A DNA stretch of 64,000 nt from contig NZ_CP051630.1 of NCBI RefSeq assembly GCF_012848855.1, positions 847,501 to 911,500 on the forward strand, read 5' to 3'. Below the pieces are notes generated by a model that ran no database searches, was not told the DNA's origin, and worked only from the letters and a program-made list of their open reading frames with translations. The position numbers and the translations under genes are program-made. The stretch comes from Pyruvatibacter mobilis. Its GTDB lineage: Bacteria > Pseudomonadota > Alphaproteobacteria > CGMCC-115125. Positions 1 to 64,000 of the stretch are shown piece by piece; position 1 is the first letter of the stretch, and every line of letters starts with the position of its first letter.

Positions 1-539
1 GGGAACTTGATGTAGTGGAAGAAGCAGCGGCGCAGGAAGGCGTCCGGCAGTTCCTTTTCGTTGTTCGAGGTGATGATGACGATCGGGCGCTCCTTGGCCT
101 TGATCACCTCATCGGTCTCGTAAACGTAGAACTCCATGCGGTCGAGTTCCTGCAGGAGGTCGTTCGGGAACTCGATGTCGGCCTTGTCGATCTCGTCGAT
201 CAGCAGCACGACCTTCTCATTGGCCTCAAACGCTTCCCAGAGCTTGCCCTTGTTGATGTAGTTCTTCACGTCCTTGACGCGCTCGTCGCCCAGCTGGCTG
301 TCGCGCAGGCGGGTGATGGCGTCGTACTCGTAAAGGCCCTGATGCGCCTTGGTGGTGGACTTGATGTTCCAGGTGATCATCGGAACGCCCAGGGCGGTTG
401 CCACCTGCTCGGCGAGCACGGTCTTGCCGGTGCCGGGTTCGCCCTTCACGAGCAGCGGACGCTCCAGGGTAATGGCTGCGTTCACGGCAACGCGAAGGTC
501 TTCGGTTGCCACATAGTCTTTCGTGCCTTCAAAGCGCAT
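1..539 (-). CDS. MoxR-family AAA+ ATPase, 3'-truncated by window edge
   Basis: The minus-strand reading begins MRFEGTKDYVATEDLR and contains a Walker A motif (GEPGTGKT, about residue 37), a Walker B (VVLLIDEIDKAD) and a sensor-1 region (PIVIITSNNEKELPDAFLRR). This is the MoxR/CoxD-like AAA+ pattern, an ATP-driven chaperone usually paired with a VWA-domain partner. About 179 residues are visible and the C-terminus lies left of the window. The ATG at 539 was chosen because AGGA lies 8-9 bases upstream. It is divergent from flgE across about 290 bp. The partner gene is not visible, so the substrate is unknown. A long plus-strand reading over the same bases is only a shadow. Confidence 0.85.
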   Translation of the reverse strand, partial: MRFEGTKDYVATEDLRVAVNAAITLERPLLVKGEPGTGKTVLAEQVATALGVPMITWNIKSTTKAHQGLYEYDAITRLRDSQLGDERVKDVKNYINKGKLWEAFEANEKVVLLIDEIDKADIEFPNDLLQELDRMEFYVYETDEVIKAKERPIVIITSNNEKELPDAFLRRCFFHYIKF

Positions 540-747
540 CAACAAGTCCTGCCAGATCAGTTTGGTTTCGTCGGTAAGATTTTTGAACGGGCGCAAACCT
601 AGGGGCACGGGCGCGGTTGGGCAAGCGGCATGACGCGCGCCGGCCTGCCCCAATCTGCCCGGCAAAAGCTGCCGGGAGCGGCAATAAGTGCTCGCAACCA
701 GGCTGCGCGCGATCTTCTAAGGCATTGAAAATGCACGGGAAAGCCTC

Positions 748-763
748 TGGCCCGGGGCTTGCT
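748..763 (+). promoter_or_regulatory. sigma-54 promoter of flgE-flgK-flgL
   Basis: TGGCCC-N5-TTGCT matches the -24/-12 consensus TGGCAC-N5-TTGCW at 10 of 11 defined positions, with the required GG-N10-GC spacing. It lies about 70 bp before the flgE start, and late hook genes are sigma-54 dependent in Caulobacter. The other visible flgE reading-frame start (TTG at 759) falls inside the promoter, which supports the start at 834. The rest of 540-833 shows no gene. Confidence 0.75.
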
Positions 764-833
764 CATAGGGAGGCGAGTTCATTTGTGCCCGCGCCTGAGC
801 GGGTATCCCGTGTCAGTCCTCTGGAGGATCCCG

Positions 834-2225
834 ATGACCATCTTCGGTGCCATGACCACCGCCGTGACCGGCCTCAAGGCCAATTCGAAGGCGCTGGGCC
901 ATATCTCTGACAATATCGCCAACTCGCAGACCATCGGCTTCAAGCGGACGGAAACGAATTTCAAGGACCTGGTGACGTTCTCCACGTCGCGCAACCATGC
1001 CCCGGGCACGGTGCTGGCGGAGGCCCGCTTCACCAATACGGTGCAGGGTGCGCTGGAAGCCGCCCAGGTGCCAACGCACATGGCGATCAATGGCGACGGC
1101 TATTTCATGGTGTCCGAGCGCGTGGCGACGCTGGACAACCGGCCGGTGTTCAACGAGATCGACTACTACACCCGCCGCGGTGACTTCGAGGTCGACCGCT
1201 TCGGCTACCTGGTGAACGGATCGGGCTATTACCTCCAGGGCCTGGCCATCAACCCGGTGACCGGCAACAAGCTGGGTGACGTGCCGGACCGCATCCAGAT
1301 CACCAACGATTTCATTTCCGCCAAGCAGACGACGACGCTGGATTACACGGCCAACCTGCCGTCCTTCCCGAAGACCGTTACTGCGGATGCCGCGGTGGCC
1401 AACTCGGAACTGATGCTGGACGCGACCTTCACCAATGATCCGACGACATTCGGTGGTGACGGCTTCGTGCAGGCGCAGGACGAGCAGTTGTTCCTCGACC
1501 GCTCGCTCGCCGGCGGTGCCATCACCATGTACGACTCGATCGGCAATCCGGTGAACGTGGAACTCCGCTGGTCGAAGGTGAACAACACGGCCAACGGCGC
1601 CGGGCAGGGTGCCGGCTCGGAGACCTGGAACCTGTTCTACCGTACCAGCACCACGGCCACGGGCGCGGCTGCCAAGTGGAACAATGTGGGCCAGAACTAC
1701 ACCTTCAACTCCTCCGGTGTGGCCACGCCGCCCATCACCTCCACGACCGTCACCAACCTGACGGTGGATGGCATCAACCTGGGCAACATCACCGTCAATC
1801 ACGGCTCCAACCAGATTTCGCAGTTCGCGGATTCCAACGGCTCCGTCTCGGTGAAGGATATTGAGCAGGACGGCTTTGCTTCCGGCGCGCTGGCCTCCAT
1901 TGCCGTGTCGGACAATGGCCGCGTGGTGGGGACCTATACCAACGGCAAGCAGCTGGACCTGGCGGAAGTGACGCTGGTGAAGTTCAACGCCGACAACAAG
2001 CTGCGCAAGCTTGATGGCGGTGCGTGGGCTGCGACGCAGGATTCGGGCGAGGCCATCCAGGGCGCGTCCGGCCAGATCGTGGCGGAAGCGCGCGAGACTT
2101 CCAACGTGGATATTGCGGACGAGTTCTCGAAGCTGATCGTCACCCAGCAGGCCTATTCCGCGACGACCCGCATCGTGACGACCTCGGACGAGCTGGTCCA
2201 GGAAACGCTCAACATGAAGCGGTAA
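834..2225 (+). CDS. flgE: Flagellar hook protein FlgE
   Basis: 463 residues. It forms the hook that joins the rod to the hook-filament junction and is exported by the flagellar type III apparatus. The N-terminus MTIFGAMTTAVTGLKANSKA continues into HISDNIANSQTIGFKR, the heptad-rich axial-protein signature. The C-terminus (TSNVDIADEFSKLIVTQQAYSA) is the matching FlgE/F/G closing motif. The start at 834 follows a GGAGG ribosome site. It heads a hook operon with flgK and flgL behind a sigma-54 promoter. The repeat-rich centre (residues 100-380) corresponds to the surface domains and is less conserved. Confidence 0.95.
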   Translation: MTIFGAMTTAVTGLKANSKALGHISDNIANSQTIGFKRTETNFKDLVTFSTSRNHAPGTVLAEARFTNTVQGALEAAQVPTHMAINGDGYFMVSERVATLDNRPVFNEIDYYTRRGDFEVDRFGYLVNGSGYYLQGLAINPVTGNKLGDVPDRIQITNDFISAKQTTTLDYTANLPSFPKTVTADAAVANSELMLDATFTNDPTTFGGDGFVQAQDEQLFLDRSLAGGAITMYDSIGNPVNVELRWSKVNNTANGAGQGAGSETWNLFYRTSTTATGAAAKWNNVGQNYTFNSSGVATPPITSTTVTNLTVDGINLGNITVNHGSNQISQFADSNGSVSVKDIEQDGFASGALASIAVSDNGRVVGTYTNGKQLDLAEVTLVKFNADNKLRKLDGGAWAATQDSGEAIQGASGQIVAEARETSNVDIADEFSKLIVTQQAYSATTRIVTTSDELVQETLNMKR

Positions 2226-2236
2226 TCCGCTTGCCG

Positions 2237-2263
2237 GCGGCGGGCTGACCTAACAGCCCGCCG
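2237..2263 (+). terminator. Hairpin between flgE and flgK
   Basis: A 10-bp GC-rich stem (CGGCGGGCTG / CAGCCCGCCG) closes over the loop ACCTAA 12 bases after the flgE stop. No U-tract follows, so it is more likely a partial terminator or an mRNA 3'-end stabiliser. Either would let the abundant hook protein exceed FlgK and FlgL. Confidence 0.45.
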
Positions 2264-2323
2264 GACGGCGCTTCACTCGGTTTCACCCGCACAGTTCATC
2301 GCACCAAGAACACAGCAGTTACC

Positions 2324-4204
2324 ATGTCTCTCACCACAGCGCTCCATGCCGCCGTATCGGGTCTCAAGGCCAACCAGGCCTCTGTGGACCTCACGTCGCG
2401 CAACATCGCCAATGCGACGACGGAAGGCTACACGCGCAAGGTGTCGAGCCAGTCGAACGCGCTGGTGGCGGGCGAGGGCATTGGTGTGTCGGTTCGGGCC
2501 GCGGTGCGCGAAGTGGACAATTACCTGCTGGGGCAGCTCAACCGCTCCAGCGGTGTCAGCGCCAAGCTGGATGTGCGGCAGGAATTCCTGACGCGGGTCG
2601 ATCAGCTGTTCGGCACGCCGGACGGTGAGACCTCCATCGCCTCCTATATCAACCGTCTCGGCACGTCGATCCAGGATCTGGCGACGACGCCGGAATCCAC
2701 GGTGACGCGTGAAGCGGCGCTGGCGGCGGCCGATGAGGCAGCCATCGAGCTCAACCGCCTGTCGGATGAGATCCAGCAGATGCGCCGCGAAGCAGAGCGC
2801 CGCCTGTCGGACGCCGTGGCGGAGGCCAATGCGGCCCTGTCGAAGATCCACGACATCAACCTCAAGATCTCGGCCAACCAGGCAGGCTCAGTCGCTGACC
2901 TGCAGGATGAGCGCGACAAGGCGGTGGCGGAGCTGTCCAAGCTGATGGACATCCGCACCATCGAGCGCGACGGCGGCCGCATTTCCGTGTTCACCACCGG
3001 CGGTAACCTGCTGCTGGACACGGAGCCGACGGTACTGAGCTTCGACGAGCATCCGACGCTGGGGCCGTCCTCGCTGTACAATTCCGATCCGGCGCTGCGC
3101 GACGTGGGCACCATCACGCTGCAGGTGGGTAACTCCGCGCCGATCGACCTTTTGCGGGACGGCACGATCCGCGAAGGCAAGATTGCCGGTCTCATCGAGC
3201 TGCGCGATGAGCGGCTGGTGCAGGCGCAGGCGCAGCTCGACGAGATTGCCCACAACCTCGCCAAGTCGCTGTCGGAAACGACGGTGGCGTCCACGGCCCA
3301 TGCGGGCCCGCCGGCGGGTTTCGACATTGATGTGGCGTCGCTGCAGAACGGCGACAGCATCAACCTGACCTATACCGAAACGCCCGCAGGCACGCAGCGC
3401 CAGGTGACCATCATCCGTGTGGATGATCCGGCCTCGCTGCCGCTGGACAACACGGTGACGCCGAATCCGGGTGACCAGGTCATCGGTGTGGCGTGGGGGA
3501 CGGGTGCGGGTGACTTTGCCACCAACCTTGACGCAGCCCTGGCGGCCGCGGGCATCAATGTGGATGCCTCCAACCCGGCCGGTACGACGGTGCGCATCGT
3601 CGATGACGGGGCAGGCGCCACGACCGATATTGCCGCCGTCAGCGCGACGGTGACGGCAACCGGGCTGACCGGCCAGGGCACGGCGCTGCCGCTGTTCGTG
3701 GACGGCCGCAACGCGCAGCTTGCCTACACAGCCTCTCAGGACGGTGCGACGCAGAAGGTGGGCTTTGCCAGCCGCATCGCGCTCAATGCCGCCGTGCGGG
3801 CCGACCCCTCGTCGCTGGTTGTCTATTCGACGACGCCGGCAACGGATACGGGCGATCCCACCCGGCCGTCGGACCTGCTGGAGCGCCTGACCGGCACGGC
3901 GCGGGCCTTTGACCCGGCGACCGGCATTGGCGGGACGACCCAGCCGTTCTCAGGCGGGGTGGATGAGTTTGCGCGCCGCATCGTCTCGTTCCAGGCGAAC
4001 GAGCTGGTGCTGGCGAACCGGGCGGTGGACAGCCAGAAGGTTGTGCAGCTCGGCCTTGAGGAAAAGCAGCAGAACACGTCCGGCGTGTCGATCGACACGG
4101 AAATGGCGCAGCTCCTGGTGCTGCAGAATGCTTATGCCGCCAATGCGCGGGTGATGTCGGCGGTGCAGGAGATGATGGATCTCCTCTCGACCATCCTTCG
4201 CTAG
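2324..4204 (+). CDS. flgK: Flagellar hook-associated protein 1 FlgK
   Basis: 626 residues. FlgK is the first junction protein between hook and filament. The N-terminus MSLTTALHAAVSGLKANQAS then LTSRNIANATTEGYTRK is the FlgK/axial signature. A long helical segment (about 130-215) follows, and the C-terminus (VSIDTEMAQLLVLQNAYAANARV then MDLLSTILR) is typical of FlgK. The middle (about 340-480) is a variable domain rich in Thr, Asp and Ala. No strong Shine-Dalgarno is seen before the ATG, so translation may depend on upstream flgE ribosomes. flgL follows after 22 bp. Confidence 0.93.
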   Translation: MSLTTALHAAVSGLKANQASVDLTSRNIANATTEGYTRKVSSQSNALVAGEGIGVSVRAAVREVDNYLLGQLNRSSGVSAKLDVRQEFLTRVDQLFGTPDGETSIASYINRLGTSIQDLATTPESTVTREAALAAADEAAIELNRLSDEIQQMRREAERRLSDAVAEANAALSKIHDINLKISANQAGSVADLQDERDKAVAELSKLMDIRTIERDGGRISVFTTGGNLLLDTEPTVLSFDEHPTLGPSSLYNSDPALRDVGTITLQVGNSAPIDLLRDGTIREGKIAGLIELRDERLVQAQAQLDEIAHNLAKSLSETTVASTAHAGPPAGFDIDVASLQNGDSINLTYTETPAGTQRQVTIIRVDDPASLPLDNTVTPNPGDQVIGVAWGTGAGDFATNLDAALAAAGINVDASNPAGTTVRIVDDGAGATTDIAAVSATVTATGLTGQGTALPLFVDGRNAQLAYTASQDGATQKVGFASRIALNAAVRADPSSLVVYSTTPATDTGDPTRPSDLLERLTGTARAFDPATGIGGTTQPFSGGVDEFARRIVSFQANELVLANRAVDSQKVVQLGLEEKQQNTSGVSIDTEMAQLLVLQNAYAANARVMSAVQEMMDLLSTILR

Positions 4205-4226
4205 GTGACGGGTAGGGAATAGAACA

Positions 4227-5720
4227 ATGCAGGTGCCTTCGCTCCTCCAGTCTCTGACCACGACGAACCAGATCAACACCATGCGCGCGCAGCTCACGGA
4301 TCTGCAGACGCAGCTTGCCACCGGCAAGAAGTCCCAGAGCCATGCGGGCCTTGGGGTGAATGCGGGGTTGGTGCTCGACCTGCGGGCCGAACTCAACGTG
4401 ATGGATGCCTATATCCGCACCATCGACCAGACGCAGCTGCGCCTGACAACGGTGCAGCAGAGCCTGTCGCGCGTGGATGACATCGCCGCGGAAATGCGCA
4501 CGGCATCGCTGACGTCAGGCTATGAAACCATCGACACCAAGCAGACGCAGCTTCAGTACACCGCCGCGGAGCGGCTGGAGGAAGTGCTGGCGGTGCTCAA
4601 CACTGATATCGGCGGGCGGCACCTGTTTGGCGGGGCCGCGACGCAGACGCAGCCGGTGGAAGTCTATGACACGGTCATCAATGGTGACGTGGGCCGGGCA
4701 GGCTTCAAGCAGATTGTCTCCGAACGCGCCCAGGCTGACCTGGGCTCGGACAATCGCGGGCGGCTGCAGATCCCTGTGCCGGCCGGTGATACGGTGACGG
4801 TGACCGAAGACAACGCGCCGCCCTTCGGCCTCAAATTCGATGCGGTGTCCACTGACCTCGCCAATGTGACGGCGGGTATTGCCGGGGCGCCGCAGGCCCT
4901 GTCCGTGCAGTTCGCAGCCCCGCTGCCGACCGACGGGCAGACAATCAACATCTCCTTCAACCTGCCTGACGGCACGAAGGAAACCCTGACGCTGAAGGCG
5001 ATCACCACCGGCACGCCGAATGAAGGCAAGTTCCTGGTGGGGGCGGATGCCAATGCGACGGCGGCGAATTTCCAGTCGGCGCTGGCGCGGGACGTGGAAA
5101 TCCTGGCGCAGACCTCGCTGAAGGGGGCGAGCGCCCAGCGGGCGGCGACCGAGTTCTTCGAGTATGATTCAGCGACGCCGCCGCAGCGTGTTGACGGCCC
5201 GCCTTTCGACACGGCAACCGGCCTGCGCGATGCCACCACCACGGATACGGTGTTTTGGTACAAGGGCGACAACACGACGACGCCGATCCGTGACAGCGCG
5301 ACGGCGAAGATCGATGACGGCCGGATCATCAGCTACGCGACGCGGGCCGATGAGGGACCGACGCGGGACGTGGTGAAGACGCTGGCCGTGCTGGCGGCGC
5401 TGGAGTTCCCGGACGCAGACCCACTGTCGCAGCGTGCCTATGACGAGACCACGCAGCGCACAGGCAAGAAGTTTGCTTTCAACGGCACCACGTCGATTGC
5501 CGATTTGCGCACGCAGCTGGCACTGAAGGAAACCAGCCTGTCCAATACCAAGGACCGTCACGAGCGCACGATCAACGCTACGCAGGTGCTGCTTGCGGAG
5601 ACGGAGAACGCCGACACCAACGAGGTGGGGGCGAAGATCCTGCAGCTGCAGAACCAGCTGACCGCCAGCTACCAGGTGACCTCGCTTGTCTCGCGGCTGA
5701 CGCTGACGAACTACATCTAG
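4227..5720 (+). CDS. flgL: Flagellar hook-associated protein 3 FlgL
   Basis: 497 residues. FlgL is the second hook-filament junction protein and resembles flagellin at both ends. The N-terminal coiled region (residues 1-100: INTMRAQLTDLQTQLATGKK) and the C-terminal helix (ILQLQNQLTASYQVTSLVSRL) pair as D0/D1. It is longer than the enterobacterial protein (about 317 residues) because of a large beta-rich centre, about 150-400. It is the last gene of the hook operon and is followed by a strong terminator. An unusual flagellin is the alternative, but its position after flgK favours FlgL. Confidence 0.88.
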   Translation: MQVPSLLQSLTTTNQINTMRAQLTDLQTQLATGKKSQSHAGLGVNAGLVLDLRAELNVMDAYIRTIDQTQLRLTTVQQSLSRVDDIAAEMRTASLTSGYETIDTKQTQLQYTAAERLEEVLAVLNTDIGGRHLFGGAATQTQPVEVYDTVINGDVGRAGFKQIVSERAQADLGSDNRGRLQIPVPAGDTVTVTEDNAPPFGLKFDAVSTDLANVTAGIAGAPQALSVQFAAPLPTDGQTINISFNLPDGTKETLTLKAITTGTPNEGKFLVGADANATAANFQSALARDVEILAQTSLKGASAQRAATEFFEYDSATPPQRVDGPPFDTATGLRDATTTDTVFWYKGDNTTTPIRDSATAKIDDGRIISYATRADEGPTRDVVKTLAVLAALEFPDADPLSQRAYDETTQRTGKKFAFNGTTSIADLRTQLALKETSLSNTKDRHERTINATQVLLAETENADTNEVGAKILQLQNQLTASYQVTSLVSRLTLTNYI

Positions 5721-5767
5721 GCGGCATCCAGGCGGCATCCGCCAGACGGGCCGTCCTGCCCAACAAG

Positions 5768-5797
5768 AAAGGCTCCCTCGCTGAGGGAGCCTTTTTC
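5768..5797 (+). terminator. Intrinsic terminator after flgL (bidirectional)
   Basis: A perfect 9-bp stem GGCTCCCTC / GAGGGAGCC with a GCT loop is followed by TTTTT on the plus strand. On the minus strand the same stem is followed by TTTCTTGTT, so it can also end the converging flbT-flaF transcript. Confidence 0.9.
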
Positions 5798-5854
5798 GTG
5801 TCCGGTGCTGTCCGTGGGCGAAGGGTGTGCCCCTTGCGGATACAACGCGGCCGC

Positions 5855-6223
5855 TCAGGCCGGCTTGGAATAGAGGCCGGCTGCGATTTCGCGGTTGATG
5901 TTGATGAGCACGTCCAGCTTCTCGGGTGCCGGGCTCGCCTGGACCGAGACCGTGTGCTTCATGACGAAGATGCCGAGATTGGCGATGTTCTGCTTGATCT
6001 GGTCGGGAAGGGGGTTGTCGTCACCCACAACAGAGGACGCGAAGATGCTCCAGAGCTTGCGGTTATAGGTCACCGCATCGCGGAATTTGTCACTACGCGG
6101 ATCAAATGGCTCTTTCACCGCCTGGAGCTGCTTGGCGGCCTTGATAAGCAGATTGGCTTCGTGTTCACGCGGGTTAGAGACGACCCTAGCCGTCTGACCG
6201 TACGCCTGCGCCGGATTGTGCAT
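5855..6223 (-). CDS. flaF: Flagellin-synthesis regulator FlaF
   Basis: 122 residues beginning MHNPAQAYGQTARVVSNPRE, the FlaF family signature. In Caulobacter, FlaF acts with FlbT to couple flagellin translation and secretion to hook completion. A longer reading with seven extra residues exists, but the start at 6223 has AGGAG about 10 bases upstream and matches the family N-terminus. The first 38 bases overlap the end of flbT in another frame, which suggests translational coupling. The gene converges on flgL. Confidence 0.9.
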   Translation of the reverse strand: MHNPAQAYGQTARVVSNPREHEANLLIKAAKQLQAVKEPFDPRSDKFRDAVTYNRKLWSIFASSVVGDDNPLPDQIKQNIANLGIFVMKHTVSVQASPAPEKLDVLININREIAAGLYSKPA

Positions 6224-6599
6224 TCGACATAAGCTCCTGCTCATATTCGATGAGCGATTTTGCTTCCTTCAGAGCTTTGTAGAACGCGCCGGTTAAGATT
6301 TGATTGTTCATACGCTCTATGTATTCGAGCGTGCTGGGGGCAGCCTGGATGATGTCGTTGGTGAGCTGGAAATAGAGCGAGTGCTGCTCGGACGGATCAT
6401 TGCTCAGATACATCAGCTGGACGGCCAGGTAGAGCCGCTTGCAGGGGCTGTCGGCCTCCTCCGGGCGCATGATGTCCTTCTCGCGCAGGATGGGGGCTGA
6501 GCCCTCCACGAAGAGGCGGGTGCGCTGATCGTCATTGGTGATGACCGCATTGCCGAGGATGAAGCGTTCGCCGGGCTTGAGCTCGATCTTCAGCGCCAT
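6186..6599 (-). CDS. flbT: Flagellin mRNA regulator FlbT
   Basis: 137 residues starting MALKIELKPGERFILGNAVI, a near-diagnostic FlbT N-terminus. In Caulobacter, FlbT binds the flagellin mRNA 5' leader and promotes its decay until the hook is finished. GGAGA lies 9-10 bases before the ATG. The gene is followed by overlapping flaF and lies downstream of the two flagellin genes on the same strand. A candidate sigma-54 promoter sits about 45 bp upstream. Confidence 0.92.
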   Translation of the reverse strand: MALKIELKPGERFILGNAVITNDDQRTRLFVEGSAPILREKDIMRPEEADSPCKRLYLAVQLMYLSNDPSEQHSLYFQLTNDIIQAAPSTLEYIERMNNQILTGAFYKALKEAKSLIEYEQELMSNAQSGAGVRSDG

Positions 6600-6641
6600 A
6601 TGCGTTCTCCATGGTCGCGAGGGTGATCACATGCGTGGCCG

Positions 6642-6657
6642 TGCGGATGCGGTGCCG
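6642..6657 (-). promoter_or_regulatory. Candidate sigma-54 promoter of flbT-flaF
   Basis: On the minus strand CGGCAC-N5-CCGCA keeps the essential GG-N10-GC spacing and five of six -24 positions; the -12 half is weaker. The predicted start would lie about 30 bases before flbT. The rest of 6600-6920 holds the terminator of the upstream flagellin gene and nothing else recognisable. Confidence 0.5.
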
Positions 6658-6827
6658 GATGAGCATCGGCCGCTGCCTTCCTGGCAGGCCATTGATTCGT
6701 GCGGATAAGTATAGGCGGTAAAACGGCTTTCCGGGACGTGGAAAGCGGCCCATGAATGCAAATCAAATCCACTCACGGGGCTTTGGGTGCCCCGGTGGCG
6801 CCTGGCATGGCTGCCGGGGCAGGGGCC

Positions 6828-6862
6828 AAAAGAAAAGAGGCGGTGCGTTCTGCACCGCCTCT
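6828..6862 (-). terminator. Terminator of the downstream flagellin gene
   Basis: On the minus strand an 11-bp stem (AGAGGCGGTGC / GCACCGCCTCT) with a 5-base loop is followed by TTTCTTTT, about 60 bases after the flagellin stop. Confidence 0.88.
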
Positions 6863-6920
6863 CTCTTGTCGTTGAAACCAGATGGCGCCGCCGTTCCTGG
6901 CTTTGCCGCCTGTGGTCTGA

Positions 6921-8060
6921 TTAGAACAGACGCAGGACGTTCTGGTCGGCCTGGGATGCCAGCGACAGGGTCGTGGTAGCCAGGGACTGACGGGTCTGAA
7001 GGGCCAGCAGGTTGGCGCCTTCGACGTTGGTGTCGGCCAGGGTGAGCTTGCCGGCACCGGTTTCGAGCGTGTTGATCAGGCTGTTGGTGAACGTCTGACG
7101 GTTCTCCACGATCGACAGGCTGTTACCGAAGGAAGACGACTGGCTGCGGAGCGTGCCGATAGCGGCGTCAAGCTCGGCAACAGCAGCTTCGATCGAGCTG
7201 TCGGAAGCGAAGTTCGACTTGGTCTGCTGCGAGATGTTCAGACCGCTGGAAGACGTGTCGAGCAGCTTGGACTTAATCGTCAGGCTGGACGTCTGGTCTT
7301 CGTTGAAGTTCACCGTCAGGTTGTTGTTTGCCTGAAGCAGGTTGACACCCTTGAAGGAGGCGTCACCGGCCAACTGGTCGATCTGCGTGCGCAGTTCGTT
7401 GAAGTCGGTCACGAAGGAGTTGCGGTTCACACCGTTGGTCTTCGTGCCGGACACGCCCAGATCGTTGGCGGTGGAGCCAGAGGCGTCGGTGATCTTCAGA
7501 TCTTCACCATTGGTGGTTTCGATCTTGATCTTGCCTTCGCTGGTGATCGACGCCGTCACGTTGGTGACGCCGGCGATGGACGCAACGATGACGCTGAGGT
7601 CCTGCGTGGAGGTGGCGATGTTGATGGTCACGGCCGTGGCAGTGCCCACCTGGATGGTGAAGCTGTCGCCAGCGTCAATGCCGGTCACCTGGGAGGCGTG
7701 AGCCGTACCAGCGAAAGCATTGAGGGTCGAGGACGACACGTTGGCGCCCTTGATCTTCGTGGTCAGAGCCTGGTTGGCGGTCGACTTCAGGTTTTCGACG
7801 AGCGTGGTGATCGCCTTAATACCTTCGTCAGCAGCCTGCAGCGTATCAATCGCGATACCGATGTCGTCACCGAGGGTGGCGAGGTCGGATGCGCGGTTGT
7901 TGAGGCCCTGGGCCGTGAAGAACGAGGTCGGGTTGTCAATCGCGCCGTTCACCTTCAGGCCCGTCGACAGACGTTCCTGGGTCTTCGAAAGCAGGGAGGC
8001 GGTGGACTGGAGCGAGTTGAGGTTCGTACGCAGAGCGTTCGAGAGAGCAATTTCAGCCAT
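6921..8060 (-). CDS. Flagellin (copy 1)
   Basis: 379 residues and a main filament subunit. The N-terminal D0/D1 (MAEIALSNALRTNLNSLQST, then LSTGLKVNGAIDNPTSFFTA) and the C-terminal D0 (LALQTRQSLATTTLSLASQA, ending QNVLRLF) are clear. The centre, about residues 130-235, is a flagellin hook-IN-type insert (GDSFTIQVGTATAVTINIA), so the protein is about 100 residues longer than short alphaproteobacterial flagellins. AAGGAAA precedes the ATG. It is closely related to the next upstream gene, most likely by tandem duplication. I found no sigma-54 promoter in its 225-bp upstream gap, although the preceding gene has a strong terminator. Confidence 0.95.
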   Translation of the reverse strand: MAEIALSNALRTNLNSLQSTASLLSKTQERLSTGLKVNGAIDNPTSFFTAQGLNNRASDLATLGDDIGIAIDTLQAADEGIKAITTLVENLKSTANQALTTKIKGANVSSSTLNAFAGTAHASQVTGIDAGDSFTIQVGTATAVTINIATSTQDLSVIVASIAGVTNVTASITSEGKIKIETTNGEDLKITDASGSTANDLGVSGTKTNGVNRNSFVTDFNELRTQIDQLAGDASFKGVNLLQANNNLTVNFNEDQTSSLTIKSKLLDTSSSGLNISQQTKSNFASDSSIEAAVAELDAAIGTLRSQSSSFGNSLSIVENRQTFTNSLINTLETGAGKLTLADTNVEGANLLALQTRQSLATTTLSLASQADQNVLRLF

Positions 8061-8225
8061 TTGCTGATTTCCTTTCCTAGGAAAACTATGTCACTGACCC
8101 TCGTTCTGAGGTGTCGAGCGAAACTCTCGGCGAAAGGTCTTAAAGCGTCGTTACCCCAATCGTACACACACCGACCCCTTACAGCGCGGCACGGGGGGCA
8201 TGTGGAAAAAACAGCGGAAAACAAA

Positions 8226-8256
8226 GAAAAAACGGCTGCAAAAAAATTGCAGCCGC
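8226..8256 (-). terminator. Terminator of the upstream flagellin gene
   Basis: On the minus strand a perfect 9-bp stem CGGCTGCAA / TTGCAGCCG is followed by TTTTTT and more T-rich sequence, starting about 30 bases after the stop at 8285. Because it is strong, the next flagellin gene probably has its own promoter. Confidence 0.93.
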
Positions 8257-8284
8257 TTCGATCTTTTTTGGCCGGAGGCTCTTT

Positions 8285-9421
8285 TTAGAAGAGCTGCAGC
8301 ACGTTCTGGTCGGCCTGGGAAGCCAGCGACAGGGCGGTGGTGCCCAGGGACTGGCGGGTCTGCAGGGCCAGAAGGTTGGCGCCTTCCTCATTGGTGTCGG
8401 CCAAGGTGAGGTTGGCTGCACCGGTTTCCAGCGTGTTGACCAGGTTTTCGGTGAAGTCTTCCCGGGTCTGCACCACGGAGAGGTTGCCGCCGAAGGTGGA
8501 GGCAAGCTGCCGCAGATTGGCAATGGCCCCGTCCAGCTCATCGATGGCACCGCGGATATTGCCGTCGGTGGCCCAGCTCTTGGCGGTGATCTCGGAGATG
8601 CTCAGACCGTTGGTCGAGGTATCCACCAGCTTGGAATTGATGGTGAGGCTCGAGGTCTGGGATTCGTTGAAGAACACCGTCAGGTCGTTGTTGGCCTGGA
8701 GCAGGTTGACGCCCTGGTAAGAGGCGTCGGCCACCAACTGGTCCATCTGCGTGCGCAGCGCGTTGAAATCGCTCTCGAAGGAGTTGCGGTTGACGCCATT
8801 GGTGAAGGTGCCGGCAATGGCCAGGTCGTTGCCCGTGGAGCCGGAGACATCGGTGATCTGCAGGTCTTCGCCGTTGGTGGCTTCGATCTTCAGCTTGCCG
8901 TCCGAGGTCAGGTAGGCCGTCACATTGGCCACCGCGGCGATGGACGCGATGATTGCGCTCAGGGCCTGGGTGGAGTTGGCGATGTTGATGGTCACGGCAG
9001 CGGCGGTGCCCACCTGGATGGTGAAGCTGTCCTGCGCGTCGATGCCGGTGATCTGGGATGCGTTCTGCGTGGCGACCAGCCCGGTGGTGGTGCTGGAAAC
9101 GGAACTCGGAATGATCTTCGCCGTCAGCGCCTGGGTGGCCGTGGCCTTGGCGTTTTCGATCAGCTTGATCACACCCTTGATGCCCTCGTCGGCTGCTTCC
9201 AGCGTCTGGACGGCACGGTCCATCGAGTCCAGCAGTGTGTTCAGGTCACGGGCCCGGTTGTTGAGACCCTGAGCGGTGAAGAACGATGTGGGATTGTCCA
9301 CCGCCCCGTTGACCTTAAGGCCCGTCGCCAGACGGTTCTGGGTCTGATCCAGAAGTTTGGCGGTGTTCTGAATGCTCAGCAGGTTCGAACGGATACCTGC
9401 GGAAAGAACGACGTCACTCAT
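8285..9421 (-). CDS. Flagellin (copy 2)
   Basis: 378 residues, the same architecture as the neighbouring flagellin with similarity over the full length. The N-terminus is MSDVVLSAGIRSNLLSIQNT and the C-terminus ends LSLASQADQNVLQLF. The central insert again carries the hook-IN-like stretch (QDSFTIQVGTAAAVTINIA). A strong AGGAGGG site lies before the ATG. It has its own sigma-54 promoter and a strong terminator, so it is a single-gene unit. The two paralogs may occupy different filament zones, but the sequence alone cannot show this. Confidence 0.95.
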   Translation of the reverse strand: MSDVVLSAGIRSNLLSIQNTAKLLDQTQNRLATGLKVNGAVDNPTSFFTAQGLNNRARDLNTLLDSMDRAVQTLEAADEGIKGVIKLIENAKATATQALTAKIIPSSVSSTTTGLVATQNASQITGIDAQDSFTIQVGTAAAVTINIANSTQALSAIIASIAAVANVTAYLTSDGKLKIEATNGEDLQITDVSGSTGNDLAIAGTFTNGVNRNSFESDFNALRTQMDQLVADASYQGVNLLQANNDLTVFFNESQTSSLTINSKLVDTSTNGLSISEITAKSWATDGNIRGAIDELDGAIANLRQLASTFGGNLSVVQTREDFTENLVNTLETGAANLTLADTNEEGANLLALQTRQSLGTTALSLASQADQNVLQLF

Positions 9422-9626
9422 ATCTCATGCCCTCCTAGGACCAAATCCAGCGCCCTCATCCACGAGGGTAGTGTCCCAGTTCGTTACGCTGGATACTGCG
9501 CGTTAATGCTTAATCGCCCGTAAACAACTCCGCCTGCGGATCGCCATTTCGGGACAGCCGGGGAATAGCCCGTTGGCCCTGGAGATCCTTCAGCACGGTC
9601 GGGTGACCAGCACTTGGCCCTGTAAG

Positions 9627-9642
9627 AGCATGCGGCGTGCCA
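9627..9642 (-). promoter_or_regulatory. sigma-54 promoter of flagellin copy 2
   Basis: On the minus strand TGGCAC-N5-ATGCT has a perfect -24 element, a GC at -12 and GG-N10-GC spacing. It implies a leader of about 195 bases before the flagellin ATG, long enough to carry an FlbT-responsive structure as known for Caulobacter flagellin mRNA. No gene is seen in 9422-9803. Confidence 0.75.
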
Positions 9643-9752
9643 GTTTGAAATCTCAATAAAATCAAGGAGTTATGTGAATTCCGCCGAGGCCCACCCGGCA
9701 GTGATTGCCGTCAGCGGCAGAATTTGCCCGGCAGTTTGCAACCCAAACGCAA

Positions 9753-9779
9753 ACGGGGCCGCCCAATGGGCAGCCCCGT
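9753..9779 (-). terminator. Terminator of the TPR glycosyltransferase gene
   Basis: A GC-rich hairpin (outer arms ACGGGGC / GCCCCGT, inner GCCC / GGGC, one mismatch between them) lies 25 bases after the stop codon. On the minus strand it is followed by a modest T-rich run (TTTGCGTTT). Confidence 0.6.
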
Positions 9780-9803
9780 GATGCAGGTAATAATCTGTGG
9801 ATA

Positions 9804-11951
9804 TCAGGTAAGTTCGCCGGCCTGATGCTTCCGGGCCAGGCCGATCACCTCGCGGGTGATCGTCTCCACGATGGGCTGCATGGTGGAGCCGGGCGGGCGG
9901 CTGAAGAAGACCGAAGAGGGGTACCAGGGGAAGCCGTCGGTGCCGAGCTGCATGGCGTGCAGGTAGTTGCCGTAGAACAGCACGGGCACGCCGAGGGCGC
10001 CGGACATGTCGGCGACGGAGGTGCCGGCCGACACGACGAGGTCACAGGCCTTGGTAAGGGCTGCCGCCTCGTCCAGTTCGTCCTTGAGATCGACACCTTC
10101 CATGAGATGCACCTTGAGGCCCGTGTCGCGCTCCAGCGCGGCGATTTCCTCGTCGGGCTCATGATATTGCAGGCTGATGCAGGTGATGCCGTCCGCAGCG
10201 ATCAGCTCTGCCCAGTCGGCAAGCTCCGTATAGACCATGTCGCGGGAGACATTGCGGTGCATGGAGCGCCATGACAGGCCGATGCGGATGCCGTCGCCGG
10301 CCGCCTCGACCTTTTGGCGCCAATAGGCCACGCGCTCGGAGTCCGGCTTCAGATAGCCCTCATGCTGGGGAAATTTGTCCAGGGAGCGGCGCAGATGGAC
10401 CGGCAGCTGGCCGGCGGGCGTGTGGTAGCGGAACTCGCGCGGGCCGACAAAGACCATGTCTTCCTTCGGCGTCTGTTCCGGCCGCACCGTCGCCTCGGGG
10501 AAGGAGCGCTGGTAGAGCGTGACCAGGCGCGGGTCCGTTTCGATGATGACGTGGCCGGCGCGGGCAATGAGATCCGGGTAACAGGAGGCAAAGCGCATGT
10601 CGTCGCCGATGCCCTGTTCCTTCCAGACCATGATCTGGTCGCCGGAGATGTCCTCGTTCTGCCAAAGGGTGGCGTCGATGAAGCGCTGGGGGCGGCGCAT
10701 CTGGGCATTGAAGCCGTGGCCGTAGAGATCCCAGCCGTCCTCGATCTCGCCCTGGGCGAGCAGCAGGTGCGACAGGTTGGAGCCGACGCTGTGATATTCG
10801 GGATTGACGTTGAGCGCCCTGCGGTAGAGCTCCTTGGCCTGATCCCAGTGGCCGGCGCGCTGGAACACGACGGCGAGATTCAGATAGGTCTGCTCGACAT
10901 CCGGGTTGATCCTGAGGGCGTCCATGCCCTCGGTGACCGCCTTGTCATACTCTTCAAGCTCGGTATAGACCGCGCACAGATTGGACCATGAGCGGGCCTC
11001 GCGCGGCTCCTGCACCTTCAGCTTCTCGTAATGGGCGATCGCCTCGTCGAACATTTCGAGGCGCTGATAGACGAAGGCCAGCTTGAGCAGGGCGTTGGAG
11101 TTTTCCGGCGCTTTTTCGTGCACGAACTGGAGGACGGGCAGGGCATCCTTGAAGCGCAGCATATTGGCCAGCGCGATGCCGAGCTTCAGCTTGGTCTCAA
11201 CGTCGTCCGGATACTCTTCCAGCAGCTCATCAAGAATGGGAACCGCGTCCAGATTGCGGTCGCTGTCGATCAGCAGGCCGGCAAGCAGGGTGCGGCACTG
11301 GCGGTCCTTGGGTTCGATCTCGAGGGCGCGGCGCACCAGGATGATCGCGTCTTCGCGGTCCTCATTCTGGACACGGAGGATGGCGAGGTCGCGCAGGGCT
11401 TCGTGGGGGCGGGAGGCGCTTTCGGTAAGGCGCGCGATTTCTTCTTCGGCTTCCTCGCCGCGGTCGAGATCGAGCAGCAGCCCGGCGAGCGAGCGGCGCA
11501 CGGAGGTGACGTCCGGCTTGAAGGTCAGCACCTGCCGGAGGGCGGTGACGGCTTCGGCCTTCTTGTCGAGCTTGATGAGCAGGTTGGCGCACAGCACCCA
11601 GCAATCCACGTCCTGGGGGATGAGTTCAATGGCCTGGCGGACAGCGAGGAGCGCTTCTTCATGCTGCTCCATCTCGTTGAGGCAGCGGGCCAGATTGTAA
11701 TGGGCGGGGGCCATGGCCGCGTTTTGCTCGAGCGCCTGGCGCATGAGCTTTTCGGCCTGCTCGTAATTGCCGCGCTGGAGGTCGATGACACCGAGCAGGT
11801 GCAGGGCGTCGGCGTGATTGGGCGCTGCCTTGAGGACGCGCTTGTAGCCGCGGCGCGCCCGGTCGAGCTTGCCTTTCTGATGCTGTTCAACGGCGCGGTT
11901 GAAGTCTTCGGTGATGGTCTGCGCGTTGAGCTGCAGTGGTGAGCCGGCCAT
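9804..11951 (-). CDS. TPR-glycosyltransferase, probable flagellin glycosyltransferase (FlmG-like)
   Basis: 715 residues. Residues 1 to about 390 are tandem tetratricopeptide repeats (for example the stretches around HADALHLLGVIDLQRGNYEQ and PEYHSVGSNLSHLLLAQGEI). The C-terminal 320 residues form a GT-B-like glycosyltransferase domain with IRIGLSWRSMHRN and DLVVSAGTSVADMSGALGVP, which resembles the GT9/GT41 nucleotide-sugar site. Caulobacter FlmG has this layout and O-glycosylates flagellins in the cytoplasm, binding them through its TPRs. Here the gene sits directly upstream of the two flagellin genes on the same strand. No sugar-biosynthesis genes are in the window. The FlmG assignment rests on domain order and context. 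Confidence 0.75.
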   Translation of the reverse strand: MAGSPLQLNAQTITEDFNRAVEQHQKGKLDRARRGYKRVLKAAPNHADALHLLGVIDLQRGNYEQAEKLMRQALEQNAAMAPAHYNLARCLNEMEQHEEALLAVRQAIELIPQDVDCWVLCANLLIKLDKKAEAVTALRQVLTFKPDVTSVRRSLAGLLLDLDRGEEAEEEIARLTESASRPHEALRDLAILRVQNEDREDAIILVRRALEIEPKDRQCRTLLAGLLIDSDRNLDAVPILDELLEEYPDDVETKLKLGIALANMLRFKDALPVLQFVHEKAPENSNALLKLAFVYQRLEMFDEAIAHYEKLKVQEPREARSWSNLCAVYTELEEYDKAVTEGMDALRINPDVEQTYLNLAVVFQRAGHWDQAKELYRRALNVNPEYHSVGSNLSHLLLAQGEIEDGWDLYGHGFNAQMRRPQRFIDATLWQNEDISGDQIMVWKEQGIGDDMRFASCYPDLIARAGHVIIETDPRLVTLYQRSFPEATVRPEQTPKEDMVFVGPREFRYHTPAGQLPVHLRRSLDKFPQHEGYLKPDSERVAYWRQKVEAAGDGIRIGLSWRSMHRNVSRDMVYTELADWAELIAADGITCISLQYHEPDEEIAALERDTGLKVHLMEGVDLKDELDEAAALTKACDLVVSAGTSVADMSGALGVPVLFYGNYLHAMQLGTDGFPWYPSSVFFSRPPGSTMQPIVETITREVIGLARKHQAGELT

Positions 11952-12050
11952 GAAGCACCCTCTGACGGATCGCGGGGGAAAGTCCCATGCGTCAGAAGTG
12001 GCAGATCGTGGTTACCGGCGTCTTAACACCTGGCGAGTCAGCGGACCGTC

Positions 12051-12086
12051 GCACGGTTTGCCGCACGGTTTGCCGGATGGTCCGCC
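12051..12086. repeat. 12-bp tandem repeat, 2 exact copies plus 1 diverged
   Basis: GCACGGTTTGCC occurs twice head to tail (12051 and 12063), followed by a diverged copy GGATGGTCCGCC at 12075. The array lies just after the FlaG-like gene, before the glycosyltransferase start. It is bracketed by an imperfect pair GCGGACC / GGTCCGC. Function unknown. Confidence 0.55.
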
Positions 12087-12095
12087 GGGGCCGGA

Positions 12096-12512
12096 TCAGG
12101 CGTTCTCGTCGACAGCGAGGCCGAGTTCTTCCCGCAGGCCGCGGATCAGCTTCTGCATTTCCTCGGTGGGGAATTCGATCACGGTTTCGCCGGTGAGCGT
12201 GCTGGTGCCGCGTACGACTTCGCGCTTGATGCTCTTGTCGTAGGTAATGTCGAAGCTGACATTGACCGGCAGCTTGCTCTCGAGCTCGGCAATGGCGCGG
12301 TCCAGCGCCTCGCGGTCGGAGTTGCGCTGTTGCGGCAGGGCCGACGCACCTGCCGGGCGGCGGGGCGTGTTGACGGCGGCTTCTGTCTTCTGAACAGGCG
12401 GAACGGCCCCCTGTCCGGTTGGGCCTGAAGCGGCCGGGACAGTGGCACCTGGTGAGGAGACGGCGATGTTGACAGGCTTCTGGCCTGAGATTGCGTCCAT
12501 GGCGGCACCCAT
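12096..12512 (-). CDS. FlaG-like protein
   Basis: 138 residues. The first about 65 are Pro/Ala-rich and disordered-looking. The C-terminal half (LPVNVSFDITYDKSIKREVV, then TGETVIEFPTEEMQKLIRGL) follows the FlaG pattern, in which a beta-strand pair is followed by an 'IP-EE' helix. FlaG proteins influence filament length in several bacteria. A second ATG lies four codons in and neither has a clear ribosome site, so the start is uncertain. It stands alone between two flagellar units, after the flgI-flgN terminator and before the FlmG-like gene. The assignment is by short motif only. Confidence 0.6.
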   Translation of the reverse strand: MGAAMDAISGQKPVNIAVSSPGATVPAASGPTGQGAVPPVQKTEAAVNTPRRPAGASALPQQRNSDREALDRAIAELESKLPVNVSFDITYDKSIKREVVRGTSTLTGETVIEFPTEEMQKLIRGLREELGLAVDENA

Positions 12513-12659
12513 TTCTTGGGTCGCGCCCCCCGGGGTTGAGCGGAGTTCCCAGTCATCCGCCCTTCTGCACGTGCAGAAGTAGGCAAAATTTACCGGTGAG
12601 CCCGTTAAGGTCCGGCTAACATTTGGGGCGGGATTTCAGCGGCCGCTGCAAGGGTGCCT

Positions 12660-12694
12660 TAAGCATAAAGGCCGCGCGGTTCTCCGCGCGGCCG
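12660..12694 (-). terminator. Terminator of the flgI-flgJ-flgN operon
   Basis: A perfect 9-bp stem GGCCGCGCG / CGCGCGGCC with a 6-base loop is followed on the minus strand by TTTATGCTT, about 25 bases after the last gene. Confidence 0.8.
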
Positions 12695-12716
12695 ATAGGC
12701 TCTGAACGGTCTGTCG

Positions 12717-13190
12717 TCAGACGCGCTTGTCCAGCGCGATAGTGGCGGTGGCTGCCACGGGGCGGGCCTTGGCGGTGGACTTCGGCGCGTAGCCGATGGT
12801 CGGTGCGCGGGCCTCGCTGGCGGCGCGGGCGGCGGCCTTGACGATGCCCTCGGACACATCCTTGGCGGCACCCAGCAGCATGCGGTTTTCCTCCAGCTTG
12901 CCTTCCAGGCTCTGGACGGCGGCGCGGAGGCGGCCGCGGGTTTCATCCGAGGCTGCGTGCAGCTTGGCGGGATCAGCCTTGAGGGCGCGGGCGTGGCGGT
13001 CATAGTCCACGGCGATCTTGGTCTTTTCGGGGGCCAGTGCGCCGATATCCATCAGGCGGTTTTCAAGCGCCAGGGCGTTTTCCCGGGTGATGATCCGGTC
13101 CAGCGCCGTGGCGAGGGCGGCCATGTCATCCAGGAAGGTAACGGGCGGCTGCCACTGCTTCTGTTCCGGGCGGGGGTGCAGGCTGGGCAT
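12717..13190 (-). CDS. FlgN-like flagellar chaperone
   Basis: 157 residues, mostly helical (TALDRIITRENALALENRLM, then LRAAVQSLEGKLEENRMLLG). An Ala-rich tail ends in a short conserved-looking segment. Length, helical content and position after flgI-flgJ fit the FlgN-type export chaperones for FlgK and FlgL. A longer reading from a TTG exists, but the ATG at 13190 has GAGGAG seven bases upstream. It starts 4 bp after flgJ, so it is the third gene of the flgI operon. The family call is tentative. Confidence 0.6.
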   Translation of the reverse strand: MPSLHPRPEQKQWQPPVTFLDDMAALATALDRIITRENALALENRLMDIGALAPEKTKIAVDYDRHARALKADPAKLHAASDETRGRLRAAVQSLEGKLEENRMLLGAAKDVSEGIVKAAARAASEARAPTIGYAPKSTAKARPVAATATIALDKRV

Positions 13191-13194
13191 GGGA

Positions 13195-13608
13195 CTACTC
13201 CTCAATCAGTGTTGCGGCAGGCTGGGTGGCGGCAGGGTGGGGCGCCGGGGCTGCCTCGGTGGCGGCGCGGGTGGCCATTTCCTGCTGCGCGAGCATGGAG
13301 CGATAGACATTGTCGGCGATGCCGATGCCGCCGGAGGCGGCGATGGTGTTGCCCATTTCGGACGCAAGCTGCGAGCGCCACATATCTTCTGCGTGGCCGC
13401 CGCCGAAGGGAGCTTCGGATTTGAGGCCGGAGAACATGGTCTGGGTCATCTGACCGATGAAGACCGCTTCGAACTCGCGGGCGACGCGCTGCATTTCCTG
13501 CTGCTGGGCAGAGGTGAGATTGCCGGGTGCCTTCGGCGTGGAGAGCATCTGGCCGGGGAGGCCCGCGATGCTGCCGGTGGCGACGGGGGCTGAGAGGGCG
13601 AAATCCAT
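13195..13608 (-). CDS. flgJ: Rod-binding protein, FlgJ N-terminal-type
   Basis: 137 residues. The core (QRVAREFEAVFIGQMTQTMF, GGGHAEDMWRSQLASEMGNT, then SGGIGIADNVYRSML) is the rod-binding domain of FlgJ. The C-terminal muramidase of enterobacterial FlgJ is absent, as usual in alphaproteobacteria, so rod assembly would need a separate lytic enzyme. The start overlaps the flgI stop as TAATG, so translation is coupled. Ala/Pro-rich tail. Confidence 0.85.
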   Translation of the reverse strand: MDFALSAPVATGSIAGLPGQMLSTPKAPGNLTSAQQQEMQRVAREFEAVFIGQMTQTMFSGLKSEAPFGGGHAEDMWRSQLASEMGNTIAASGGIGIADNVYRSMLAQQEMATRAATEAAPAPHPAATQPAATLIEE

Positions 13609-14762
13609 TACAGCACCTCCAGCTCGGCCTGCAGGGCACCGGCGGCGCGGATGGTCTGCAGGATGGAGATCATGTCGCGCGGGCCGACGCCGAGGGCGTT
13701 GAGGCCATCGACCAGGCTTTCCAGCGTCACGCCTTCGCGCAGCAGGCCGAGGCGGTTTTCGGCATCATCGTCAACGTCGATATTGGTGCGCGGCACGATG
13801 GCGGTCTGGCCCTGTTCGGCGAACGGGTTGGGCTGGCTGACCTGCGGTGTCTCGGTGACGCGGATCGTCAGGTTGCCCTGGGCGATGGCGACGGTGGAGA
13901 CGCGCACATCCTTGCCCATGACGATGACGCCGGACGCTTCGTCGATGACCACCTTGGCGGGGCTGTCCGGGGAGACGCGCAGCTGCTCGATCTCGGTCAG
14001 CATGCTGACGACGGCGTTCTTGCCGTTGCGGGGAATGCTGAGCGCCACGGTGGACGGGTCGGTTGCGGTGGCGGTGTCGCCGCCGATGAAGGTGTTGATG
14101 ACATTGGCCATGCGCTGGGCGGTGGTGAGATCCGGGTTGTGCAGCGACAGGCGGACGGTGCTGAGGTCATCCAGCGCAAAGGCGATCTCGCGCTCGATGA
14201 TGGCCCCGTTGGGGATGCGGCCGGAGGTGGCGACACCGCGCTTGACGCTGGCGCCATCGCCCTCGGCGCTGAAGCCGGCAACAGCCACCGGGCCCTGGGC
14301 CACGGCATAGACTTCGCCGTCGGCACCCATTAGCGGGGTGACGAGAAGCGTGCCGCCGAGAAGCGACGTGGCATCGCCGAGGGTGGCGACGCTGATGTCC
14401 ATGCGGCTGCCCTGCGCGCCGAAGGCAGGCAGGTTGCCGGTCACCATGACGGCGGCCACATTATCGGTGTTGAGATTGGCGTCACGGGTGTTGACGCCCA
14501 GACGCTCCAGCATGGCCTGCAGGCTCTGGCGGGTGAACGGCGCGTTGCGCAGGCTGTCGCCGGTGCCGTCGAGGCCGACCACGAGGCCGTAGCCCACAAG
14601 GTGGTTTTCGCGGATGCCTTCGACCGAGGCCAGATCCTTGATGCGGGAAGAGGCCTGCGCCGGGCCGGCCAGCAGGAAGACCGCAGCCAGAGAGGCAGCG
14701 ACCAAAGCGGCGGGGACGGCCAGCAGGGCAGGGCGGAAGATTTTCAGGTCTGCGAACAGCAT
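13608..14762 (-). CDS. flgI: Flagellar P-ring protein FlgI
   Basis: 384 residues. FlgI forms the P-ring around the rod in the peptidoglycan layer. A Sec signal peptide (hydrophobic residues 12-33, cleavage after GPAQA) is followed by SSRIKDLASVEGIRENHLVG and YGLVVGLDGTGD, both FlgI hallmarks. The C-terminus carries GVGPRDMISILQTIRAAGAL. It heads the flgI-flgJ-flgN operon from a sigma-54 promoter and is divergent from fliX, an arrangement also found in Caulobacter. The FlgA chaperone needed for P-ring assembly is at 17.2-18.2 kb. Confidence 0.95.
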   Translation of the reverse strand: MLFADLKIFRPALLAVPAALVAASLAAVFLLAGPAQASSRIKDLASVEGIRENHLVGYGLVVGLDGTGDSLRNAPFTRQSLQAMLERLGVNTRDANLNTDNVAAVMVTGNLPAFGAQGSRMDISVATLGDATSLLGGTLLVTPLMGADGEVYAVAQGPVAVAGFSAEGDGASVKRGVATSGRIPNGAIIEREIAFALDDLSTVRLSLHNPDLTTAQRMANVINTFIGGDTATATDPSTVALSIPRNGKNAVVSMLTEIEQLRVSPDSPAKVVIDEASGVIVMGKDVRVSTVAIAQGNLTIRVTETPQVSQPNPFAEQGQTAIVPRTNIDVDDDAENRLGLLREGVTLESLVDGLNALGVGPRDMISILQTIRAAGALQAELEVL

Positions 14763-14841
14763 TCGGGTCTGGTGTCCGTTCTGTCGGCGGCCCTGTCGGG
14801 ATCAGGCGGGCGCCGGAGATGGGTCTGTCTGGGCGGTACCT

Positions 14842-14857
14842 AGCGAAAGCCGTGCCA
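14842..14857 (-). promoter_or_regulatory. sigma-54 promoter of flgI operon
   Basis: On the minus strand TGGCAC-N5-TCGCT has a perfect -24 element and exact GG-N10-GC spacing; one base of the -12 differs from TTGCW. The predicted start is about 70 bases before the flgI ATG. The flgI-fliX gap (14763-15073) also holds the CtrA box listed next and no further gene. Confidence 0.7.
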
Positions 14858-14983
14858 TTCCGGCGGTTTTTCCAATGTGCTGAAAACAAAGGATAAATCC
14901 GCTGGGCGGTGGCGGTCCGGCTGCCTCAAGGGGGAGTTTGCTGCCGGGAGGGCGGCAATTTCTGCCCAATGTGGTGAATAGCG

Positions 14984-14998
14984 TTAAGCAGGCGTTAA
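14984..14998 (+). promoter_or_regulatory. CtrA-type box upstream of fliX
   Basis: TTAA-N7-TTAA exactly matches the core CtrA recognition pattern. It lies about 75 bp before the fliX start and about 220 bp before flgI. In Caulobacter, fliX is an early (class II) gene under CtrA, so the placement fits. Confidence 0.7.
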
Positions 14999-15073
14999 GC
15001 AGTTTGGCGCAGCGTGCGGAATGAGGAATTGGCGGTGCGTCGCAGGGCGCGCCTGATTGGCAGGAGCCGAGCA

Positions 15074-15511
15074 ATGAAGGTTGGTGGCGCCGGACGTGCG
15101 CAGGGACCAGCTAAGACGGGCGGGGCCGGCAAGGCCCGCCCGGGCAGCGGCGAGCGTTTCAGCATCGACAGCGCGGCGGAAACGGATGCCCCGCGCGGCA
15201 GCCATGCCGTTGGCGGTGTGGCCCCGGTCGACGCGCTGATCGCCCTGCAGGAAGTGGGCACCGCCACCGACGGCCGCAGCAAGGCCGTGGCGCGGGCCGA
15301 ATCCATGCTCGATATTCTCGACGATCTCAAACTATCTCTGCTGGCCGGGGACATTCCCAAGCAGAAGCTGCAGCAGCTTCTGAAGCTGGTGGACCAGCGC
15401 CGTGATTCGCAGACGGAGTTCCAGGACCCGCGTCTGTCGCAGGTGCTGGACGAAATCGAGCTGCGCGCGCGCGTGGAGCTGGCGAAATATGAGCGCATCC
15501 TGACGGGCTGA
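15074..15511 (+). CDS. fliX: Flagellar assembly regulator FliX
   Basis: 145 residues. In Caulobacter, FliX couples early flagellar assembly to activation of the sigma-54 regulator FlbD. The signature is the C-terminal block LAGDIPKQKLQQLLKLVDQR and DPRLSQVLDEIELRARVELA. The N-terminus is Gly/Ala-rich (MKVGGAGRAQGPAKTGG). An upstream in-frame ATG at 15014 exists, but the start at 15074 has AGGAG eight bases before it and the usual MK-G N-terminus. It is divergent from flgI and has a CtrA box upstream, matching a class II regulator that in turn licenses sigma-54 genes. FlbD itself is not in this window. Confidence 0.9.
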   Translation: MKVGGAGRAQGPAKTGGAGKARPGSGERFSIDSAAETDAPRGSHAVGGVAPVDALIALQEVGTATDGRSKAVARAESMLDILDDLKLSLLAGDIPKQKLQQLLKLVDQRRDSQTEFQDPRLSQVLDEIELRARVELAKYERILTG

Positions 15512-15752
15512 AGCGGCTGAATTCTCAGCAAAAAGCCTTGCGCTTCGCGTGCCTCCATAGGGTGCGCGGCCGGGATGTCCACGCGAAATTATACAAATAA
15601 TTCATGGGGTAAGCCGTTTGCGGCGTGTTGTGCGCGGGCGGCGCTCTCTATATATATGCGCGCCACACCGGATGCCCGTGACTGCTGAAAGCGTTTGGGG
15701 ATGCTTTGGGGGTATGAGGCGGACATCCGGCACCTGTGAAGGGAGAACACTG

Positions 15753-16169
15753 GTGACCGCTGAGTTGACTGAAGATTACCGGCCGTCAGACGACGAGCCT
15801 TTCATGAATGACCGGCAGCGGGAGTATTTCCGCCGCAAGCTTCTGGAGTGGAAGGAAGACATCCTTCGCGAGACCCGGGAGACCATCAACAACCTGCAGG
15901 AAGACACGAGCCACCATCCGGACCTCACCGACCGGGCGTCGTCCGAGACGGAGCGGTCGCTGGAACTGCGGGCGCGTGACCGGCAGCGCAAGCTGATCAA
16001 CAAGATCAACGCGGCGCTGAAGCGGATCGAGGATGGCACCTATGGCTATTGCGAGGAGACGGGGGAGCCGATCGGCCTGAAGCGCCTGGAAGCCCGTCCG
16101 ATTGCCACCCTGTCGATCGAAGCCCAGGAGCGCCACGAGCGGCGTGAAAAGGTCTATCGGGACGAATAG
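15753..16169 (+). CDS. dksA: DksA/TraR-family transcription factor (single-cysteine type)
   Basis: 138 residues. DksA binds the RNA polymerase secondary channel and modulates stringent and rRNA transcription. A coiled-coil (about 30-95) is followed by GYCEETGEPIGLKRLEARPI and ATLSIEAQERHERRE, typical of alphaproteobacterial DksA. Only one of the four zinc-finger cysteines remains, so the finger is probably zinc-independent. The GTG at 15753 was chosen because GGGAGAA lies seven bases upstream; longer readings reach into a possible promoter with a TATATAT element near 15650. It sits between fliX and flgH as in Caulobacter. A strong terminator follows. Confidence 0.9.
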   Translation: MTAELTEDYRPSDDEPFMNDRQREYFRRKLLEWKEDILRETRETINNLQEDTSHHPDLTDRASSETERSLELRARDRQRKLINKINAALKRIEDGTYGYCEETGEPIGLKRLEARPIATLSIEAQERHERREKVYRDE

Positions 16170-16206
16170 GGCGGGGCGCTGCCTCACCACTGCCGCAACA
16201 ACAAGA

Positions 16207-16245
16207 ACGGCGCGCGAGTTCCCGAGCTCGCGCGCCGTTTTGTTT
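16207..16245 (+). terminator. Terminator after dksA
   Basis: A 12-bp stem (ACGGCGCGCGAG / CTCGCGCGCCGT) with an 8-base loop is followed by TTTTGTTT, about 40 bases after the dksA stop. Confidence 0.9.
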
Positions 16246-16388
16246 GCACCTCCTCCCATGCCGTGCGGCACGGGTCCCGATGGCGGTGCGGGATGGAGCG
16301 GGCGGCCTGAACGCCCGCTCCCTCAGCCGGGTTGGTGTGCCTGAGACGGCAGCACCTGATCGGCAGACTGGTGTGAAGGGCCTGGTGC

Positions 16389-17147
16389 CTAGAACGGCAT
16401 CAGGATGTCGAAGACCTGCTGGCCGTAGCGCGGCTGCTGGACGTCGGTGATCTGGCCGCGGCCGCCATAGGAGATGCGGGCTTCGGCGATCTGGGTGTGC
16501 TTGATGGTGTTCTGGTTGGAGATGTCTTCCGGACGGATGACACCGGCGACGAGAAGCTCGCGCACTTCGAAGTTCACACGCACTTCCTGCTTGCCCTGGA
16601 TGACGAGGTTTCCGTTGGGCAGGATCTGGGTGACGATGGCGGCCACGGTGAGGTTGACCTTTTCCTCGCGGTCCACGGTGCCGGCGCCACGGCTGCGGCT
16701 CGTGGAGTCGAGGCCAACGAGATCGGTGTTGCTGACTTCGTCCGGCAGCAGACGATCCAGGTTCTGGGCGTAGCCGAACAGGTTGTCGAGGCCGGCGTCT
16801 TCGGAATTGGAGCGGGTGCGCTCGGTGGTGTTGTCGATCTCGGCCTTGTCGGTGATCTCGATCTGCACCGTGAGGATGTCGCCGACGGTGGCGGCACGCT
16901 GATCCTTGAAGAAGCCGCGGGCGCCTGAACGCCACAGGGAATTTGGCTTGTAGCTGACTGTTTCCGGCTGCGGCATGGGCAGGGAGACGGTCTGCACCTC
17001 GTTGCGCATGGCGGGGTTTTCAATCGGCGTCAGGTCCGGGGCCTTGCCCACATTCTTGAGGCGGTCGGCAGCGCTGCAGGCGGCGAGCGACAGGGCGAGG
17101 GCGCCGAGGGCTGCCAGGCGGAGCGTGCGGGAAGCTTGGATCGTCAT
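16389..17147 (-). CDS. flgH: Flagellar L-ring lipoprotein FlgH
   Basis: 252 residues. FlgH forms the outer-membrane L-ring. The N-terminus MTIQASRTLRLAALGALALS leads to the lipobox LAAC, so a lipoprotein is expected. Family motifs are NSLWRSGARGFFKDQRAATV, GDILTVQIEI, and VRELLVAGVIRPEDISNQNT near the end. The start at 17147 has AAGGAA about 8 bases upstream; an upstream in-frame start lacks the lipoprotein signal at its N-terminus. It is the last gene of flgF-flgG-flgA-flgH. Confidence 0.95.
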   Translation of the reverse strand: MTIQASRTLRLAALGALALSLAACSAADRLKNVGKAPDLTPIENPAMRNEVQTVSLPMPQPETVSYKPNSLWRSGARGFFKDQRAATVGDILTVQIEITDKAEIDNTTERTRSNSEDAGLDNLFGYAQNLDRLLPDEVSNTDLVGLDSTSRSRGAGTVDREEKVNLTVAAIVTQILPNGNLVIQGKQEVRVNFEVRELLVAGVIRPEDISNQNTIKHTQIAEARISYGGRGQITDVQQPRYGQQVFDILMPF

Positions 17148-17223
17148 GGGATGTTCCTTCAGGCTGGAACCGGCTTTCGGGCTGGCCGGTGACGATTGGG
17201 GCGGATGATCGGGTGAATCGGGA

Positions 17224-18207
17224 TCAGTTGAGGGTGTGGGCGAGCTGCATGGGCAAGTCGCTTTCCACGACCACGCGGTCCGGTGCCACGATACGGGCAT
17301 GAATGGTGCGGCGGGAGCGGGTGTTCAGCACCCGGATGAGGCCGCCCATGGGGCCGTCCTCGAGGGCGCGGCCGGTGGCGGTGAGGATCATGCCCGGCAT
17401 CTCGAAGGTGATGGAGACGCGACTGTCCTTGGAGACGGCGACGGGCAGGCGCAGGTCAGCGACGCGGACGGGCTGTCCGGCGCGCAGGGCGGTGCGCGAG
17501 CTCATGCCGATGATTTCGTCCACCGTGAGGGCTGTGCCCGGGGCGATGCGGGCGGCATCCATTTCTACCATGGACACCATGCCTTCGGTGATGGTCTCGC
17601 CGCGGCCGATGGCGGTGACCGGCATGGGCACTTCGCGGATCTGCCGGGCGCGGCCGGTGAGGGTCAGGGTGCGGGCCTTGCGGGCCGGGGTGGTGACGCG
17701 GGCAGTAAACAGGCCGGTGCGGGCATCATATTCGAGGCCTGCGACAACGGCTTCCGGCGTGGTGCCGCGGGCGACATGCAGGGCGCGGGGCGTCTTGTCG
17801 AAGCTGACGGCGTAGCGGACATCTGCCGGGGCGGCGGTTGCCTGGCTGCGCATGATGGCGTCGGCCACAGCATCGCGCTGCATGTCGGCGGGCACTTCCA
17901 AGCCGTCGCGCTGGACGATGAGATGGGTGTAGCGCTCGTGGTTCGGCCACAGGAGACCGGCGGCGCGGGCGGCATTGACGACGTGGCCGGCTGCGATGGC
18001 GGCACGTTCGCCGGGGGCAGGGGCGCGGGAGACGGGCCTGTCTGCCGTGTCGCCCGCATTGAGGAACAGGTCGCCCAGGGTCACCGTGTCGCCGGTAACA
18101 ACGGCGCGGGTGCGCAGCACGGCTTCTTCCGCGGCGGCGGCAAGCGCCGGTGCCAGGGTGGCGGCGGCGATGACGAGGGCTGCGATCAGGGACTTGAAGG
18201 AGGTCAT
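17224..18207 (-). CDS. flgA: P-ring assembly chaperone FlgA
   Basis: 327 residues. FlgA is a periplasmic chaperone for FlgI. A signal peptide (residues 1-26, MTSFKSLIAALVIAAATLAP) precedes the mature protein. The C-terminal SAF/FlgA domain shows VPMPVTAIGRGETITEGMVS, SSRTALRAGQPVRVADL, and VSITFEMPGMILTATGRALE. It lies 12 bp after flgG and 76 bp before flgH in one transcription unit. It is longer than the enterobacterial protein (about 219 residues) because of extra N-terminal sequence, as is common in alphaproteobacteria. Confidence 0.92.
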   Translation of the reverse strand: MTSFKSLIAALVIAAATLAPALAAAAEEAVLRTRAVVTGDTVTLGDLFLNAGDTADRPVSRAPAPGERAAIAAGHVVNAARAAGLLWPNHERYTHLIVQRDGLEVPADMQRDAVADAIMRSQATAAPADVRYAVSFDKTPRALHVARGTTPEAVVAGLEYDARTGLFTARVTTPARKARTLTLTGRARQIREVPMPVTAIGRGETITEGMVSMVEMDAARIAPGTALTVDEIIGMSSRTALRAGQPVRVADLRLPVAVSKDSRVSITFEMPGMILTATGRALEDGPMGGLIRVLNTRSRRTIHARIVAPDRVVVESDLPMQLAHTLN

Positions 18208-18219
18208 GATACGGGCCCG

Positions 18220-19005
18220 TTAGCGGAGGTTGGAGGCGACGGAGAGCATTTCATCCGTCGAGGTGATGACCTTGGCGTTCATCTCATAGGCGCGCTGGGC
18301 GCTGATGAGATTGGTGATCTCGCCAACCGAATCCACGTTGGAGGTCTCGAGATAGCCCTGCAGCAGGGTGCCGTAGCCGACGGAGCCGGGGGTGGCGGCC
18401 ACGGGGGCGCCGGAGGCGGGCGTTTCGAGATAAAGGCTGCTGCCGCGGGCTTCGAGGCCGGCCTTGTTGAAGAAGCGCACGATCTCAAGCTGGCCCAGCA
18501 CGGTGGGGTCGGTCTGCCCATCGAGGAAGGCCTCGATCTGGCCCTGGGTGTTGATGCTCACATCGCGCACATCCTGCGGCACGGTGATGGCCGGGGAGAG
18601 CGGGTAGCCGTCGGTGGTGACGATCTGGCCCGTCGCATCGAGCTGGAAGGCACCGGCGCGGGTATAGGCATCTTCGCCGGTGGGCAGGGTGACGCGGAAA
18701 TAGCCTTCGCCCTGGATCGCCAGGTCATAGGTATTGTCCGTGGGCGTCAGGTTGCCCTGGCTGGAAATGCGGTAGACGGAGCCCGCCTTGACGCCGACGC
18801 CGATCTGAACGCCGGTGGGCACGATGGTGCCGGCATCGGACGAGGTGGAGCCGACGCGGCGGATGTTCTGATAGATCAGATCCTGGAACTCGGCCCGCTG
18901 ACGCTTGTAGGCCGTGGTGTTCATGTTGGCGATGTTGTTCGAGATGACCTCGACATTGAGCTGCTGGGCCAACATGCCGGTGGCTGCGATGCTGAGTGAC
19001 TTCAT
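18220..19005 (-). CDS. flgG: Flagellar distal rod protein FlgG
   Basis: 261 residues, the typical FlgG length. MKSLSIAATGMLAQQLNVEV then ISNNIANMNTTAYKRQRAEF is the FlgG N-terminus. The C-terminus (LETSNVDSVGEITNLISAQR, then YEMNAKVITSTDEML) is equally diagnostic. AGGAGA lies about 8 bases before the ATG. It is the second gene of the flgF operon. Confidence 0.97.
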   Translation of the reverse strand: MKSLSIAATGMLAQQLNVEVISNNIANMNTTAYKRQRAEFQDLIYQNIRRVGSTSSDAGTIVPTGVQIGVGVKAGSVYRISSQGNLTPTDNTYDLAIQGEGYFRVTLPTGEDAYTRAGAFQLDATGQIVTTDGYPLSPAITVPQDVRDVSINTQGQIEAFLDGQTDPTVLGQLEIVRFFNKAGLEARGSSLYLETPASGAPVAATPGSVGYGTLLQGYLETSNVDSVGEITNLISAQRAYEMNAKVITSTDEMLSVASNLR

Positions 19006-19066
19006 TTCGTCGTCTCCTCTTTCAGGGGCCGGGAAACCCCGTCATGGGAATTGGGTGGCGCGGTTG

Positions 19067-19813
19067 CTAGTTGGGTTCGCGCCCGAGCTGGCGGATGGCG
19101 GACTGCTGAAGGTCGCCCATGTCGTTGATCGTCTTCTGGGTGGAGGTGTAGGCGCGCATGACCTCGATCATGCGGGTCATCTCCACCACCGGCTTGACGT
19201 TGGAGCTCTCGATGAAGCCCTGCATGACCGTGGCGTTTTCCACGGGCACGGCGTCCTGCTCGGTTTCCAGGTAGTTGTCGCCGGTCTTCTTCATGGCGCC
19301 GGGGTTCTCGACATTCACCACGCCGAGACGGCCGATGGTGTTGCCGCCAGCGGAGATGGTGCCGTCGCGGGCGATCTCGACGGCGCCGTCATCCGGATTG
19401 ATGGTGATGGGTGCACCGGCATTGGACAGCACCGGGTCGCCCATGGGCGTGACCAGCTGGTTGGTGTTGTCGACGGTGAAGTGACCGGCACGGGTGTAGC
19501 GCACGCCGTTGGCGGTCTCGACGGAGAAGAAGCCGTCGCCGGTGATCGCCACATCGAAGGGGTTGCCCGTATGGGTGATGTTGCCTTCGGCGAGATCGCG
19601 GTGCGTGCCGGTATCCAGCACGAAGGACAGGGCCGCCGCCTTGCCGTAGCCGCGGTCTTCCGCCTCGGCTTCCGGCATCAGGAATTCGTTGAACACCGGG
19701 GATTCCGCCTTGTAGGCGGTGGTGTTGGCGTTGGCGATGTTGTTGGCCACGATATCCATCGCGCGGCGCAACGTCATCTGACGCGACAGGGCAATCGAAA
19801 CTGCTTGTTCCAT
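19067..19813 (-). CDS. flgF: Flagellar proximal rod protein FlgF
   Basis: 248 residues. It begins MEQAVSIALSRQMTLRRAMD, then IVANNIANANTTAYKAES, the FlgF signature; the C-terminus has SNVKPVVEMTRMIEVMRAYT. Of several in-frame starts, the ATG at 19813 is best: GAGGT lies 6-7 bases upstream and the N-terminus then matches other FlgF proteins. It heads flgF-flgG-flgA-flgH from a sigma-54 promoter about 115 bp upstream. Confidence 0.95.
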   Translation of the reverse strand: MEQAVSIALSRQMTLRRAMDIVANNIANANTTAYKAESPVFNEFLMPEAEAEDRGYGKAAALSFVLDTGTHRDLAEGNITHTGNPFDVAITGDGFFSVETANGVRYTRAGHFTVDNTNQLVTPMGDPVLSNAGAPITINPDDGAVEIARDGTISAGGNTIGRLGVVNVENPGAMKKTGDNYLETEQDAVPVENATVMQGFIESSNVKPVVEMTRMIEVMRAYTSTQKTINDMGDLQQSAIRQLGREPN

Positions 19814-19926
19814 AACGGACCTCAGGCTGGTCATGTTTTCCACAGGGCGATCGGGAAAAAGCTCTGTGGACGGAAAGTCATTTTGGTCGTGTGGCGGCGT
19901 CGGGACCGCTGCCACGCCCCCTGAAG

Positions 19927-19942
19927 TGCATCGGGCGTGCCA
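19927..19942 (-). promoter_or_regulatory. sigma-54 promoter of flgF-flgG-flgA-flgH
   Basis: On the minus strand TGGCAC-N5-ATGCA has a perfect -24 element and GG-N10-GC spacing. The predicted transcript start is about 100 bases before flgF. In the leader, TCCACAG (19839) and CTGTGGA (19864) form a 7-bp inverted pair. The 19814-20313 gap holds no gene. Toward fliL only a weak half-match to a CtrA box (TTAAC at 20079-20083) is seen. Confidence 0.75.
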
Positions 19943-20313
19943 AGTGAAAAACGGCTGAACACTGCGGAAAACACGGGTGTGGGCCACGGCGGCGGCTAGG
20001 CAAGAGGTCGCGTTTTGCCCGGCACCCGGCATTTTTTGCCGGTTTTTTGCCTGACCTGCGGGTTTGTAAAACGCTTCGTTAACCGCGTCGGACGCACACT
20101 CGCCCGCATGATCCTTGGGGGGCTTGGTTCGCGCGGCATCCGCGCGCTGATGGCCGGCCGCCCTGAAGGCTCACCAGACTGGCCACAGGCAGAATGCGTA
20201 TGTGGCGGACAATTCAAGCGCAGGGTGCCAAGGACGGCCGGTCTGCATTGGGGATGGTTCGCATCACCGGGCTTCAGTGACGAAGCGGGTGACACATATG
20301 CAGGGTTCTCACG

Positions 20314-20850
20314 ATGAGTGACGAAACGGCCGCAGAAGACATCGAAGACATCGACGGCGACGGTGAAGAAGAGGGCGGCAAGAAGAAGCTCTCCGGCAAG
20401 ACGCTTGTGCTGTTCATCGTGCTGCCGCTGCTTCTGGTGGTGGGCGGCGTCGGTGGTGCCTTCATGATGGGGGTGTTCGGCGGCGGTGAGGAAGAGGAAC
20501 AGGCCGAAATGGGCGCGGACGGCAAGAAGGTCGTCGATCCGTCCAAGGTGGTGTTCTACGAGCTGCCGGAACTCATCATCAATCTGCGCTCCAAGGAGGA
20601 GCGGGCTTCCTTCGTGAAATTCCGCGTGACGCTGGAGCTGCATGACGCAACGGCGCTGCCGAAGATCGAGCCGCTGATGCCGCGCATCATGGACAATTTC
20701 CAGGTCTATCTGCGCGAGCTGCGGCCCTCAGACCTTGACGGCTCGGCGGGGCTCTTCCGGCTCAAGGAAGAGATCCTGCGCCGCATCAACATGGATGTGC
20801 GCCCCTATGAGGTGGCCGACGTCCTGTTTACCGAAATGATCATCCAGTAG
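20314..20850 (+). CDS. fliL: Flagellar basal body-associated protein FliL
   Basis: 178 residues. FliL is an inner-membrane protein that surrounds and supports the stator. A 25-residue acidic cytoplasmic tail precedes one TM helix (about 31-53, LVLFIVLPLLLVVGGVGGAF). The periplasmic domain has YELPELIINLRSKEERASFV, KFRVTLEL, and a C-terminus ending VADVLFTEMIIQ. It heads fliL-fliM-pflI-motE and is divergent from flgF. Confidence 0.94.
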   Translation: MSDETAAEDIEDIDGDGEEEGGKKKLSGKTLVLFIVLPLLLVVGGVGGAFMMGVFGGGEEEEQAEMGADGKKVVDPSKVVFYELPELIINLRSKEERASFVKFRVTLELHDATALPKIEPLMPRIMDNFQVYLRELRPSDLDGSAGLFRLKEEILRRINMDVRPYEVADVLFTEMIIQ

Positions 20851-20898
20851 CGGCTTTCCGCTTCCCGACGGACCCCGCATACGGACAGGCAAGAATTC

Positions 20899-22107
20899 AT
20901 GGCTCCCGAAGACGACGATCTCGACCAGGACGAAATGGCTGCAGCCTGGGAGGCTGAGGCTGCCGGTGACGGCGGCGACGATGGCGCTGATGGTGGCGCT
21001 GAAGGTGGCGATGGTGATGACGGCGATGCCGACGCCATGGCTGCTGACTGGGAGGCCAGCCTTTCGGAAGACGAGGAAGAGGAAGCCATGCCGGGCATGT
21101 CCGGCGCGGCGGAACGTGTTCTCAACCAGGATGAAATCGACAGCCTGCTCGGCTTCGAGATGGATGATGACGCGGGCGGGGACAAGACCGGCATCCGCGC
21201 GATCATCAACTCGGCGCTTGTGTCCTATGAGCGCCTGCCGATGCTGGAAATCGTGTTCGACAGGCTGGTGCGCCTGATGACCACAAGCTTGCGCAACTTC
21301 ACTTCCGACAATGTGGAAGTGAGCCTCGACAACATCACGTCGATCCGTTTCGGCGATTATCTGAATTCCATTCCGCTGCCGGCCATCCTGGCGGTGTTCC
21401 GGGCGCGGGAATGGGACAATTTCGGCCTGTTCACGGTCGATTCCAACCTGATCTATTCAATCGTGGACGTGCTGCTGGGCGGCCGCCGCGGCACGGCTGC
21501 GATGCGCATCGAGGGCCGTCCGTACACGACCATCGAGCTCAATCTCGTACAACGCATGGTGGAAGTGGTGCTGCAGGACGCCTGCGCGGCATTTGAACCG
21601 CTGTCGCCGGTGAATTTCGAGCTGGACAGGCTGGAAACAAATCCGCGCTTTGCGGCGATCGCGCGTCCCGCCAATGCGGCGATCCTGGTGAAGCTGCGCA
21701 TCGACATGGAAGACCGCGGCGGGCGCATCGAGCTGATGCTGCCTTATGCGACGCTCGAACCCATTCGTGAGCTGCTGCTGCAGATGTTCATGGGTGAGAA
21801 GTTCGGCCGTGACTCGATCTGGGAAGGCCATCTGGCGACCGAATTGTGGTCCACGGAAGTGGAGCTGGACGCGCTGCTGGACGAGCAGGTGATGTCGCTG
21901 CGCGACGTGATGAAATTCGAGGTCGGCCAGACGCTGATGCTCAACTGTACCGGCAACAGCACGGTGCAGCTGCGCTCCGGCGGGGTGCCGATCACCACCG
22001 GGCGCATGGGCCGGGTGGGTAATTACATGGGCGTGCTTGTGGACAAGCCCCTGAAGCAGACCGCCAGCCGGGTGGAAGCGATGGGCCTGCGCGGGGACAG
22101 GGACTGA
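20899..22107 (+). CDS. fliM: Flagellar motor switch protein FliM with acidic N-terminal extension
   Basis: 402 residues. FliM is the C-ring switch protein and CheY-P target. The usual N-terminal CheY-binding motif (LNQDEIDSLLG) starts at about residue 75, not residue 1. It is preceded by a Gly/Asp/Glu-rich extension with two similar motifs, MAAAWEA (13-19) and MAADWEA (47-53). The core shows FGDYLNSIPLPAILAVFRAR and the C-terminal SpoA domain (VGQTLMLNCTGNSTVQLRSG). The stop overlaps the next start (ATGA-type junction). Early in-frame alternatives would remove the extension, but codon use is continuous and no internal ribosome site stands out. Confidence 0.93.
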   Translation: MAPEDDDLDQDEMAAAWEAEAAGDGGDDGADGGAEGGDGDDGDADAMAADWEASLSEDEEEEAMPGMSGAAERVLNQDEIDSLLGFEMDDDAGGDKTGIRAIINSALVSYERLPMLEIVFDRLVRLMTTSLRNFTSDNVEVSLDNITSIRFGDYLNSIPLPAILAVFRAREWDNFGLFTVDSNLIYSIVDVLLGGRRGTAAMRIEGRPYTTIELNLVQRMVEVVLQDACAAFEPLSPVNFELDRLETNPRFAAIARPANAAILVKLRIDMEDRGGRIELMLPYATLEPIRELLLQMFMGEKFGRDSIWEGHLATELWSTEVELDALLDEQVMSLRDVMKFEVGQTLMLNCTGNSTVQLRSGGVPITTGRMGRVGNYMGVLVDKPLKQTASRVEAMGLRGDRD

Positions 22108-22565
22108 TGAGCGCTTTTTCGATCAGCATGATGGTTGAACTGGTGGTGGGTGTGCTGCTTGTGGCCACCATCGCCTATTGCTTCGTTCTCGACCGGCGCC
22201 TGAAGGCGCTGCGCGACGGGGAAGGGGAGCTGCGCAAGATCATCGTGGCGCTGGACAAGGCAACCACACGGGCGCAGGGCGCGGTGACGGACTTGCGGGT
22301 GAGCTGTGACGGGCTGACCCGGGACATGGACCGCGACCTGAAGAAAGCCCGCGCGCTGGCGGATGAGCTGGCGGTGATGGTGGAAGCTGGTGATCACATT
22401 GCCGAGCGGCTCGGCTCCGCATCGAATGCGGGCGCGCGCAAGGCAGCCTCGGATCTGCGCGGCGAGGATGGCCCGCGTGCCGACGAGACGACACGGGATG
22501 CGGGTGACGAAGACGACCCGCTGGCGGAAACGGGCCTTGCGGCTGCCCTGCGGCAGATGCGCTAG
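22107..22565 (+). CDS. PflI-like flagellar positioning protein (DUF6468)
   Basis: 152 residues. One TM helix near the N-terminus (about 8-30, MMVELVVGVLLVATIAYCFV) is followed by a cytoplasmic coiled coil (about 30-100) and an acidic tail. In Caulobacter, a protein of this shape next to fliM, PflI, places the flagellum at the pole. The match here rests on topology and on the position between fliM and the motE-like gene. It overlaps fliM by one base. Confidence 0.65.
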   Translation: MSAFSISMMVELVVGVLLVATIAYCFVLDRRLKALRDGEGELRKIIVALDKATTRAQGAVTDLRVSCDGLTRDMDRDLKKARALADELAVMVEAGDHIAERLGSASNAGARKAASDLRGEDGPRADETTRDAGDEDDPLAETGLAAALRQMR

Positions 22566-22586
22566 GCCAACGCGGAGTTCAAGGAC

Positions 22587-23318
22587 ATGAACAGCTATTC
22601 GCCCGACAAACTGCGCCTGCTGCCCGCCGTGATGGTGGGCGCGGCATTGCTGCTGACCCTCAAGGTGACCGCCGTGGTGACGGGTGCGTCGCCGGTGGTG
22701 AGCGAAGTGGCGGCGGCTTCCGAGCCCTCCGAAGAGGAGGCTGCGGGCGAAGACAGCGCCGCGGCGGAAGACGGGGCTGAAGGCGAAGAGAATGCACGCC
22801 CGCCGGTTGACCTGGCAGCGCGGCCGGAACCGGTGAAGGCGCAGAGCGCGGATGTGCTGGAAGCGCTGGCGGACCGCCGCAAATCGCTTGATGCCCGCGA
22901 GAACGACGTGGCCATGCGCGAAAAGCTGCTGGCGGCGGCGGAAGCGCGGATCGACGAGAAGATCGCCGAATTGAAGACCCTCAAGGGACAGATCGACACG
23001 GTGTTCAAGGCCGAAGAGACCGAGGGCGACGCCAAATATGACAGCCTGGTCAAGGTCTATGAGAACATGAAGCCGAAGGACGCCGCTGCGGTGTTCGAGC
23101 GGCTGGACATGGCCGTGCTGCTGGAACTGCTTGAGCGGATGAACGAGCGCAAGCTGGCCGCGATCATGGCGGCGATGGACCCGGAGCGGGCCCAGGCCGT
23201 GACTGTGGAGCTGGCGACGGCGAACGAGAATCGGATGACGGCCGTGCCGATGCCGGAGCGGCCGGCACCGCTGGGGCTGGACGAGCTTGAGCCGATCGTG
23301 CCGGGGAATGCCGGTTAA
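22587..23318 (+). CDS. motE: MotE-like flagellar protein (MgtE N-domain-like)
   Basis: 243 residues. A TM helix (about 12-32) is followed by an acidic Ala/Glu-rich linker, a coiled coil (about 85-140, RRKSLDARENDVAMREKLLA), and a C-terminal helical domain (SLVKVYENMKPKDAAAVFER, LLERMNERKLAAIMAAMDPE) like the MgtE N-domain. In Sinorhizobium, MotE is the chaperone for MotC. The 3' end is rich in Pro and charged residues. It lies 21 bp after the pflI-like gene and closes this operon; a CtrA box follows before the next operon. Confidence 0.78.
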   Translation: MNSYSPDKLRLLPAVMVGAALLLTLKVTAVVTGASPVVSEVAAASEPSEEEAAGEDSAAAEDGAEGEENARPPVDLAARPEPVKAQSADVLEALADRRKSLDARENDVAMREKLLAAAEARIDEKIAELKTLKGQIDTVFKAEETEGDAKYDSLVKVYENMKPKDAAAVFERLDMAVLLELLERMNERKLAAIMAAMDPERAQAVTVELATANENRMTAVPMPERPAPLGLDELEPIVPGNAG

Positions 23319-23360
23319 GCCCCTGTTTCTGCGGCTTATTGGCCTTTCCGGCGATAATCC

Positions 23361-23376
23361 TTAACGGCTGTTTAAC
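23361..23376 (+). promoter_or_regulatory. CtrA box ahead of the MotB-like operon
   Basis: TTAA-N7-TTAAC is a full match to the CtrA consensus including the trailing C. It lies in the 163-bp gap after motE, about 107 bp before the GTG start of the first MotB-like gene. It implies a separate, early-class promoter for this operon. Confidence 0.75.
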
Positions 23377-23481
23377 CGCTGTGACCGTAATCTCGCCCTT
23401 CATGTGCGGGGGCGCGTCGCTTTGGCGATTCGCGCGCCCGGAACCCGGATGAACCGGGCAGGTCGGGCAGGAGGCTCACCG

Positions 23482-24147
23482 GTGACGGCAGACGTGCGGA
23501 TGGAAGCACGGGGCAGGGAGCAATCCGCTGCGCAACAGGCGCAGGCGGCAACGCTTTATCTCGCCCTGTTTCTGGCACTGCTGGCCTTCTTCCTGTTTCT
23601 CAATTCGCTGACGAGCTTTGACCCGGCGCGCACGGTGAGCGTGCTCGACTCCGTCGAGGCGCATTTCGCCCACCAGCGCGAAAGCGTGACGGGACCGCAG
23701 GCGCTGACGCCGCATTTCGCCGGACCCGCGGGCATGCGCGTGGTGGCGGACACGGATTTCATCACAGCGGCGATTGATGCCTTCGCCCCGCTCGAGGCGG
23801 GTCGGGAAGATGTTCCGCTGACGGAGGGTGCTGCGTGGCACGGGGTGCGGCTGCCGGTGGAGGCGCTGTTTGTCGGTGCAACGGCGGCCCTGGCACCTGC
23901 GGCCCGTACGGCGCTGACCGATGTGGCAACGGCCATGCGGGCCGGTGAGGCGGAGGGCGGTGACGCGTTGCGCCGCGTCGAGATGGCCGTTGGCGGCGGT
24001 GACGAGCTGGCCCTGCGGCGCGCAGTGGCGCTGGCCGCGGCAGTGACGGATGTGGCCGGGCCTGAGGCCGTGGCGGTGCGGACGCTGCCCGGGCGGGACG
24101 TGGCCGAGTTTGTTTTTTACGCCGCAAGCATGGGGGAGGCGCGCTGA
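23482..24147 (+). CDS. MotB-like membrane protein lacking the ion-binding Asp
   Basis: 221 residues. One TM helix (about 23-43, TLYLALFLALLAFFLFLNSL) is followed by TSFDPAR, which matches the MotB segment after its TM. Aligned to the next gene product, the ion-binding Asp position is Ala28. The periplasmic part (about 90-215) keeps an OmpA-like rhythm (GVRLPVEALFVGATAALAP) but no peptidoglycan-contact motif I can recognise. The GTG at 23482 is chosen because a strong AGGAGG lies seven bases upstream; a longer reading starts at 23404. It overlaps the next gene by one base (TGATG). A direct role in torque is doubtful without the Asp. Confidence 0.7.
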   Translation: MTADVRMEARGREQSAAQQAQAATLYLALFLALLAFFLFLNSLTSFDPARTVSVLDSVEAHFAHQRESVTGPQALTPHFAGPAGMRVVADTDFITAAIDAFAPLEAGREDVPLTEGAAWHGVRLPVEALFVGATAALAPAARTALTDVATAMRAGEAEGGDALRRVEMAVGGGDELALRRAVALAAAVTDVAGPEAVAVRTLPGRDVAEFVFYAASMGEAR

Positions 24148-24860
24148 TGACTGATGCGGCGCTTGCCCTGGATGCTGTGCAGACGGATGCCGTTGAGGCT
24201 GCAGGTGATGCGGCTGCTGTAACCGCTGCAACCGCTGTGCCTGACAAGGGCGCGCGGCGTGCGGCTGGTGATATGCCGGTGGGCCTGCGCTTTGCGGGTG
24301 CGCCGCGCTGGATGGTGGTGTTTGCGGATCTGACGGCGCTGCTGATCGCTTTCTTCGTTCTGATCCTCTCCATGTCGTCCTTCGAGCCGGACGCGATTGC
24401 GCGGCTGACGGGGGTGCCGGTGCAGGCAAGCGGGGACGGCACGTCGCCGGACGACGCCTCCGGGCGGCCGCTGGTGCCGGTGACGGCTGCAGCGGAGGGC
24501 GCAGGTGCGCGCTATCTCGGCGGGCTCCTGGTGCAGCAGCTTTCAGCGCTTGAGCCGGATGCGGATGTGACGCTGCGGGTCGGTGACACGGGTGTGGTCG
24601 TGCTGGTGCCCGAGGACATGCTGACGGGCATGACCGGCTATGGCGATACGGGCGTTGTCCTGGAACGCGTGGCGCGGGCTGCTGCCGGGCGGGTGACGCT
24701 GCTGGCGTCCTCGGCGCTGGGGCAGGCGGACAGGCTGGAGGCTGCCATGGCGGCGCTGCCGCGGATCGGCGGCGGCACCGGTATTGGATTTGCGGGCTGG
24801 CTTGCGCCCGGCCAGGCAGCGATCGCGATTGCCGAGGAACCGGCGGGAGGGCGCTCATGA
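24147..24860 (+). CDS. MotB-like membrane protein with conserved Asp, no clear PG-binding domain
   Basis: 237 residues. A 55-residue Ala-rich cytoplasmic N-terminus precedes a MotB-type TM helix (WMVVFADLTALLIAFFVLIL, then SMSSFEP). Asp61 sits where MotB has its ion-binding aspartate. The periplasmic part (about 115-235) is short and degenerate relative to the OmpA-like domain. It is coupled on both sides: a 1-base overlap upstream and ATGA with the 1260-residue gene downstream. MotA is not in the window. It could be a true stator subunit that uses the TPR partner as its anchor, or an accessory protein. Confidence 0.72.
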   Translation: MTDAALALDAVQTDAVEAAGDAAAVTAATAVPDKGARRAAGDMPVGLRFAGAPRWMVVFADLTALLIAFFVLILSMSSFEPDAIARLTGVPVQASGDGTSPDDASGRPLVPVTAAAEGAGARYLGGLLVQQLSALEPDADVTLRVGDTGVVVLVPEDMLTGMTGYGDTGVVLERVARAAAGRVTLLASSALGQADRLEAAMAALPRIGGGTGIGFAGWLAPGQAAIAIAEEPAGGRS

Positions 24861-27800
24861 CCCTCACGCGCATCTTCGTGGCGGGGTTGCTGGCGGCGGC
24901 CCTGTCGGTGATCTCCATCCTCGCGGCGCTGCCGGCGCATGCGCAGGATGCTGTCTATATCAAGGGGCAGGAGCTGCCGGGCTTTGCCCGCATCCGCTTT
25001 GAGTGGCCGGAGCCCGTGGAGGTGGTTTCGCAGGAAACCAACGGGGTGATTGTTCTCAAATTCGCGCGGCCGTTCAAGGCATCGCTGAATGATCTGCCCT
25101 CGGACCTTCCCAATTACGTGGCGCTGGCGCGGCAGGACGCGGACGGGCGGACGCTGCGGCTGGCGCTGAAATTCCCGTTCCGGCTGGAAACGCTGACGGC
25201 GGCCAATGAGGTTTATGTGAACCTGGTGCCGGATGCCTGGCAGTCGGCCGAGCTGCCGGGGCTGCCGGAAGAGGTGGTGGCGCGCGAGAAAGCAGCGCAG
25301 GAAGCCGCGGCTAGGGCGGCGGCGGCGCGCAAGGCGCTGGCGTTGCTGGAGCTGCCGGATGTGCCGGTGCGGGTGGGGGTGCATGAATCCTACAGCCGCA
25401 TCGTGTTCGAGTGGCCGGAGGACGTGAACTACAAGGTGACGCGCGACGGTGAATTGCTGGAGCTGGAATTCGATTCACCCGGCCACATGAAGGTGGGCCG
25501 GCTGCGGGTCGATCCGCCGCCCTTCGTGGTGGCGGCCAAGGCGGACACCAACACCCAGTCGGCCACGCTGCGGCTGATGATTTCTCCGGAAGCGGAGTTC
25601 CGCATGTTCCGGGAACCGACGGGCATCGTGCTCGACCTGACCGCGGCGTCGGAAGATGCAGGCGCGCTGGCAGCGTTCGCGCTGAGCCAGAATCCCTATT
25701 CCGGCGTGGCGCCGGCGGATGCGGCGGGCAAGGCGCAGAAGCGGGACCGGGTGGACCCGATGCCGGAGGTTGCCGACAACGCGGCCGCGGGACAGCCGAA
25801 TGCGCAACCTGGTGCCCAGAACGGCGGGCAGGCGGGGGCGGTGACCATGATCGACCCGCGCCGTATCGGCCGCCCGGACCCGGCGCGGATCACCAAGGAT
25901 GCGGGCTATGCGGAAGGGCCGCGCGAGACCGCGCCTGACCGTGGCCAGAGTGGCGGCACGGCCCCTGCTTCGGCAGGGTCAGCCCAGGACAATGTGGCCG
26001 CAGGCCGTCAGGTGCGGCCTGACGTGACTGCCCCGGACGTGCCGACCGACAGCATCGAGGTGGAGACGCCGCGCATCGTGAAGCCTGCGGGGCAGGCATC
26101 TGAAGGTGCACGCGTTGCCGAGGTGGCTGCGCCGGAAGCGGCGGCGGGCAATAGTGGTGCGGCGGACGCGCCTGCGCCCAAGACGCCTGCAGCTGAGAGC
26201 TATCCGGAAGCGGCGGATGTGGCCGAGCGGCGGGCGGAAGATCAGCCGGGCAGCGTGAAGGTGCGCCGCCGCGGCGAAATCGTGACGTTCACCATTGCAG
26301 GGCTGGGCGCAGCGCCCGCAGCCGTCTTCGAGCGCGACGGGTTCGTCTGGGCGCTGCTTGATACGGAGACGGACGTTGCCCAGCCAGAACTGACCGAAGA
26401 ACACCAGCGCTATGTGCAGGACGCCGAGGCGCTGACATTCGACAATGGTCTGCGCGGCCTGCGGCTGCGGCTTACCGGCAACGCGCTGGTGACGGCGCAG
26501 TCGGAGGATGACGACTGGCTGGTGAGCGTGGGTGAAACCGTGCTGCAGCCGCCGGGACCGCTGCCGGTGCAGCGCGGCGTGCGCGAGGATGGCGGCGGTC
26601 GCCTGTTCGTGATCGCGCCGGATGCCGGGCCGACCTTCCGCATTCAGGACCCGCTGGTGGGTGACGAGCTGGCGCTGGTGCCGTTGCCGGCACCGGTGCG
26701 CGGCGTGGTGTCGCCGCGGCAGACGGTGGACCTCGAAGTGCTGCCTTCGGCGCATGGTCTGGTGTTCCGTCCGATCGCGGATGATGTGGAGATCGGGTTT
26801 AACGGTGAAGGGCAGGTGACGGCCTCGCGCCGCTCCGGCCTGGTGCTGACCGCCAATCCGCGCCGCCCGGCGAAGGCCGAGCTGGGGCGGCAGAACAATA
26901 TCTTCGCCCCGGGCATTGTCGGCTTCCGGCTGGCGAGCGGTGACCCGGATGATTTCCATGCGGGCGTTGCGACACTGAACAAGGAAATCTCCGACGCGCA
27001 GACGCCGGAGGAGCGCAAGATCGCGCGGTTGGCGCTGGCGCGGTTCTATCTTGGTTATGAATATGCGTCCGAGGCGCTGGGCGTGATGGCGCTGATGGTG
27101 CAGGACGACGAGGAACAGGAATATGACCCGGAATTCATCATGCTGCGCGGCATTGCCAACCACATGCTGCACCGGGACGACCTGGCGCTGGAAGATCTGA
27201 GCCGCCCGGTGCTGGCCTATGACCCCAATGCGTCGGTGTGGCGGGTGATGGCGCGGGCGCGCAACGGCAAGTTCGTGGATGCGCGGCCGGACCTCAACCG
27301 GGCGCGGACGGTGATTTCCGATTACGGCCCGTCGATCCAGGCGCGGTTCCACCTGGCGGCCGCGCAGGTGTCGCTGGGGGTGAACGACATTCCGACGGTG
27401 GAAGGTGATCTGCGCAAGGTGCCGGACAAGGGTGTGGACCCGGAGCTTGCCTCGGAGCGCACGCTGCTGATGGGGCAGCTGGCCAAGGTCAAGGGTAACC
27501 GCGACGAAGCGCTGTCGCTGTTTGAACAGACCATCGACATGGATTACCGCCCGGTGGCGGCACGGGCCATCCTCGCCAAGGCCGCGGTGCTGCGCGAGAT
27601 GGGCGGCGAGGCGGGTGAGGGTGCGCTTGATGAGGTGGTGAACACGCTTGACCGGCTGCGCTTTACCTGGCGCGGCGGCGACGTGGAACTGGAAGCAGCT
27701 TCCGAGCTGGCCCGCATTTACGAAGCCAAGGGCGATTACCGCGCGGCGCTGGACGTGATGCGGTCGGCGGCGACGGAATTCCCCGGCACCGAGAAAGGGC

Positions 27801-28639
27801 GGCAGATCTCCGACGACATGATGGATCTGTTCCGGCGGCTATTCCTGGATGGCGAGGTGGACAGTCTGCCGCCGCTTGAGGCGCTGAGCCTGTTCTATGA
27901 TTTCCGCGAACTGACCCCGGTGGGGGCGGATGGTGACAGGATGATCCGTGCACTGGCGGACCGGCTGGTGGCGGTGGAGCTGCTAGACCAGGCAGCCGAG
28001 ATGCTGGACCACCAGGTAACGCATCGCCTGCGCGGGGTGGCGCGGGCACAGGTTGCGGGCCGTCTAGCGGCGGTGCATCTGCTCAACAGTGCGCCGGCGG
28101 AAGCGCTGGCGGCGCTGCGCAAGACACGCCAGGCGCAACTGCCGCGCAGCATCGCCGATGAGCGGCTGCTGCTGGAGGCCAAGGCGCTGAGTGCGCTTGA
28201 GCGCCATGACCATGCGCTGGAGCTGCTGAGTGAGAACAAGTCTGACCCGGCCCAGGCGCTGATGGCGGACGTGCTGTGGGATGCGGGCCGCTACGCGGAA
28301 GCGGGCACGGCCATGGAAGACCGGCTGGGCCTGCGCTGGACGCGCGATGATCCGCTGACGGATGACGAGCAGTTTGACGTGCTGCGCGCGGCCATCTCCT
28401 ATGTGCTGGCGGGCGATGATGCGGGCATTGAGCGGATGCGGCAGAAATATGCATCCAAGATGCAGGAAGGGCCGCAGGCGGCCTCATTCTCCATCGTGGC
28501 AAGCTCAAGCGACGGGCGGGGCATCGCCTTCCGCGACCTGGCCCGCGAGATTGCCCAGGTGGACTCGCTGGAGCGGTTCATGCGCGGCTATCGCGAGCGC
28601 TATGACGCCGCCCAGGCGGGCGAAGAGGCCATCAACTAG
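24857..28639 (+). CDS. Large exported AMIN-like/TPR protein, motor-associated
   Basis: 1260 residues. A signal peptide (1-30, ending ALPAHA) is followed by two beta-rich AMIN-like segments: about 30-130 (GFARIRFEWPEPVEVVSQET) and about 175-270 (ESYSRIVFEWPEDVNYKVTR). A Pro/Ala-rich linker (about 275-465) leads to a third related segment (about 470-560), and then helical TPR-type repeats from about 700 to 1240. AMIN domains bind cell-wall regions in other proteins and TPRs scaffold partners, so an envelope scaffold for the MotB-like pair is plausible. I know no named homologue. Its start overlaps the previous gene by four bases, and its last four bases overlap convergent azoR. Confidence 0.75.
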   Translation: MTLTRIFVAGLLAAALSVISILAALPAHAQDAVYIKGQELPGFARIRFEWPEPVEVVSQETNGVIVLKFARPFKASLNDLPSDLPNYVALARQDADGRTLRLALKFPFRLETLTAANEVYVNLVPDAWQSAELPGLPEEVVAREKAAQEAAARAAAARKALALLELPDVPVRVGVHESYSRIVFEWPEDVNYKVTRDGELLELEFDSPGHMKVGRLRVDPPPFVVAAKADTNTQSATLRLMISPEAEFRMFREPTGIVLDLTAASEDAGALAAFALSQNPYSGVAPADAAGKAQKRDRVDPMPEVADNAAAGQPNAQPGAQNGGQAGAVTMIDPRRIGRPDPARITKDAGYAEGPRETAPDRGQSGGTAPASAGSAQDNVAAGRQVRPDVTAPDVPTDSIEVETPRIVKPAGQASEGARVAEVAAPEAAAGNSGAADAPAPKTPAAESYPEAADVAERRAEDQPGSVKVRRRGEIVTFTIAGLGAAPAAVFERDGFVWALLDTETDVAQPELTEEHQRYVQDAEALTFDNGLRGLRLRLTGNALVTAQSEDDDWLVSVGETVLQPPGPLPVQRGVREDGGGRLFVIAPDAGPTFRIQDPLVGDELALVPLPAPVRGVVSPRQTVDLEVLPSAHGLVFRPIADDVEIGFNGEGQVTASRRSGLVLTANPRRPAKAELGRQNNIFAPGIVGFRLASGDPDDFHAGVATLNKEISDAQTPEERKIARLALARFYLGYEYASEALGVMALMVQDDEEQEYDPEFIMLRGIANHMLHRDDLALEDLSRPVLAYDPNASVWRVMARARNGKFVDARPDLNRARTVISDYGPSIQARFHLAAAQVSLGVNDIPTVEGDLRKVPDKGVDPELASERTLLMGQLAKVKGNRDEALSLFEQTIDMDYRPVAARAILAKAAVLREMGGEAGEGALDEVVNTLDRLRFTWRGGDVELEAASELARIYEAKGDYRAALDVMRSAATEFPGTEKGRQISDDMMDLFRRLFLDGEVDSLPPLEALSLFYDFRELTPVGADGDRMIRALADRLVAVELLDQAAEMLDHQVTHRLRGVARAQVAGRLAAVHLLNSAPAEALAALRKTRQAQLPRSIADERLLLEAKALSALERHDHALELLSENKSDPAQALMADVLWDAGRYAEAGTAMEDRLGLRWTRDDPLTDDEQFDVLRAAISYVLAGDDAGIERMRQKYASKMQEGPQAASFSIVASSSDGRGIAFRDLAREIAQVDSLERFMRGYRERYDAAQAGEEAIN

Positions 28640-29301
28640 GCAGCGCTTTGGCCTGCTGCGCGCGAGACAAGCCCGGACACCATCACCGGAAGAGCTGCGT
28701 GGGCCTCGGCTTGCGAGGCGGCGAAGCGCTCGTCGCCGAATTCCTGGTACTCGATGCCGATGTGATGGATGTCGTCGACACCGAGATACTTCGACACTGT
28801 TTGCAGATGCGATGTCAGGTGGTTGGCGTGCTCATTGGGTTCGCCGGGGCCGAAGCCGAACTCGCCCCATGAGGTGAGCATGACGAGTGTCTTGCCGCTG
28901 AGGATCGGCTGCAGCGGCTTGTCGCCGCGCGCGAGATCGAAGGTGAAGGTCCTGTTGATCCGGACAACCTGATCGACCCATGCCTTGAGGTGCGCGGGCA
29001 TTCCGTAATTATACATCGGCGTTGCGATGGCGATGATGTCGGCGGCTTCGATCTCCCCGATCAACTGGTCGGATTCCGCTATCAGCGCCTGTTGCTCCGG
29101 GCTCAGTTCCTCAGGGTCCGCAAAGACGGCTGCGATCCAGTCTTCGGTGATCAGGGACGGCGGGTTTGTCCCCACATCGCGCTCGATGATGCGGGCTGTA
29201 GGGTCAGCCTCCCGCCACTGGTCGATGAAGGATGTGCTCAGGGTGCGCGTGAGGGACCGGCTCTTTCGGGCGCTGGCGTCCAGTCGGAGGATCGTGGTCA
29301 T
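28636..29301 (-). CDS. azoR: FMN-dependent NADH-azoreductase AzoR
   Basis: 221 residues. A flavodoxin-like quinone/azo reductase. The N-terminus MTTILRLDASARKSRSLTRT is the FMN-phosphate loop. PMYNYGMPAHLKAWVDQVVR is the AzoR signature, followed by FTFDLARGDKPLQPILSGKT. Length is slightly above E. coli AzoR (201). It is divergent from a LysR regulator and convergent with the flagellar TPR gene, so it is not part of the flagellar programme. It looks like an inserted redox-response cassette. Confidence 0.92.
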   Translation of the reverse strand: MTTILRLDASARKSRSLTRTLSTSFIDQWREADPTARIIERDVGTNPPSLITEDWIAAVFADPEELSPEQQALIAESDQLIGEIEAADIIAIATPMYNYGMPAHLKAWVDQVVRINRTFTFDLARGDKPLQPILSGKTLVMLTSWGEFGFGPGEPNEHANHLTSHLQTVSKYLGVDDIHHIGIEYQEFGDERFAASQAEAHAALPVMVSGLVSRAAGQSAA

Positions 29302-29454
29302 GGGAGTTTGCCTCGGTGCTGGGTTTCACGTCGGTAGATGAAGGAATTTTTGGCGTAGCGGCCTTGGTGAGCGATAGGTTGGCTGTAATACCGGGAGTGA
29401 CAAAGGAAAGAGCTTCATCTATAAAACCAAATAGCTCATCCATGAGATTGACCG
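29302..29454. promoter_or_regulatory. azoR/lysR divergent control region
   Basis: This 153-bp AT-richer gap separates the two divergent starts. GAGCT and AGCTC, 18 bases apart near 29412-29439, form an inverted pair of the kind LysR-type regulators bind. No clear -35/-10 pair was assigned. Confidence 0.4.
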
Positions 29455-30333
29455 ATGCGGTTTCCCTCTGCCTCAGCTCTCCGGGTTTTCGATGCCGCCG
29501 CCCGGCTCGGCAGCTTCAAGGCTGCCGCTGAGGAGCTGGGCGTGTCGCCGACGGCGGTGTCGCATCAGATCCGCACGCTCGAGGAGCAATTGTCGCTCGC
29601 GCTGTTCGTCCGCAGGACGCGCCGGGTGGAGTTGACGGAGGCGGGGACAAGGCTGGCGGCGGCCACGTCGGTGGCGTTTCAGCAGATCACGGACGCGCTC
29701 GAGGACCTGTCTCACTCAGAACGTATGCTGACGGTTTCGACGGTGCCGGCCTTCGCGGCGCTGTGGCTCGCGCCACGGCTTGGTGCGTTCGAGGCGCTTA
29801 ATCCTGATATCAGCGTGCGCGTGGAGACCTCGACGGCGCTGGTTGATCTCGCCCGTGACCGGCGGGTGGATCTTGCTATCCGCTATGGCTGTGGTGACTA
29901 CGTAGGGCTTGAGACGATGCCGCTTGCGACAGAGACGTTCGGGGCATTCGGGGCGCCGGACTATGTCCGCAGCCTGACCCGGTTGTCGGACGCGGCGTTG
30001 ATCAGCACCCGTTGGGTGTCACCGGCACTGCCTGCTTTCACCTGGGCTGACTGGGCAAAGGCTGCGTCTGAGAAGCAGCCTGAGACCGGCCTGCGCCAAT
30101 TCGATCAGGAGCAGGAGGTGATCCAGGCGGGGCTGGCAGGGCAGGGGCTGATCCTGATGAGCTCGCTTCTGGTCGGAGACATGGTGCGCCGCGGCTGGCT
30201 CGAGCCCTACAGGCCTGACATCGTGCTTCCAGGCCTGACCTATACCGCTGTTACGACCGAGGCCCATGCCGGTGTCGGCAAGGTGCGGCGGTTTCTGTCC
30301 TGGATACAGGAAGAGGCATCGGCCAGCGAATAG
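29455..30333 (+). CDS. LysR-family transcriptional regulator (GcvA-like)
   Basis: 292 residues. The winged HTH lies in the first 60 residues (ALRVFDAAARLGSFKAAAEE, LGVSPTAVSHQIRTLEEQL). The effector domain (about 90-290) begins LTVSTVPAFAALWLAPRLGA, the GcvA-type pattern. It is divergent from azoR and is probably its activator, responding to a quinone, azo dye or electrophile as in other azoR/lysR pairs. It converges with fliP with a 19-bp gap. Confidence 0.9.
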   Translation: MRFPSASALRVFDAAARLGSFKAAAEELGVSPTAVSHQIRTLEEQLSLALFVRRTRRVELTEAGTRLAAATSVAFQQITDALEDLSHSERMLTVSTVPAFAALWLAPRLGAFEALNPDISVRVETSTALVDLARDRRVDLAIRYGCGDYVGLETMPLATETFGAFGAPDYVRSLTRLSDAALISTRWVSPALPAFTWADWAKAASEKQPETGLRQFDQEQEVIQAGLAGQGLILMSSLLVGDMVRRGWLEPYRPDIVLPGLTYTAVTTEAHAGVGKVRRFLSWIQEEASASE

Positions 30334-30352
30334 GCTGACCGAGAGAGCCGGG

Positions 30353-31108
30353 TCAGGTGCCGAAGCTTTGCACCAGTGAGCCTGCGACGAGCCGCCAGCC
30401 ATCCACCAGCACGAAGAAGATGAGCTTGAAGGGCAGGGAGATCATGATGGGCGGCAGCATCATCATGCCCATGGACATGAGGACGGAGGCGACCACCAGG
30501 TCGATCACTACGAAGGGGATGAACAGCAGGAAACCGATCTCGAAGGCGCGGCGCAGCTCGGAGATCATGAAGGCCGGGATGAGAATGTGCACCGGCGTGG
30601 CTTCAGGCGTTTCGGGGCGCTCGGTCTTTGAGAGGTCGAGGAAGAGCTTGAGATCATCCTCGCGGACCTGGCTCAGCATGAAGCTGCGGAAGGGGCCGGA
30701 GGACAGCTCCCAGGCTTCCTCGGTGGAGATTTCATCGGCCAGATAGGGCTCGATGCCGGTGCGGTAGCTTTCCTGCAGGACCGGCGCCATCACGAAGGCG
30801 GTGAGGAACAGCGCCAGGCTGATGAGCACGGAATTGGGCGGGGCCTGCTGCACGCCCATGGCGGTGCGCAGGAGCGACAGCACCACGGCGATGCGCACGA
30901 AGCTCGTGACCATCACCAGAATGGACGGCGCGAGGCTGAGGATCGCGACCAGTAGGACGAGCTGGATGATGCGCGAGGTGAGCGCGCCTTCTTCCGGCAG
31001 GGCCAGGCTGATTTCCTGGGCCTGGGCGGGGACGGCGAGGAGCATCACGGCGGCCAGGGCCGCGGCGATCAGCGCAACAAAGGGAACCGGGCGGGCGAGG
31101 CGTGTCAC
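30353..31108 (-). CDS. fliP: Flagellar export gate protein FliP
   Basis: 251 residues. An inner-membrane core component of the type III export gate. A signal peptide (ending AVPAQA) is followed by TM segments and the hallmarks MVTSFVRIAVVLSLLRTAMG, PVHILIPAFMISELRRAFEI, and MGMMMLPPIMISLPFKLIFF. It overlaps fliO by four bases. fliO-fliP form a minus-strand unit divergent from flgB. Confidence 0.97.
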   Translation of the reverse strand: MTRLARPVPFVALIAAALAAVMLLAVPAQAQEISLALPEEGALTSRIIQLVLLVAILSLAPSILVMVTSFVRIAVVLSLLRTAMGVQQAPPNSVLISLALFLTAFVMAPVLQESYRTGIEPYLADEISTEEAWELSSGPFRSFMLSQVREDDLKLFLDLSKTERPETPEATPVHILIPAFMISELRRAFEIGFLLFIPFVVIDLVVASVLMSMGMMMLPPIMISLPFKLIFFVLVDGWRLVAGSLVQSFGT

Positions 31109-31614
31109 GCGCTGTCTCCTGCGGCCTTGCGCTGCTCGGCGCGGATGGTGGTGCGCTGGCCCGGCACGGACCGGCCGGTGCGCAGGGCAACGGCGCGTTT
31201 TTCGTTCATCAGGTCAGCCACCTTGCGCAGGCGGGCGAAGATATCGTCATCCTCGCTGGGCGCGCTTGCGGGGCTGGGGGCCTTATGGGTGGTGGTGATG
31301 TCGTGGCTGGGCGCCGCGACGGGGGCCGTGCTGGTGAGCGGGGCCGGACGCTCGATACCGGTTTCGAGGACCGTTTCGCTGTCCGTACCCAGAAGAATGA
31401 GATGTTCGCGGCCGTCGCGGCGGACCAGCATCATGCGGCGCTTGGCGTCCAGCGTGATGGTCTCGACGATCTCCAGGCGCTTTTCGCGGGACGAACCGCC
31501 GGTGGCGGCGCCGGGCACGAAGCCGAAGCGGCGGGCGAGAATGCCGGTGCCGGCAATCAATCCGACCACGAACAATAAGGCCACGAAGAAGCGCAGATAT
31601 TCGGCAATTTCCAT
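31105..31614 (-). CDS. fliO: Flagellar export protein FliO
   Basis: 169 residues. One TM helix (about 5-30, YLRFFVALLFVVGLIAGTGI) is followed by a small cytoplasmic beta domain (KRLEIVETITLDAKRRMMLV, RRDGREHLILLG) that defines FliO. A Ser/Thr/Pro linker and a charged tail follow. FliO assists FliP assembly. The ATGA overlap with fliP indicates coupling. Two CtrA boxes lie in its upstream gap. Confidence 0.85.
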   Translation of the reverse strand: MEIAEYLRFFVALLFVVGLIAGTGILARRFGFVPGAATGGSSREKRLEIVETITLDAKRRMMLVRRDGREHLILLGTDSETVLETGIERPAPLTSTAPVAAPSHDITTTHKAPSPASAPSEDDDIFARLRKVADLMNEKRAVALRTGRSVPGQRTTIRAEQRKAAGDSA

Positions 31615-31716
31615 GTGCGGAACCCGCTGGGATGCCGCGGCGTGGCGTCCTGCGAGGGGACTGCCGGTTGGCCGCGATGGTGGACATCAACTAGGCAGGA
31701 TTTTCCGCGTGCGTGC

Positions 31717-31731
31717 TTAACAAGCGATTAA
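31717..31731 (-). promoter_or_regulatory. CtrA box nearer fliO-fliP
   Basis: TTAA-N7-TTAA, exact core match, about 103 bp before the fliO ATG in the 368-bp fliO/flgB divergent gap (31615-31982). The gap holds no gene. The site is symmetric, so its strand is assigned from its distance to fliO. Confidence 0.65.
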
Positions 31732-31803
31732 GCCTAATCAAGCGTTGCACGATTTTGCATTGGCGACGGGCACTTGGCGAAAAACCGCGTGTGTATGACC
31801 GGT

Positions 31804-31818
31804 TTAAGCCCTTCTTAA
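31804..31818 (+). promoter_or_regulatory. CtrA box nearer flgB operon
   Basis: A second exact TTAA-N7-TTAA in the same divergent gap, about 165 bp before the flgB ATG. Two sites 87 bp apart suggest one per operon. Confidence 0.65.
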
Positions 31819-31982
31819 TTCACCCGGCAGATACTGCCTACTCATGACGAGCCCAGGACGGGTTTCGCCGTGCTCGAAGCAGCACAAATATTCACGCCAG
31901 AAGTTTCTCCCGCGTGAGAGTCCGTCCGTATGCCGATGAAATTCTGTCGGCATTGTCGCTTTGACTAGCGAGGTTCGTTGGA

Positions 31983-32405
31983 ATGGCACTTTCCGATATT
32001 CCGCTTTTCGGCATGCTGCGCGAACGCATGCACTGGGTGCAGGCGCGCCAGAGCGTGCTATCGCAAAATGTCGCCAATGCGCATACGCCCGGCTATGCGG
32101 CGCAGGATGTGCGCGAGTTCAATTTTCGTGACGCTTTGAAGAGCACGACGTCCGGCCAGCTTCATATGGCCTCGACGCGGGCAGGGCACCTGTCCGGCTC
32201 GGCCACCAGCATGGCGACGCGCGGGGACTTCAAGTCCGAGAGCGCGCCGGACAGCGAAACCTCCGCCAATGGCAACTCCGTCGTGCTCGAAGAGCAGATG
32301 ATGAAAGTTGCCGAGAACCAGATGGATTATCAGACCGCCACCACCCTCTACACCAAGGGGCTGGGCATGCTGCGCATGGCGGTGACCGGTCGTTCGCAGG
32401 CGTAA
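31983..32405 (+). CDS. flgB: Flagellar proximal rod protein FlgB
   Basis: 140 residues. The N-terminus LSDIPLFGMLRERMHWVQAR leads to LSQNVANAHTPGYAAQDV, the FlgB signature. The C-terminus has MKVAENQMDYQTATTLYTKG. It heads the early rod/export operon flgB-flgC-fliE-fliQ-fliR-flhB, and 37 bp separate it from flgC. Confidence 0.95.
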   Translation: MALSDIPLFGMLRERMHWVQARQSVLSQNVANAHTPGYAAQDVREFNFRDALKSTTSGQLHMASTRAGHLSGSATSMATRGDFKSESAPDSETSANGNSVVLEEQMMKVAENQMDYQTATTLYTKGLGMLRMAVTGRSQA

Positions 32406-32442
32406 GCGCTGCGGGACACGGTCAAGTAACAGGAGCAGGATT

Positions 32443-32853
32443 ATGGACCTCGTCAAATCGATGATGATTGCCGCGTCAGGCCTCAAGGCCCAGGGCGGCC
32501 GCATGCGGGTGATCGCCGAGAACATGGCCAATGCGGGCTCGACCGCAAAGACGCCGGATGGTGAGCCCTATCGCCGCAAGATCCCCACTTTCGCCAGCGA
32601 ACTGGACCGGGCTGCCGGGGTGGAGCGGGTGAAGATCGGCAAGATCGAACGCGATACCGGTGCGTTCGGTGAACGCTACGAGCCGGGCCACCCGGCCGCC
32701 AACGAGCAGGGCTATGTGAAGACGTCCAACGTCAACACCATGATCGAGAGCATCGACATGGGCCAGGCGCAGCGCGGCTATGAGGCCAATCTCAATGTCA
32801 TCAACACGTCGCGCCGCATGCTGAATGCGACGATCGACCTGCTGCGCCGCTAA
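32443..32853 (+). CDS. flgC: Flagellar proximal rod protein FlgC
   Basis: 136 residues. MDLVKSMMIAASGLKAQGGR, then MRVIAENMANAGSTAKTPDG, is FlgC. The C-terminus has YVKTSNVNTMIESIDMGQAQ and RGYEANLNVINTSRRML. AGGAG lies about 7-8 bases before the ATG. Confidence 0.96.
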   Translation: MDLVKSMMIAASGLKAQGGRMRVIAENMANAGSTAKTPDGEPYRRKIPTFASELDRAAGVERVKIGKIERDTGAFGERYEPGHPAANEQGYVKTSNVNTMIESIDMGQAQRGYEANLNVINTSRRMLNATIDLLRR

Positions 32854-32880
32854 GGCCGGCCCAGCTAGAGGAGCAGTTCC

Positions 32881-33201
32881 ATGAGCATCAATATCGCAAG
32901 TGCCGCCGGTGCCTACACGGATGCCATCAAGCGCATGGCCGAGGCCACGCAGGGCGCCGATGGCGGGGCCGTCAAGAACCCGGTGCAGAGCTTCGGCGAC
33001 GTGCTGGCCCAGCAGGTGACCAACCTTGAAAGCACGGGGAAGGCCAGCGAAGCGGCAGCCACCAAGGCTGCGGCCGGGCAGGGCAATCTGGTGGACCTCG
33101 TGACCCAGGTGGCGGAAGCCGAGCTGATGCTGCAAACGGCGGTCTCCGTGCGCGACAAGGTGATTACGGCCTATCAGGAAATCATGCGGATGCCGATCTG
33201 A
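32881..33201 (+). CDS. fliE: Flagellar hook-basal body complex protein FliE
   Basis: 106 residues. FliE is the MS ring-rod adapter. The C-terminal block NLVDLVTQVAEAELMLQTAV and SVRDKVITAYQEIMRMPI is the FliE signature; the N-terminus is Ala-rich and variable. GAGGAG lies about eight bases before the ATG. Third gene of the rod/export operon. Confidence 0.93.
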   Translation: MSINIASAAGAYTDAIKRMAEATQGADGGAVKNPVQSFGDVLAQQVTNLESTGKASEAAATKAAAGQGNLVDLVTQVAEAELMLQTAVSVRDKVITAYQEIMRMPI

Positions 33202-33261
33202 CGGCAGGTCCGTGGGGGGCACCGCCTTGAGGGGGGCGGGCGCTCCGGGGGAGAAAAGTTC

Positions 33262-33528
33262 ATGCTTACGGGACCCGAGGTTCTGGATATCGGCCGCGAC
33301 GGCATCTGGCTGCTGCTGCAGCTTGCCGGGCCGCTGATGATTGTCGGCCTTGTGGTCGGCCTCGCGGTGGCGCTGGTACAGGCGCTGACGCAGGTACAGG
33401 AAATGACGCTGGTGTTCGTGCCGAAGATCATTTCCATTTTCCTGGCGCTGCTCGTGGCGCTGCCTTTCATGGCGCAGGTGCTGCACGCCTATATGGCGCG
33501 CATCAGTGACCTCATCATCGGCATCTGA
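33262..33528 (+). CDS. fliQ: Flagellar export gate protein FliQ
   Basis: 88 residues with two TM helices (about 15-40 and 52-75). LLQLAGPLMIVGLVVGLAVA and LVQALTQVQEMTLVFVPKII are the conserved FliQ core. It lies 60 bp after fliE and 5 bp before fliR. Confidence 0.95.
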   Translation: MLTGPEVLDIGRDGIWLLLQLAGPLMIVGLVVGLAVALVQALTQVQEMTLVFVPKIISIFLALLVALPFMAQVLHAYMARISDLIIGI

Positions 33529-33533
33529 CACCC

Positions 33534-34304
33534 ATGATTTTCACCCTTCCCGCCGACATGCTGCCGGAGACGGCGCTGCTTTACGTGCTGGCCTTTGCAC
33601 GTATTGGCGGGGCGATGATGGTGCTGCCGGGGCTGGGTGAAATCAGCATTTCGGCGCGCATCCGACTGGTGATGGCGCTGACGGTGACGGTGGCGCTGAC
33701 CCCGGTGGTGGCGTCAGCCTATCCGTCGGTGCCGCTGGGTATCGGCCCGATGGCTGGCAGTCTTATCTCAGAGATTTTCACCGGCCTGTTCATGGGGCTG
33801 ACGGCGCGCATCTTCATGAGTGCGCTGCAGGTGGCCGGTACGGTCATCGCCTTCCAGTCGGGCCTGGCATTCGCGATGAATGTGGACCCGTCGCAGGGCA
33901 CGCAGGGCGCGATCATCGGTAACTACCTCGTGGTGCTGGGGACGGCGATGGTGTTTGCCACCAACACCCACCACCTGATGCTGATGGCGCTGCATGACAG
34001 CTACGTGCTGTTTCCGCCGGGGGCGGCGTTTCCCGTGCATGACTTCCTGACGGTGGCGATCAGCAGCATGTCCAAGGCGTTTGCGCTGGGCATCCAGCTG
34101 GCGACACCGTTCATCGTGTTTTCCCTGATCTTCTACCTGGGCATCGGCATCATCTCGAAGCTGATCCCGCAGGTGCAGATCTTCTTCGTGGCGATGCCGG
34201 CCAATATCCTGGTCGGGTTCGTCCTGCTGCTGTTGCTGTTGAGCGCGCTGATGCTGTGGTTCTTCGACCACTTCCAGACGATGCTGCGGCAGTTCATTCT
34301 GTAG
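33534..34304 (+). CDS. fliR: Flagellar export gate protein FliR
   Basis: 256 residues, multi-spanning. YVLAFARIGGAMMVLPGLGE, ISISARIRLVMALTVTVALT and the late GIGIISKLIPQVQIFFVAMP are FliR hallmarks. With FliP and FliQ it builds the export gate. It starts 5 bp after fliQ and ends 20 bp before flhB. Confidence 0.95.
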   Translation: MIFTLPADMLPETALLYVLAFARIGGAMMVLPGLGEISISARIRLVMALTVTVALTPVVASAYPSVPLGIGPMAGSLISEIFTGLFMGLTARIFMSALQVAGTVIAFQSGLAFAMNVDPSQGTQGAIIGNYLVVLGTAMVFATNTHHLMLMALHDSYVLFPPGAAFPVHDFLTVAISSMSKAFALGIQLATPFIVFSLIFYLGIGIISKLIPQVQIFFVAMPANILVGFVLLLLLLSALMLWFFDHFQTMLRQFIL

Positions 34305-34324
34305 GCTGAGGAGGCGTCCGGGCG

Positions 34325-35410
34325 ATGTCAGATCAGCCGGATCAAAGTGAAAAGACTGAAGAGGCCTCCTCCAAGAAACTGGAAGAGGCCCACAAGAAGG
34401 GCGACGTTGCCAAGAGCCAGGAGGTAAGCGCCTGGTTCGGCCTCATTGGCATTACCATCATCGTGGTGCTGCTGGCGGGGCCGATGGCCGGGCAGCTGGC
34501 CGCGCCGCTGTCACGCTTCATTGTTCAGCCGCATGCCTTCGCCGTTGACGGCAGCACGCTGCTGCAGATTGCCCAGCAGCTGGGACTGCTCGTGGTGGCG
34601 GCGCTGGCGCTGCCGATGCTGGTGGTGATCGTCGCGGCGATCGTCGGCAATCTCGTGCAGCACAAGCCGGTGTTCACGGCTGAAAACATGAAGCCGAAAT
34701 TCTCCAAGATTTCGCCGCTCGCCGGTCTCAAGCGCATTTTCGGGCCGCAGGGGATGGCGAACTTCCTCAAGGCGCTGGCCAAGCTCACCATCGTCAGCGT
34801 GATCGCGTTCCTGGTTATCTGGCCGGAGCGCGAATTGCTGTTTGCCCTCATCCGCATGGAGTTGGTGGCGGTGCCGGTGGTGCTGCAGGAACTGGCGCTG
34901 AAGCTGCTGGGCGGCGTGGTGGCGGTGATGACCATCATTGCCGGGCTCGATTTCTCCTTCCAGAAGGCGCAATGGCTGAAGAAGCAGCGGATGACGCAGA
35001 AGGAAGTGAAGGACGAGTACAAGCAAATGGAAGGCGATCCGGCGGTGAAGGCGAAGCTGCGCCAGATCCGGGCGGAGAAGGGCCGCAAGCGCATGATGGC
35101 GCAGGTGCCGGATGCCACCGTGGTGGTGACCAACCCGACCCACTACTCGGTGGCGCTGAAATACGAAGACGGCATGGCGGCGCCGGTCTGCGTGGCCAAG
35201 GGTGTGGACCAGGTGGCCTTCAAGATCCGGGAAATCGCCAAGGAACACGACGTTCCGCTGGTGGAGAACGTGCCGCTGGCCCGCGCGCTTCATGCGACGG
35301 TGGAAGTGGACGACGAGATCCCGCCGGAGCACTACAAGGCCGTGGCGCAAGTCATTGGCTATGTGATGCGCCTCAAGGGTAAAATGCGCCGCAGTTCCGC
35401 GCGCGCGTGA
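34325..35410 (+). CDS. flhB: Flagellar export switch protein FlhB
   Basis: 361 residues. The N-terminus is cytoplasmic and charged (KTEEASSKKLEEAHKKGDVA). Four TM helices follow to about 210, then the cytoplasmic domain with the self-cleavage motif NPTH (in VVVTNPTHYSVALKYEDGM, about 265-283), which switches export from hook to filament substrates. It is the last gene of the rod/export operon; cckA follows after 111 bp. Confidence 0.97.
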   Translation: MSDQPDQSEKTEEASSKKLEEAHKKGDVAKSQEVSAWFGLIGITIIVVLLAGPMAGQLAAPLSRFIVQPHAFAVDGSTLLQIAQQLGLLVVAALALPMLVVIVAAIVGNLVQHKPVFTAENMKPKFSKISPLAGLKRIFGPQGMANFLKALAKLTIVSVIAFLVIWPERELLFALIRMELVAVPVVLQELALKLLGGVVAVMTIIAGLDFSFQKAQWLKKQRMTQKEVKDEYKQMEGDPAVKAKLRQIRAEKGRKRMMAQVPDATVVVTNPTHYSVALKYEDGMAAPVCVAKGVDQVAFKIREIAKEHDVPLVENVPLARALHATVEVDDEIPPEHYKAVAQVIGYVMRLKGKMRRSSARA

Positions 35411-35420
35411 TTCCCTGACC

Positions 35421-35436
35421 CCCTGTCATGACAGGG
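35421..35436. promoter_or_regulatory. 16-bp perfect palindrome between flhB and cckA
   Basis: CCCTGTCA directly abuts its complement TGACAGGG with no loop, 10 bases after the flhB stop. The lack of a loop and of a U-tract argues against a terminator. The shape fits a dimeric regulator site controlling cckA, but no known consensus is matched. Confidence 0.4.
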
Positions 35437-35521
35437 CCTCATGTGGCTGTCAGGATGGCGCGCATCCGCCAGCTCCGGACGCCGGCAAGGACCGCTCCGG
35501 GGACCCATGAGGAGGCCAAGA

Positions 35522-38419
35522 ATGGCACGCCCGGCAGACCCCGCATCCGCAGCCGCCGACACATCCGATACGCCTGACACACCCAAGACGGCTGAGACAG
35601 CTATGACGGCTGAAACAGGCGGGACCGGCATCGCTGCTGATGGTGCCGTGCTGCAGGATGGTGCGGATGAGACCGGTGACGCGCCTGCTGCCGCAGCGGC
35701 GGAGGCCGGCGAAGCGGGTGTTGCGGTGTTCGAGCCGGCGCCGGAGGATCTGGACGCGGGCACGCGGCCGACGGGGCGCTGGCTGGGGCTAGTGCTGTGC
35801 GGGGTGGCGCTGGTGGCGGTCGGCATCGCGCTGGCGGAGCCCGGTGCGCTGGGGCAGTTGGCGCTTTACATTCTCGGTGGTTTCGGGGCGCTTGGCCTGC
35901 TGGTGATGGCGGGCATCTTCGGTGGTGTCGTGCGGCTTGATCTGCGCGGGCGGATGCTGGGAGAGCGGCTGGCGGCGGGGCTGGCTGAAACCTCCGACAC
36001 CGCGATGGCCGTGACCAATGACCGGGGGCGGATGGTCTATGCCAACCGGGCCTTCATGGCGCTGGCGGGCGGGCGCAAGGTGCGCACGGCGGAAAGCGCG
36101 CTGGCAGGCGTCAACGCAGCGGATGCCGCCGAAGAGGATACGGCGGCGGCGCGGGCCTTCCGCCTGGCGCGGGCGGCACGGGCCGGTGTGGAGGCGCAGG
36201 AAGACATCTCGATTGCAGTGCCGGGTGCCGAGGGCGCAGCGGACACAACGCGGTTGGTGACGGCGCATGTGTCACCGCTGCCGGACCACCTGGCGCCGGG
36301 CACGGTGGGGCAGGCCTATGCCCTGTGGCGGGTGACGGACCGCTCAGCGTCGCATGAGAAGCTGGAGGCCAGCGAGCGCGAGGCGGGGCGGCTGGATGCC
36401 TATCTCAACGGGCTGGTCTCCGGCATCTGCGCCCTCGATGAGCAGGGGCGGGTGCTTTACCTCAACGACACGCTGGCGCAGTGGGTGGGGCTCGATGCCA
36501 AGGCGTTTACGGCAGGCGCGCTTGAGTTCGACAGCCTGCTGGCGGGGCCACGGGTGCCGCTGTCCAAGACGGCGGATGAGGCGGGTGTGCGGGTGCATGA
36601 CGCGGACCTGAAGCCGCGCGGCGGGGCTGCGTCGGCGGCGCCGGTGGTGCCGGTGCGCATCGTCGAGCGGGCCGGGGAAATGCCGGACGGGCGCAAGGTG
36701 ACCTTCCTGGTGCTGCATGACCGGCGGACCAATATGGGCCACGATCTGCTGGACGCGGCTGAAGTGCGGTTTGCGCATTTCTTCAACAACGCGCCCATCG
36801 GCATGGCGACGGTGGATGACGAGGGGCGGCTGGTGTCGGTCAACCGGGCGTTCCGCGACATGCTGGACATGGCGCTGCCGGACGGTGCACTGGCCGGTGA
36901 CAAGGACAAGGCGGTGACCCTGTCGAGCCTGATCGCGCATGAGGACCGGGCGGCGTTTGATACGGCGATCCTGGACGCGGCGAAGGGTGAACCCATTAAG
37001 GGGCCCGTGGATGTGCGGCTGCTGCAGCCGGAGACGGGCGACAAGGCCGCCGACAAGAAGGCCGCCGACAATGAGAAGGTGCTGCAGGCCTATATCAGCC
37101 GGGCGGGGGCCGCGGCGGACGGCGCGGGCAAGCCCGCTGCCGGCGGCACGGCCAGGGATGCTCAGGATACGGAGAAGGCCCCCGAAGAGGCTGCGCGGAT
37201 CATGGTCTATTTCGTGGACATGACCGAGCAGAAGACCCTGGAAGTTCAGTTTGCCCAGAGCCAGAAGATGCAGGCGGTGGGTCAGCTTGCGGGCGGGGTG
37301 GCACATGATTTCAACAATCTGCTGACGGCGATCATCGGCTTCTGCGACCTGTTGCTGGTGCGGCACCAGCCGGGGGACCCGTCCTTTGCGGATGTCATGC
37401 AGATCAAGCAGAACGCCAACCGGGCGGCCAATCTTGTGCGGCAGCTGCTGGCGTTCTCGCGGCAGCAGACCTTGCGGCCGACGGTGCTGACGCCGACGGA
37501 TGCACTGGCAGACCTCTCTAACCTGCTGCGGCGGCTCTTGGGCGAGATGGTGGAGCTCAAGATGGTGCATGGGCGCGATCTTTGGACCATCAAGGCGGAC
37601 CAGAACCAGTTCGAGCAGGTGATCATCAACCTTGCCGTCAATGCGCGCGACGCGATGCTGGAGCCGGATGCTGAAGGCAATGTGGGCGGTACATTGACGA
37701 TCCGTACCGCGAATGTGACCCAGGAAGATGCTGCGGCGCTCGACCATGCCATCATGCCGGCGGCGGAATATGTGCTGATCGAGGTGAGCGATACGGGTTG
37801 CGGCATCGCCAAGGAAAATCTCGGCAAGATCTTCGAGCCGTTCTTCTCCACCAAGGAAGTGGGCAAGGGGACGGGGCTGGGGCTGTCCACCGTCTACGGC
37901 ATCGTCAAGCAGACCGGCGGCTTCATCTTCCCGTTCTCGACTGTGGGCAAGGGGACGAGCTTCCGCATCTATATCCCGCGCCACATCGAGGTGGAGAAGC
38001 CGAAGGAAGAAGTGGCCGAGACCTCAAAGAAGCAGGCGGACCTGTCCGGCAAGGGCACGGTGCTGCTGGTGGAAGACGAGGACGCCGTGCGCAGCTTCGC
38101 CGTGCGGGCGCTGGAAACGCGCGGCTACACGGTGCTGGAGGCAGCCTCCGGCGAACACGCGCTGGATGTGGTGGACGAGTTTGACGGCGAGCTGGACGTG
38201 GTGGTGTCGGACGTGGTGATGCCCAACATGGACGGGCCCACCATGGTGGGCGAGCTCGCCAAGATCAAACCGGGCCTCAAGATCATCTTCATCTCCGGCT
38301 ACGCGGAAGAAGCCTTCAAGAAGAACCTCGACAAGGACGTGGAATTCCAGTTCCTGCCCAAGCCGTTCTCGCTGAAGCAGCTGGCGGCGAAGGTGAAAGA
38401 GGTGATCGAGGGGGAGTGA
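35522..38419 (+). CDS. cckA: Cell-cycle hybrid histidine kinase CckA
   Basis: 965 residues. A disordered Ala/Thr/Asp-rich N-terminus (1-85) precedes two TM helices (about 87-104 and 111-137) and PAS-type regions (about 150-560, for example FFNNAPIGMATVDDEGRLVS). The phospho-acceptor motif GGVAHDFNNLLTAIIGF has His595. The ATPase domain has NLAVNARDAM, DTGCGIA and GTGLGLSTVYGIVKQTGG. A C-terminal receiver has Asp897 (VVVSDVVMPNMDG). CckA phosphorylates CtrA and CpdR through ChpT. The ATG at 35522 follows GAGGAGG by about 6 bases. Its position behind flhB links the CtrA input kinase to its flagellar targets. Confidence 0.92.
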   Translation: MARPADPASAAADTSDTPDTPKTAETAMTAETGGTGIAADGAVLQDGADETGDAPAAAAAEAGEAGVAVFEPAPEDLDAGTRPTGRWLGLVLCGVALVAVGIALAEPGALGQLALYILGGFGALGLLVMAGIFGGVVRLDLRGRMLGERLAAGLAETSDTAMAVTNDRGRMVYANRAFMALAGGRKVRTAESALAGVNAADAAEEDTAAARAFRLARAARAGVEAQEDISIAVPGAEGAADTTRLVTAHVSPLPDHLAPGTVGQAYALWRVTDRSASHEKLEASEREAGRLDAYLNGLVSGICALDEQGRVLYLNDTLAQWVGLDAKAFTAGALEFDSLLAGPRVPLSKTADEAGVRVHDADLKPRGGAASAAPVVPVRIVERAGEMPDGRKVTFLVLHDRRTNMGHDLLDAAEVRFAHFFNNAPIGMATVDDEGRLVSVNRAFRDMLDMALPDGALAGDKDKAVTLSSLIAHEDRAAFDTAILDAAKGEPIKGPVDVRLLQPETGDKAADKKAADNEKVLQAYISRAGAAADGAGKPAAGGTARDAQDTEKAPEEAARIMVYFVDMTEQKTLEVQFAQSQKMQAVGQLAGGVAHDFNNLLTAIIGFCDLLLVRHQPGDPSFADVMQIKQNANRAANLVRQLLAFSRQQTLRPTVLTPTDALADLSNLLRRLLGEMVELKMVHGRDLWTIKADQNQFEQVIINLAVNARDAMLEPDAEGNVGGTLTIRTANVTQEDAAALDHAIMPAAEYVLIEVSDTGCGIAKENLGKIFEPFFSTKEVGKGTGLGLSTVYGIVKQTGGFIFPFSTVGKGTSFRIYIPRHIEVEKPKEEVAETSKKQADLSGKGTVLLVEDEDAVRSFAVRALETRGYTVLEAASGEHALDVVDEFDGELDVVVSDVVMPNMDGPTMVGELAKIKPGLKIIFISGYAEEAFKKNLDKDVEFQFLPKPFSLKQLAAKVKEVIEGE

Positions 38420-38522
38420 GGTCAAGTGAGGGCAGGGGCCTGATGTGAGGGCCCGTCCGTCTCATACGCTGGCCTCTCTCTAGCGAGTCAAAGGTCTGCC
38501 GGTTGCCTCTCCTCATCCGTGT

Positions 38523-38649
38523 CCCTCCGGCTTGACCCGAGGGTCTACTCTCGGGGCTGCTTGCCTCAGGGTTGGTTGGGGCTGGCGCGATGCTGCGCAG
38601 GTTTGAGCCAAGAGCGGATGCGAGTGGGCCCTCCGGTCAAGCCGGAGGG
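38523..38649. repeat. REPIN-like element 1 (inverted REP pair)
   Basis: Two 21-bp REP palindromes (arms CCCTCCGG / CCGGAGGG, loop CTTGA) at 38523-38543 (diverged) and 38629-38649 (perfect) face each other across about 85 bp. Read on the minus strand, the inner ends carry CCCACTCGC and GAGAGTAGA, as in the three other copies. It fills the 38420-38784 gap, which has no gene. Confidence 0.75.
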
Positions 38650-38784
38650 CTGCGGGTTTTTCTGGGTGTTGGCGGCACGTCACCTCTCCTGAGGGGGGCT
38701 GGAAAGACTTGCGGTCTTTGGCGCGGCACTTTCGGGCTTCGCGGGTGTTCTGGTGAGAGGACCGGACCATGCGAGGGGTTTGTG

Positions 38785-39318
38785 ATGCTCGAGGCACTTA
38801 TCGGGAAGCCGGAAGACCTGTTGCCGACCGTGGTGGCGGCGATGCTAATCTATCCAGCGATTGTTCTGTTCATCCGGGTCGGCGGCAAGCGGTCGACGTC
38901 GCAGATGAACAATTTCGACTGGATCGTGACGGTGGCGATCGGCTCGCTGGCATCGTCGGGCATCCTGCTGTCGGAAGTGAGTGTGGCGGATGCGCTGGCG
39001 GGCATGGCGGTGCTGATGGCATTGCAATATGTGCTGACGCGGGCGGCTTTCAGCAGCGAGTGGGTGGCGCGGCTGGTGAAGGCGGAGCCGCGGCTCCTGT
39101 TCCACGACGGGAAGTTCCTGCGCGCGGCCATGCGCCGGGAGCGGGTGACGGAGCCGGAGATCATGAGCAAGATGCGCGAGCAGGGGATCGCTGATCTGTG
39201 CGATGTGCATTCGGTGGTGCTGGAAACGGATGCGTCGGTGAGCATCATCACCCGCCACGCCCATGCCAAGGCGGGCCTGGAGACCTCCCTGCTGGGCAAG
39301 CTCGATGCCGCCGAATAG
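38785..39318 (+). CDS. DUF421 (YetF-like) membrane protein
   Basis: 177 residues. N-terminal TM helices (TVVAAMLIYPAIVLFIRVGG) lead into GGKRSTSQMNNFDWIVTVAI and GSLASSGILL, the YetF/YcaP core. A small cytoplasmic domain (about 95-170: LLFHDGKFLRAAMRRERVTE) follows. Function is unknown for the family. A longer reading starts at 38572 inside the REPIN element; the ATG at 38785 with GAGGGG upstream is preferred. 43 bp separate its end from the convergent Rieske gene. Confidence 0.85.
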   Translation: MLEALIGKPEDLLPTVVAAMLIYPAIVLFIRVGGKRSTSQMNNFDWIVTVAIGSLASSGILLSEVSVADALAGMAVLMALQYVLTRAAFSSEWVARLVKAEPRLLFHDGKFLRAAMRRERVTEPEIMSKMREQGIADLCDVHSVVLETDASVSIITRHAHAKAGLETSLLGKLDAAE

Positions 39319-39361
39319 CGGTCTCCAACCCTGTGCCCCCAGCAGGTGTTCCCAAATGGCT

Positions 39362-40495
39362 TCAGAGGCCCATGCGGGTGAGCCACCACTGGTTCATCTG
39401 CCAGATGCTCTTTTCCAGCGGTGACAGGCGGCCCTGGGTGGTGAGGGGGGCTGTGAGGCCCTGCCAGACGAGATTGTTGGCCGCGATGTCTTCCTCGTGG
39501 ATGACTGTGACGAGGGCGGCGACGGCGTCGGCCGTTTCGTCCCACGCTTCCGGCGGCACGGTGCTGCGGGGAAGCAGCACGTGGATGCGCAGATCCACTT
39601 CGTCGTGGGCGCGGGGCAGGAGCTGATACCAGACAGCGCCATTGCCCTGGATGCCGAGCAGGAAATGAGGGAACAGGACCGTGGCCAGCAGGTCATGGGC
39701 CTGGGCGTCGGTGAGGCCTGGGAGGGTGCCCTCGGGATGCGGGCCGGAGACATCGGCGGCCGGCATGTGGAGGATCGACCAGGGCTGGCCGTCATTGTCG
39801 GGGATGTGGGAGTCACGGGCGTGGAACACCGGCTCCAGCGTCGCTGAATGGGTGGCGATGTGGTGATAGGCCTCCATGAAATTCTCCACCAGCACCTTCC
39901 AGTTCCAGTGGCCGGGGAAATCCAGGGTGCGGGCGATGGCCATGTCATCGAGGCGATAGGGCGCCACATAATCGGTGAAGCCCGTGACCTGCGGGGCGAA
40001 GGGGGCGGCCGTCTCGTCCAGGGTGGCGAGGATGAAGCCCTGCCAGATCTCGGAGCGGAGCTGCGGCAGGCGGCAGTTCCGGGTGTCGAAATGGTCGGCG
40101 CCGTCCATCAGCGGGGCGCGGATGAGCTGGCCTTCGGTGTCATAGCTCCAGGCGTGATAGGGGCAGCTGAACAGCCGCCGGTGGCCGGGGCCGGGCTCCG
40201 CCAGGGGCGCTGCGCGGTGCAGGCAGACATTGGAGAGGACGCGGATCTCCCCATCCATGCCGTGCACCACCAGCACAGGCTGGTCCATCAGGTCCATGGC
40301 GATGTAGTCGCCGGGTTCGGGGATCTGGTCGAGGCGGGCGAGGGGGAGCCAGGCCGAGGCGAAGAGGCATGCGCGCTCGGCGGCGAAGATGGCCGGGTCG
40401 CGATAGGCCTGCGGCGGCAGGGTGGCCGCCGAGGCCAGGGGCGCGCGGGCGCGGGCGGTGGCTTCAGGGGCAAGAAGGGGCGGGGACGCGGTCAT
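39362..40495 (-). CDS. Rieske-type aromatic ring-hydroxylating oxygenase, alpha subunit
   Basis: 377 residues. The Rieske [2Fe-2S] ligands are CLH and CPYH (about residues 89 and 109). The catalytic mononuclear-iron motif is in NFMEAYHHIATHS (about residues 205-217), where the two His ligands lie in the HHIATH segment. This family hydroxylates or demethylates aromatic and carnitine-like substrates; the substrate is not evident. No beta subunit, ferredoxin or reductase is adjacent, so electrons must come from elsewhere. A GTG start at 40522 is possible; the ATG at 40495 has GGAG 10 bases upstream. It is divergent from a TetR regulator, its likely repressor. Confidence 0.85.
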   Translation of the reverse strand: MTASPPLLAPEATARARAPLASAATLPPQAYRDPAIFAAERACLFASAWLPLARLDQIPEPGDYIAMDLMDQPVLVVHGMDGEIRVLSNVCLHRAAPLAEPGPGHRRLFSCPYHAWSYDTEGQLIRAPLMDGADHFDTRNCRLPQLRSEIWQGFILATLDETAAPFAPQVTGFTDYVAPYRLDDMAIARTLDFPGHWNWKVLVENFMEAYHHIATHSATLEPVFHARDSHIPDNDGQPWSILHMPAADVSGPHPEGTLPGLTDAQAHDLLATVLFPHFLLGIQGNGAVWYQLLPRAHDEVDLRIHVLLPRSTVPPEAWDETADAVAALVTVIHEEDIAANNLVWQGLTAPLTTQGRLSPLEKSIWQMNQWWLTRMGL

Positions 40496-40565
40496 GGTCG
40501 GCAGGCTCCGGGGTGGGGTCACTGACCGTCAGGGTAGGCAGGGCGCGTGGGCAGAGTCAATTATT

Positions 40566-40591
40566 TAGACCAGTTGAAATAAAATAGACCA
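40566..40591. promoter_or_regulatory. Direct repeat TAGACCA in Rieske/TetR gap
   Basis: TAGACCA occurs at 40566 and 40585, 19 bp apart, in an AT-rich stretch between the divergent Rieske oxygenase and TetR starts. This is about two helical turns, so a regulator could bind both on one face. It may be the operator of the adjacent TetR protein. Confidence 0.4.
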
Positions 40592-40619
40592 TCAACCCCG
40601 CGGGCTGTATGAGGGGGGC

Positions 40620-41348
40620 ATGGTGAGCGAGAGCGGAAAATCAGGCCGGAAGGGGGGACGTCCCCCCGGACGTCCCGTTGGACGTCCGAGAGGCGACGGG
40701 CGGCCGCATCTCACCCGCGAAGAGGTGTTCGTGGTGACGGCGCGGCTGGTGGCGCAGCACGGGGTGTCGGGCACCAGCATCCGGATGATCGCCGGGGCGC
40801 TTCAGGCGTCGCCCGCCTCGCTGTTTCACCTGTTCGGCTCCAAGGCGGGGTTGCTGAACGACATGATCGCCTATGCGGCGGGCCCGTCCGGGACCTTTTA
40901 CGAGGCGCTGTGCCAGCTCGACCTGCCGGCGGAGGTGGCGCTCTACAAAAGCATCTACGAGGAAACCCGCGTGGTTGCGGCAGCCGACCGGGACCAGGCG
41001 GCGCTGTTCTACCTGCCGGAACTGCGGCTGCCGGATTTCGCCCCGGCGCAGGCAGTGCGCGAGGGGCTGGTGGTGCATTATCACTGGCTGATCGCCGAGG
41101 GCTGCATGTCCGGCGCGCTGGCGGTGGCGCATCCGTCGCTGGCGGCGGAGCAGCTGTTTCAGCTGTCGGAAACCAGCATCCTGGCCGGCGAGATGGCGCA
41201 GGACATCCCCGCCGCAGCGCAGGCACGGGCGACCGCGGATTTCTGCCTGCGCGGGCTGCTGACGGCCCCGGAGCGGCTCGACTCGGTGCGGGCACAGGCC
41301 GATGCCGTCCCGCTCACGATCGAGATACCGGCGCTTGTCGACGGCTGA
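40620..41348 (+). CDS. TetR-family regulator with GRP-repeat N-terminus
   Basis: 242 residues. The HTH is about 32-78 (LTREEVFVVTARLVAQHGVS, MIAGALQASPASLFHLFGSK). Before it lies a basic tail with three tandem GRP units (residues 13-24, GRPPGRPVGRPR), similar to AT-hook cores. The C-terminal ligand domain is Ala/Leu-rich. It is divergent from the Rieske oxygenase and probably controls it. The codons for the GRP units form three 12-bp repeats, each with the palindrome GGACGTCC. The MVSESGK start has no strong ribosome site. Confidence 0.85.
   Translation: MVSESGKSGRKGGRPPGRPVGRPRGDGRPHLTREEVFVVTARLVAQHGVSGTSIRMIAGALQASPASLFHLFGSKAGLLNDMIAYAAGPSGTFYEALCQLDLPAEVALYKSIYEETRVVAAADRDQAALFYLPELRLPDFAPAQAVREGLVVHYHWLIAEGCMSGALAVAHPSLAAEQLFQLSETSILAGEMAQDIPAAAQARATADFCLRGLLTAPERLDSVRAQADAVPLTIEIPALVDG
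40656..40691. repeat. Three 12-bp repeats inside the TetR gene, each with palindrome GGACGTCC
   Basis: GGACGTCC recurs at 40656, 40668 and 40680 with exact 12-bp spacing, encoding the GRPx units of the TetR N-terminus. The array starts 36 bp inside the gene. Confidence 0.8.
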
Positions 41349-41384
41349 CGGCGGGCGCGGGCGGGATTCGCCGAAACCGGCCGT

Positions 41385-41399
41385 GAACGCTGTGCGAAC
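41385..41399. promoter_or_regulatory. LexA box (SOS) upstream of recA
   Basis: GAAC-N7-GAAC is an exact match to the alphaproteobacterial LexA site. It abuts a possible promoter (TTGATA at 41405, TACCTT at 41427, spacer 16). A second imperfect site GAAC-N7-GTAC lies at 41464-41478. Confidence 0.85.
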
Positions 41400-41463
41400 A
41401 TGTTTTGATAAGTGCTTTTATTTCAATACCTTGATGGATGTTCTCCAAAGCGCTTGCTGGTGC

Positions 41464-41478
41464 GAACAAAATGTGTAC
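41464..41478. promoter_or_regulatory. Second, imperfect LexA-like box at recA
   Basis: GAAC-N7-GTAC differs from the LexA consensus by one base. It lies 65 bp nearer to recA than the perfect box, downstream of the proposed -10. Confidence 0.5.
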
Positions 41479-41559
41479 ATTAACCCCAATCACGGCAGGC
41501 GACCGGCTTTTCCGGTTCTCATTGCCCCGGCTCCGGGGCTCTGACATAAGGGGTGGCAC

Positions 41560-42642
41560 ATGGCTGAAAACGTAGTGCAGTTGAAGGATCGGGACATGGA
41601 CAAGTCGAAAGCGCTGGAAGCGGCCCTGAGCCAGATTGACCGCGCCTTCGGCAAGGGCTCGATCATGAAGCTCGGCAAGGAAGGGCAGGTCGTCGAGATC
41701 GAATCGATCTCAACCGGTTCCCTGGGCCTTGATATCGCGCTGGGCATCGGCGGCCTGCCGCGCGGCCGCATCATCGAGGTGTACGGGCCTGAATCCTCGG
41801 GCAAGACGACGCTGGCGCTGCACACGGTGGCCGAAGCCCAGAAGCGCGGCGGCATCTGCGCCTTCGTCGACGCCGAGCACGCGCTGGACCCGGTCTATGC
41901 CCGCAAGCTGGGCGTGGACGTGAACGAGCTGCTGATTTCGCAGCCGGATGAGGGCGAGCAGGCGCTGGAAATCGCCGATACGCTGGTGCGCTCGGGTGCC
42001 ATCGACGTGCTGGTGATCGACTCCGTGGCCGCGCTGACCCCGCGCGCCGAGCTTGAAGGCGATATGGGCGACATGCAGCCGGGCATGCAGGCGCGGCTGA
42101 TGTCCAAGGCGCTGCGCAAGCTGACGGGCTCGATCTCCAAGTCCAACACCATGGTCATCTTCATCAACCAGATCCGGATGAAGATCGGTGTCATGTTCGG
42201 CAACCCGGAGACGACGACGGGCGGCAACGCGCTCAAGTTCTATGCCTCCGTGCGCCTCGACATCCGCCGCATCGGTCAGATCAAGGACCGCGACGAGGTG
42301 GTGGGCAACCAGACCCGCGTAAAGGTGGTCAAGAACAAGGTGGCGCCGCCCTTCCGGCAGGTGGAGTTCGACATCATGTATGGCGAGGGCATCTCCAAGA
42401 CCGGCGAATTGCTGGATCTCGGCGTCAAGGCGGGCGTGGTGGAGAAATCCGGCTCCTGGTTCTCCTATGACAGCCAGCGGATCGGCCAGGGGCGCGAAAA
42501 CGCCAAGAAGTTCCTGACCGAAAACCCGGATGTGGCCGACGAGATTGAGCACAAGGTGCGGGCCGAGGCCGGCGTGGTCGCCGAGCTGGCGGGCGAGGAA
42601 ATGACCGCCGATGAAGAGGGCGGGGCGGAAGAAGCCGTGTAA
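41560..42642 (+). CDS. recA: Recombinase RecA
   Basis: 360 residues. RecA drives homologous recombination and LexA self-cleavage. Walker A is [32 protein letters not shown] and [20 protein letters not shown] are RecA core motifs. The C-terminus is acidic. An AGGGG-like site precedes the ATG. SOS control is indicated by the LexA boxes upstream; a strong terminator separates it from alaS. Confidence 0.98.
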
Positions 42643-42719
42643 TGCCGGGCCGCAGGCTCGACGCGGGTTTCCGCTTGCGATAACAGATGTCTGACCGGCA
42701 GGTCACACATCCCGGTCAT

Positions 42720-42750
42720 AAGGGCGCATGGAGCTTCCATGCGCCCTTTG
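42720..42750 (+). terminator. Terminator after recA
   Basis: A 13-bp perfect stem (AAGGGCGCATGGA / TCCATGCGCCCTT) with a 3-base loop, about 75 bases after the recA stop. Only a short TTTG tail follows, but the stem is strong. Confidence 0.8.
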
Positions 42751-42843
42751 TCTGTATAAATGTCTATATATTGGGCCGTCGCGGGCCGGGGCGAATCCCC
42801 GGAGCCGCTTCCGTCCAGTCCACTTGAATGCAGGTTGTAAGTC

Positions 42844-45525
<2,682 letters not shown>

Positions 45526-45534
45526 CGGTACGGC

Positions 45535-46767
45535 ATGCCGCAAGCGGGCACGGTTCCTGACCCACGGCCGCGCACGCGGAGCCTGAAAGCGCGGCTCTAC
45601 CACATTCTCGAAGCCGGCAAGACGACGGACCGGGCAAGCCTCATCTTCGATGTGTCGATGACGCTGCTGATCCTCGCCAATGTTGTGGCCTTCGCGCTGG
45701 AAACGGTGGAGGACATCGGCACTGCCCACGCGGTGTGGTTCGATGCATTCAACCTGGCGTCGGTGGCCGTCTTCACGGTGGAATACGTGCTGCGCCTGTG
45801 GGTGTGTACGGAGCATCGGCCCTATGCGCGGCTGGGCGCTGCGGGGGCTCGGCTACGCTTTGCCGCCACGCCGATGATGGTGATCGACCTTCTGGCGATC
45901 CTGCCCTTCTACCTGTCCTTTCTGCTGCCGATCGACCTGCGGGTGCTGCGGGTGTTCCGCATGCTGCGCTTCTTCAAGCTGGCGCGCTATTCTCCGGCGC
46001 TTGACTCTATCAACCGGGTGATGTGGCAGGAGCGCCGTGCGCTGGGGGCGGCGATCATTGTGATGACCGGCGCGCTGCTGGTGTCATCGACGCTGCTTTA
46101 CTTCATCGAGCGCGAGGCGCAGCCGGAGGCCTTCGGCAGCGTGCCTGCGGCCATGTGGTGGTCGATGGCGACGCTGACAACCGTGGGCTATGGCGATGTT
46201 GTGCCGGTGACGGTTGCCGGCCGCATGGTGGGGGCGCTGGTCATGCTGTTCGGGCTTGGCATGTTCGCGCTGCCCATCGGCATCATCGCCACCGGTTTCA
46301 GCCATGAAATCCACCGGCGTGAATTCGCCGTTACCTGGGGCATGGTGGCGCGGGTGCCGCTGTTCGCCAATCTGGATGCGGAGCAGATCTTCGTGGTTAT
46401 GGGCAGCCTTGAGGCCGTGACCCTGCCGCGCGGCACTCATATAGCGCATGCGGGCGATGAGGCGGATGCGATGTATTTCATTGTCAGCGGCGAGGTGACG
46501 GTGGAGCGCGGGCAGGGGGCGCTGACGCTGACCGAGGGGGATTTCTTCGGCGAGATCGCGCTCTTGCAGAAGGCGCGGCGGCAGCACACGCTCATCGTCA
46601 GCAAGGATACCAATCTGCTCAAGCTGAGTGCGGATGATTTCGCCGTGCTGTCCCGCCGCCACCCGGAAATCCGCGAAGCCGTGCTGGCCGTGGCGCGCGA
46701 ACGGGCCTGGGAGCTTGAGGCTTTCAGCGAAACCGAAGAGCTGGAAGAAGCCGCCCAGGACGACTGA
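45535..46767 (+). CDS. Cyclic-nucleotide-gated K+ channel (MloK1-like)
   Basis: 410 residues. Six TM helices to about 255, with an Arg-rich S4-like segment (DLRVLRVFRMLRFFKLARYS). A pore helix with the K+ filter TTVGYGD follows at about 217-223. The C-terminal cyclic-nucleotide-binding domain (about 275-390) has its phosphate-binding cassette around FFGEIALLQKARRQHTL. MloK1 of Mesorhizobium has this plan without a C-linker. It starts 9 bp after alaS and may share its transcript. Ligand (cAMP or cGMP) cannot be told from sequence. Confidence 0.9.
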   Translation: MPQAGTVPDPRPRTRSLKARLYHILEAGKTTDRASLIFDVSMTLLILANVVAFALETVEDIGTAHAVWFDAFNLASVAVFTVEYVLRLWVCTEHRPYARLGAAGARLRFAATPMMVIDLLAILPFYLSFLLPIDLRVLRVFRMLRFFKLARYSPALDSINRVMWQERRALGAAIIVMTGALLVSSTLLYFIEREAQPEAFGSVPAAMWWSMATLTTVGYGDVVPVTVAGRMVGALVMLFGLGMFALPIGIIATGFSHEIHRREFAVTWGMVARVPLFANLDAEQIFVVMGSLEAVTLPRGTHIAHAGDEADAMYFIVSGEVTVERGQGALTLTEGDFFGEIALLQKARRQHTLIVSKDTNLLKLSADDFAVLSRRHPEIREAVLAVARERAWELEAFSETEELEEAAQDD

Positions 46768-46836
46768 CCGGACGTCCCGGCTGAGGTTTGCGATCTGAGG
46801 CTTTGGTGTGGTGAGAGGGGGAATTTTATTCCGCAT

Positions 46837-46964
46837 CCCTCCGGCTTGACCGGAGGGCCCACTCGCCTTTGCTGCTGGGCATGGTGTCTTTGGCTCTTGC
46901 TCCGCCGGTCCCATGCGCTGCGGCAGGCGGCACCAAGAGTAGACCCTCCGGTCAAGCCGGAGGG
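46837..46964. repeat. REPIN-like element 2
   Basis: Two REP palindromes (arms CCCTCCGG / CCGGAGGG) at 46837-46857 and 46944-46964 in inverted order, 128 bp overall. The inner ends are CCCACTCGC and AGAGTAGA. It lies in the 46768-47159 gap between the channel gene and icd. Confidence 0.85.
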
Positions 46965-46989
46965 ATACGGGGTGGGGGGTGACACGTCA

Positions 46990-47144
46990 CCTCTCCCCTT
47001 GCGGGAGAGGTCGGTGCGCGAGCACCGGGTGAGGGGTGGCTGCGCAAGCAACTGGTGGGGCATTGGTGGGGCGAGAGGGGTCTCCCCCTCACCCTCCCAC
47101 CGCTTTGCGGCGGGCCCCTCCCTCTCCCGTTGAGGGAGAGGGGG
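46990..47144. repeat. Composite palindromic element B1
   Basis: It starts with the hairpin CCTCTCCCC / GGGAGAGG, continues CGGTGCGCGAGCACCGGGTG, and ends with CCCTCTCCC / GGGAGAGGG. The same modules recur at 51.8, 52.1 and 61.4 kb. It directly abuts the 3' end of icd and may serve as its terminator. Confidence 0.75.
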
Positions 47145-47159
47145 AATACTTGTCGCGGC

Positions 47160-48380
47160 TTAGGCCGCGGACATGGCCTTTTCGAGGTTGGTGGAGACTT
47201 TGTCGAGGAAGGCCTCGGTGGACAGCCATTTCTGCTCGGCGCCCACCAGCAGCGCGAGGTCCTTGGTCATGGAGCCGCCTTCGACGGTGGAGACGCAGGT
47301 CTTCTCCAGGGTCTTGGCGAACTTGGCCAGGTCCTCGTTGTTGTCGAGCTTGGCGCGGTGCGACAGGCCGCGGGTCCACGCGAAGATGGAGGCAATGGAG
47401 TTGGTCGAGGTCTCCTTACCGTCCTGCCACAGGCGGTAGTGGCGGGTGACGGTGCCGTGGGCGGCCTCGGATTCGCAGATCTGCCCGTCCGGGGTCAGCA
47501 GCACGGAGGTCATGAGGCCGAGGGAGCCGAAGCCCTGGGCGACTGAATCCGACTGCACATCGCCGTCATAGTTCTTGCAGGCCCAGATGAACTTGCCGGA
47601 CCACTTCATGGAGGAGGCCACCATGTCGTCGATCAGGCGGTGCTCATAGGTGATGCCGGCCTCGGCGAACAGGTCCTTGAACTCGTCCTCGTAGACCTTC
47701 TGGAACAGGTCCTTGAAGCGGCCGTCATAGGCCTTGAGGATGGTGTTCTTGGTGGACAGATAGACCGGCCATTTGCGCTGCAGGCCGTAATTCATGCAGG
47801 CGCGCGCAAAGTCGATGATCGAGGCGTCGAGGTTGTACATGCCCATGGCGACGCCGGGGCCGGTGAAGTTGAAGACTTCGAATTCCTTGGTCTCCGAGCC
47901 GTCCTCGGCTTCCCACTTCATGGTCATCTTGCCGGCGCCGGGCACCACGAAGTCGGTGGCGCGGTACTGGTCGCCGAAGGCGTGGCGGCCGATGACGATG
48001 GGGTCGGTCCAGCCGGGCACCAGGCGGGGCACGTTCTTGCAGATGATCGGTTCACGGAACACCGTGCCGCCGAGGATGTTGCGGATGGTGCCGTTGGGCG
48101 AGCGCCACATCTTCTTGAGGCCGAATTCCTCAACGCGGGCTTCGTCCGGGGTGATGGTGGCGCATTTGACGCCGACGCCGTACTGCTTGATGGCCTCGGC
48201 CGCGTCGATGGTCACCTGATCGTCGGTCTGATCACGGTATTCCATGCCCAGGTCGTAATATTTGAGATCGACGTCGAGATAGGGGTGGATCAGCTTGTCC
48301 TTGATGAGCTGCCAGATGATGCGGGTCATCTCGTCCCCATCGAGTTCCACAACAGGGTTATCCACCTTGATTTTCGACAT
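47160..48380 (-). CDS. icd: Isocitrate dehydrogenase (NADP+), homodimeric type
   Basis: 406 residues. Converts isocitrate to 2-oxoglutarate with NADPH in the TCA cycle. The N-terminus [20 protein letters not shown] is that of the eukaryote-like dimeric subfamily. [20 protein letters not shown] and [17 protein letters not shown] bind isocitrate; the C-terminus has [11 protein letters not shown]. The start at 48380 (AGAGGA upstream) avoids an unsupported 37-residue extension. It is divergent from trmJ across about 250 bp without other features. Confidence 0.97.
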
Positions 48381-48627
48381 GTAATCCTCTGACCCGTTCT
48401 GCGCGTGCGCCGCACGTGATTCCCGTTCAATGGAAGCATATGCGGATCGCGCATATATGACGCTGCGCTGAGATGACCTGGCGCACGCCACGCCGAAAGG
48501 GGGGTGCGCCGGAATGGGGGAGCGGCAGCCTTACGCATATGGCCTCCGCCAGCAATTTCGTATAGCACCCAAGCGTTAACGATTAAAGCAGCGCAAGCTG
48601 CGTAGGTATGGGAATTGACGGCATTTC

Positions 48628-49413
48628 ATGGCGGGAACGGACCGGACCAAGCAAGATACTGTCGCGGCGGCGAATTCTGGCCCGGCGGTGATTCTTGTTG
48701 CACCGCAACTTGGGGAAAATGTGGGTACGGCGGCGCGCGCCATGCTCAATTTCGGCCTTACCGATCTCCGCCTTGTGAAGGCGCGTGACGGCTGGCCCAA
48801 TGCGTGGGCGGAGAAGGCGTCGTCGGGCGCGCTGGAGGAGGGCGTGCGGGTGCGGCTGTTCGACCGCACGGAAGATGCGATCGCGGATCTGGAGCGCGTC
48901 TATGCGACGACGGCGCGTGACCGGGACCTGATCAAGCCGGTGATGACGCCGCAGACGGCAATTGCCGAATCACGCGGGCTGGAAGCCTCCGGGGCGCGGG
49001 TGGGGGTGCTGTTCGGCGGTGAGCGGTCGGGCCTCAACAATGACGATGTCTCGCTCGCCCATGCCATTCTCACCGTGCCGGTCAATCCGCGCTTTGCGTC
49101 CATCAATCTCGCCCAGGCGGTGCTGCTGGTGGGGTACGAGTATTTCCGCCAGACGCAGGAGGCCGAGCCGCTGATCCCCGCCGCCACAGAGGAAGACCTC
49201 GCGCCGGGGGACGAGCTGATCGGCTTTTATGAGCATCTGGAACGGGAGCTTGATAGCCACGGCTTCCTCTATCCGCCGGAAAAGCGCCCGGCCATGGTGC
49301 GCAACATCCGCGCCATCTTCCAGCGTGCCGGGCTGACGCTGCAGGAAGTCCGTACCCTGAGGGGTATCGTCGCCTCGCTGGTGCGCACCTCCAACGGGCG
49401 CAAGCCGCTTTGA
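48628..49413 (+). CDS. trmJ: TrmJ-type tRNA (Cm32/Um32) 2'-O-methyltransferase
   Basis: 261 residues, SPOUT superfamily. The N-terminus contains LVAPQLGENVGTAARAMLNF; the C-terminal knot has VGVLFGGERSGLNNDDVSLA and VPVNPRFASINLAQAVLLVG, the TrmJ/LasT pattern. It probably methylates nucleotide 32 of tRNAs using SAM. The stop overlaps a TTG start of the MFS gene. Confidence 0.88.
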   Translation: MAGTDRTKQDTVAAANSGPAVILVAPQLGENVGTAARAMLNFGLTDLRLVKARDGWPNAWAEKASSGALEEGVRVRLFDRTEDAIADLERVYATTARDRDLIKPVMTPQTAIAESRGLEASGARVGVLFGGERSGLNNDDVSLAHAILTVPVNPRFASINLAQAVLLVGYEYFRQTQEAEPLIPAATEEDLAPGDELIGFYEHLERELDSHGFLYPPEKRPAMVRNIRAIFQRAGLTLQEVRTLRGIVASLVRTSNGRKPL

Positions 49414-50690
49414 GTGCGCCTCCCACCGGCGCTCCGCAGATATTGAGCCGCGCTTTCTGGCGCGGGCCGCTGGCGATCCTGTTTCTGGCGCTGGTGACGG
49501 TGGGCATTTCGCGCTCCATGCTGTTTGCGGTGCTGCCGCCCATCGCCCGCGAGATCGGCCTCAATGAATGGATGGTGGGGCTGATGTTCGCGGCTGCCGC
49601 CGGCACCTTCGCCCTGTGCTCACCGGTCTGGGGCCGGCAGGCGGACAGGGTGGGGAGGGTCAATGTCATCGCGCTGGGGCTGGCCGGGTTCGGCGTCACC
49701 ATGATGCTGTTCACGGTCGCGGTCGCCGTGGGGCTGGCCGTGGCGCTGCCGCTCTGGGCTATCTTCCTGCTCATGCTGGTGCCGCGGGTGGCATCGGCCG
49801 GGGCGTCGGCGGGCGTGTTCCCCGCAGCCCAGGCCTATGTGGCGGACACGACCACGGCGCAGGACCGCACCGCGGGCACTTCCATGGTGGCGGCGGCCAT
49901 GGGCTTCGGGCTCATCTCCGGGCCGGGCATCGCGGGGCTGATGTCCGCCTATCAGTTGCTGGCGCCGATGTATCTGGCGGCGGGGCTGGGCATCATCGGC
50001 GGCATTGCTGCGTGGAAGCTGCTGCCGGAGCCGCAGCGGACACCGGCGCAGCTCGAGGCCGAGGCCAATGGCGGCCGTCCGCGCATCCGCCTGCGTGACC
50101 GGCGGATCATCGCCATGATGCCCATCTCCATGGCGATCTCCATGATGGTGGCGGTGACGCAGCAGACCTCGGCCTTCTATTTCCAGGACATTCTGGGGCT
50201 GGATGCCGCCGGCACAGCGCGGGCCACGGGCACAGCGCTGATGCTGATGGCCGGTGCCACGCTGTTTGTGCAGACGGCCATCGTGCAGCGGTTCCGCCTG
50301 ACGCCGCCGGTGCTCATCTATGGCGGGCTGGTGCTGGCGCTGGCCGCCTATGGGGTGCTGACGCTTGCCGGGTCCTTCTGGATGCTGACGGGCGGGCTGA
50401 TGATGGTTGGGGTCGCCTTCGGCATGGCCAATCCCGGCATCTCGGCGGCCATCTCGCTGTCGGTGGAGCCGCATGAGCAGGGCAGTGCGGCGGGCCTCAA
50501 CGCCTCCATGAGCGCCACCGGGTTTATGATCGGAAGTCTTGTCGGCCCGGGCGGCTATTCCCTGTCGCCGGACCTGCCGCATTATTTCGGCCTCGTGGCG
50601 CTTTCGGTGATTCTGGTGGGGGCCTTGTTCGTGACATTCCCGGACCCCAGGACAACCGTGCCGCTTGATATGGGGGACAAGAGCGGCTGA
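49410..50690 (+). CDS. Major facilitator superfamily transporter
   Basis: 426 residues, about 12 TM helices. After helix 2 the loop has VWGRQADRVGRVNVIALGLA, the MFS motif A region. Substrate unknown; the general look is drug/small-molecule efflux. The reading starts at a TTG that overlaps the trmJ stop (TTGA), implying coupled translation. The next in-frame Met is deep in helix 1, so the TTG is favoured. Confidence 0.85.
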   Translation: MSAPPTGAPQILSRAFWRGPLAILFLALVTVGISRSMLFAVLPPIAREIGLNEWMVGLMFAAAAGTFALCSPVWGRQADRVGRVNVIALGLAGFGVTMMLFTVAVAVGLAVALPLWAIFLLMLVPRVASAGASAGVFPAAQAYVADTTTAQDRTAGTSMVAAAMGFGLISGPGIAGLMSAYQLLAPMYLAAGLGIIGGIAAWKLLPEPQRTPAQLEAEANGGRPRIRLRDRRIIAMMPISMAISMMVAVTQQTSAFYFQDILGLDAAGTARATGTALMLMAGATLFVQTAIVQRFRLTPPVLIYGGLVLALAAYGVLTLAGSFWMLTGGLMMVGVAFGMANPGISAAISLSVEPHEQGSAAGLNASMSATGFMIGSLVGPGGYSLSPDLPHYFGLVALSVILVGALFVTFPDPRTTVPLDMGDKSG

Positions 50691-50763
50691 CGGGGCATTT
50701 GAAGGGGGCGGGGGCCGCCTGTTCCTGCCGGTTTTCGCAGTTTTTCGCAGTGGCCATAAGCGT

Positions 50764-50791
50764 TTGACACAAAGGGCTGCATGACTATACT
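50764..50791 (+). promoter_or_regulatory. sigma-70 promoter of rpsD
   Basis: A perfect TTGACA (-35) and TATACT (-10) are separated by 16 bp. The implied start near 50798 gives a leader of about 114 bases before rpsD. Confidence 0.8.
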
Positions 50792-50811
50792 CCGGCGCCA
50801 TCTAGCGGGCT

Positions 50812-50866
50812 CTGCCGGAATCGGTTGGGCCCGCCTTTGATTTCCGGCAGTTTTCGGCGCTTTTTT
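50812..50866 (+). promoter_or_regulatory. Terminator-like hairpin in the rpsD leader (possible attenuator)
   Basis: CTGCCGGAA (50812-50820) and TTCCGGCAG (50842-50850) form a perfect 9-bp stem over a 21-base loop that contains GGGCCC. It is followed by TTTT and, after six bases, TTTTTT. It lies between the promoter and the rpsD start, so it would stop or pause transcription before rpsD. S4 autoregulates its operons in other bacteria through different leaders. Confidence 0.6.
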
Positions 50867-50911
50867 CATGCGACGGGCTGCCTCCACACCACAAACGAGT
50901 TGAGACCGCAC

Positions 50912-51529
50912 ATGTCCAAGCGCACGAGCGCCAAATACAAGATCGACCGCCGCATGGGCGAGAACATCTGGGGCCGCGCCAAGAGCCCGTTCAACACCCG
51001 GTCCTACGGCCCCGGTGAGCACGGCCAGCGCCGCCGCTCCAAGCTCTCCGACTTCGGCATCCAGCTTCGCGCCAAGCAGAAGCTGAAGGGCTATTACGGC
51101 GACGTCACCGAAAAGCAGTTCCGCTCCACCTATGAGGAAGCGGTGCGCATGCGCGGTGACACCGGCGAGAACATGATCGGCCTCCTGGAGCGCCGCCTGG
51201 ATGCGGTCGTTTACCGCGCCAAGTTCGTGCCGACCGTGTTCGCGGCCCGTCAGTTCGTGAATCACGGCCACATCAAGGTCAATGGCCAGCGCGTCACCAT
51301 CCCGTCCTACCGGGTCAAGGAAGGCGACGTCATCGAGGTCAAGGACAAGTCCAAGCAGCTCGCTCTCGTGCTTGAAGCCGTCGGCTCGCCGGAGCGTGAC
51401 GTGCCGGACTATCTGGACGTCGACCACAACAAGATGACCGCCACCTATGTGCGCGTGCCCCAGCTGATGGACGTGCCGTACCCGGTGTCGATGGAACCCA
51501 ACCTGGTGGTCGAGTTCTACTCCCGCTAA
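50912..51529 (+). CDS. rpsD: 30S ribosomal protein S4
   Basis: 205 residues. Binds 16S rRNA early in 30S assembly. [37 protein letters not shown] and the S4 RNA-binding domain ([20 protein letters not shown]) are diagnostic. The start at 50912 matches S4 proteins; a 29-residue longer reading overlaps the leader hairpin. It is a single-gene unit with its own promoter and terminator, as usual in alphaproteobacteria. Confidence 0.98.
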
Positions 51530-51552
51530 GGCCGGTTTCCAGACCAGACGAG

Positions 51553-51584
51553 AAGGGCCGCTCCCGAGGGAGCGGCCCTTTTTC
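51553..51584 (+). terminator. Terminator after rpsD
   Basis: An 11-bp perfect stem (GGGCCGCTCCC / GGGAGCGGCCC), 2-base loop, followed by TTTTT, 25 bases after the stop. Confidence 0.93.
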
Positions 51585-51667
51585 GTTTGGGGCATTGCAC
51601 AGGATACGCGATGTGCTGGGGGTGGGGATTATGTTTCGCGGCATGTCCCGGCCGCGCCGCCCATGGG

Positions 51668-51688
51668 CCCTCCGGTCAAGCCGGAGGG
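51668..51688. repeat. Single REP palindrome
   Basis: Perfect arms CCCTCCGG / CCGGAGGG around TCAAG, the reverse of the CTTGA loop. It lies at the left of the 51530-52444 repeat-filled gap, which has no gene. Confidence 0.8.
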
Positions 51689-51709
51689 ACAGCGATTTTT
51701 TTTACTTAC

Positions 51710-52430
51710 CCACCAACCCACCACCGCTCTCCCTCGGCTTGACCGGAGGGGCTATCTGAGAGGCAGCATGGTTCTTTTGGTGAAGCTGAACGTGGTGGCG
51801 GCGTCAGCATCATTTTCCCTCTCCCCCTGCGGGAGAGGGAGGGGCCCGCGTGCGTCAGCACGTGGGAGGGTGAGGGGGGCTGAGGCTACGGGATGTCTCA
51901 CCCGCGGCAGCCCTCACCCGGCGCTGGCGCGCCGACCTCTCCCACAGGGAGAGGTTAAGGCTCTGCCAGGGCGAGAGAGATCCTCCGGTCAAGCCGGAGG
52001 AATAGCGGCTATTACATGAGCCGCCCAACCCACCACCGCTCTCCCTCAGGCTTGACCGGAGGGTCTATCCGAGGGGCGGGTGTCTCTCCCGGTCGAGCCG
52101 GGGAATGGTGCTGTGACTTGGGGAAATCCCCTCTCCCCCTGCGGGAGAGGGAGGGGCCCGCGTGCGTCAGCACGTGGGAGGGTGAGGGGGGCTGAGGATG
52201 CGGGATGTCTCACCCGCGGCAGCCCTCACCCGGCGCTGGCGCGCCGACCTCTCCCACAGGGAGAGGTTAAGGCTCTGTCAGGGTGAGAGAGATCCTCCGG
52301 TCAAGCCGGAGGAATAGCGGCTATTACATGAGCCGCCCAACCCACCACCGCTTTCCCTCCGGCTTGACCGGAGGGTCTATCCGAGAGGCTGCATGGCTCT
52401 TCCGGTTGAACCGGGGAATGGTGTGTTGTG
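51710..52430. repeat. 312-bp tandem duplication of intergenic palindromes (about 2.3 units)
   Basis: The block from 51817 recurs almost unchanged from 52129 (period 312 bp, a handful of base differences over about 250 bp). Each unit holds a B-type composite element (CCCTCTCCC / GGGAGAGGG, ending CCTCTCCC / GGGAGAGG) and two REP palindromes, followed by GAATAGCGGCTATTACATGA. Partial units flank both sides. It runs up to the 3' end of grxD. Confidence 0.88.
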
Positions 52431-52444
52431 AGTGAGGCGCGTGC

Positions 52445-52792
52445 TTACGCGTCGGCCTGCTGTTCCATGGGGATGTTCTTGCCGGCGAGGAAGTCGCGCA
52501 GTTCGCCTTCTTCGAACATCTCGCGGAGGATGTCGCAGCCGCCGACGAATTCGCCCTTCACGTAGAGCTGGGGGATGGTCGGCCAGTTGGAAAACTGCTT
52601 GATGCCCTCGCGCACATCCATGTCCTCCAGCACGTTCACCGAGGTGAACTTGACGCCCAGATAGCTGAGGATCTGGACGACAGTGGAGGAGAAGCCGCAT
52701 TGAGGGAAGACGGGCGTGCCCTTCATGAAGAGCACCACGTCGTCGCTCTTGATGGCGCTCTGGATGATATCTAGTGCCGGAATGTCGCTCAT
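52445..52792 (-). CDS. grxD: Monothiol glutaredoxin, Grx4 family
   Basis: 115 residues. Carries and delivers [2Fe-2S] clusters. The active site is CGFS (in [18 protein letters not shown]), followed by [20 protein letters not shown], the glutathione and TVP-like site. It lies 21 bp after bolA in the same direction; Grx4 and BolA proteins form cluster-bridged heterodimers. Confidence 0.95.
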
Positions 52793-52813
52793 CGGTTCGA
52801 TCCTTTCAGGCGC

Positions 52814-53047
52814 TTACTTGGGCGCGGATGTCTGCAGGGCCAGGGCGTGCAGCTCGCCGCCCATGCGGCCCTGGAGCGCGTCATAGACGAGCTTGTGCTG
52901 CTGCACGCGGGTCAGGCCGGCGAAGGCTGGGCTCACCACATTGGCGGAATAGTGATCGCCGTCACCGGCGAGGTCCTCGATGGTTACCTCGGCGTCCGGC
53001 AGGGCCTCGCGGATCAGCTTTTCGATCTCGGTTGCTGCCATCGGCAT
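52814..53047 (-). CDS. bolA: BolA-family protein
   Basis: 77 residues. The core has IREALPDAEVTIEDLAGDGD, HYSANVVSPAFAGLTRVQQH and KLVYDALQGRMGGELHAL, the class II KH-like BolA fold. The start at 53047 has AGGAG eight bases upstream; an unneeded 29-residue longer reading exists. Paired with grxD for iron-sulfur handling. It follows purL by 53 bp. Confidence 0.93.
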   Translation of the reverse strand: MPMAATEIEKLIREALPDAEVTIEDLAGDGDHYSANVVSPAFAGLTRVQQHKLVYDALQGRMGGELHALALQTSAPK

Positions 53048-53100
53048 GGAGACAACTCCTAAAGGCTTAGTTTCACTGTGGTTTTGGCGTTCAAATCCGC

Positions 53101-55364
<2,264 letters not shown>

Positions 55365-55368
<4 letters not shown>

Positions 55369-56054
55369 GACAGCGTCTCCATCAGGCCTTCGAACATCGG
55401 GCGGCCGTCGCTGCCGCCAAGGGCCGGCTCCATCAGCCGTTCCGGGTGGGGCATCATGCCGAGCACGCGCAAATCATCCGAATAGATGCCGGCGATATTG
55501 CCGCGCGAGCCGTTGGGATTGGCGTCGTCGCTGGCCTCGCCATCCTTCGACACGTAGCGGAAGGCCACGCGGCCGTCGCCTTCAAGGCGCTTCAGCGTGT
55601 CGTCATCGGCGAAGTAATTGCCGTCGTGATGCGCCACAGGAATGCGGATCGGCTTGCCGGTCGCGTATTTCTTCGTAAAGGGCGTGTCGTTGCGTTCAAC
55701 GCTCAGATGCACGTCCTTGCAGATGAATTTGAGACCTGCATTGCGCATCAGCGCGCCGGGCAGAAGGCCCGTCTCGGTCAGCATCTGAAAGCCGTTGCAG
55801 ATGCCCAGCACATAGGCGCCTTGCTCGGCGCGCTTCTTCACCGCGGCCATCACCGGCGAGCGGGCGGCCATGGCGCCGGCGCGCAGATAGTCGCCATAGG
55901 TGAAGCCGCCGGGCAGCACCACGAGGTCGGCCTCCGGCAGTTCGGTTTCCGTGTGCCAGACTTTCGCGGGCGATTTGCCGCTGATGCGCTCAAGCGCCAC
56001 CAGCGTGTCCCGGTCGCAGTTGGAGCCGGGGAAGATGATGACGGCAGCTTTCAT
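55365..56054 (-). CDS. purQ: FGAM synthase glutaminase subunit PurQ
   Basis: 229 residues, class I glutamine amidotransferase supplying ammonia to Pur[21 protein letters not shown] opens the protein; the nucleophile Cys is in [11 protein letters not shown] and the His-x-Glu is in GMMPHPER. The start at 56054 overlaps the purS stop (TGATG); a 25-residue extension is not supported. Confidence 0.97.
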
Positions 56055-56311
56055 CAGGCCGCACTCTCGGCGGAGGTCAGTTCGATCGTGTAGTTCTCGA
56101 TCACGGTGTTGGCGAGGAGCTGCTCGCACATGTCCTTGACGGCGGCTTCGGCCTTGGCGGTGTCAGTCTCGTCGAGGTCGATCTCGATGACCTTACCCTG
56201 ACGCACATCGCCGACACCCTTGAAGCCCAGATTGCCGAGGGTCTTTTCGATAGCCTTGCCCTGGGGGTCGAGGACGCCGTTCTTCAGTGTGACGTGCACA
56301 CGTGCCTTCAT
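56054..56311 (-). CDS. purS: FGAM synthase subunit PurS
   Basis: 85 residues. Bridges PurL and Pur[21 protein letters not shown] and [20 protein letters not shown] are the family signature. The start at 56311 has GGGA upstream at good spacing; an ATG two codons earlier is possible. First gene of purS-purQ-purL. Confidence 0.95.
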
Positions 56312-56476
56312 GGACATGTTCCCGGCCGTTTCTGGCAGGGCTCCCTTGCTGGTCGCGCAGCCACCGGCGGGCGGAGCGGGCGCGGTTCCGAATCGAGGTG
56401 GTGCGGGGCGGCAGCATAGTGCCGGTCCCGCCGGTGCGCCCATGGTGCCGGGCGCAGGGCAGAAATGCGTCGGCGC

Positions 56477-57244
56477 CTATTTGACGAGCACGGGGCCCGT
56501 GCGCGGCGGCTGGGTATCATTCTCCATCAGGATGCCCAGGCGGCGGGCAACTTCCTGATAGGCGTCCATCAGCCCGCCCATGTCGCGGCGGAAGCGGTCC
56601 TTGTCGAGCTTCTCGTTGGTGGCGGTGTCCCACAGGCGGCACGAGTCGGGGCTGATTTCGTCAGCCAGCACCACGCGCATCATGTCGCCCTCATAGAGGC
56701 GGCCGAACTCGATCTTGAAGTCCACCAGGCGGATGCCGATGCCGAGGAACAGGCCGGAGAGGAAATCGTTGATGCGCAGGGACAGCGCCATCATGTCGTC
56801 GATCTCCTGGGGCGTTGCCCAGGCGAAGGCGGTGATGTGCTCTTCGGTGACCATCGGGTCGTCCAGCTCGTCGGACTTGTAGGCGAATTCGATGATCGAG
56901 CGAGGAAGGGGCGTGCCTTCCTCGATGCCCAGGCGCTTTGACAGCGAGCCGGCGGCGACGTTGCGGACCATCACCTCGACGGGGATGATCTCGACCTCTT
57001 TCACCAGCTGCTCGCGCATGTTGATGCGCTTGATGAAATGCGTCGGCACGCCGATCTCGTTGAGCCGGGTGAAGATGAACTCGGAGATCCGGTTGTTGAG
57101 AACGCCCTTGCCCTCGATGAGGTCGTGTTTCTTGTTGTTGAAGGCGGTCGCATCGTCCTTGAAATGCTGAACAATGGTGCCCGGCTCAGGGCCCTCATAG
57201 AGGATCTTGGCCTTGCCTTCGTATATTTTTCTGCGACGGGTCAT
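56477..57244 (-). CDS. purC: Phosphoribosylaminoimidazole-succinocarboxamide synthase
   Basis: 255 residues. Makes SAICAR in purine synthesis. [40 protein letters not shown], and [20 protein letters not shown] are SAICAR synthetase motifs. The start at 57244 matches other PurC proteins; no good ribosome site is seen. It lies 165 bp upstream of purS on the same strand. The 57245-57498 gap to the zeta gene shows no feature. Confidence 0.97.
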
Positions 57245-57498
57245 ATGGAGAGAATCCAGGCTGGATTTGGGCCGAAACCGGCTCTTTGCGCGCTGCGACC
57301 ACTTGACGTCAAGAGTGCGCGCGCACACGTGTTGCTTTAGCGGAAATTGGGGGCTATGCCTAGCTGAACTTGGGCGGGGGTCTGCGCCTCAAGCCCGTGG
57401 TTTCAGGCGGAATTCCGCCGTTTTGGCCGTGCTTTTCAGGATGATGCACCAAAGCATGGCTCCCATTCCTACGCGGTCCGGCAAAGAGGCTTTATCCG

Positions 57499-57822
57499 AT
57501 GAGTTCACTAGACAAGCGCGGCAAGGACTTTGAGAACAAGTTCGCCCACGATCAGGAGCTTGAGTTCAAGGCAGTTGCCCGCCGCAACAAGCTTCTCGGC
57601 CTGTGGGCCGCCGAAGAGATGGGCCTGTCCGGCGAGGATGCCCAGGCCTACGCCAAGGAAGTGGTGAAGGCCGATTTCGAGGAAGCCGGCGAGGAAGACG
57701 TGTTCCGCAAGGTCTCCGGCGATTTCTCCGCCAAGGGCGTGGACAAGTCCGAGCACCAGATCCGCCGCACCATGCAGGAACTGCTGGTGAAGGCCCGTGA
57801 GCAGGTGGCCAACGAAGGCTGA
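57499..57822 (+). CDS. F1-ATPase inhibitor subunit zeta (DUF1476)
   Basis: 107 residues. MSSLDKRGKDFENKFAHDQE and LEFKAVARRNKLLGLWAAEE are the zeta/DUF1476 signature. In Paracoccus, zeta blocks ATP hydrolysis by F1Fo through its N-terminus. It is not near atp genes here; it is divergent from purC, a neighbourhood also seen in other alphaproteobacteria. Confidence 0.92.
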   Translation: MSSLDKRGKDFENKFAHDQELEFKAVARRNKLLGLWAAEEMGLSGEDAQAYAKEVVKADFEEAGEEDVFRKVSGDFSAKGVDKSEHQIRRTMQELLVKAREQVANEG

Positions 57823-57841
57823 CGCCTGCCGCCGCCTTTAC

Positions 57842-58666
57842 TCAGTCGATCGACATTGCAGCCGCCACCGCGCCCACAAATTGCGCGGTGGCGGTTTTGC
57901 GTATGGTGGCCTCGTCCGCGTCGGGCTTGAGCCACAGGTCCCGGTGCCGGTGCATTGAGGGCCAGGCCATGATCTCGATGGCATTGCGGGCGGCGACGTC
58001 CACCGCGATCCCCGGCGCAGGCGCCTTGCTGATGAGGGCGATGAGCTGCTTCAGCGTCGCGCCGTGACCCTTGGTGGCCCAGAGCCGGTCGATCTCGGGG
58101 ATTTCCAGCGACAGCCGGTCCATCAGCCAGATGCCGTGGCGGTTGGCGCTCTGTAAATCATACATCTCCTCGGCGATGGCCTGCAGGTCTGCCCGCGTGG
58201 GCCGGGACCGGCGCTTGAGGACGCTGGCCATCACCGGCCAGTGCGCGATGCGCGCCACATCCGCCTCCGCCATGTCCCGCAGCTTGGCGATGGACCAGGG
58301 CGCCACCGGCAGGGCGTCAGCGCCGGGCAGGGGATGCCCCATGGCGTGGAGTGCTGCGAGCGTCAGCAGGGCGTCCTTGTTGGCGGCGTAGGAGTAGAGC
58401 GCTGCCGCTGACAGTCCCGCCTTCTTCGCCACATCCGCCATCTGGGTGCGCCGGAACCCGAAGCGGCTGATGCACCAATGTGCCGCCGCGGCGACGCGGG
58501 CCAGGCGCTCCTCCGGCGTGTCGCCGCCTTTGGAGCGGCGGCGGCCGGGGGAGGGGGCAGGACTGGTGTCGTCGGTCGGCAGGTCCAAGACGGTCTCCGG
58601 AATCAGGGCAGTGGTCGGTGTGAGCGTAGCACTTGACAGGCGATCATAATTAAATGAATCATTCAT
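57842..58666 (-). CDS. TetR-family regulator of the PQQ-dehydrogenase
   Basis: Up to 274 residues. The HTH lies at about 55-100 (EERLARVAAAAHWCISRFGF, MADVAKKAGLSAAALYSYAA). The ATG at 58666 lies inside a 27-bp palindrome and has no ribosome site, so the protein is either translated from a leaderless message or starts later (for example the TTG before DLPTDD, near residue 27, or further in). It is divergent from the quinoprotein gene with 21 bp between the starts, so it is the probable repressor. Confidence 0.8.
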   Translation of the reverse strand: MNDSFNYDRLSSATLTPTTALIPETVLDLPTDDTSPAPSPGRRRSKGGDTPEERLARVAAAAHWCISRFGFRRTQMADVAKKAGLSAAALYSYAANKDALLTLAALHAMGHPLPGADALPVAPWSIAKLRDMAEADVARIAHWPVMASVLKRRSRPTRADLQAIAEEMYDLQSANRHGIWLMDRLSLEIPEIDRLWATKGHGATLKQLIALISKAPAPGIAVDVAARNAIEIMAWPSMHRHRDLWLKPDADEATIRKTATAQFVGAVAAAMSID

Positions 58667-58673
58667 TCAATTA
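58647..58673. promoter_or_regulatory. 27-bp operator palindrome in TetR/PQQ gap
   Basis: Thirteen-base arms around a central C, with 12 of 13 pairs matching; the inner arms are AATGAAT and ATTCATT. It overlaps the proposed TetR start codon and lies just before the GGAG site of the PQQ gene. TTGACA at 58633 may be the -35 of the plus-strand promoter. Confidence 0.8.
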
Positions 58674-58687
58674 GTGGAGATGATCTC

Positions 58688-60640
58688 ATGCGCCTGATCC
58701 GCCTGTCTGCGTTTGCCATTCTGCTTGGTCATGCCCTTGTGGCCCTCGCCGCCGGGGAGGCGGCCGCCGAAGAGCCCGGTCAGGGCTGGGCCCATTATGG
58801 GGGCGACGCGGGCGGCAGCCGGTTCAGCGCCGCGACACAGATCACCCCGCAAAATGTCACCGACCTTGAACCTGCCTGGGTGTTCGACAGCGGCGATATG
58901 GAGCGCCGGCCGGAGGCGGTGGCCCGCAGTGCGTCCGAGGGCACGCCGATCCTCGCGGGCGGGGCGCTCACCTACTGCACGCCATTCAACGAAATCATAT
59001 CGCTGGATCCGGGCACCGGGGATATCCGCTGGCGCCATGACGCTGAGATCGAGACCGACTACAACCCCGCCAACCAGTTCGTCTGCCGCGGCGTCACCTA
59101 TTGGGCGGACCCGTCGGCGGAAGACGGCACGGCCTGCGTGGCGCGCATCTTCATGGGCACGGCGGATTCCCGGCTGATCGCGGTGGATGCTGCCACGGGC
59201 ACGCCGTGCGCCGGCTTCGGCAATGCGGGCACTGTCACCATCGATCCCGGCATGGCGCTTCTGTGGCGCGGTGAATTCCAGATCACTTCGCCGCCGGTGG
59301 TGATCGGCGACACGGTGGTGGTCGGCTCCGCGATCAGCGACGGAGCGCGGGCTGACGCGCCCAAGGGCAGCGTCAGGGCGTTTGACGCGCGCAGCGGTGC
59401 GCCACGCTGGGAGTTTGACCCCGTGGCACGGGGGGCCGCCGAGCAGCCGGGCAGCTGGCGTGCTGAGGATGCGGCGCGCACGGGCCACGCCAATGTCTGG
59501 GCGCCGATGAGCGTTGACGAGGCGCGCGGGCTTGTCTTCCTGCCCACCTCCTCGCCGTCGCCGGATTTTTATGGCGGCGCGCGTCCGGGCGATAACCGCT
59601 ACGCCAATTCCGTCGTCGCGCTCGACGGTGCCACGGGCGCGGTGCGCTGGCATTTCCAGACCGTGCATCACGATGTCTGGGACTATGACCTGCCCGCGCA
59701 GCCCAGCCTTGTCACCCTTCAGTATGCGGGTGGTTCGCGCGACGTGGTGGTGCAGGTCGCCAAGACGGGCTTTGTCTTCGTGCTCGACCGGGACACGGGC
59801 GCGCCGGTCTTCCCGGTCGATGAGGTGCCGGTGCCGCAGGACGGGGCGCCGGGGGAATGGCTGTCGCCCACTCAGCCCATGCCGCAGAAACCGCCGGCGC
59901 TGGTGCCGCACAGCATCACCCCGGATGACGCCTGGGGCCTCACCTTCCTTGATCGCGGTGCCTGCGCGGACCTGTTCGCCAAATACCGCAATGACGGTCT
60001 GTTCACTCCGCCCAGCGAGCAGGGCACACTGATGTTCCCGTTCTCCGGCGGCGGGGCGAACTGGGGCGGCATGGCGTTCAATCCCGCAAGCCAGCTCATG
60101 TATGTGAACACGTCGCGGGCGGTGCATCTGGTGAAGCTTATCCCGCGTGAGGGGTTTGCGGCTGCCAAGGCGGCTGAGCCCGGCAAGGAAATCTCGCCGC
60201 AGGCCGGCACCGCCTATGGCATGAAGCGCGACCTGATGCTGTCGCCGCTCAGCCTGCCCTGCAACAAGCCGCCCTTCGGTGTGCTGCACGCAATCGACCT
60301 TTCCACCGGCGAGATTGCCTGGGAGGCCACCCTGGGCACGGTGCGCGACCTCGCGCCTGTGCCGATCCCGTGGAAACTGGGCACGCCCAATTTCGGCGGC
60401 CCGCTGGTTACCGCTTCCGGCCTCGTCTTTATCGGGGCTGCGATGGATGACTATCTGCGTGCCTTTGATGCGGCCAGCGGCGCTGAATTGTGGAAGGGCC
60501 GTCTGCCCGGCGGCGGACAGGCCACGCCGATGACTTATAAGTGGCAGGGCCGCCAATATGTGGTGATCTCGGCGGGCGGTCATTCGCGGTCCACTGCAAC
60601 GCTGAATGACCGGATCGTGGCCTTCGCGCTGCCCGAGTGA
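58688..60640 (+). CDS. Periplasmic PQQ-dependent dehydrogenase (quinoprotein glucose dehydrogenase-like)
   Basis: 650 residues. A signal peptide (1-27) precedes an eight-bladed propeller. HHDVWDYDLPAQPSLVTLQY, GTPNFGGPLVTASGLVFIGA and LWKGRLPGGGQATPMTYKWQ are the PQQ-GDH motifs. There is no N-terminal five-helix membrane domain of E. coli Gcd and no fused cytochrome, so electrons go to a separate acceptor. GGAG lies 9 bases before the ATG. Substrate (sugar or alcohol) cannot be told. PQQ synthesis genes are not in the window. Confidence 0.88.
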   Translation: MRLIRLSAFAILLGHALVALAAGEAAAEEPGQGWAHYGGDAGGSRFSAATQITPQNVTDLEPAWVFDSGDMERRPEAVARSASEGTPILAGGALTYCTPFNEIISLDPGTGDIRWRHDAEIETDYNPANQFVCRGVTYWADPSAEDGTACVARIFMGTADSRLIAVDAATGTPCAGFGNAGTVTIDPGMALLWRGEFQITSPPVVIGDTVVVGSAISDGARADAPKGSVRAFDARSGAPRWEFDPVARGAAEQPGSWRAEDAARTGHANVWAPMSVDEARGLVFLPTSSPSPDFYGGARPGDNRYANSVVALDGATGAVRWHFQTVHHDVWDYDLPAQPSLVTLQYAGGSRDVVVQVAKTGFVFVLDRDTGAPVFPVDEVPVPQDGAPGEWLSPTQPMPQKPPALVPHSITPDDAWGLTFLDRGACADLFAKYRNDGLFTPPSEQGTLMFPFSGGGANWGGMAFNPASQLMYVNTSRAVHLVKLIPREGFAAAKAAEPGKEISPQAGTAYGMKRDLMLSPLSLPCNKPPFGVLHAIDLSTGEIAWEATLGTVRDLAPVPIPWKLGTPNFGGPLVTASGLVFIGAAMDDYLRAFDAASGAELWKGRLPGGGQATPMTYKWQGRQYVVISAGGHSRSTATLNDRIVAFALPE

Positions 60641-60707
60641 GGCCGCGCGCGGCTGAAAACAGGCTAGACTGGCGGGGACTGATTCACCCGCCGGAGCCGT
60701 TCCCGTT

Positions 60708-61232
60708 ATGCCGACGCCCAAGACGCCGCCTGCCGCCAGCGCCTTCACGCGGCCCGCCGCCGCGCAGTCGCTGCTCGGCTATTTCTACCCGATCCACTAC
60801 AAGGCCGGGATCAAGGTGGAGGACGCGCTGCGCAACAAGGGCGCGCCGGACGAACTCAGCCGCCATCAGGTGGCCGTGCTGTGGCACATCCATTCGGCAG
60901 GCGAGGGCGGCACCACGATGCGCCGCAAGGACATCGAGCAGAGCCTGCGTGCCTGGTTCGAGATTTCCGGGGCCGCCATTACCAAGGCCATCCGGTCGAT
61001 GGCCGCCGAGCCGCTGGCCCTGGTCACCCAGGAAGAAGACCCGCGCTCCGCCCGCGAAAAGATCGTCCGCCTCACGCCCAAGGGCGAAGCGCACATCGCC
61101 GCCATGATGCAGCGCGGCGTCGCCGTCATCCGCGAGATCATGGAACCGATGGACGAGACAACCATCCGTGAGGGGATCAAGTTCTTCCGGGCCATCACCG
61201 ACTCAGTCGCCGACATGGAACGCGACGTGTAG
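60708..61232 (+). CDS. MarR-like winged-helix regulator
   Basis: 174 residues. The winged HTH is at about 50-135 (DELSRHQVAVLWHIHSAGEG, ITKAIRSMAAEPLALVTQEE, KIVRLTPKGEAHIAAMMQRG), MarR-like with a long recognition helix. It lies 67 bp after the PQQ gene and could be co-transcribed. Its target may be the nearby palindrome before the P450 gene. Confidence 0.8.
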   Translation: MPTPKTPPAASAFTRPAAAQSLLGYFYPIHYKAGIKVEDALRNKGAPDELSRHQVAVLWHIHSAGEGGTTMRRKDIEQSLRAWFEISGAAITKAIRSMAAEPLALVTQEEDPRSAREKIVRLTPKGEAHIAAMMQRGVAVIREIMEPMDETTIREGIKFFRAITDSVADMERDV

Positions 61233-61252
61233 GCCCATTCTTCGAACCGCCT

Positions 61253-61382
61253 CCCTCCGGCTTGACCGGAGGGCCCACTCGCATTCGCTGTCGGGCACAG
61301 GGGTGGCGGTGCTTGCTGTGCCGTGTCCGCGCATGCTGCGGTAGGCGGCTCCGAGAGCAGACCCTCCGGTCAAGCCGGAGGG
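61253..61382. repeat. REPIN-like element 3
   Basis: Two perfect REP palindromes (61253-61273 and 61362-61382) in inverted order, 130 bp overall, inner ends CCCACTCGC and GAGAGCAGA. It starts 20 bp after the MarR-like gene, in the 61233-61596 gap without a gene. Confidence 0.87.
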
Positions 61383-61411
61383 ATACGGAGAAGGGGGCAG
61401 TCCTAATGTCA

Positions 61412-61572
61412 CCTCTCCCCTTGCGGGAGAGGTCGGTGCGTGAGCACCGGGTGAGGGGGTGAGCCCATCCCCCCGCACCACCGTCAGAGATCCATTACCA
61501 CCGCTGCCGCCCCCCCACCCTCCTACGGGCTTGCGCCCGCAGGCCCCTCCCACTCCCGCAAGGGGAGAGGGG
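61412..61572. repeat. Composite palindromic element B2
   Basis: CCTCTCCCC / GGGAGAGG hairpin, then CGGTGCGTGAGCACCGGGTG, a spacer, CCACCCTCCTACGGGC, and a closing CACTCCCGC / GGGAGAGG-type stem. Same plan as B1. It immediately follows REPIN 3. Confidence 0.72.
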
Positions 61573-61596
61573 AAGAAGCTCAGCGTCCGTCGCCTG

Positions 61597-62001
61597 TCAC
61601 GAAAACGCCTTCACCGCCTCGTGGGTGTTCATGAAGTCGCGGAACTTTGACCATTTGCCGTCCTTCATGGTGATCACGTGCACGAAGTCCGACTTGATGT
61701 CGCGGCCGGTGGCCTTTGCCGTCAGGTGAAGCACCCCGGTCACCACCACCTTGTCCCTGTCTGCCAAAAACTCCTGCGGCTCGAAGATATGGATGTCCAC
61801 TGACGACAGCACCGTCTCGAAGAAGCGGCGCGCCGCGTTCATCCCGTCATACATGTCGGCATACGGAATGATATCGGCGGGGCCGTAGAACTCGATGTGG
61901 ATGTCATCATTGCACAGGCCGAGAATGCCGGGGATATCTCCGGCGCCGAAGGCTGCGAACAGGTTCTGCGTCGCTGCGATGTTGCGGTCCTGCTCGGTCA
62001 T
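61597..62001 (-). CDS. SnoaL/NTF2-like protein
   Basis: 134 residues. [40 protein letters not shown] and [20 protein letters not shown] follow the cone-shaped NTF2-like (ketosteroid isomerase-like) fold. It may bind or isomerise a small hydrophobic substrate. It overlaps the P450 gene by four bases (ATGA), so the two likely serve one pathway. Confidence 0.82.
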
Positions 62002-63269
62002 TCGGCGGCTCCTGCCAGGCGTGGGGTGAGCGCGAGGGTGAGATTTGCCAGCCCGTGGTTGAGCAGGCTGGCGCGCTGCGGCTCGGGGGCCGTGCCCGCA
62101 AGCTGGATATCGCCGAAGCGTTCAAGCACCGCCCGCAGCAATTCGCGTGCTTCGGCCCGCGCAAGCGCTGAGCCCAGGCAATGGTGAATGCCCACGCCGA
62201 AGGTCAGCTGCTTGTTGAGATTGGGCCGGTCGATGTCAAAGGCCTGCGGATCGGCGAACATGGCCGGGTCGTGATTGGCCGCGGCGAAGAACAGCGCCAC
62301 CCAGTCGCCCTTGCGGATCAGCGCGTCGCCGATCTGCGTGTCCGCCTCGGCGATGCGGAACAGGCGCTGGGGCGGGCCTGAATGGCGCAGGCTCTCATCG
62401 ATGAAGGCGTCGATCTTTGCAGGCTCCGCCCGCAGCCGCGCCTGCATGTCCGGCATGGTCGCCAGCTCATGCAGCAGATTGCCGAGCAGGAAGGTGGTGG
62501 TCTCGGCGCCCGCCACCACCAGCGTCAGGCAAAAGCGGATCACTTCGTCGGTTGTCAGCTTGCGGCCGTCGGCTTCCGCCGTCAGCAGGGCGCGCATCAG
62601 GCTGTCGGGCACGTCGGCGCCTGCCGCGAGATCCGCTTCCATCTGCGTCACGGTCCTGGCGAAATAGGTGAACAGGTCCACGTTGGAGCGCTCGCGTTCC
62701 TCCGGCGTCAGGTCGGCGGACAGCATGAAGGCGGTTGCCCAGTGGCGGAAGCGGTCGGCGATCTCCGGCGGCAGGCCGAGCAGATGCACCATCACGCGGG
62801 CCGGCAGCACCGCGCATATCTCGCCCATGACTTCAATACTCGTGGTGCCGGCCCGGGTCACCTCCTCCAGCAGGTCATGCACCATGCGGTTCACATGCGG
62901 CGACAGATCCTCGATGCGCTTGCGCGAGAAGGCGAGGTTCACCACCGCGCGCAGGCGGTCATGCTCCGGGTTGTCGTGGTTCACCAGCATCAGCGTCGGT
63001 GCCGAGGAGCTTTCCTGCAGCGGGTCGCGCGACGAGAAAGTGCGGTGGTCGCGTGCGACCTTCGACACATGGTCGTAGTCCAGCAGCACCCACGCATTCA
63101 CCGGCTCGTCCGCCCCCGGCACCGTGCCCGGCGGATAATCCCGGTAGCCCTTGACCGGCGCATAGGCCCGCAGCTTGTCATAGAGCGGGTAGGGGTTGGC
63201 GATGGTGTCGCCCGTCGGCAGCGCCGCCACCAGCGCGGCGATGTCCGCCGCCTGTTCCGTGTCAGCCAT
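61998..63269 (-). CDS. Cytochrome P450
   Basis: 423 residues, soluble bacterial class. The I-helix oxygen motif is AGAETT; the ExxR is ESLR ([17 protein letters not shown]); the heme-binding loop is [20 protein letters not shown] with the Cys ligand. Substrate unknown; CYP125/CYP142-type and terpene hydroxylases have similar signatures. Its ferredoxin and reductase are not adjacent. It heads an operon with the NTF2-like gene behind a palindromic operator. Confidence 0.93.
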
Positions 63270-63300
63270 GATGTCTCCTCCCTTATTGTTCCTTAAGTGT

Positions 63301-63321
63301 ATTGTTTACATAGTGAACAAT
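63301..63321. promoter_or_regulatory. 21-bp operator palindrome upstream of P450
   Basis: ATTGTTTAC and GTGAACAAT flank ATA, with 8 of 9 pairs matching. It lies about 32 bp before the P450 start, in position to block its promoter. Both TetR- and MarR-type regulators bind sites of this shape; the MarR-like gene at 60.7 kb is the nearest candidate. Confidence 0.7.
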
Positions 63322-63354
63322 CAAGATGGAGTCCGACCCCCCACTAATACGTAT

Positions 63355-63484
63355 CCCTCCGGCTTGACCGGAGGGCCCACTCGCATCTGCTGTTGGGCAC
63401 GGCATTCGCGGCCCCTGCCGTGCCGCAGCCACGCGCGCTGCGGCAGGCTGATTTGAGAGTAGACCCTCCGGTCAAGTCGGAGGG
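63355..63484. repeat. REPIN-like element 4
   Basis: REP palindromes at 63355-63375 (perfect) and 63464-63484 (one mismatch), inverted, 130 bp overall, inner ends CCCACTCGC and GAGAGTAGA. It lies in the 63270-63713 gap. Confidence 0.87.
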
Positions 63485-63536
63485 ATGCGGGAGAGGGGGC
63501 GCAGCGGGACACACCTTTTTCCCACACCCATGTGTC

Positions 63537-63619
63537 ATTCCGCGACTTGATCGCGGAATCCAGGGCGACCAACTCATGCGGTGCCGCGTGGCCCTGGACC
63601 CCGCGATCAAGTCGCGGGG
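63537..63619. repeat. Inverted pair of a second REP family (family C)
   Basis: ATTCCGCGA / TCGCGGAAT around CTTGA (63537-63559) and CCCCGCGA / TCGCGGGG around TCAAG (63599-63619) face each other. The sequence between can pair further (CCAGGGC / GCCCTGG), so the whole 83 bp can fold as one hairpin. The arms differ from the CCCTCCGG family but the loop is the same. Confidence 0.8.
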
Positions 63620-63662
63620 TGACATGGGGAGGGCTAACACCCCACCCCAAACAAACCGCCTT

Positions 63663-63683
63663 CCCTCCGGCTCGACCGGAGGG
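63663..63683. repeat. Single REP palindrome (loop variant CTCGA)
   Basis: Arms CCCTCCGG / CCGGAGGG with loop CTCGA instead of CTTGA, 30 bp from the 3' end of the phosphatase gene. Confidence 0.8.
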
Positions 63684-63713
63684 TCTCCCTCAGTCCGCCT
63701 GAGCCCGCGCCGC

Positions 63714-64000
63714 TTACCCCTGCCGCGCTTCCTGCAGCCTGTGCGCCAGGTCTTCCAGCGTGGTCAGGTGCCGGTCGCGCTTGGGCGGGTCGTAGGTGGT
63801 GGCGTTCACTGCGCGCACCAGCACCCGGCGGACGGCGAGACTGTCCGGGTCCTGATCGATGTCCAGCACATTGAGGCAGCAAGTGTCCTGCTCGAACTGG
63901 CCGAAGGTCTTGAGGCCCGTGCCCAGCGCCCAGCCCAGCAGCACCCGGTTGACGCCGCCATGGGCGACCAGGGTCATGTTGTGCCAGTCAGGATGCTTCA
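63714..64000 (-). CDS. Histidine phosphatase family protein, C-terminal part only
   Basis: About 95 residues, 5' end beyond the window. The visible part has HNMTLVAHGGVNRVLLGWAL, the second catalytic His motif (AHGG) of the phosphoglycerate mutase-like histidine phosphatases, then a C-terminal Cys-containing stretch (FEQDTCCLNVLDI). Substrate unknown. The reading is open to the window edge. Confidence 0.75.
   Translation of the reverse strand, partial: KHPDWHNMTLVAHGGVNRVLLGWALGTGLKTFGQFEQDTCCLNVLDIDQDPDSLAVRRVLVRAVNATTYDPPKRDRHLTTLEDLAHRLQEARQG

Follow-up and report, generated by a model that had tools for sequence, protein, structure and literature searches.

The tandem array between the convergent genes rpsD and grxD of Pyruvatibacter mobilis is a known kind of repetitive DNA, BIME-like in its makeup and partly built from a little-described variant of a triplex-type motif. 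We consider it probable that the array is a local composite in which two dispersed palindrome families, here termed A and B, are joined, that it grew by recombination or slippage, and that it is tolerated at the 3′ ends of its neighbors. This reading draws on direct observation of the array's anatomy, of the dispersal of both families, of their preference for convergent 3′ ends, and of the kinship of the two B modules in the array, the closest of 378 B pairs. The window, by which we mean the whole stretch of 64,000 nucleotides that was analyzed, covers bases 847,501-911,500 of the genome.

Anatomy and uneven similarity of the array

The sequence-only reading of this locus had described a tandem array between rpsD and grxD with a period of 312 and about 2.3 copies, and TRF recovered it at 51713-52423 with 88% matches. 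Read from the rpsD side, the order is A pair 1, spacer 1, B1, A pair 2, spacer 2, B2, A pair 3, and the end of grxD, with three inverted pairs of the A palindrome alternating with two 141-bp B modules (Table 1). The strong hairpins claimed for each unit are likewise predicted, as many inverted repeats occur in the array and the predicted fold of B1 comprises five hairpins, its free energy lying 5.2 sd lower than in dinucleotide shuffles. The description of the unit as REP and composite elements also holds, both parts being dispersed palindromic repeats that occur largely in inverted pairs. On the grxD strand, A pair 3 is predicted to form a single long hairpin, and 72 nt separate the grxD stop from the end of the last A palindrome. 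A search of Rfam returned no match at or above the gathering score in 51400-52600. Elsewhere in the window, four further element clusters were observed (38525-38647, 46839-47141, 61255-61571, and 63357-63681), with a full B at 46839 and at 61255.

Table 1. Features of the rpsD-grxD locus (window positions) and copies of two further repeats (positions within the named stretches)
Feature	Coordinates	Strand	Basis
rpsD (ribosomal protein S4), left convergent neighbor	50912..51529	+	ORF; Pfam Ribosomal_S4 and S4
Intrinsic-terminator-like hairpin and T run 3′ of rpsD, outside the array	51553..51585	+	13-nt perfect inverted repeat; terminator scan
A pair 1	51670..51748	.	A palindromes 51670-51686 (+) and 51732-51748 (-), 45 nt apart
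Spacer 1, A pair 1 to B1	51765..51816	.	Alignment against spacer 2
B module 1 (B1)	51817..51957	+	Five predicted hairpins, two inverted arms
A pair 2	51983..52061	.	Inverted repeats, A pattern
Spacer 2, A pair 2 to B2	52078..52128	.	Partial likeness to spacer 3
B module 2 (B2)	52129..52269	+	139/141 identical to B1
A pair 3, closest to grxD 3′ end	52295..52373	.	Inverted repeats, A pattern
grxD (glutaredoxin), right convergent neighbor	52445..52792	-	ORF; Pfam Glutaredoxin
bolA, upstream of grxD, same strand	52814..53047	-	ORF; Pfam BolA
Copies of the ~0.7-0.9 kb repeat	L102 731-1442, L109 1660-2571, L136 857-1812		
B copies with ~30-nt insertion	L104 near 1670, L105 near 5198, L107 near 6530, L122 near 8297		

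The units do not resemble each other evenly along their length. B1 and B2 are identical at 139 of 141 positions, the link together with the left half of the A pair that follows it at 65 of 67, and the right half of the A pair at 49 of 53 columns. Spacers 1 and 2 agree in 31 of 63 aligned columns, for which 358 of 500 shuffles do equally well, and the corresponding figures are 37 of 55 columns (0 of 500 shuffles) for spacers 2 and 3 and 33 of 58 columns (24 of 500 shuffles) for spacers 1 and 3. The left halves of A pairs 1 and 2 have diverged as well (42 of 74 columns). Because similarity is so uneven across the parts of the unit, the alignments point to a mosaic containing one recently amplified or homogenized cassette of ~260 bp (B, link, and A pair). 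The earlier claim that the copies show few differences is thus correct for the B modules, the link, and the A half and fails for spacers 1 and 2 and for the left half of A pair 1; the claim of a recent duplication likewise stands only for the cassette (B, link, and A half) and not for the rest of the unit. A single uniform unequal crossover was rejected, since spacer 2 is not like spacer 1, and spacers this uneven would not fit one clean event of that kind.

Repeats of the length of the array unit can break short-read assemblies, and the array could in principle be an artifact in which the assembler duplicated a single unit. However, the copies differ, with spacers 1 and 2 no more alike than shuffles and with the A pairs and B carrying differences of their own, and the genome consists of a single contig (3,333,914 bases). 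The uneven divergence between the copies argues against simple assembly duplication, and we regard an origin of this sort as very improbable.

Comparison of B copies across the genome extends this picture. Among 378 B pairs compared (median identity 0.89), B1 and B2, 312 bp apart, have the top normalized score (0.97), followed by the pairs 2406869/2408008 (0.88, 1139 bp apart) and 942447/942722 (0.87, 275 bp apart). All three are local and mutual nearest neighbors, and the best distant pair scores 0.82. Since the three most similar B pairs are all local, local amplification recurs in this genome. The scores also show that not all B kinship is local, as three of the six mutual nearest-neighbor pairs lie far apart (19 to 520 kb) and the neighboring pairs 919159/921049, 588038/591181, and 616028/619797 are not mutual nearest neighbors. 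For the array itself, growth would have proceeded by homologous recombination or replication slippage between neighboring copies, which may have amplified or homogenized the B-link-A cassette while sparing the spacer ahead of B. The copy number of the array may also vary, as the sequence-only reading proposed.

Two dispersed palindrome families

The A family, CCCTCCGGTCAAGCCGGAGGG, occurs mostly in inverted pairs; an A pair consists of two CTCCGGTCAAGCCGGAG copies in opposite orientation, 45 nt apart, and the A hairpin combines a stem of 8 bp with a loop of 5 nt. At up to two mismatches the genome holds 163 matches (82 forward and 81 reverse), against 6 (2 forward and 4 reverse) for the reversed pattern used as control, and the congeners hold 47 (G001), 7 (G002), and 36 (G003). 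A strand bias apparent among the matches listed, which lack one minus-strand copy of the array, was rejected on the whole counts. Of 43 close A neighbors, 42 are inverted, and the spacings cluster at ~35, 42-45, and 92 nt. Three nucleotides before CTCCGG, 73 of 111 A copies carry the tetranucleotide RTRG, 37 carry GTAG or GTGG, and 17 carry exact GTAG, and the CGTC tag was found in none of the 111 copies when 12 nt on either side were checked. These features recall GTAG REPs in the 8-bp stem, the 5-nt loop, the RTRG that two thirds of copies carry at a fixed position, and the inverted dimers of both orientations at the three spacings given above. The difference lies in the tag, exact GTAG being present in 17 of 111 A copies whereas PMC3733652 reports it in >90% of members of most families, and degenerate tags in some. 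On sequence grounds, A thus appears to resemble GTAG-type REPs with a degenerate tag. All three A pairs of the array locus also contain an exact 16-mer, CCAACCCACCACCGCT; elsewhere in the 35 stretches from which B copies were collected (see below) it has 5 matches, each with 3 mismatches, of which three adjoin an A.

B elements are ~140-160 bp long and comprise an inverted pair of arms. An arm runs CCTCTCCC-loop-GGGAGAGG, a small inner hairpin, and then GGGTGAGGG, and the second arm is its inverted equivalent; loop 2 of the arms is 28 or ~15 nt long and holds a hairpin. Pairing between GGGTGAGGG and the CCCTCACCC of the opposite arm is also possible and is preferred in the predicted fold. In a pairing test on 24 of 28 copies (four with a loop insertion were left out), 95.3% of cells were paired against 93.9 in shuffles, and 13 cells carried two-sided changes against a shuffle mean of 3.7. 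Four pairs showed such changes, all within loop-2 hairpins, arm 1 accounting for three and arm 2 for one, and further pair types (16 against 15.4 in shuffles; 228/500) were not above shuffles. These changes support the predicted loop-2 hairpins without proving them, since relatedness among the copies raises scores of this type.

The B-hairpin pattern (up to two mismatches) has 56 matches in the genome (28 forward and 28 reverse) against none for the control and none in the three congeners (completeness 81% for G002); it counts hairpins and not copies, because the head hairpin and the tail hairpin of an element both match and a few sites do so on both strands. When the 35 stretches covering all listed B-hairpin matches were searched with a profile, 28 near-full-length B copies were obtained, and an A (up to three mismatches) lies within 166 nt of all 28 and within 99 nt of 25. 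When a 412-base query from the array was used, the congeners aligned, among the matches listed, only over the A parts. In 4 of the 28 B copies, an extra palindromic insertion of ~30 nt sits in the loop of the first hairpin, a repeat inside a repeat.

The arms of B were compared with TM_ECO, CCCTCNCCC-N3-6-GGGNGAGGG-N3-GGGNGAGGG, a motif reported from 262 proteobacterial genomes (PMC4666352). B has the same 9-nt stems and G-rich third segment, and the published account also describes inverted pairs of two triplex motif types in E. coli, as in B; the difference is that loop 2 of B holds a hairpin of ~15 or 28 nt where the published loop has 3 nt. Loops of 1-6 nt were allowed in that survey of intrastrand triplexes (PMC4666352) and of 0-10 nt in an earlier paper. 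B is, by its sequence, a variant of the TM_ECO-type motif that the two earlier surveys were not built to find. Using the exact pattern, where the published search permits one mismatch, TM_ECO matches occur in 57 of 385 alphaproteobacterial genomes, and the long-loop form (loop 2 of 12-42 nt) occurs in 75 of the 385. In this genome there is 1 exact match against 53 long-loop matches, and the three congeners have 0 and 0. The array contains no exact TM_ECO match; the sole one in the genome (642880-642914; L108 1581-1615) sits between two half-B elements. Among 92 long-loop strings from the 21 top-listed genomes, 77 form five or more pairs within loop 2, against 430 of 920 shuffles, and 63 do not exceed the 5th percentile of shuffles of the same string. 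The B-hairpin pattern is patchy in the class (43 of 385 genomes). In an open-access literature search, no description of the alphaproteobacterial long-loop form was found among the matches listed, which include an Enterobacter paper containing the motif strings (PMC10845240).

This likeness opens another route to the array, in which intrastrand triplexes of the B arms would stall replication and local duplication would result, the proposed form being a CCCTCTCCC hairpin whose antiparallel purine third strand is GGGTGAGGG. The B stems equal those of TM_ECO, at whose loci variation among 56 E. coli strains is described as exceeding that at control sites (PMC4666352); by hand check, the third strand fits all nine triplets (G.GC, A.AT, and T.AT), and the three closest B pairs in the genome are each local. 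However, loop 2 is 28 or ~15 nt long in B and 3 nt in TM_ECO, the predicted fold favors pairing of GGGTGAGGG with CCCTCACCC over its use as a third strand, and many C-variant stems among the matches listed go with GGGAGAGGG, which leaves one mismatched triplet by hand check. The stems are nearly invariant, so covariation is uninformative on the third strand. We therefore regard an array produced by triplex-driven instability as unlikely and retain the composite grown by recombination or slippage.

Convergent gene ends and the locus in relatives

The position of the elements relative to genes was assessed in the 35 stretches, where 29 of 54 element clusters lie between convergent genes, 16 between tandem, and 8 between divergent genes, with 1 at a stretch edge. 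None of the 54 lies inside a filtered ORF, the gene calls being home-made with a codon-position filter and the unfiltered longest ORFs overlapping several elements. Convergent neighbors thus flank 29 of 53 clusters, compared with 6 of 53 among the element-free gene pairs of the window (Fisher p 3e-6), an effect whose size is rough because the stretches were picked by element matches and the baseline is one 64-kb window. Along the chromosome, elements among the matches listed concentrate at ~526-945 kb, 1.40-1.57, 2.07-2.60, and 3.0-3.15 Mb, with few between.

These observations bear on the proposal that the array affects the 3′ ends of grxD-bolA, which is plausible from position because the last A lies so close to the grxD stop and the clusters favor convergent 3′ ends. 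A simple terminator scan gave one match, at rpsD, and none on the grxD strand; with 1.5 matches expected in shuffles, its outcome is hardly informative. As rpsD has its own terminator-like hairpin ahead of the array, grxD would be the likelier beneficiary; the hairpins may protect or terminate the 3′ end of its transcript, and perhaps that of rpsD too. The repeats would persist since 3′-3′ intergenic space tolerates them.

The same interval differs in content among relatives, in which the rpsD orthologues near grxD are 92-93% identical. In G001, G003, and a MAG contig (L011), a TetR-type regulator and a zinc-type alcohol dehydrogenase, named by Pfam in G001, lie between rpsD and grxD (gap coordinates L145 533-2884, L146 555-3044, and L011 1729-3515, against 51530-52444 in the window), and G001 and G003 have an additional coding sequence adjoining grxD. 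The G001 dehydrogenase is 89-92% identical to those of G003 and L011, and no close relative of it is present in the window's genome, where the best match reaches 34%. In some Parvibaculum loci (e.g., L015, L019, L022, and L032) the gap measures only ~100 bases. The site was therefore not simply filled by the array: the regulator and dehydrogenase genes were either lost here or gained in the others. Loss of the pair through recombination between A copies was considered and found unsupported, as no A copy (up to three mismatches) occurs in the rpsD-grxD stretches of the three relatives.

Spread of the families and relation to BIMEs

Dispersed repeats of this kind might also owe their spread to transposition, with A and B as non-autonomous elements that are mobilized in trans, the transposase responsible having been lost or belonging to an unrecognized family. 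The 56 B-hairpin matches against none in the three congeners, the patchy occurrence of the pattern in the class, and the inversion of close A neighbors, which is like that of REP dimers, are all in keeping with such mobility. Against it, the REP transposase domain Y1_Tnp (PF01797) was found in none of the four genomes of the genus by a search for that domain, which was positive in 5 of 14 control genomes. By hand tally from the listings, Y1_Tnp occurs in 1 of 11 genomes with at least 10 B-hairpin matches and in 7 of 22 with at least 10 long-loop motifs, compared with 72 of 385 alphaproteobacterial genomes overall, and inspection of the B flank alignment by eye revealed no target-site duplication. 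By these tallies, Y1_Tnp is not needed for B-type repeats to be abundant, and there may be a weak link between the domain and the long-loop-rich set of genomes. Movement in trans is accordingly possible and, in our judgment, doubtful.

A further repeat of ~0.7-0.9 kb, ~92% identical among its copies, was observed at 531, 682, and 3016 kb with A pairs, two of the copies having a B tail. The four ORFs between the A pairs at these sites were considered as mobility genes and set aside, having no Pfam match at E 0.1.

The composite reading places the array beside BIMEs, which PMC3733652 describes as inverted-pair palindromes that are extragenic and sometimes reiterated in tandem with flanking DNA. 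The features that define a BIME (palindromes in alternating orientation, regular spacing, dispersal, and extragenic position) are present here, with 42 of 43 close A neighbors inverted and 0 of 54 clusters inside a filtered ORF. They differ from BIMEs in that two unrelated palindrome families alternate and in that the four genomes of the genus have no REP-transposase domain. BIMEs of E. coli bind gyrase, IHF, or DNA polymerase I.

A more tentative interpretation concerns B itself. It could belong to an unnamed triplex-capable class in which loop 2 is a hairpin free in sequence and conserved in pairing, and which triggers local tandem amplification. Such a class, lying outside the loop limits of the two surveys, might be scattered in the Alphaproteobacteria (75 of 385 genomes), might expand in single species without a recognizable REP transposase, and might settle beside the older REP-like A family at convergent gene ends; each of these parts we hold as a possibility and not as the expected outcome.

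For many bacteria, roles in recombination and at the ends of transcripts have been proposed for REP-like repeats. With 1 strict match against 53 long-loop matches in this genome, short-loop counts of triplex-type repeats can miss nearly all of the copies present. The burst of B here and its absence in three congeners, one of them 81% complete, make its spread testable by comparing close strains, and this bears on how REP-like families without a transposase spread.
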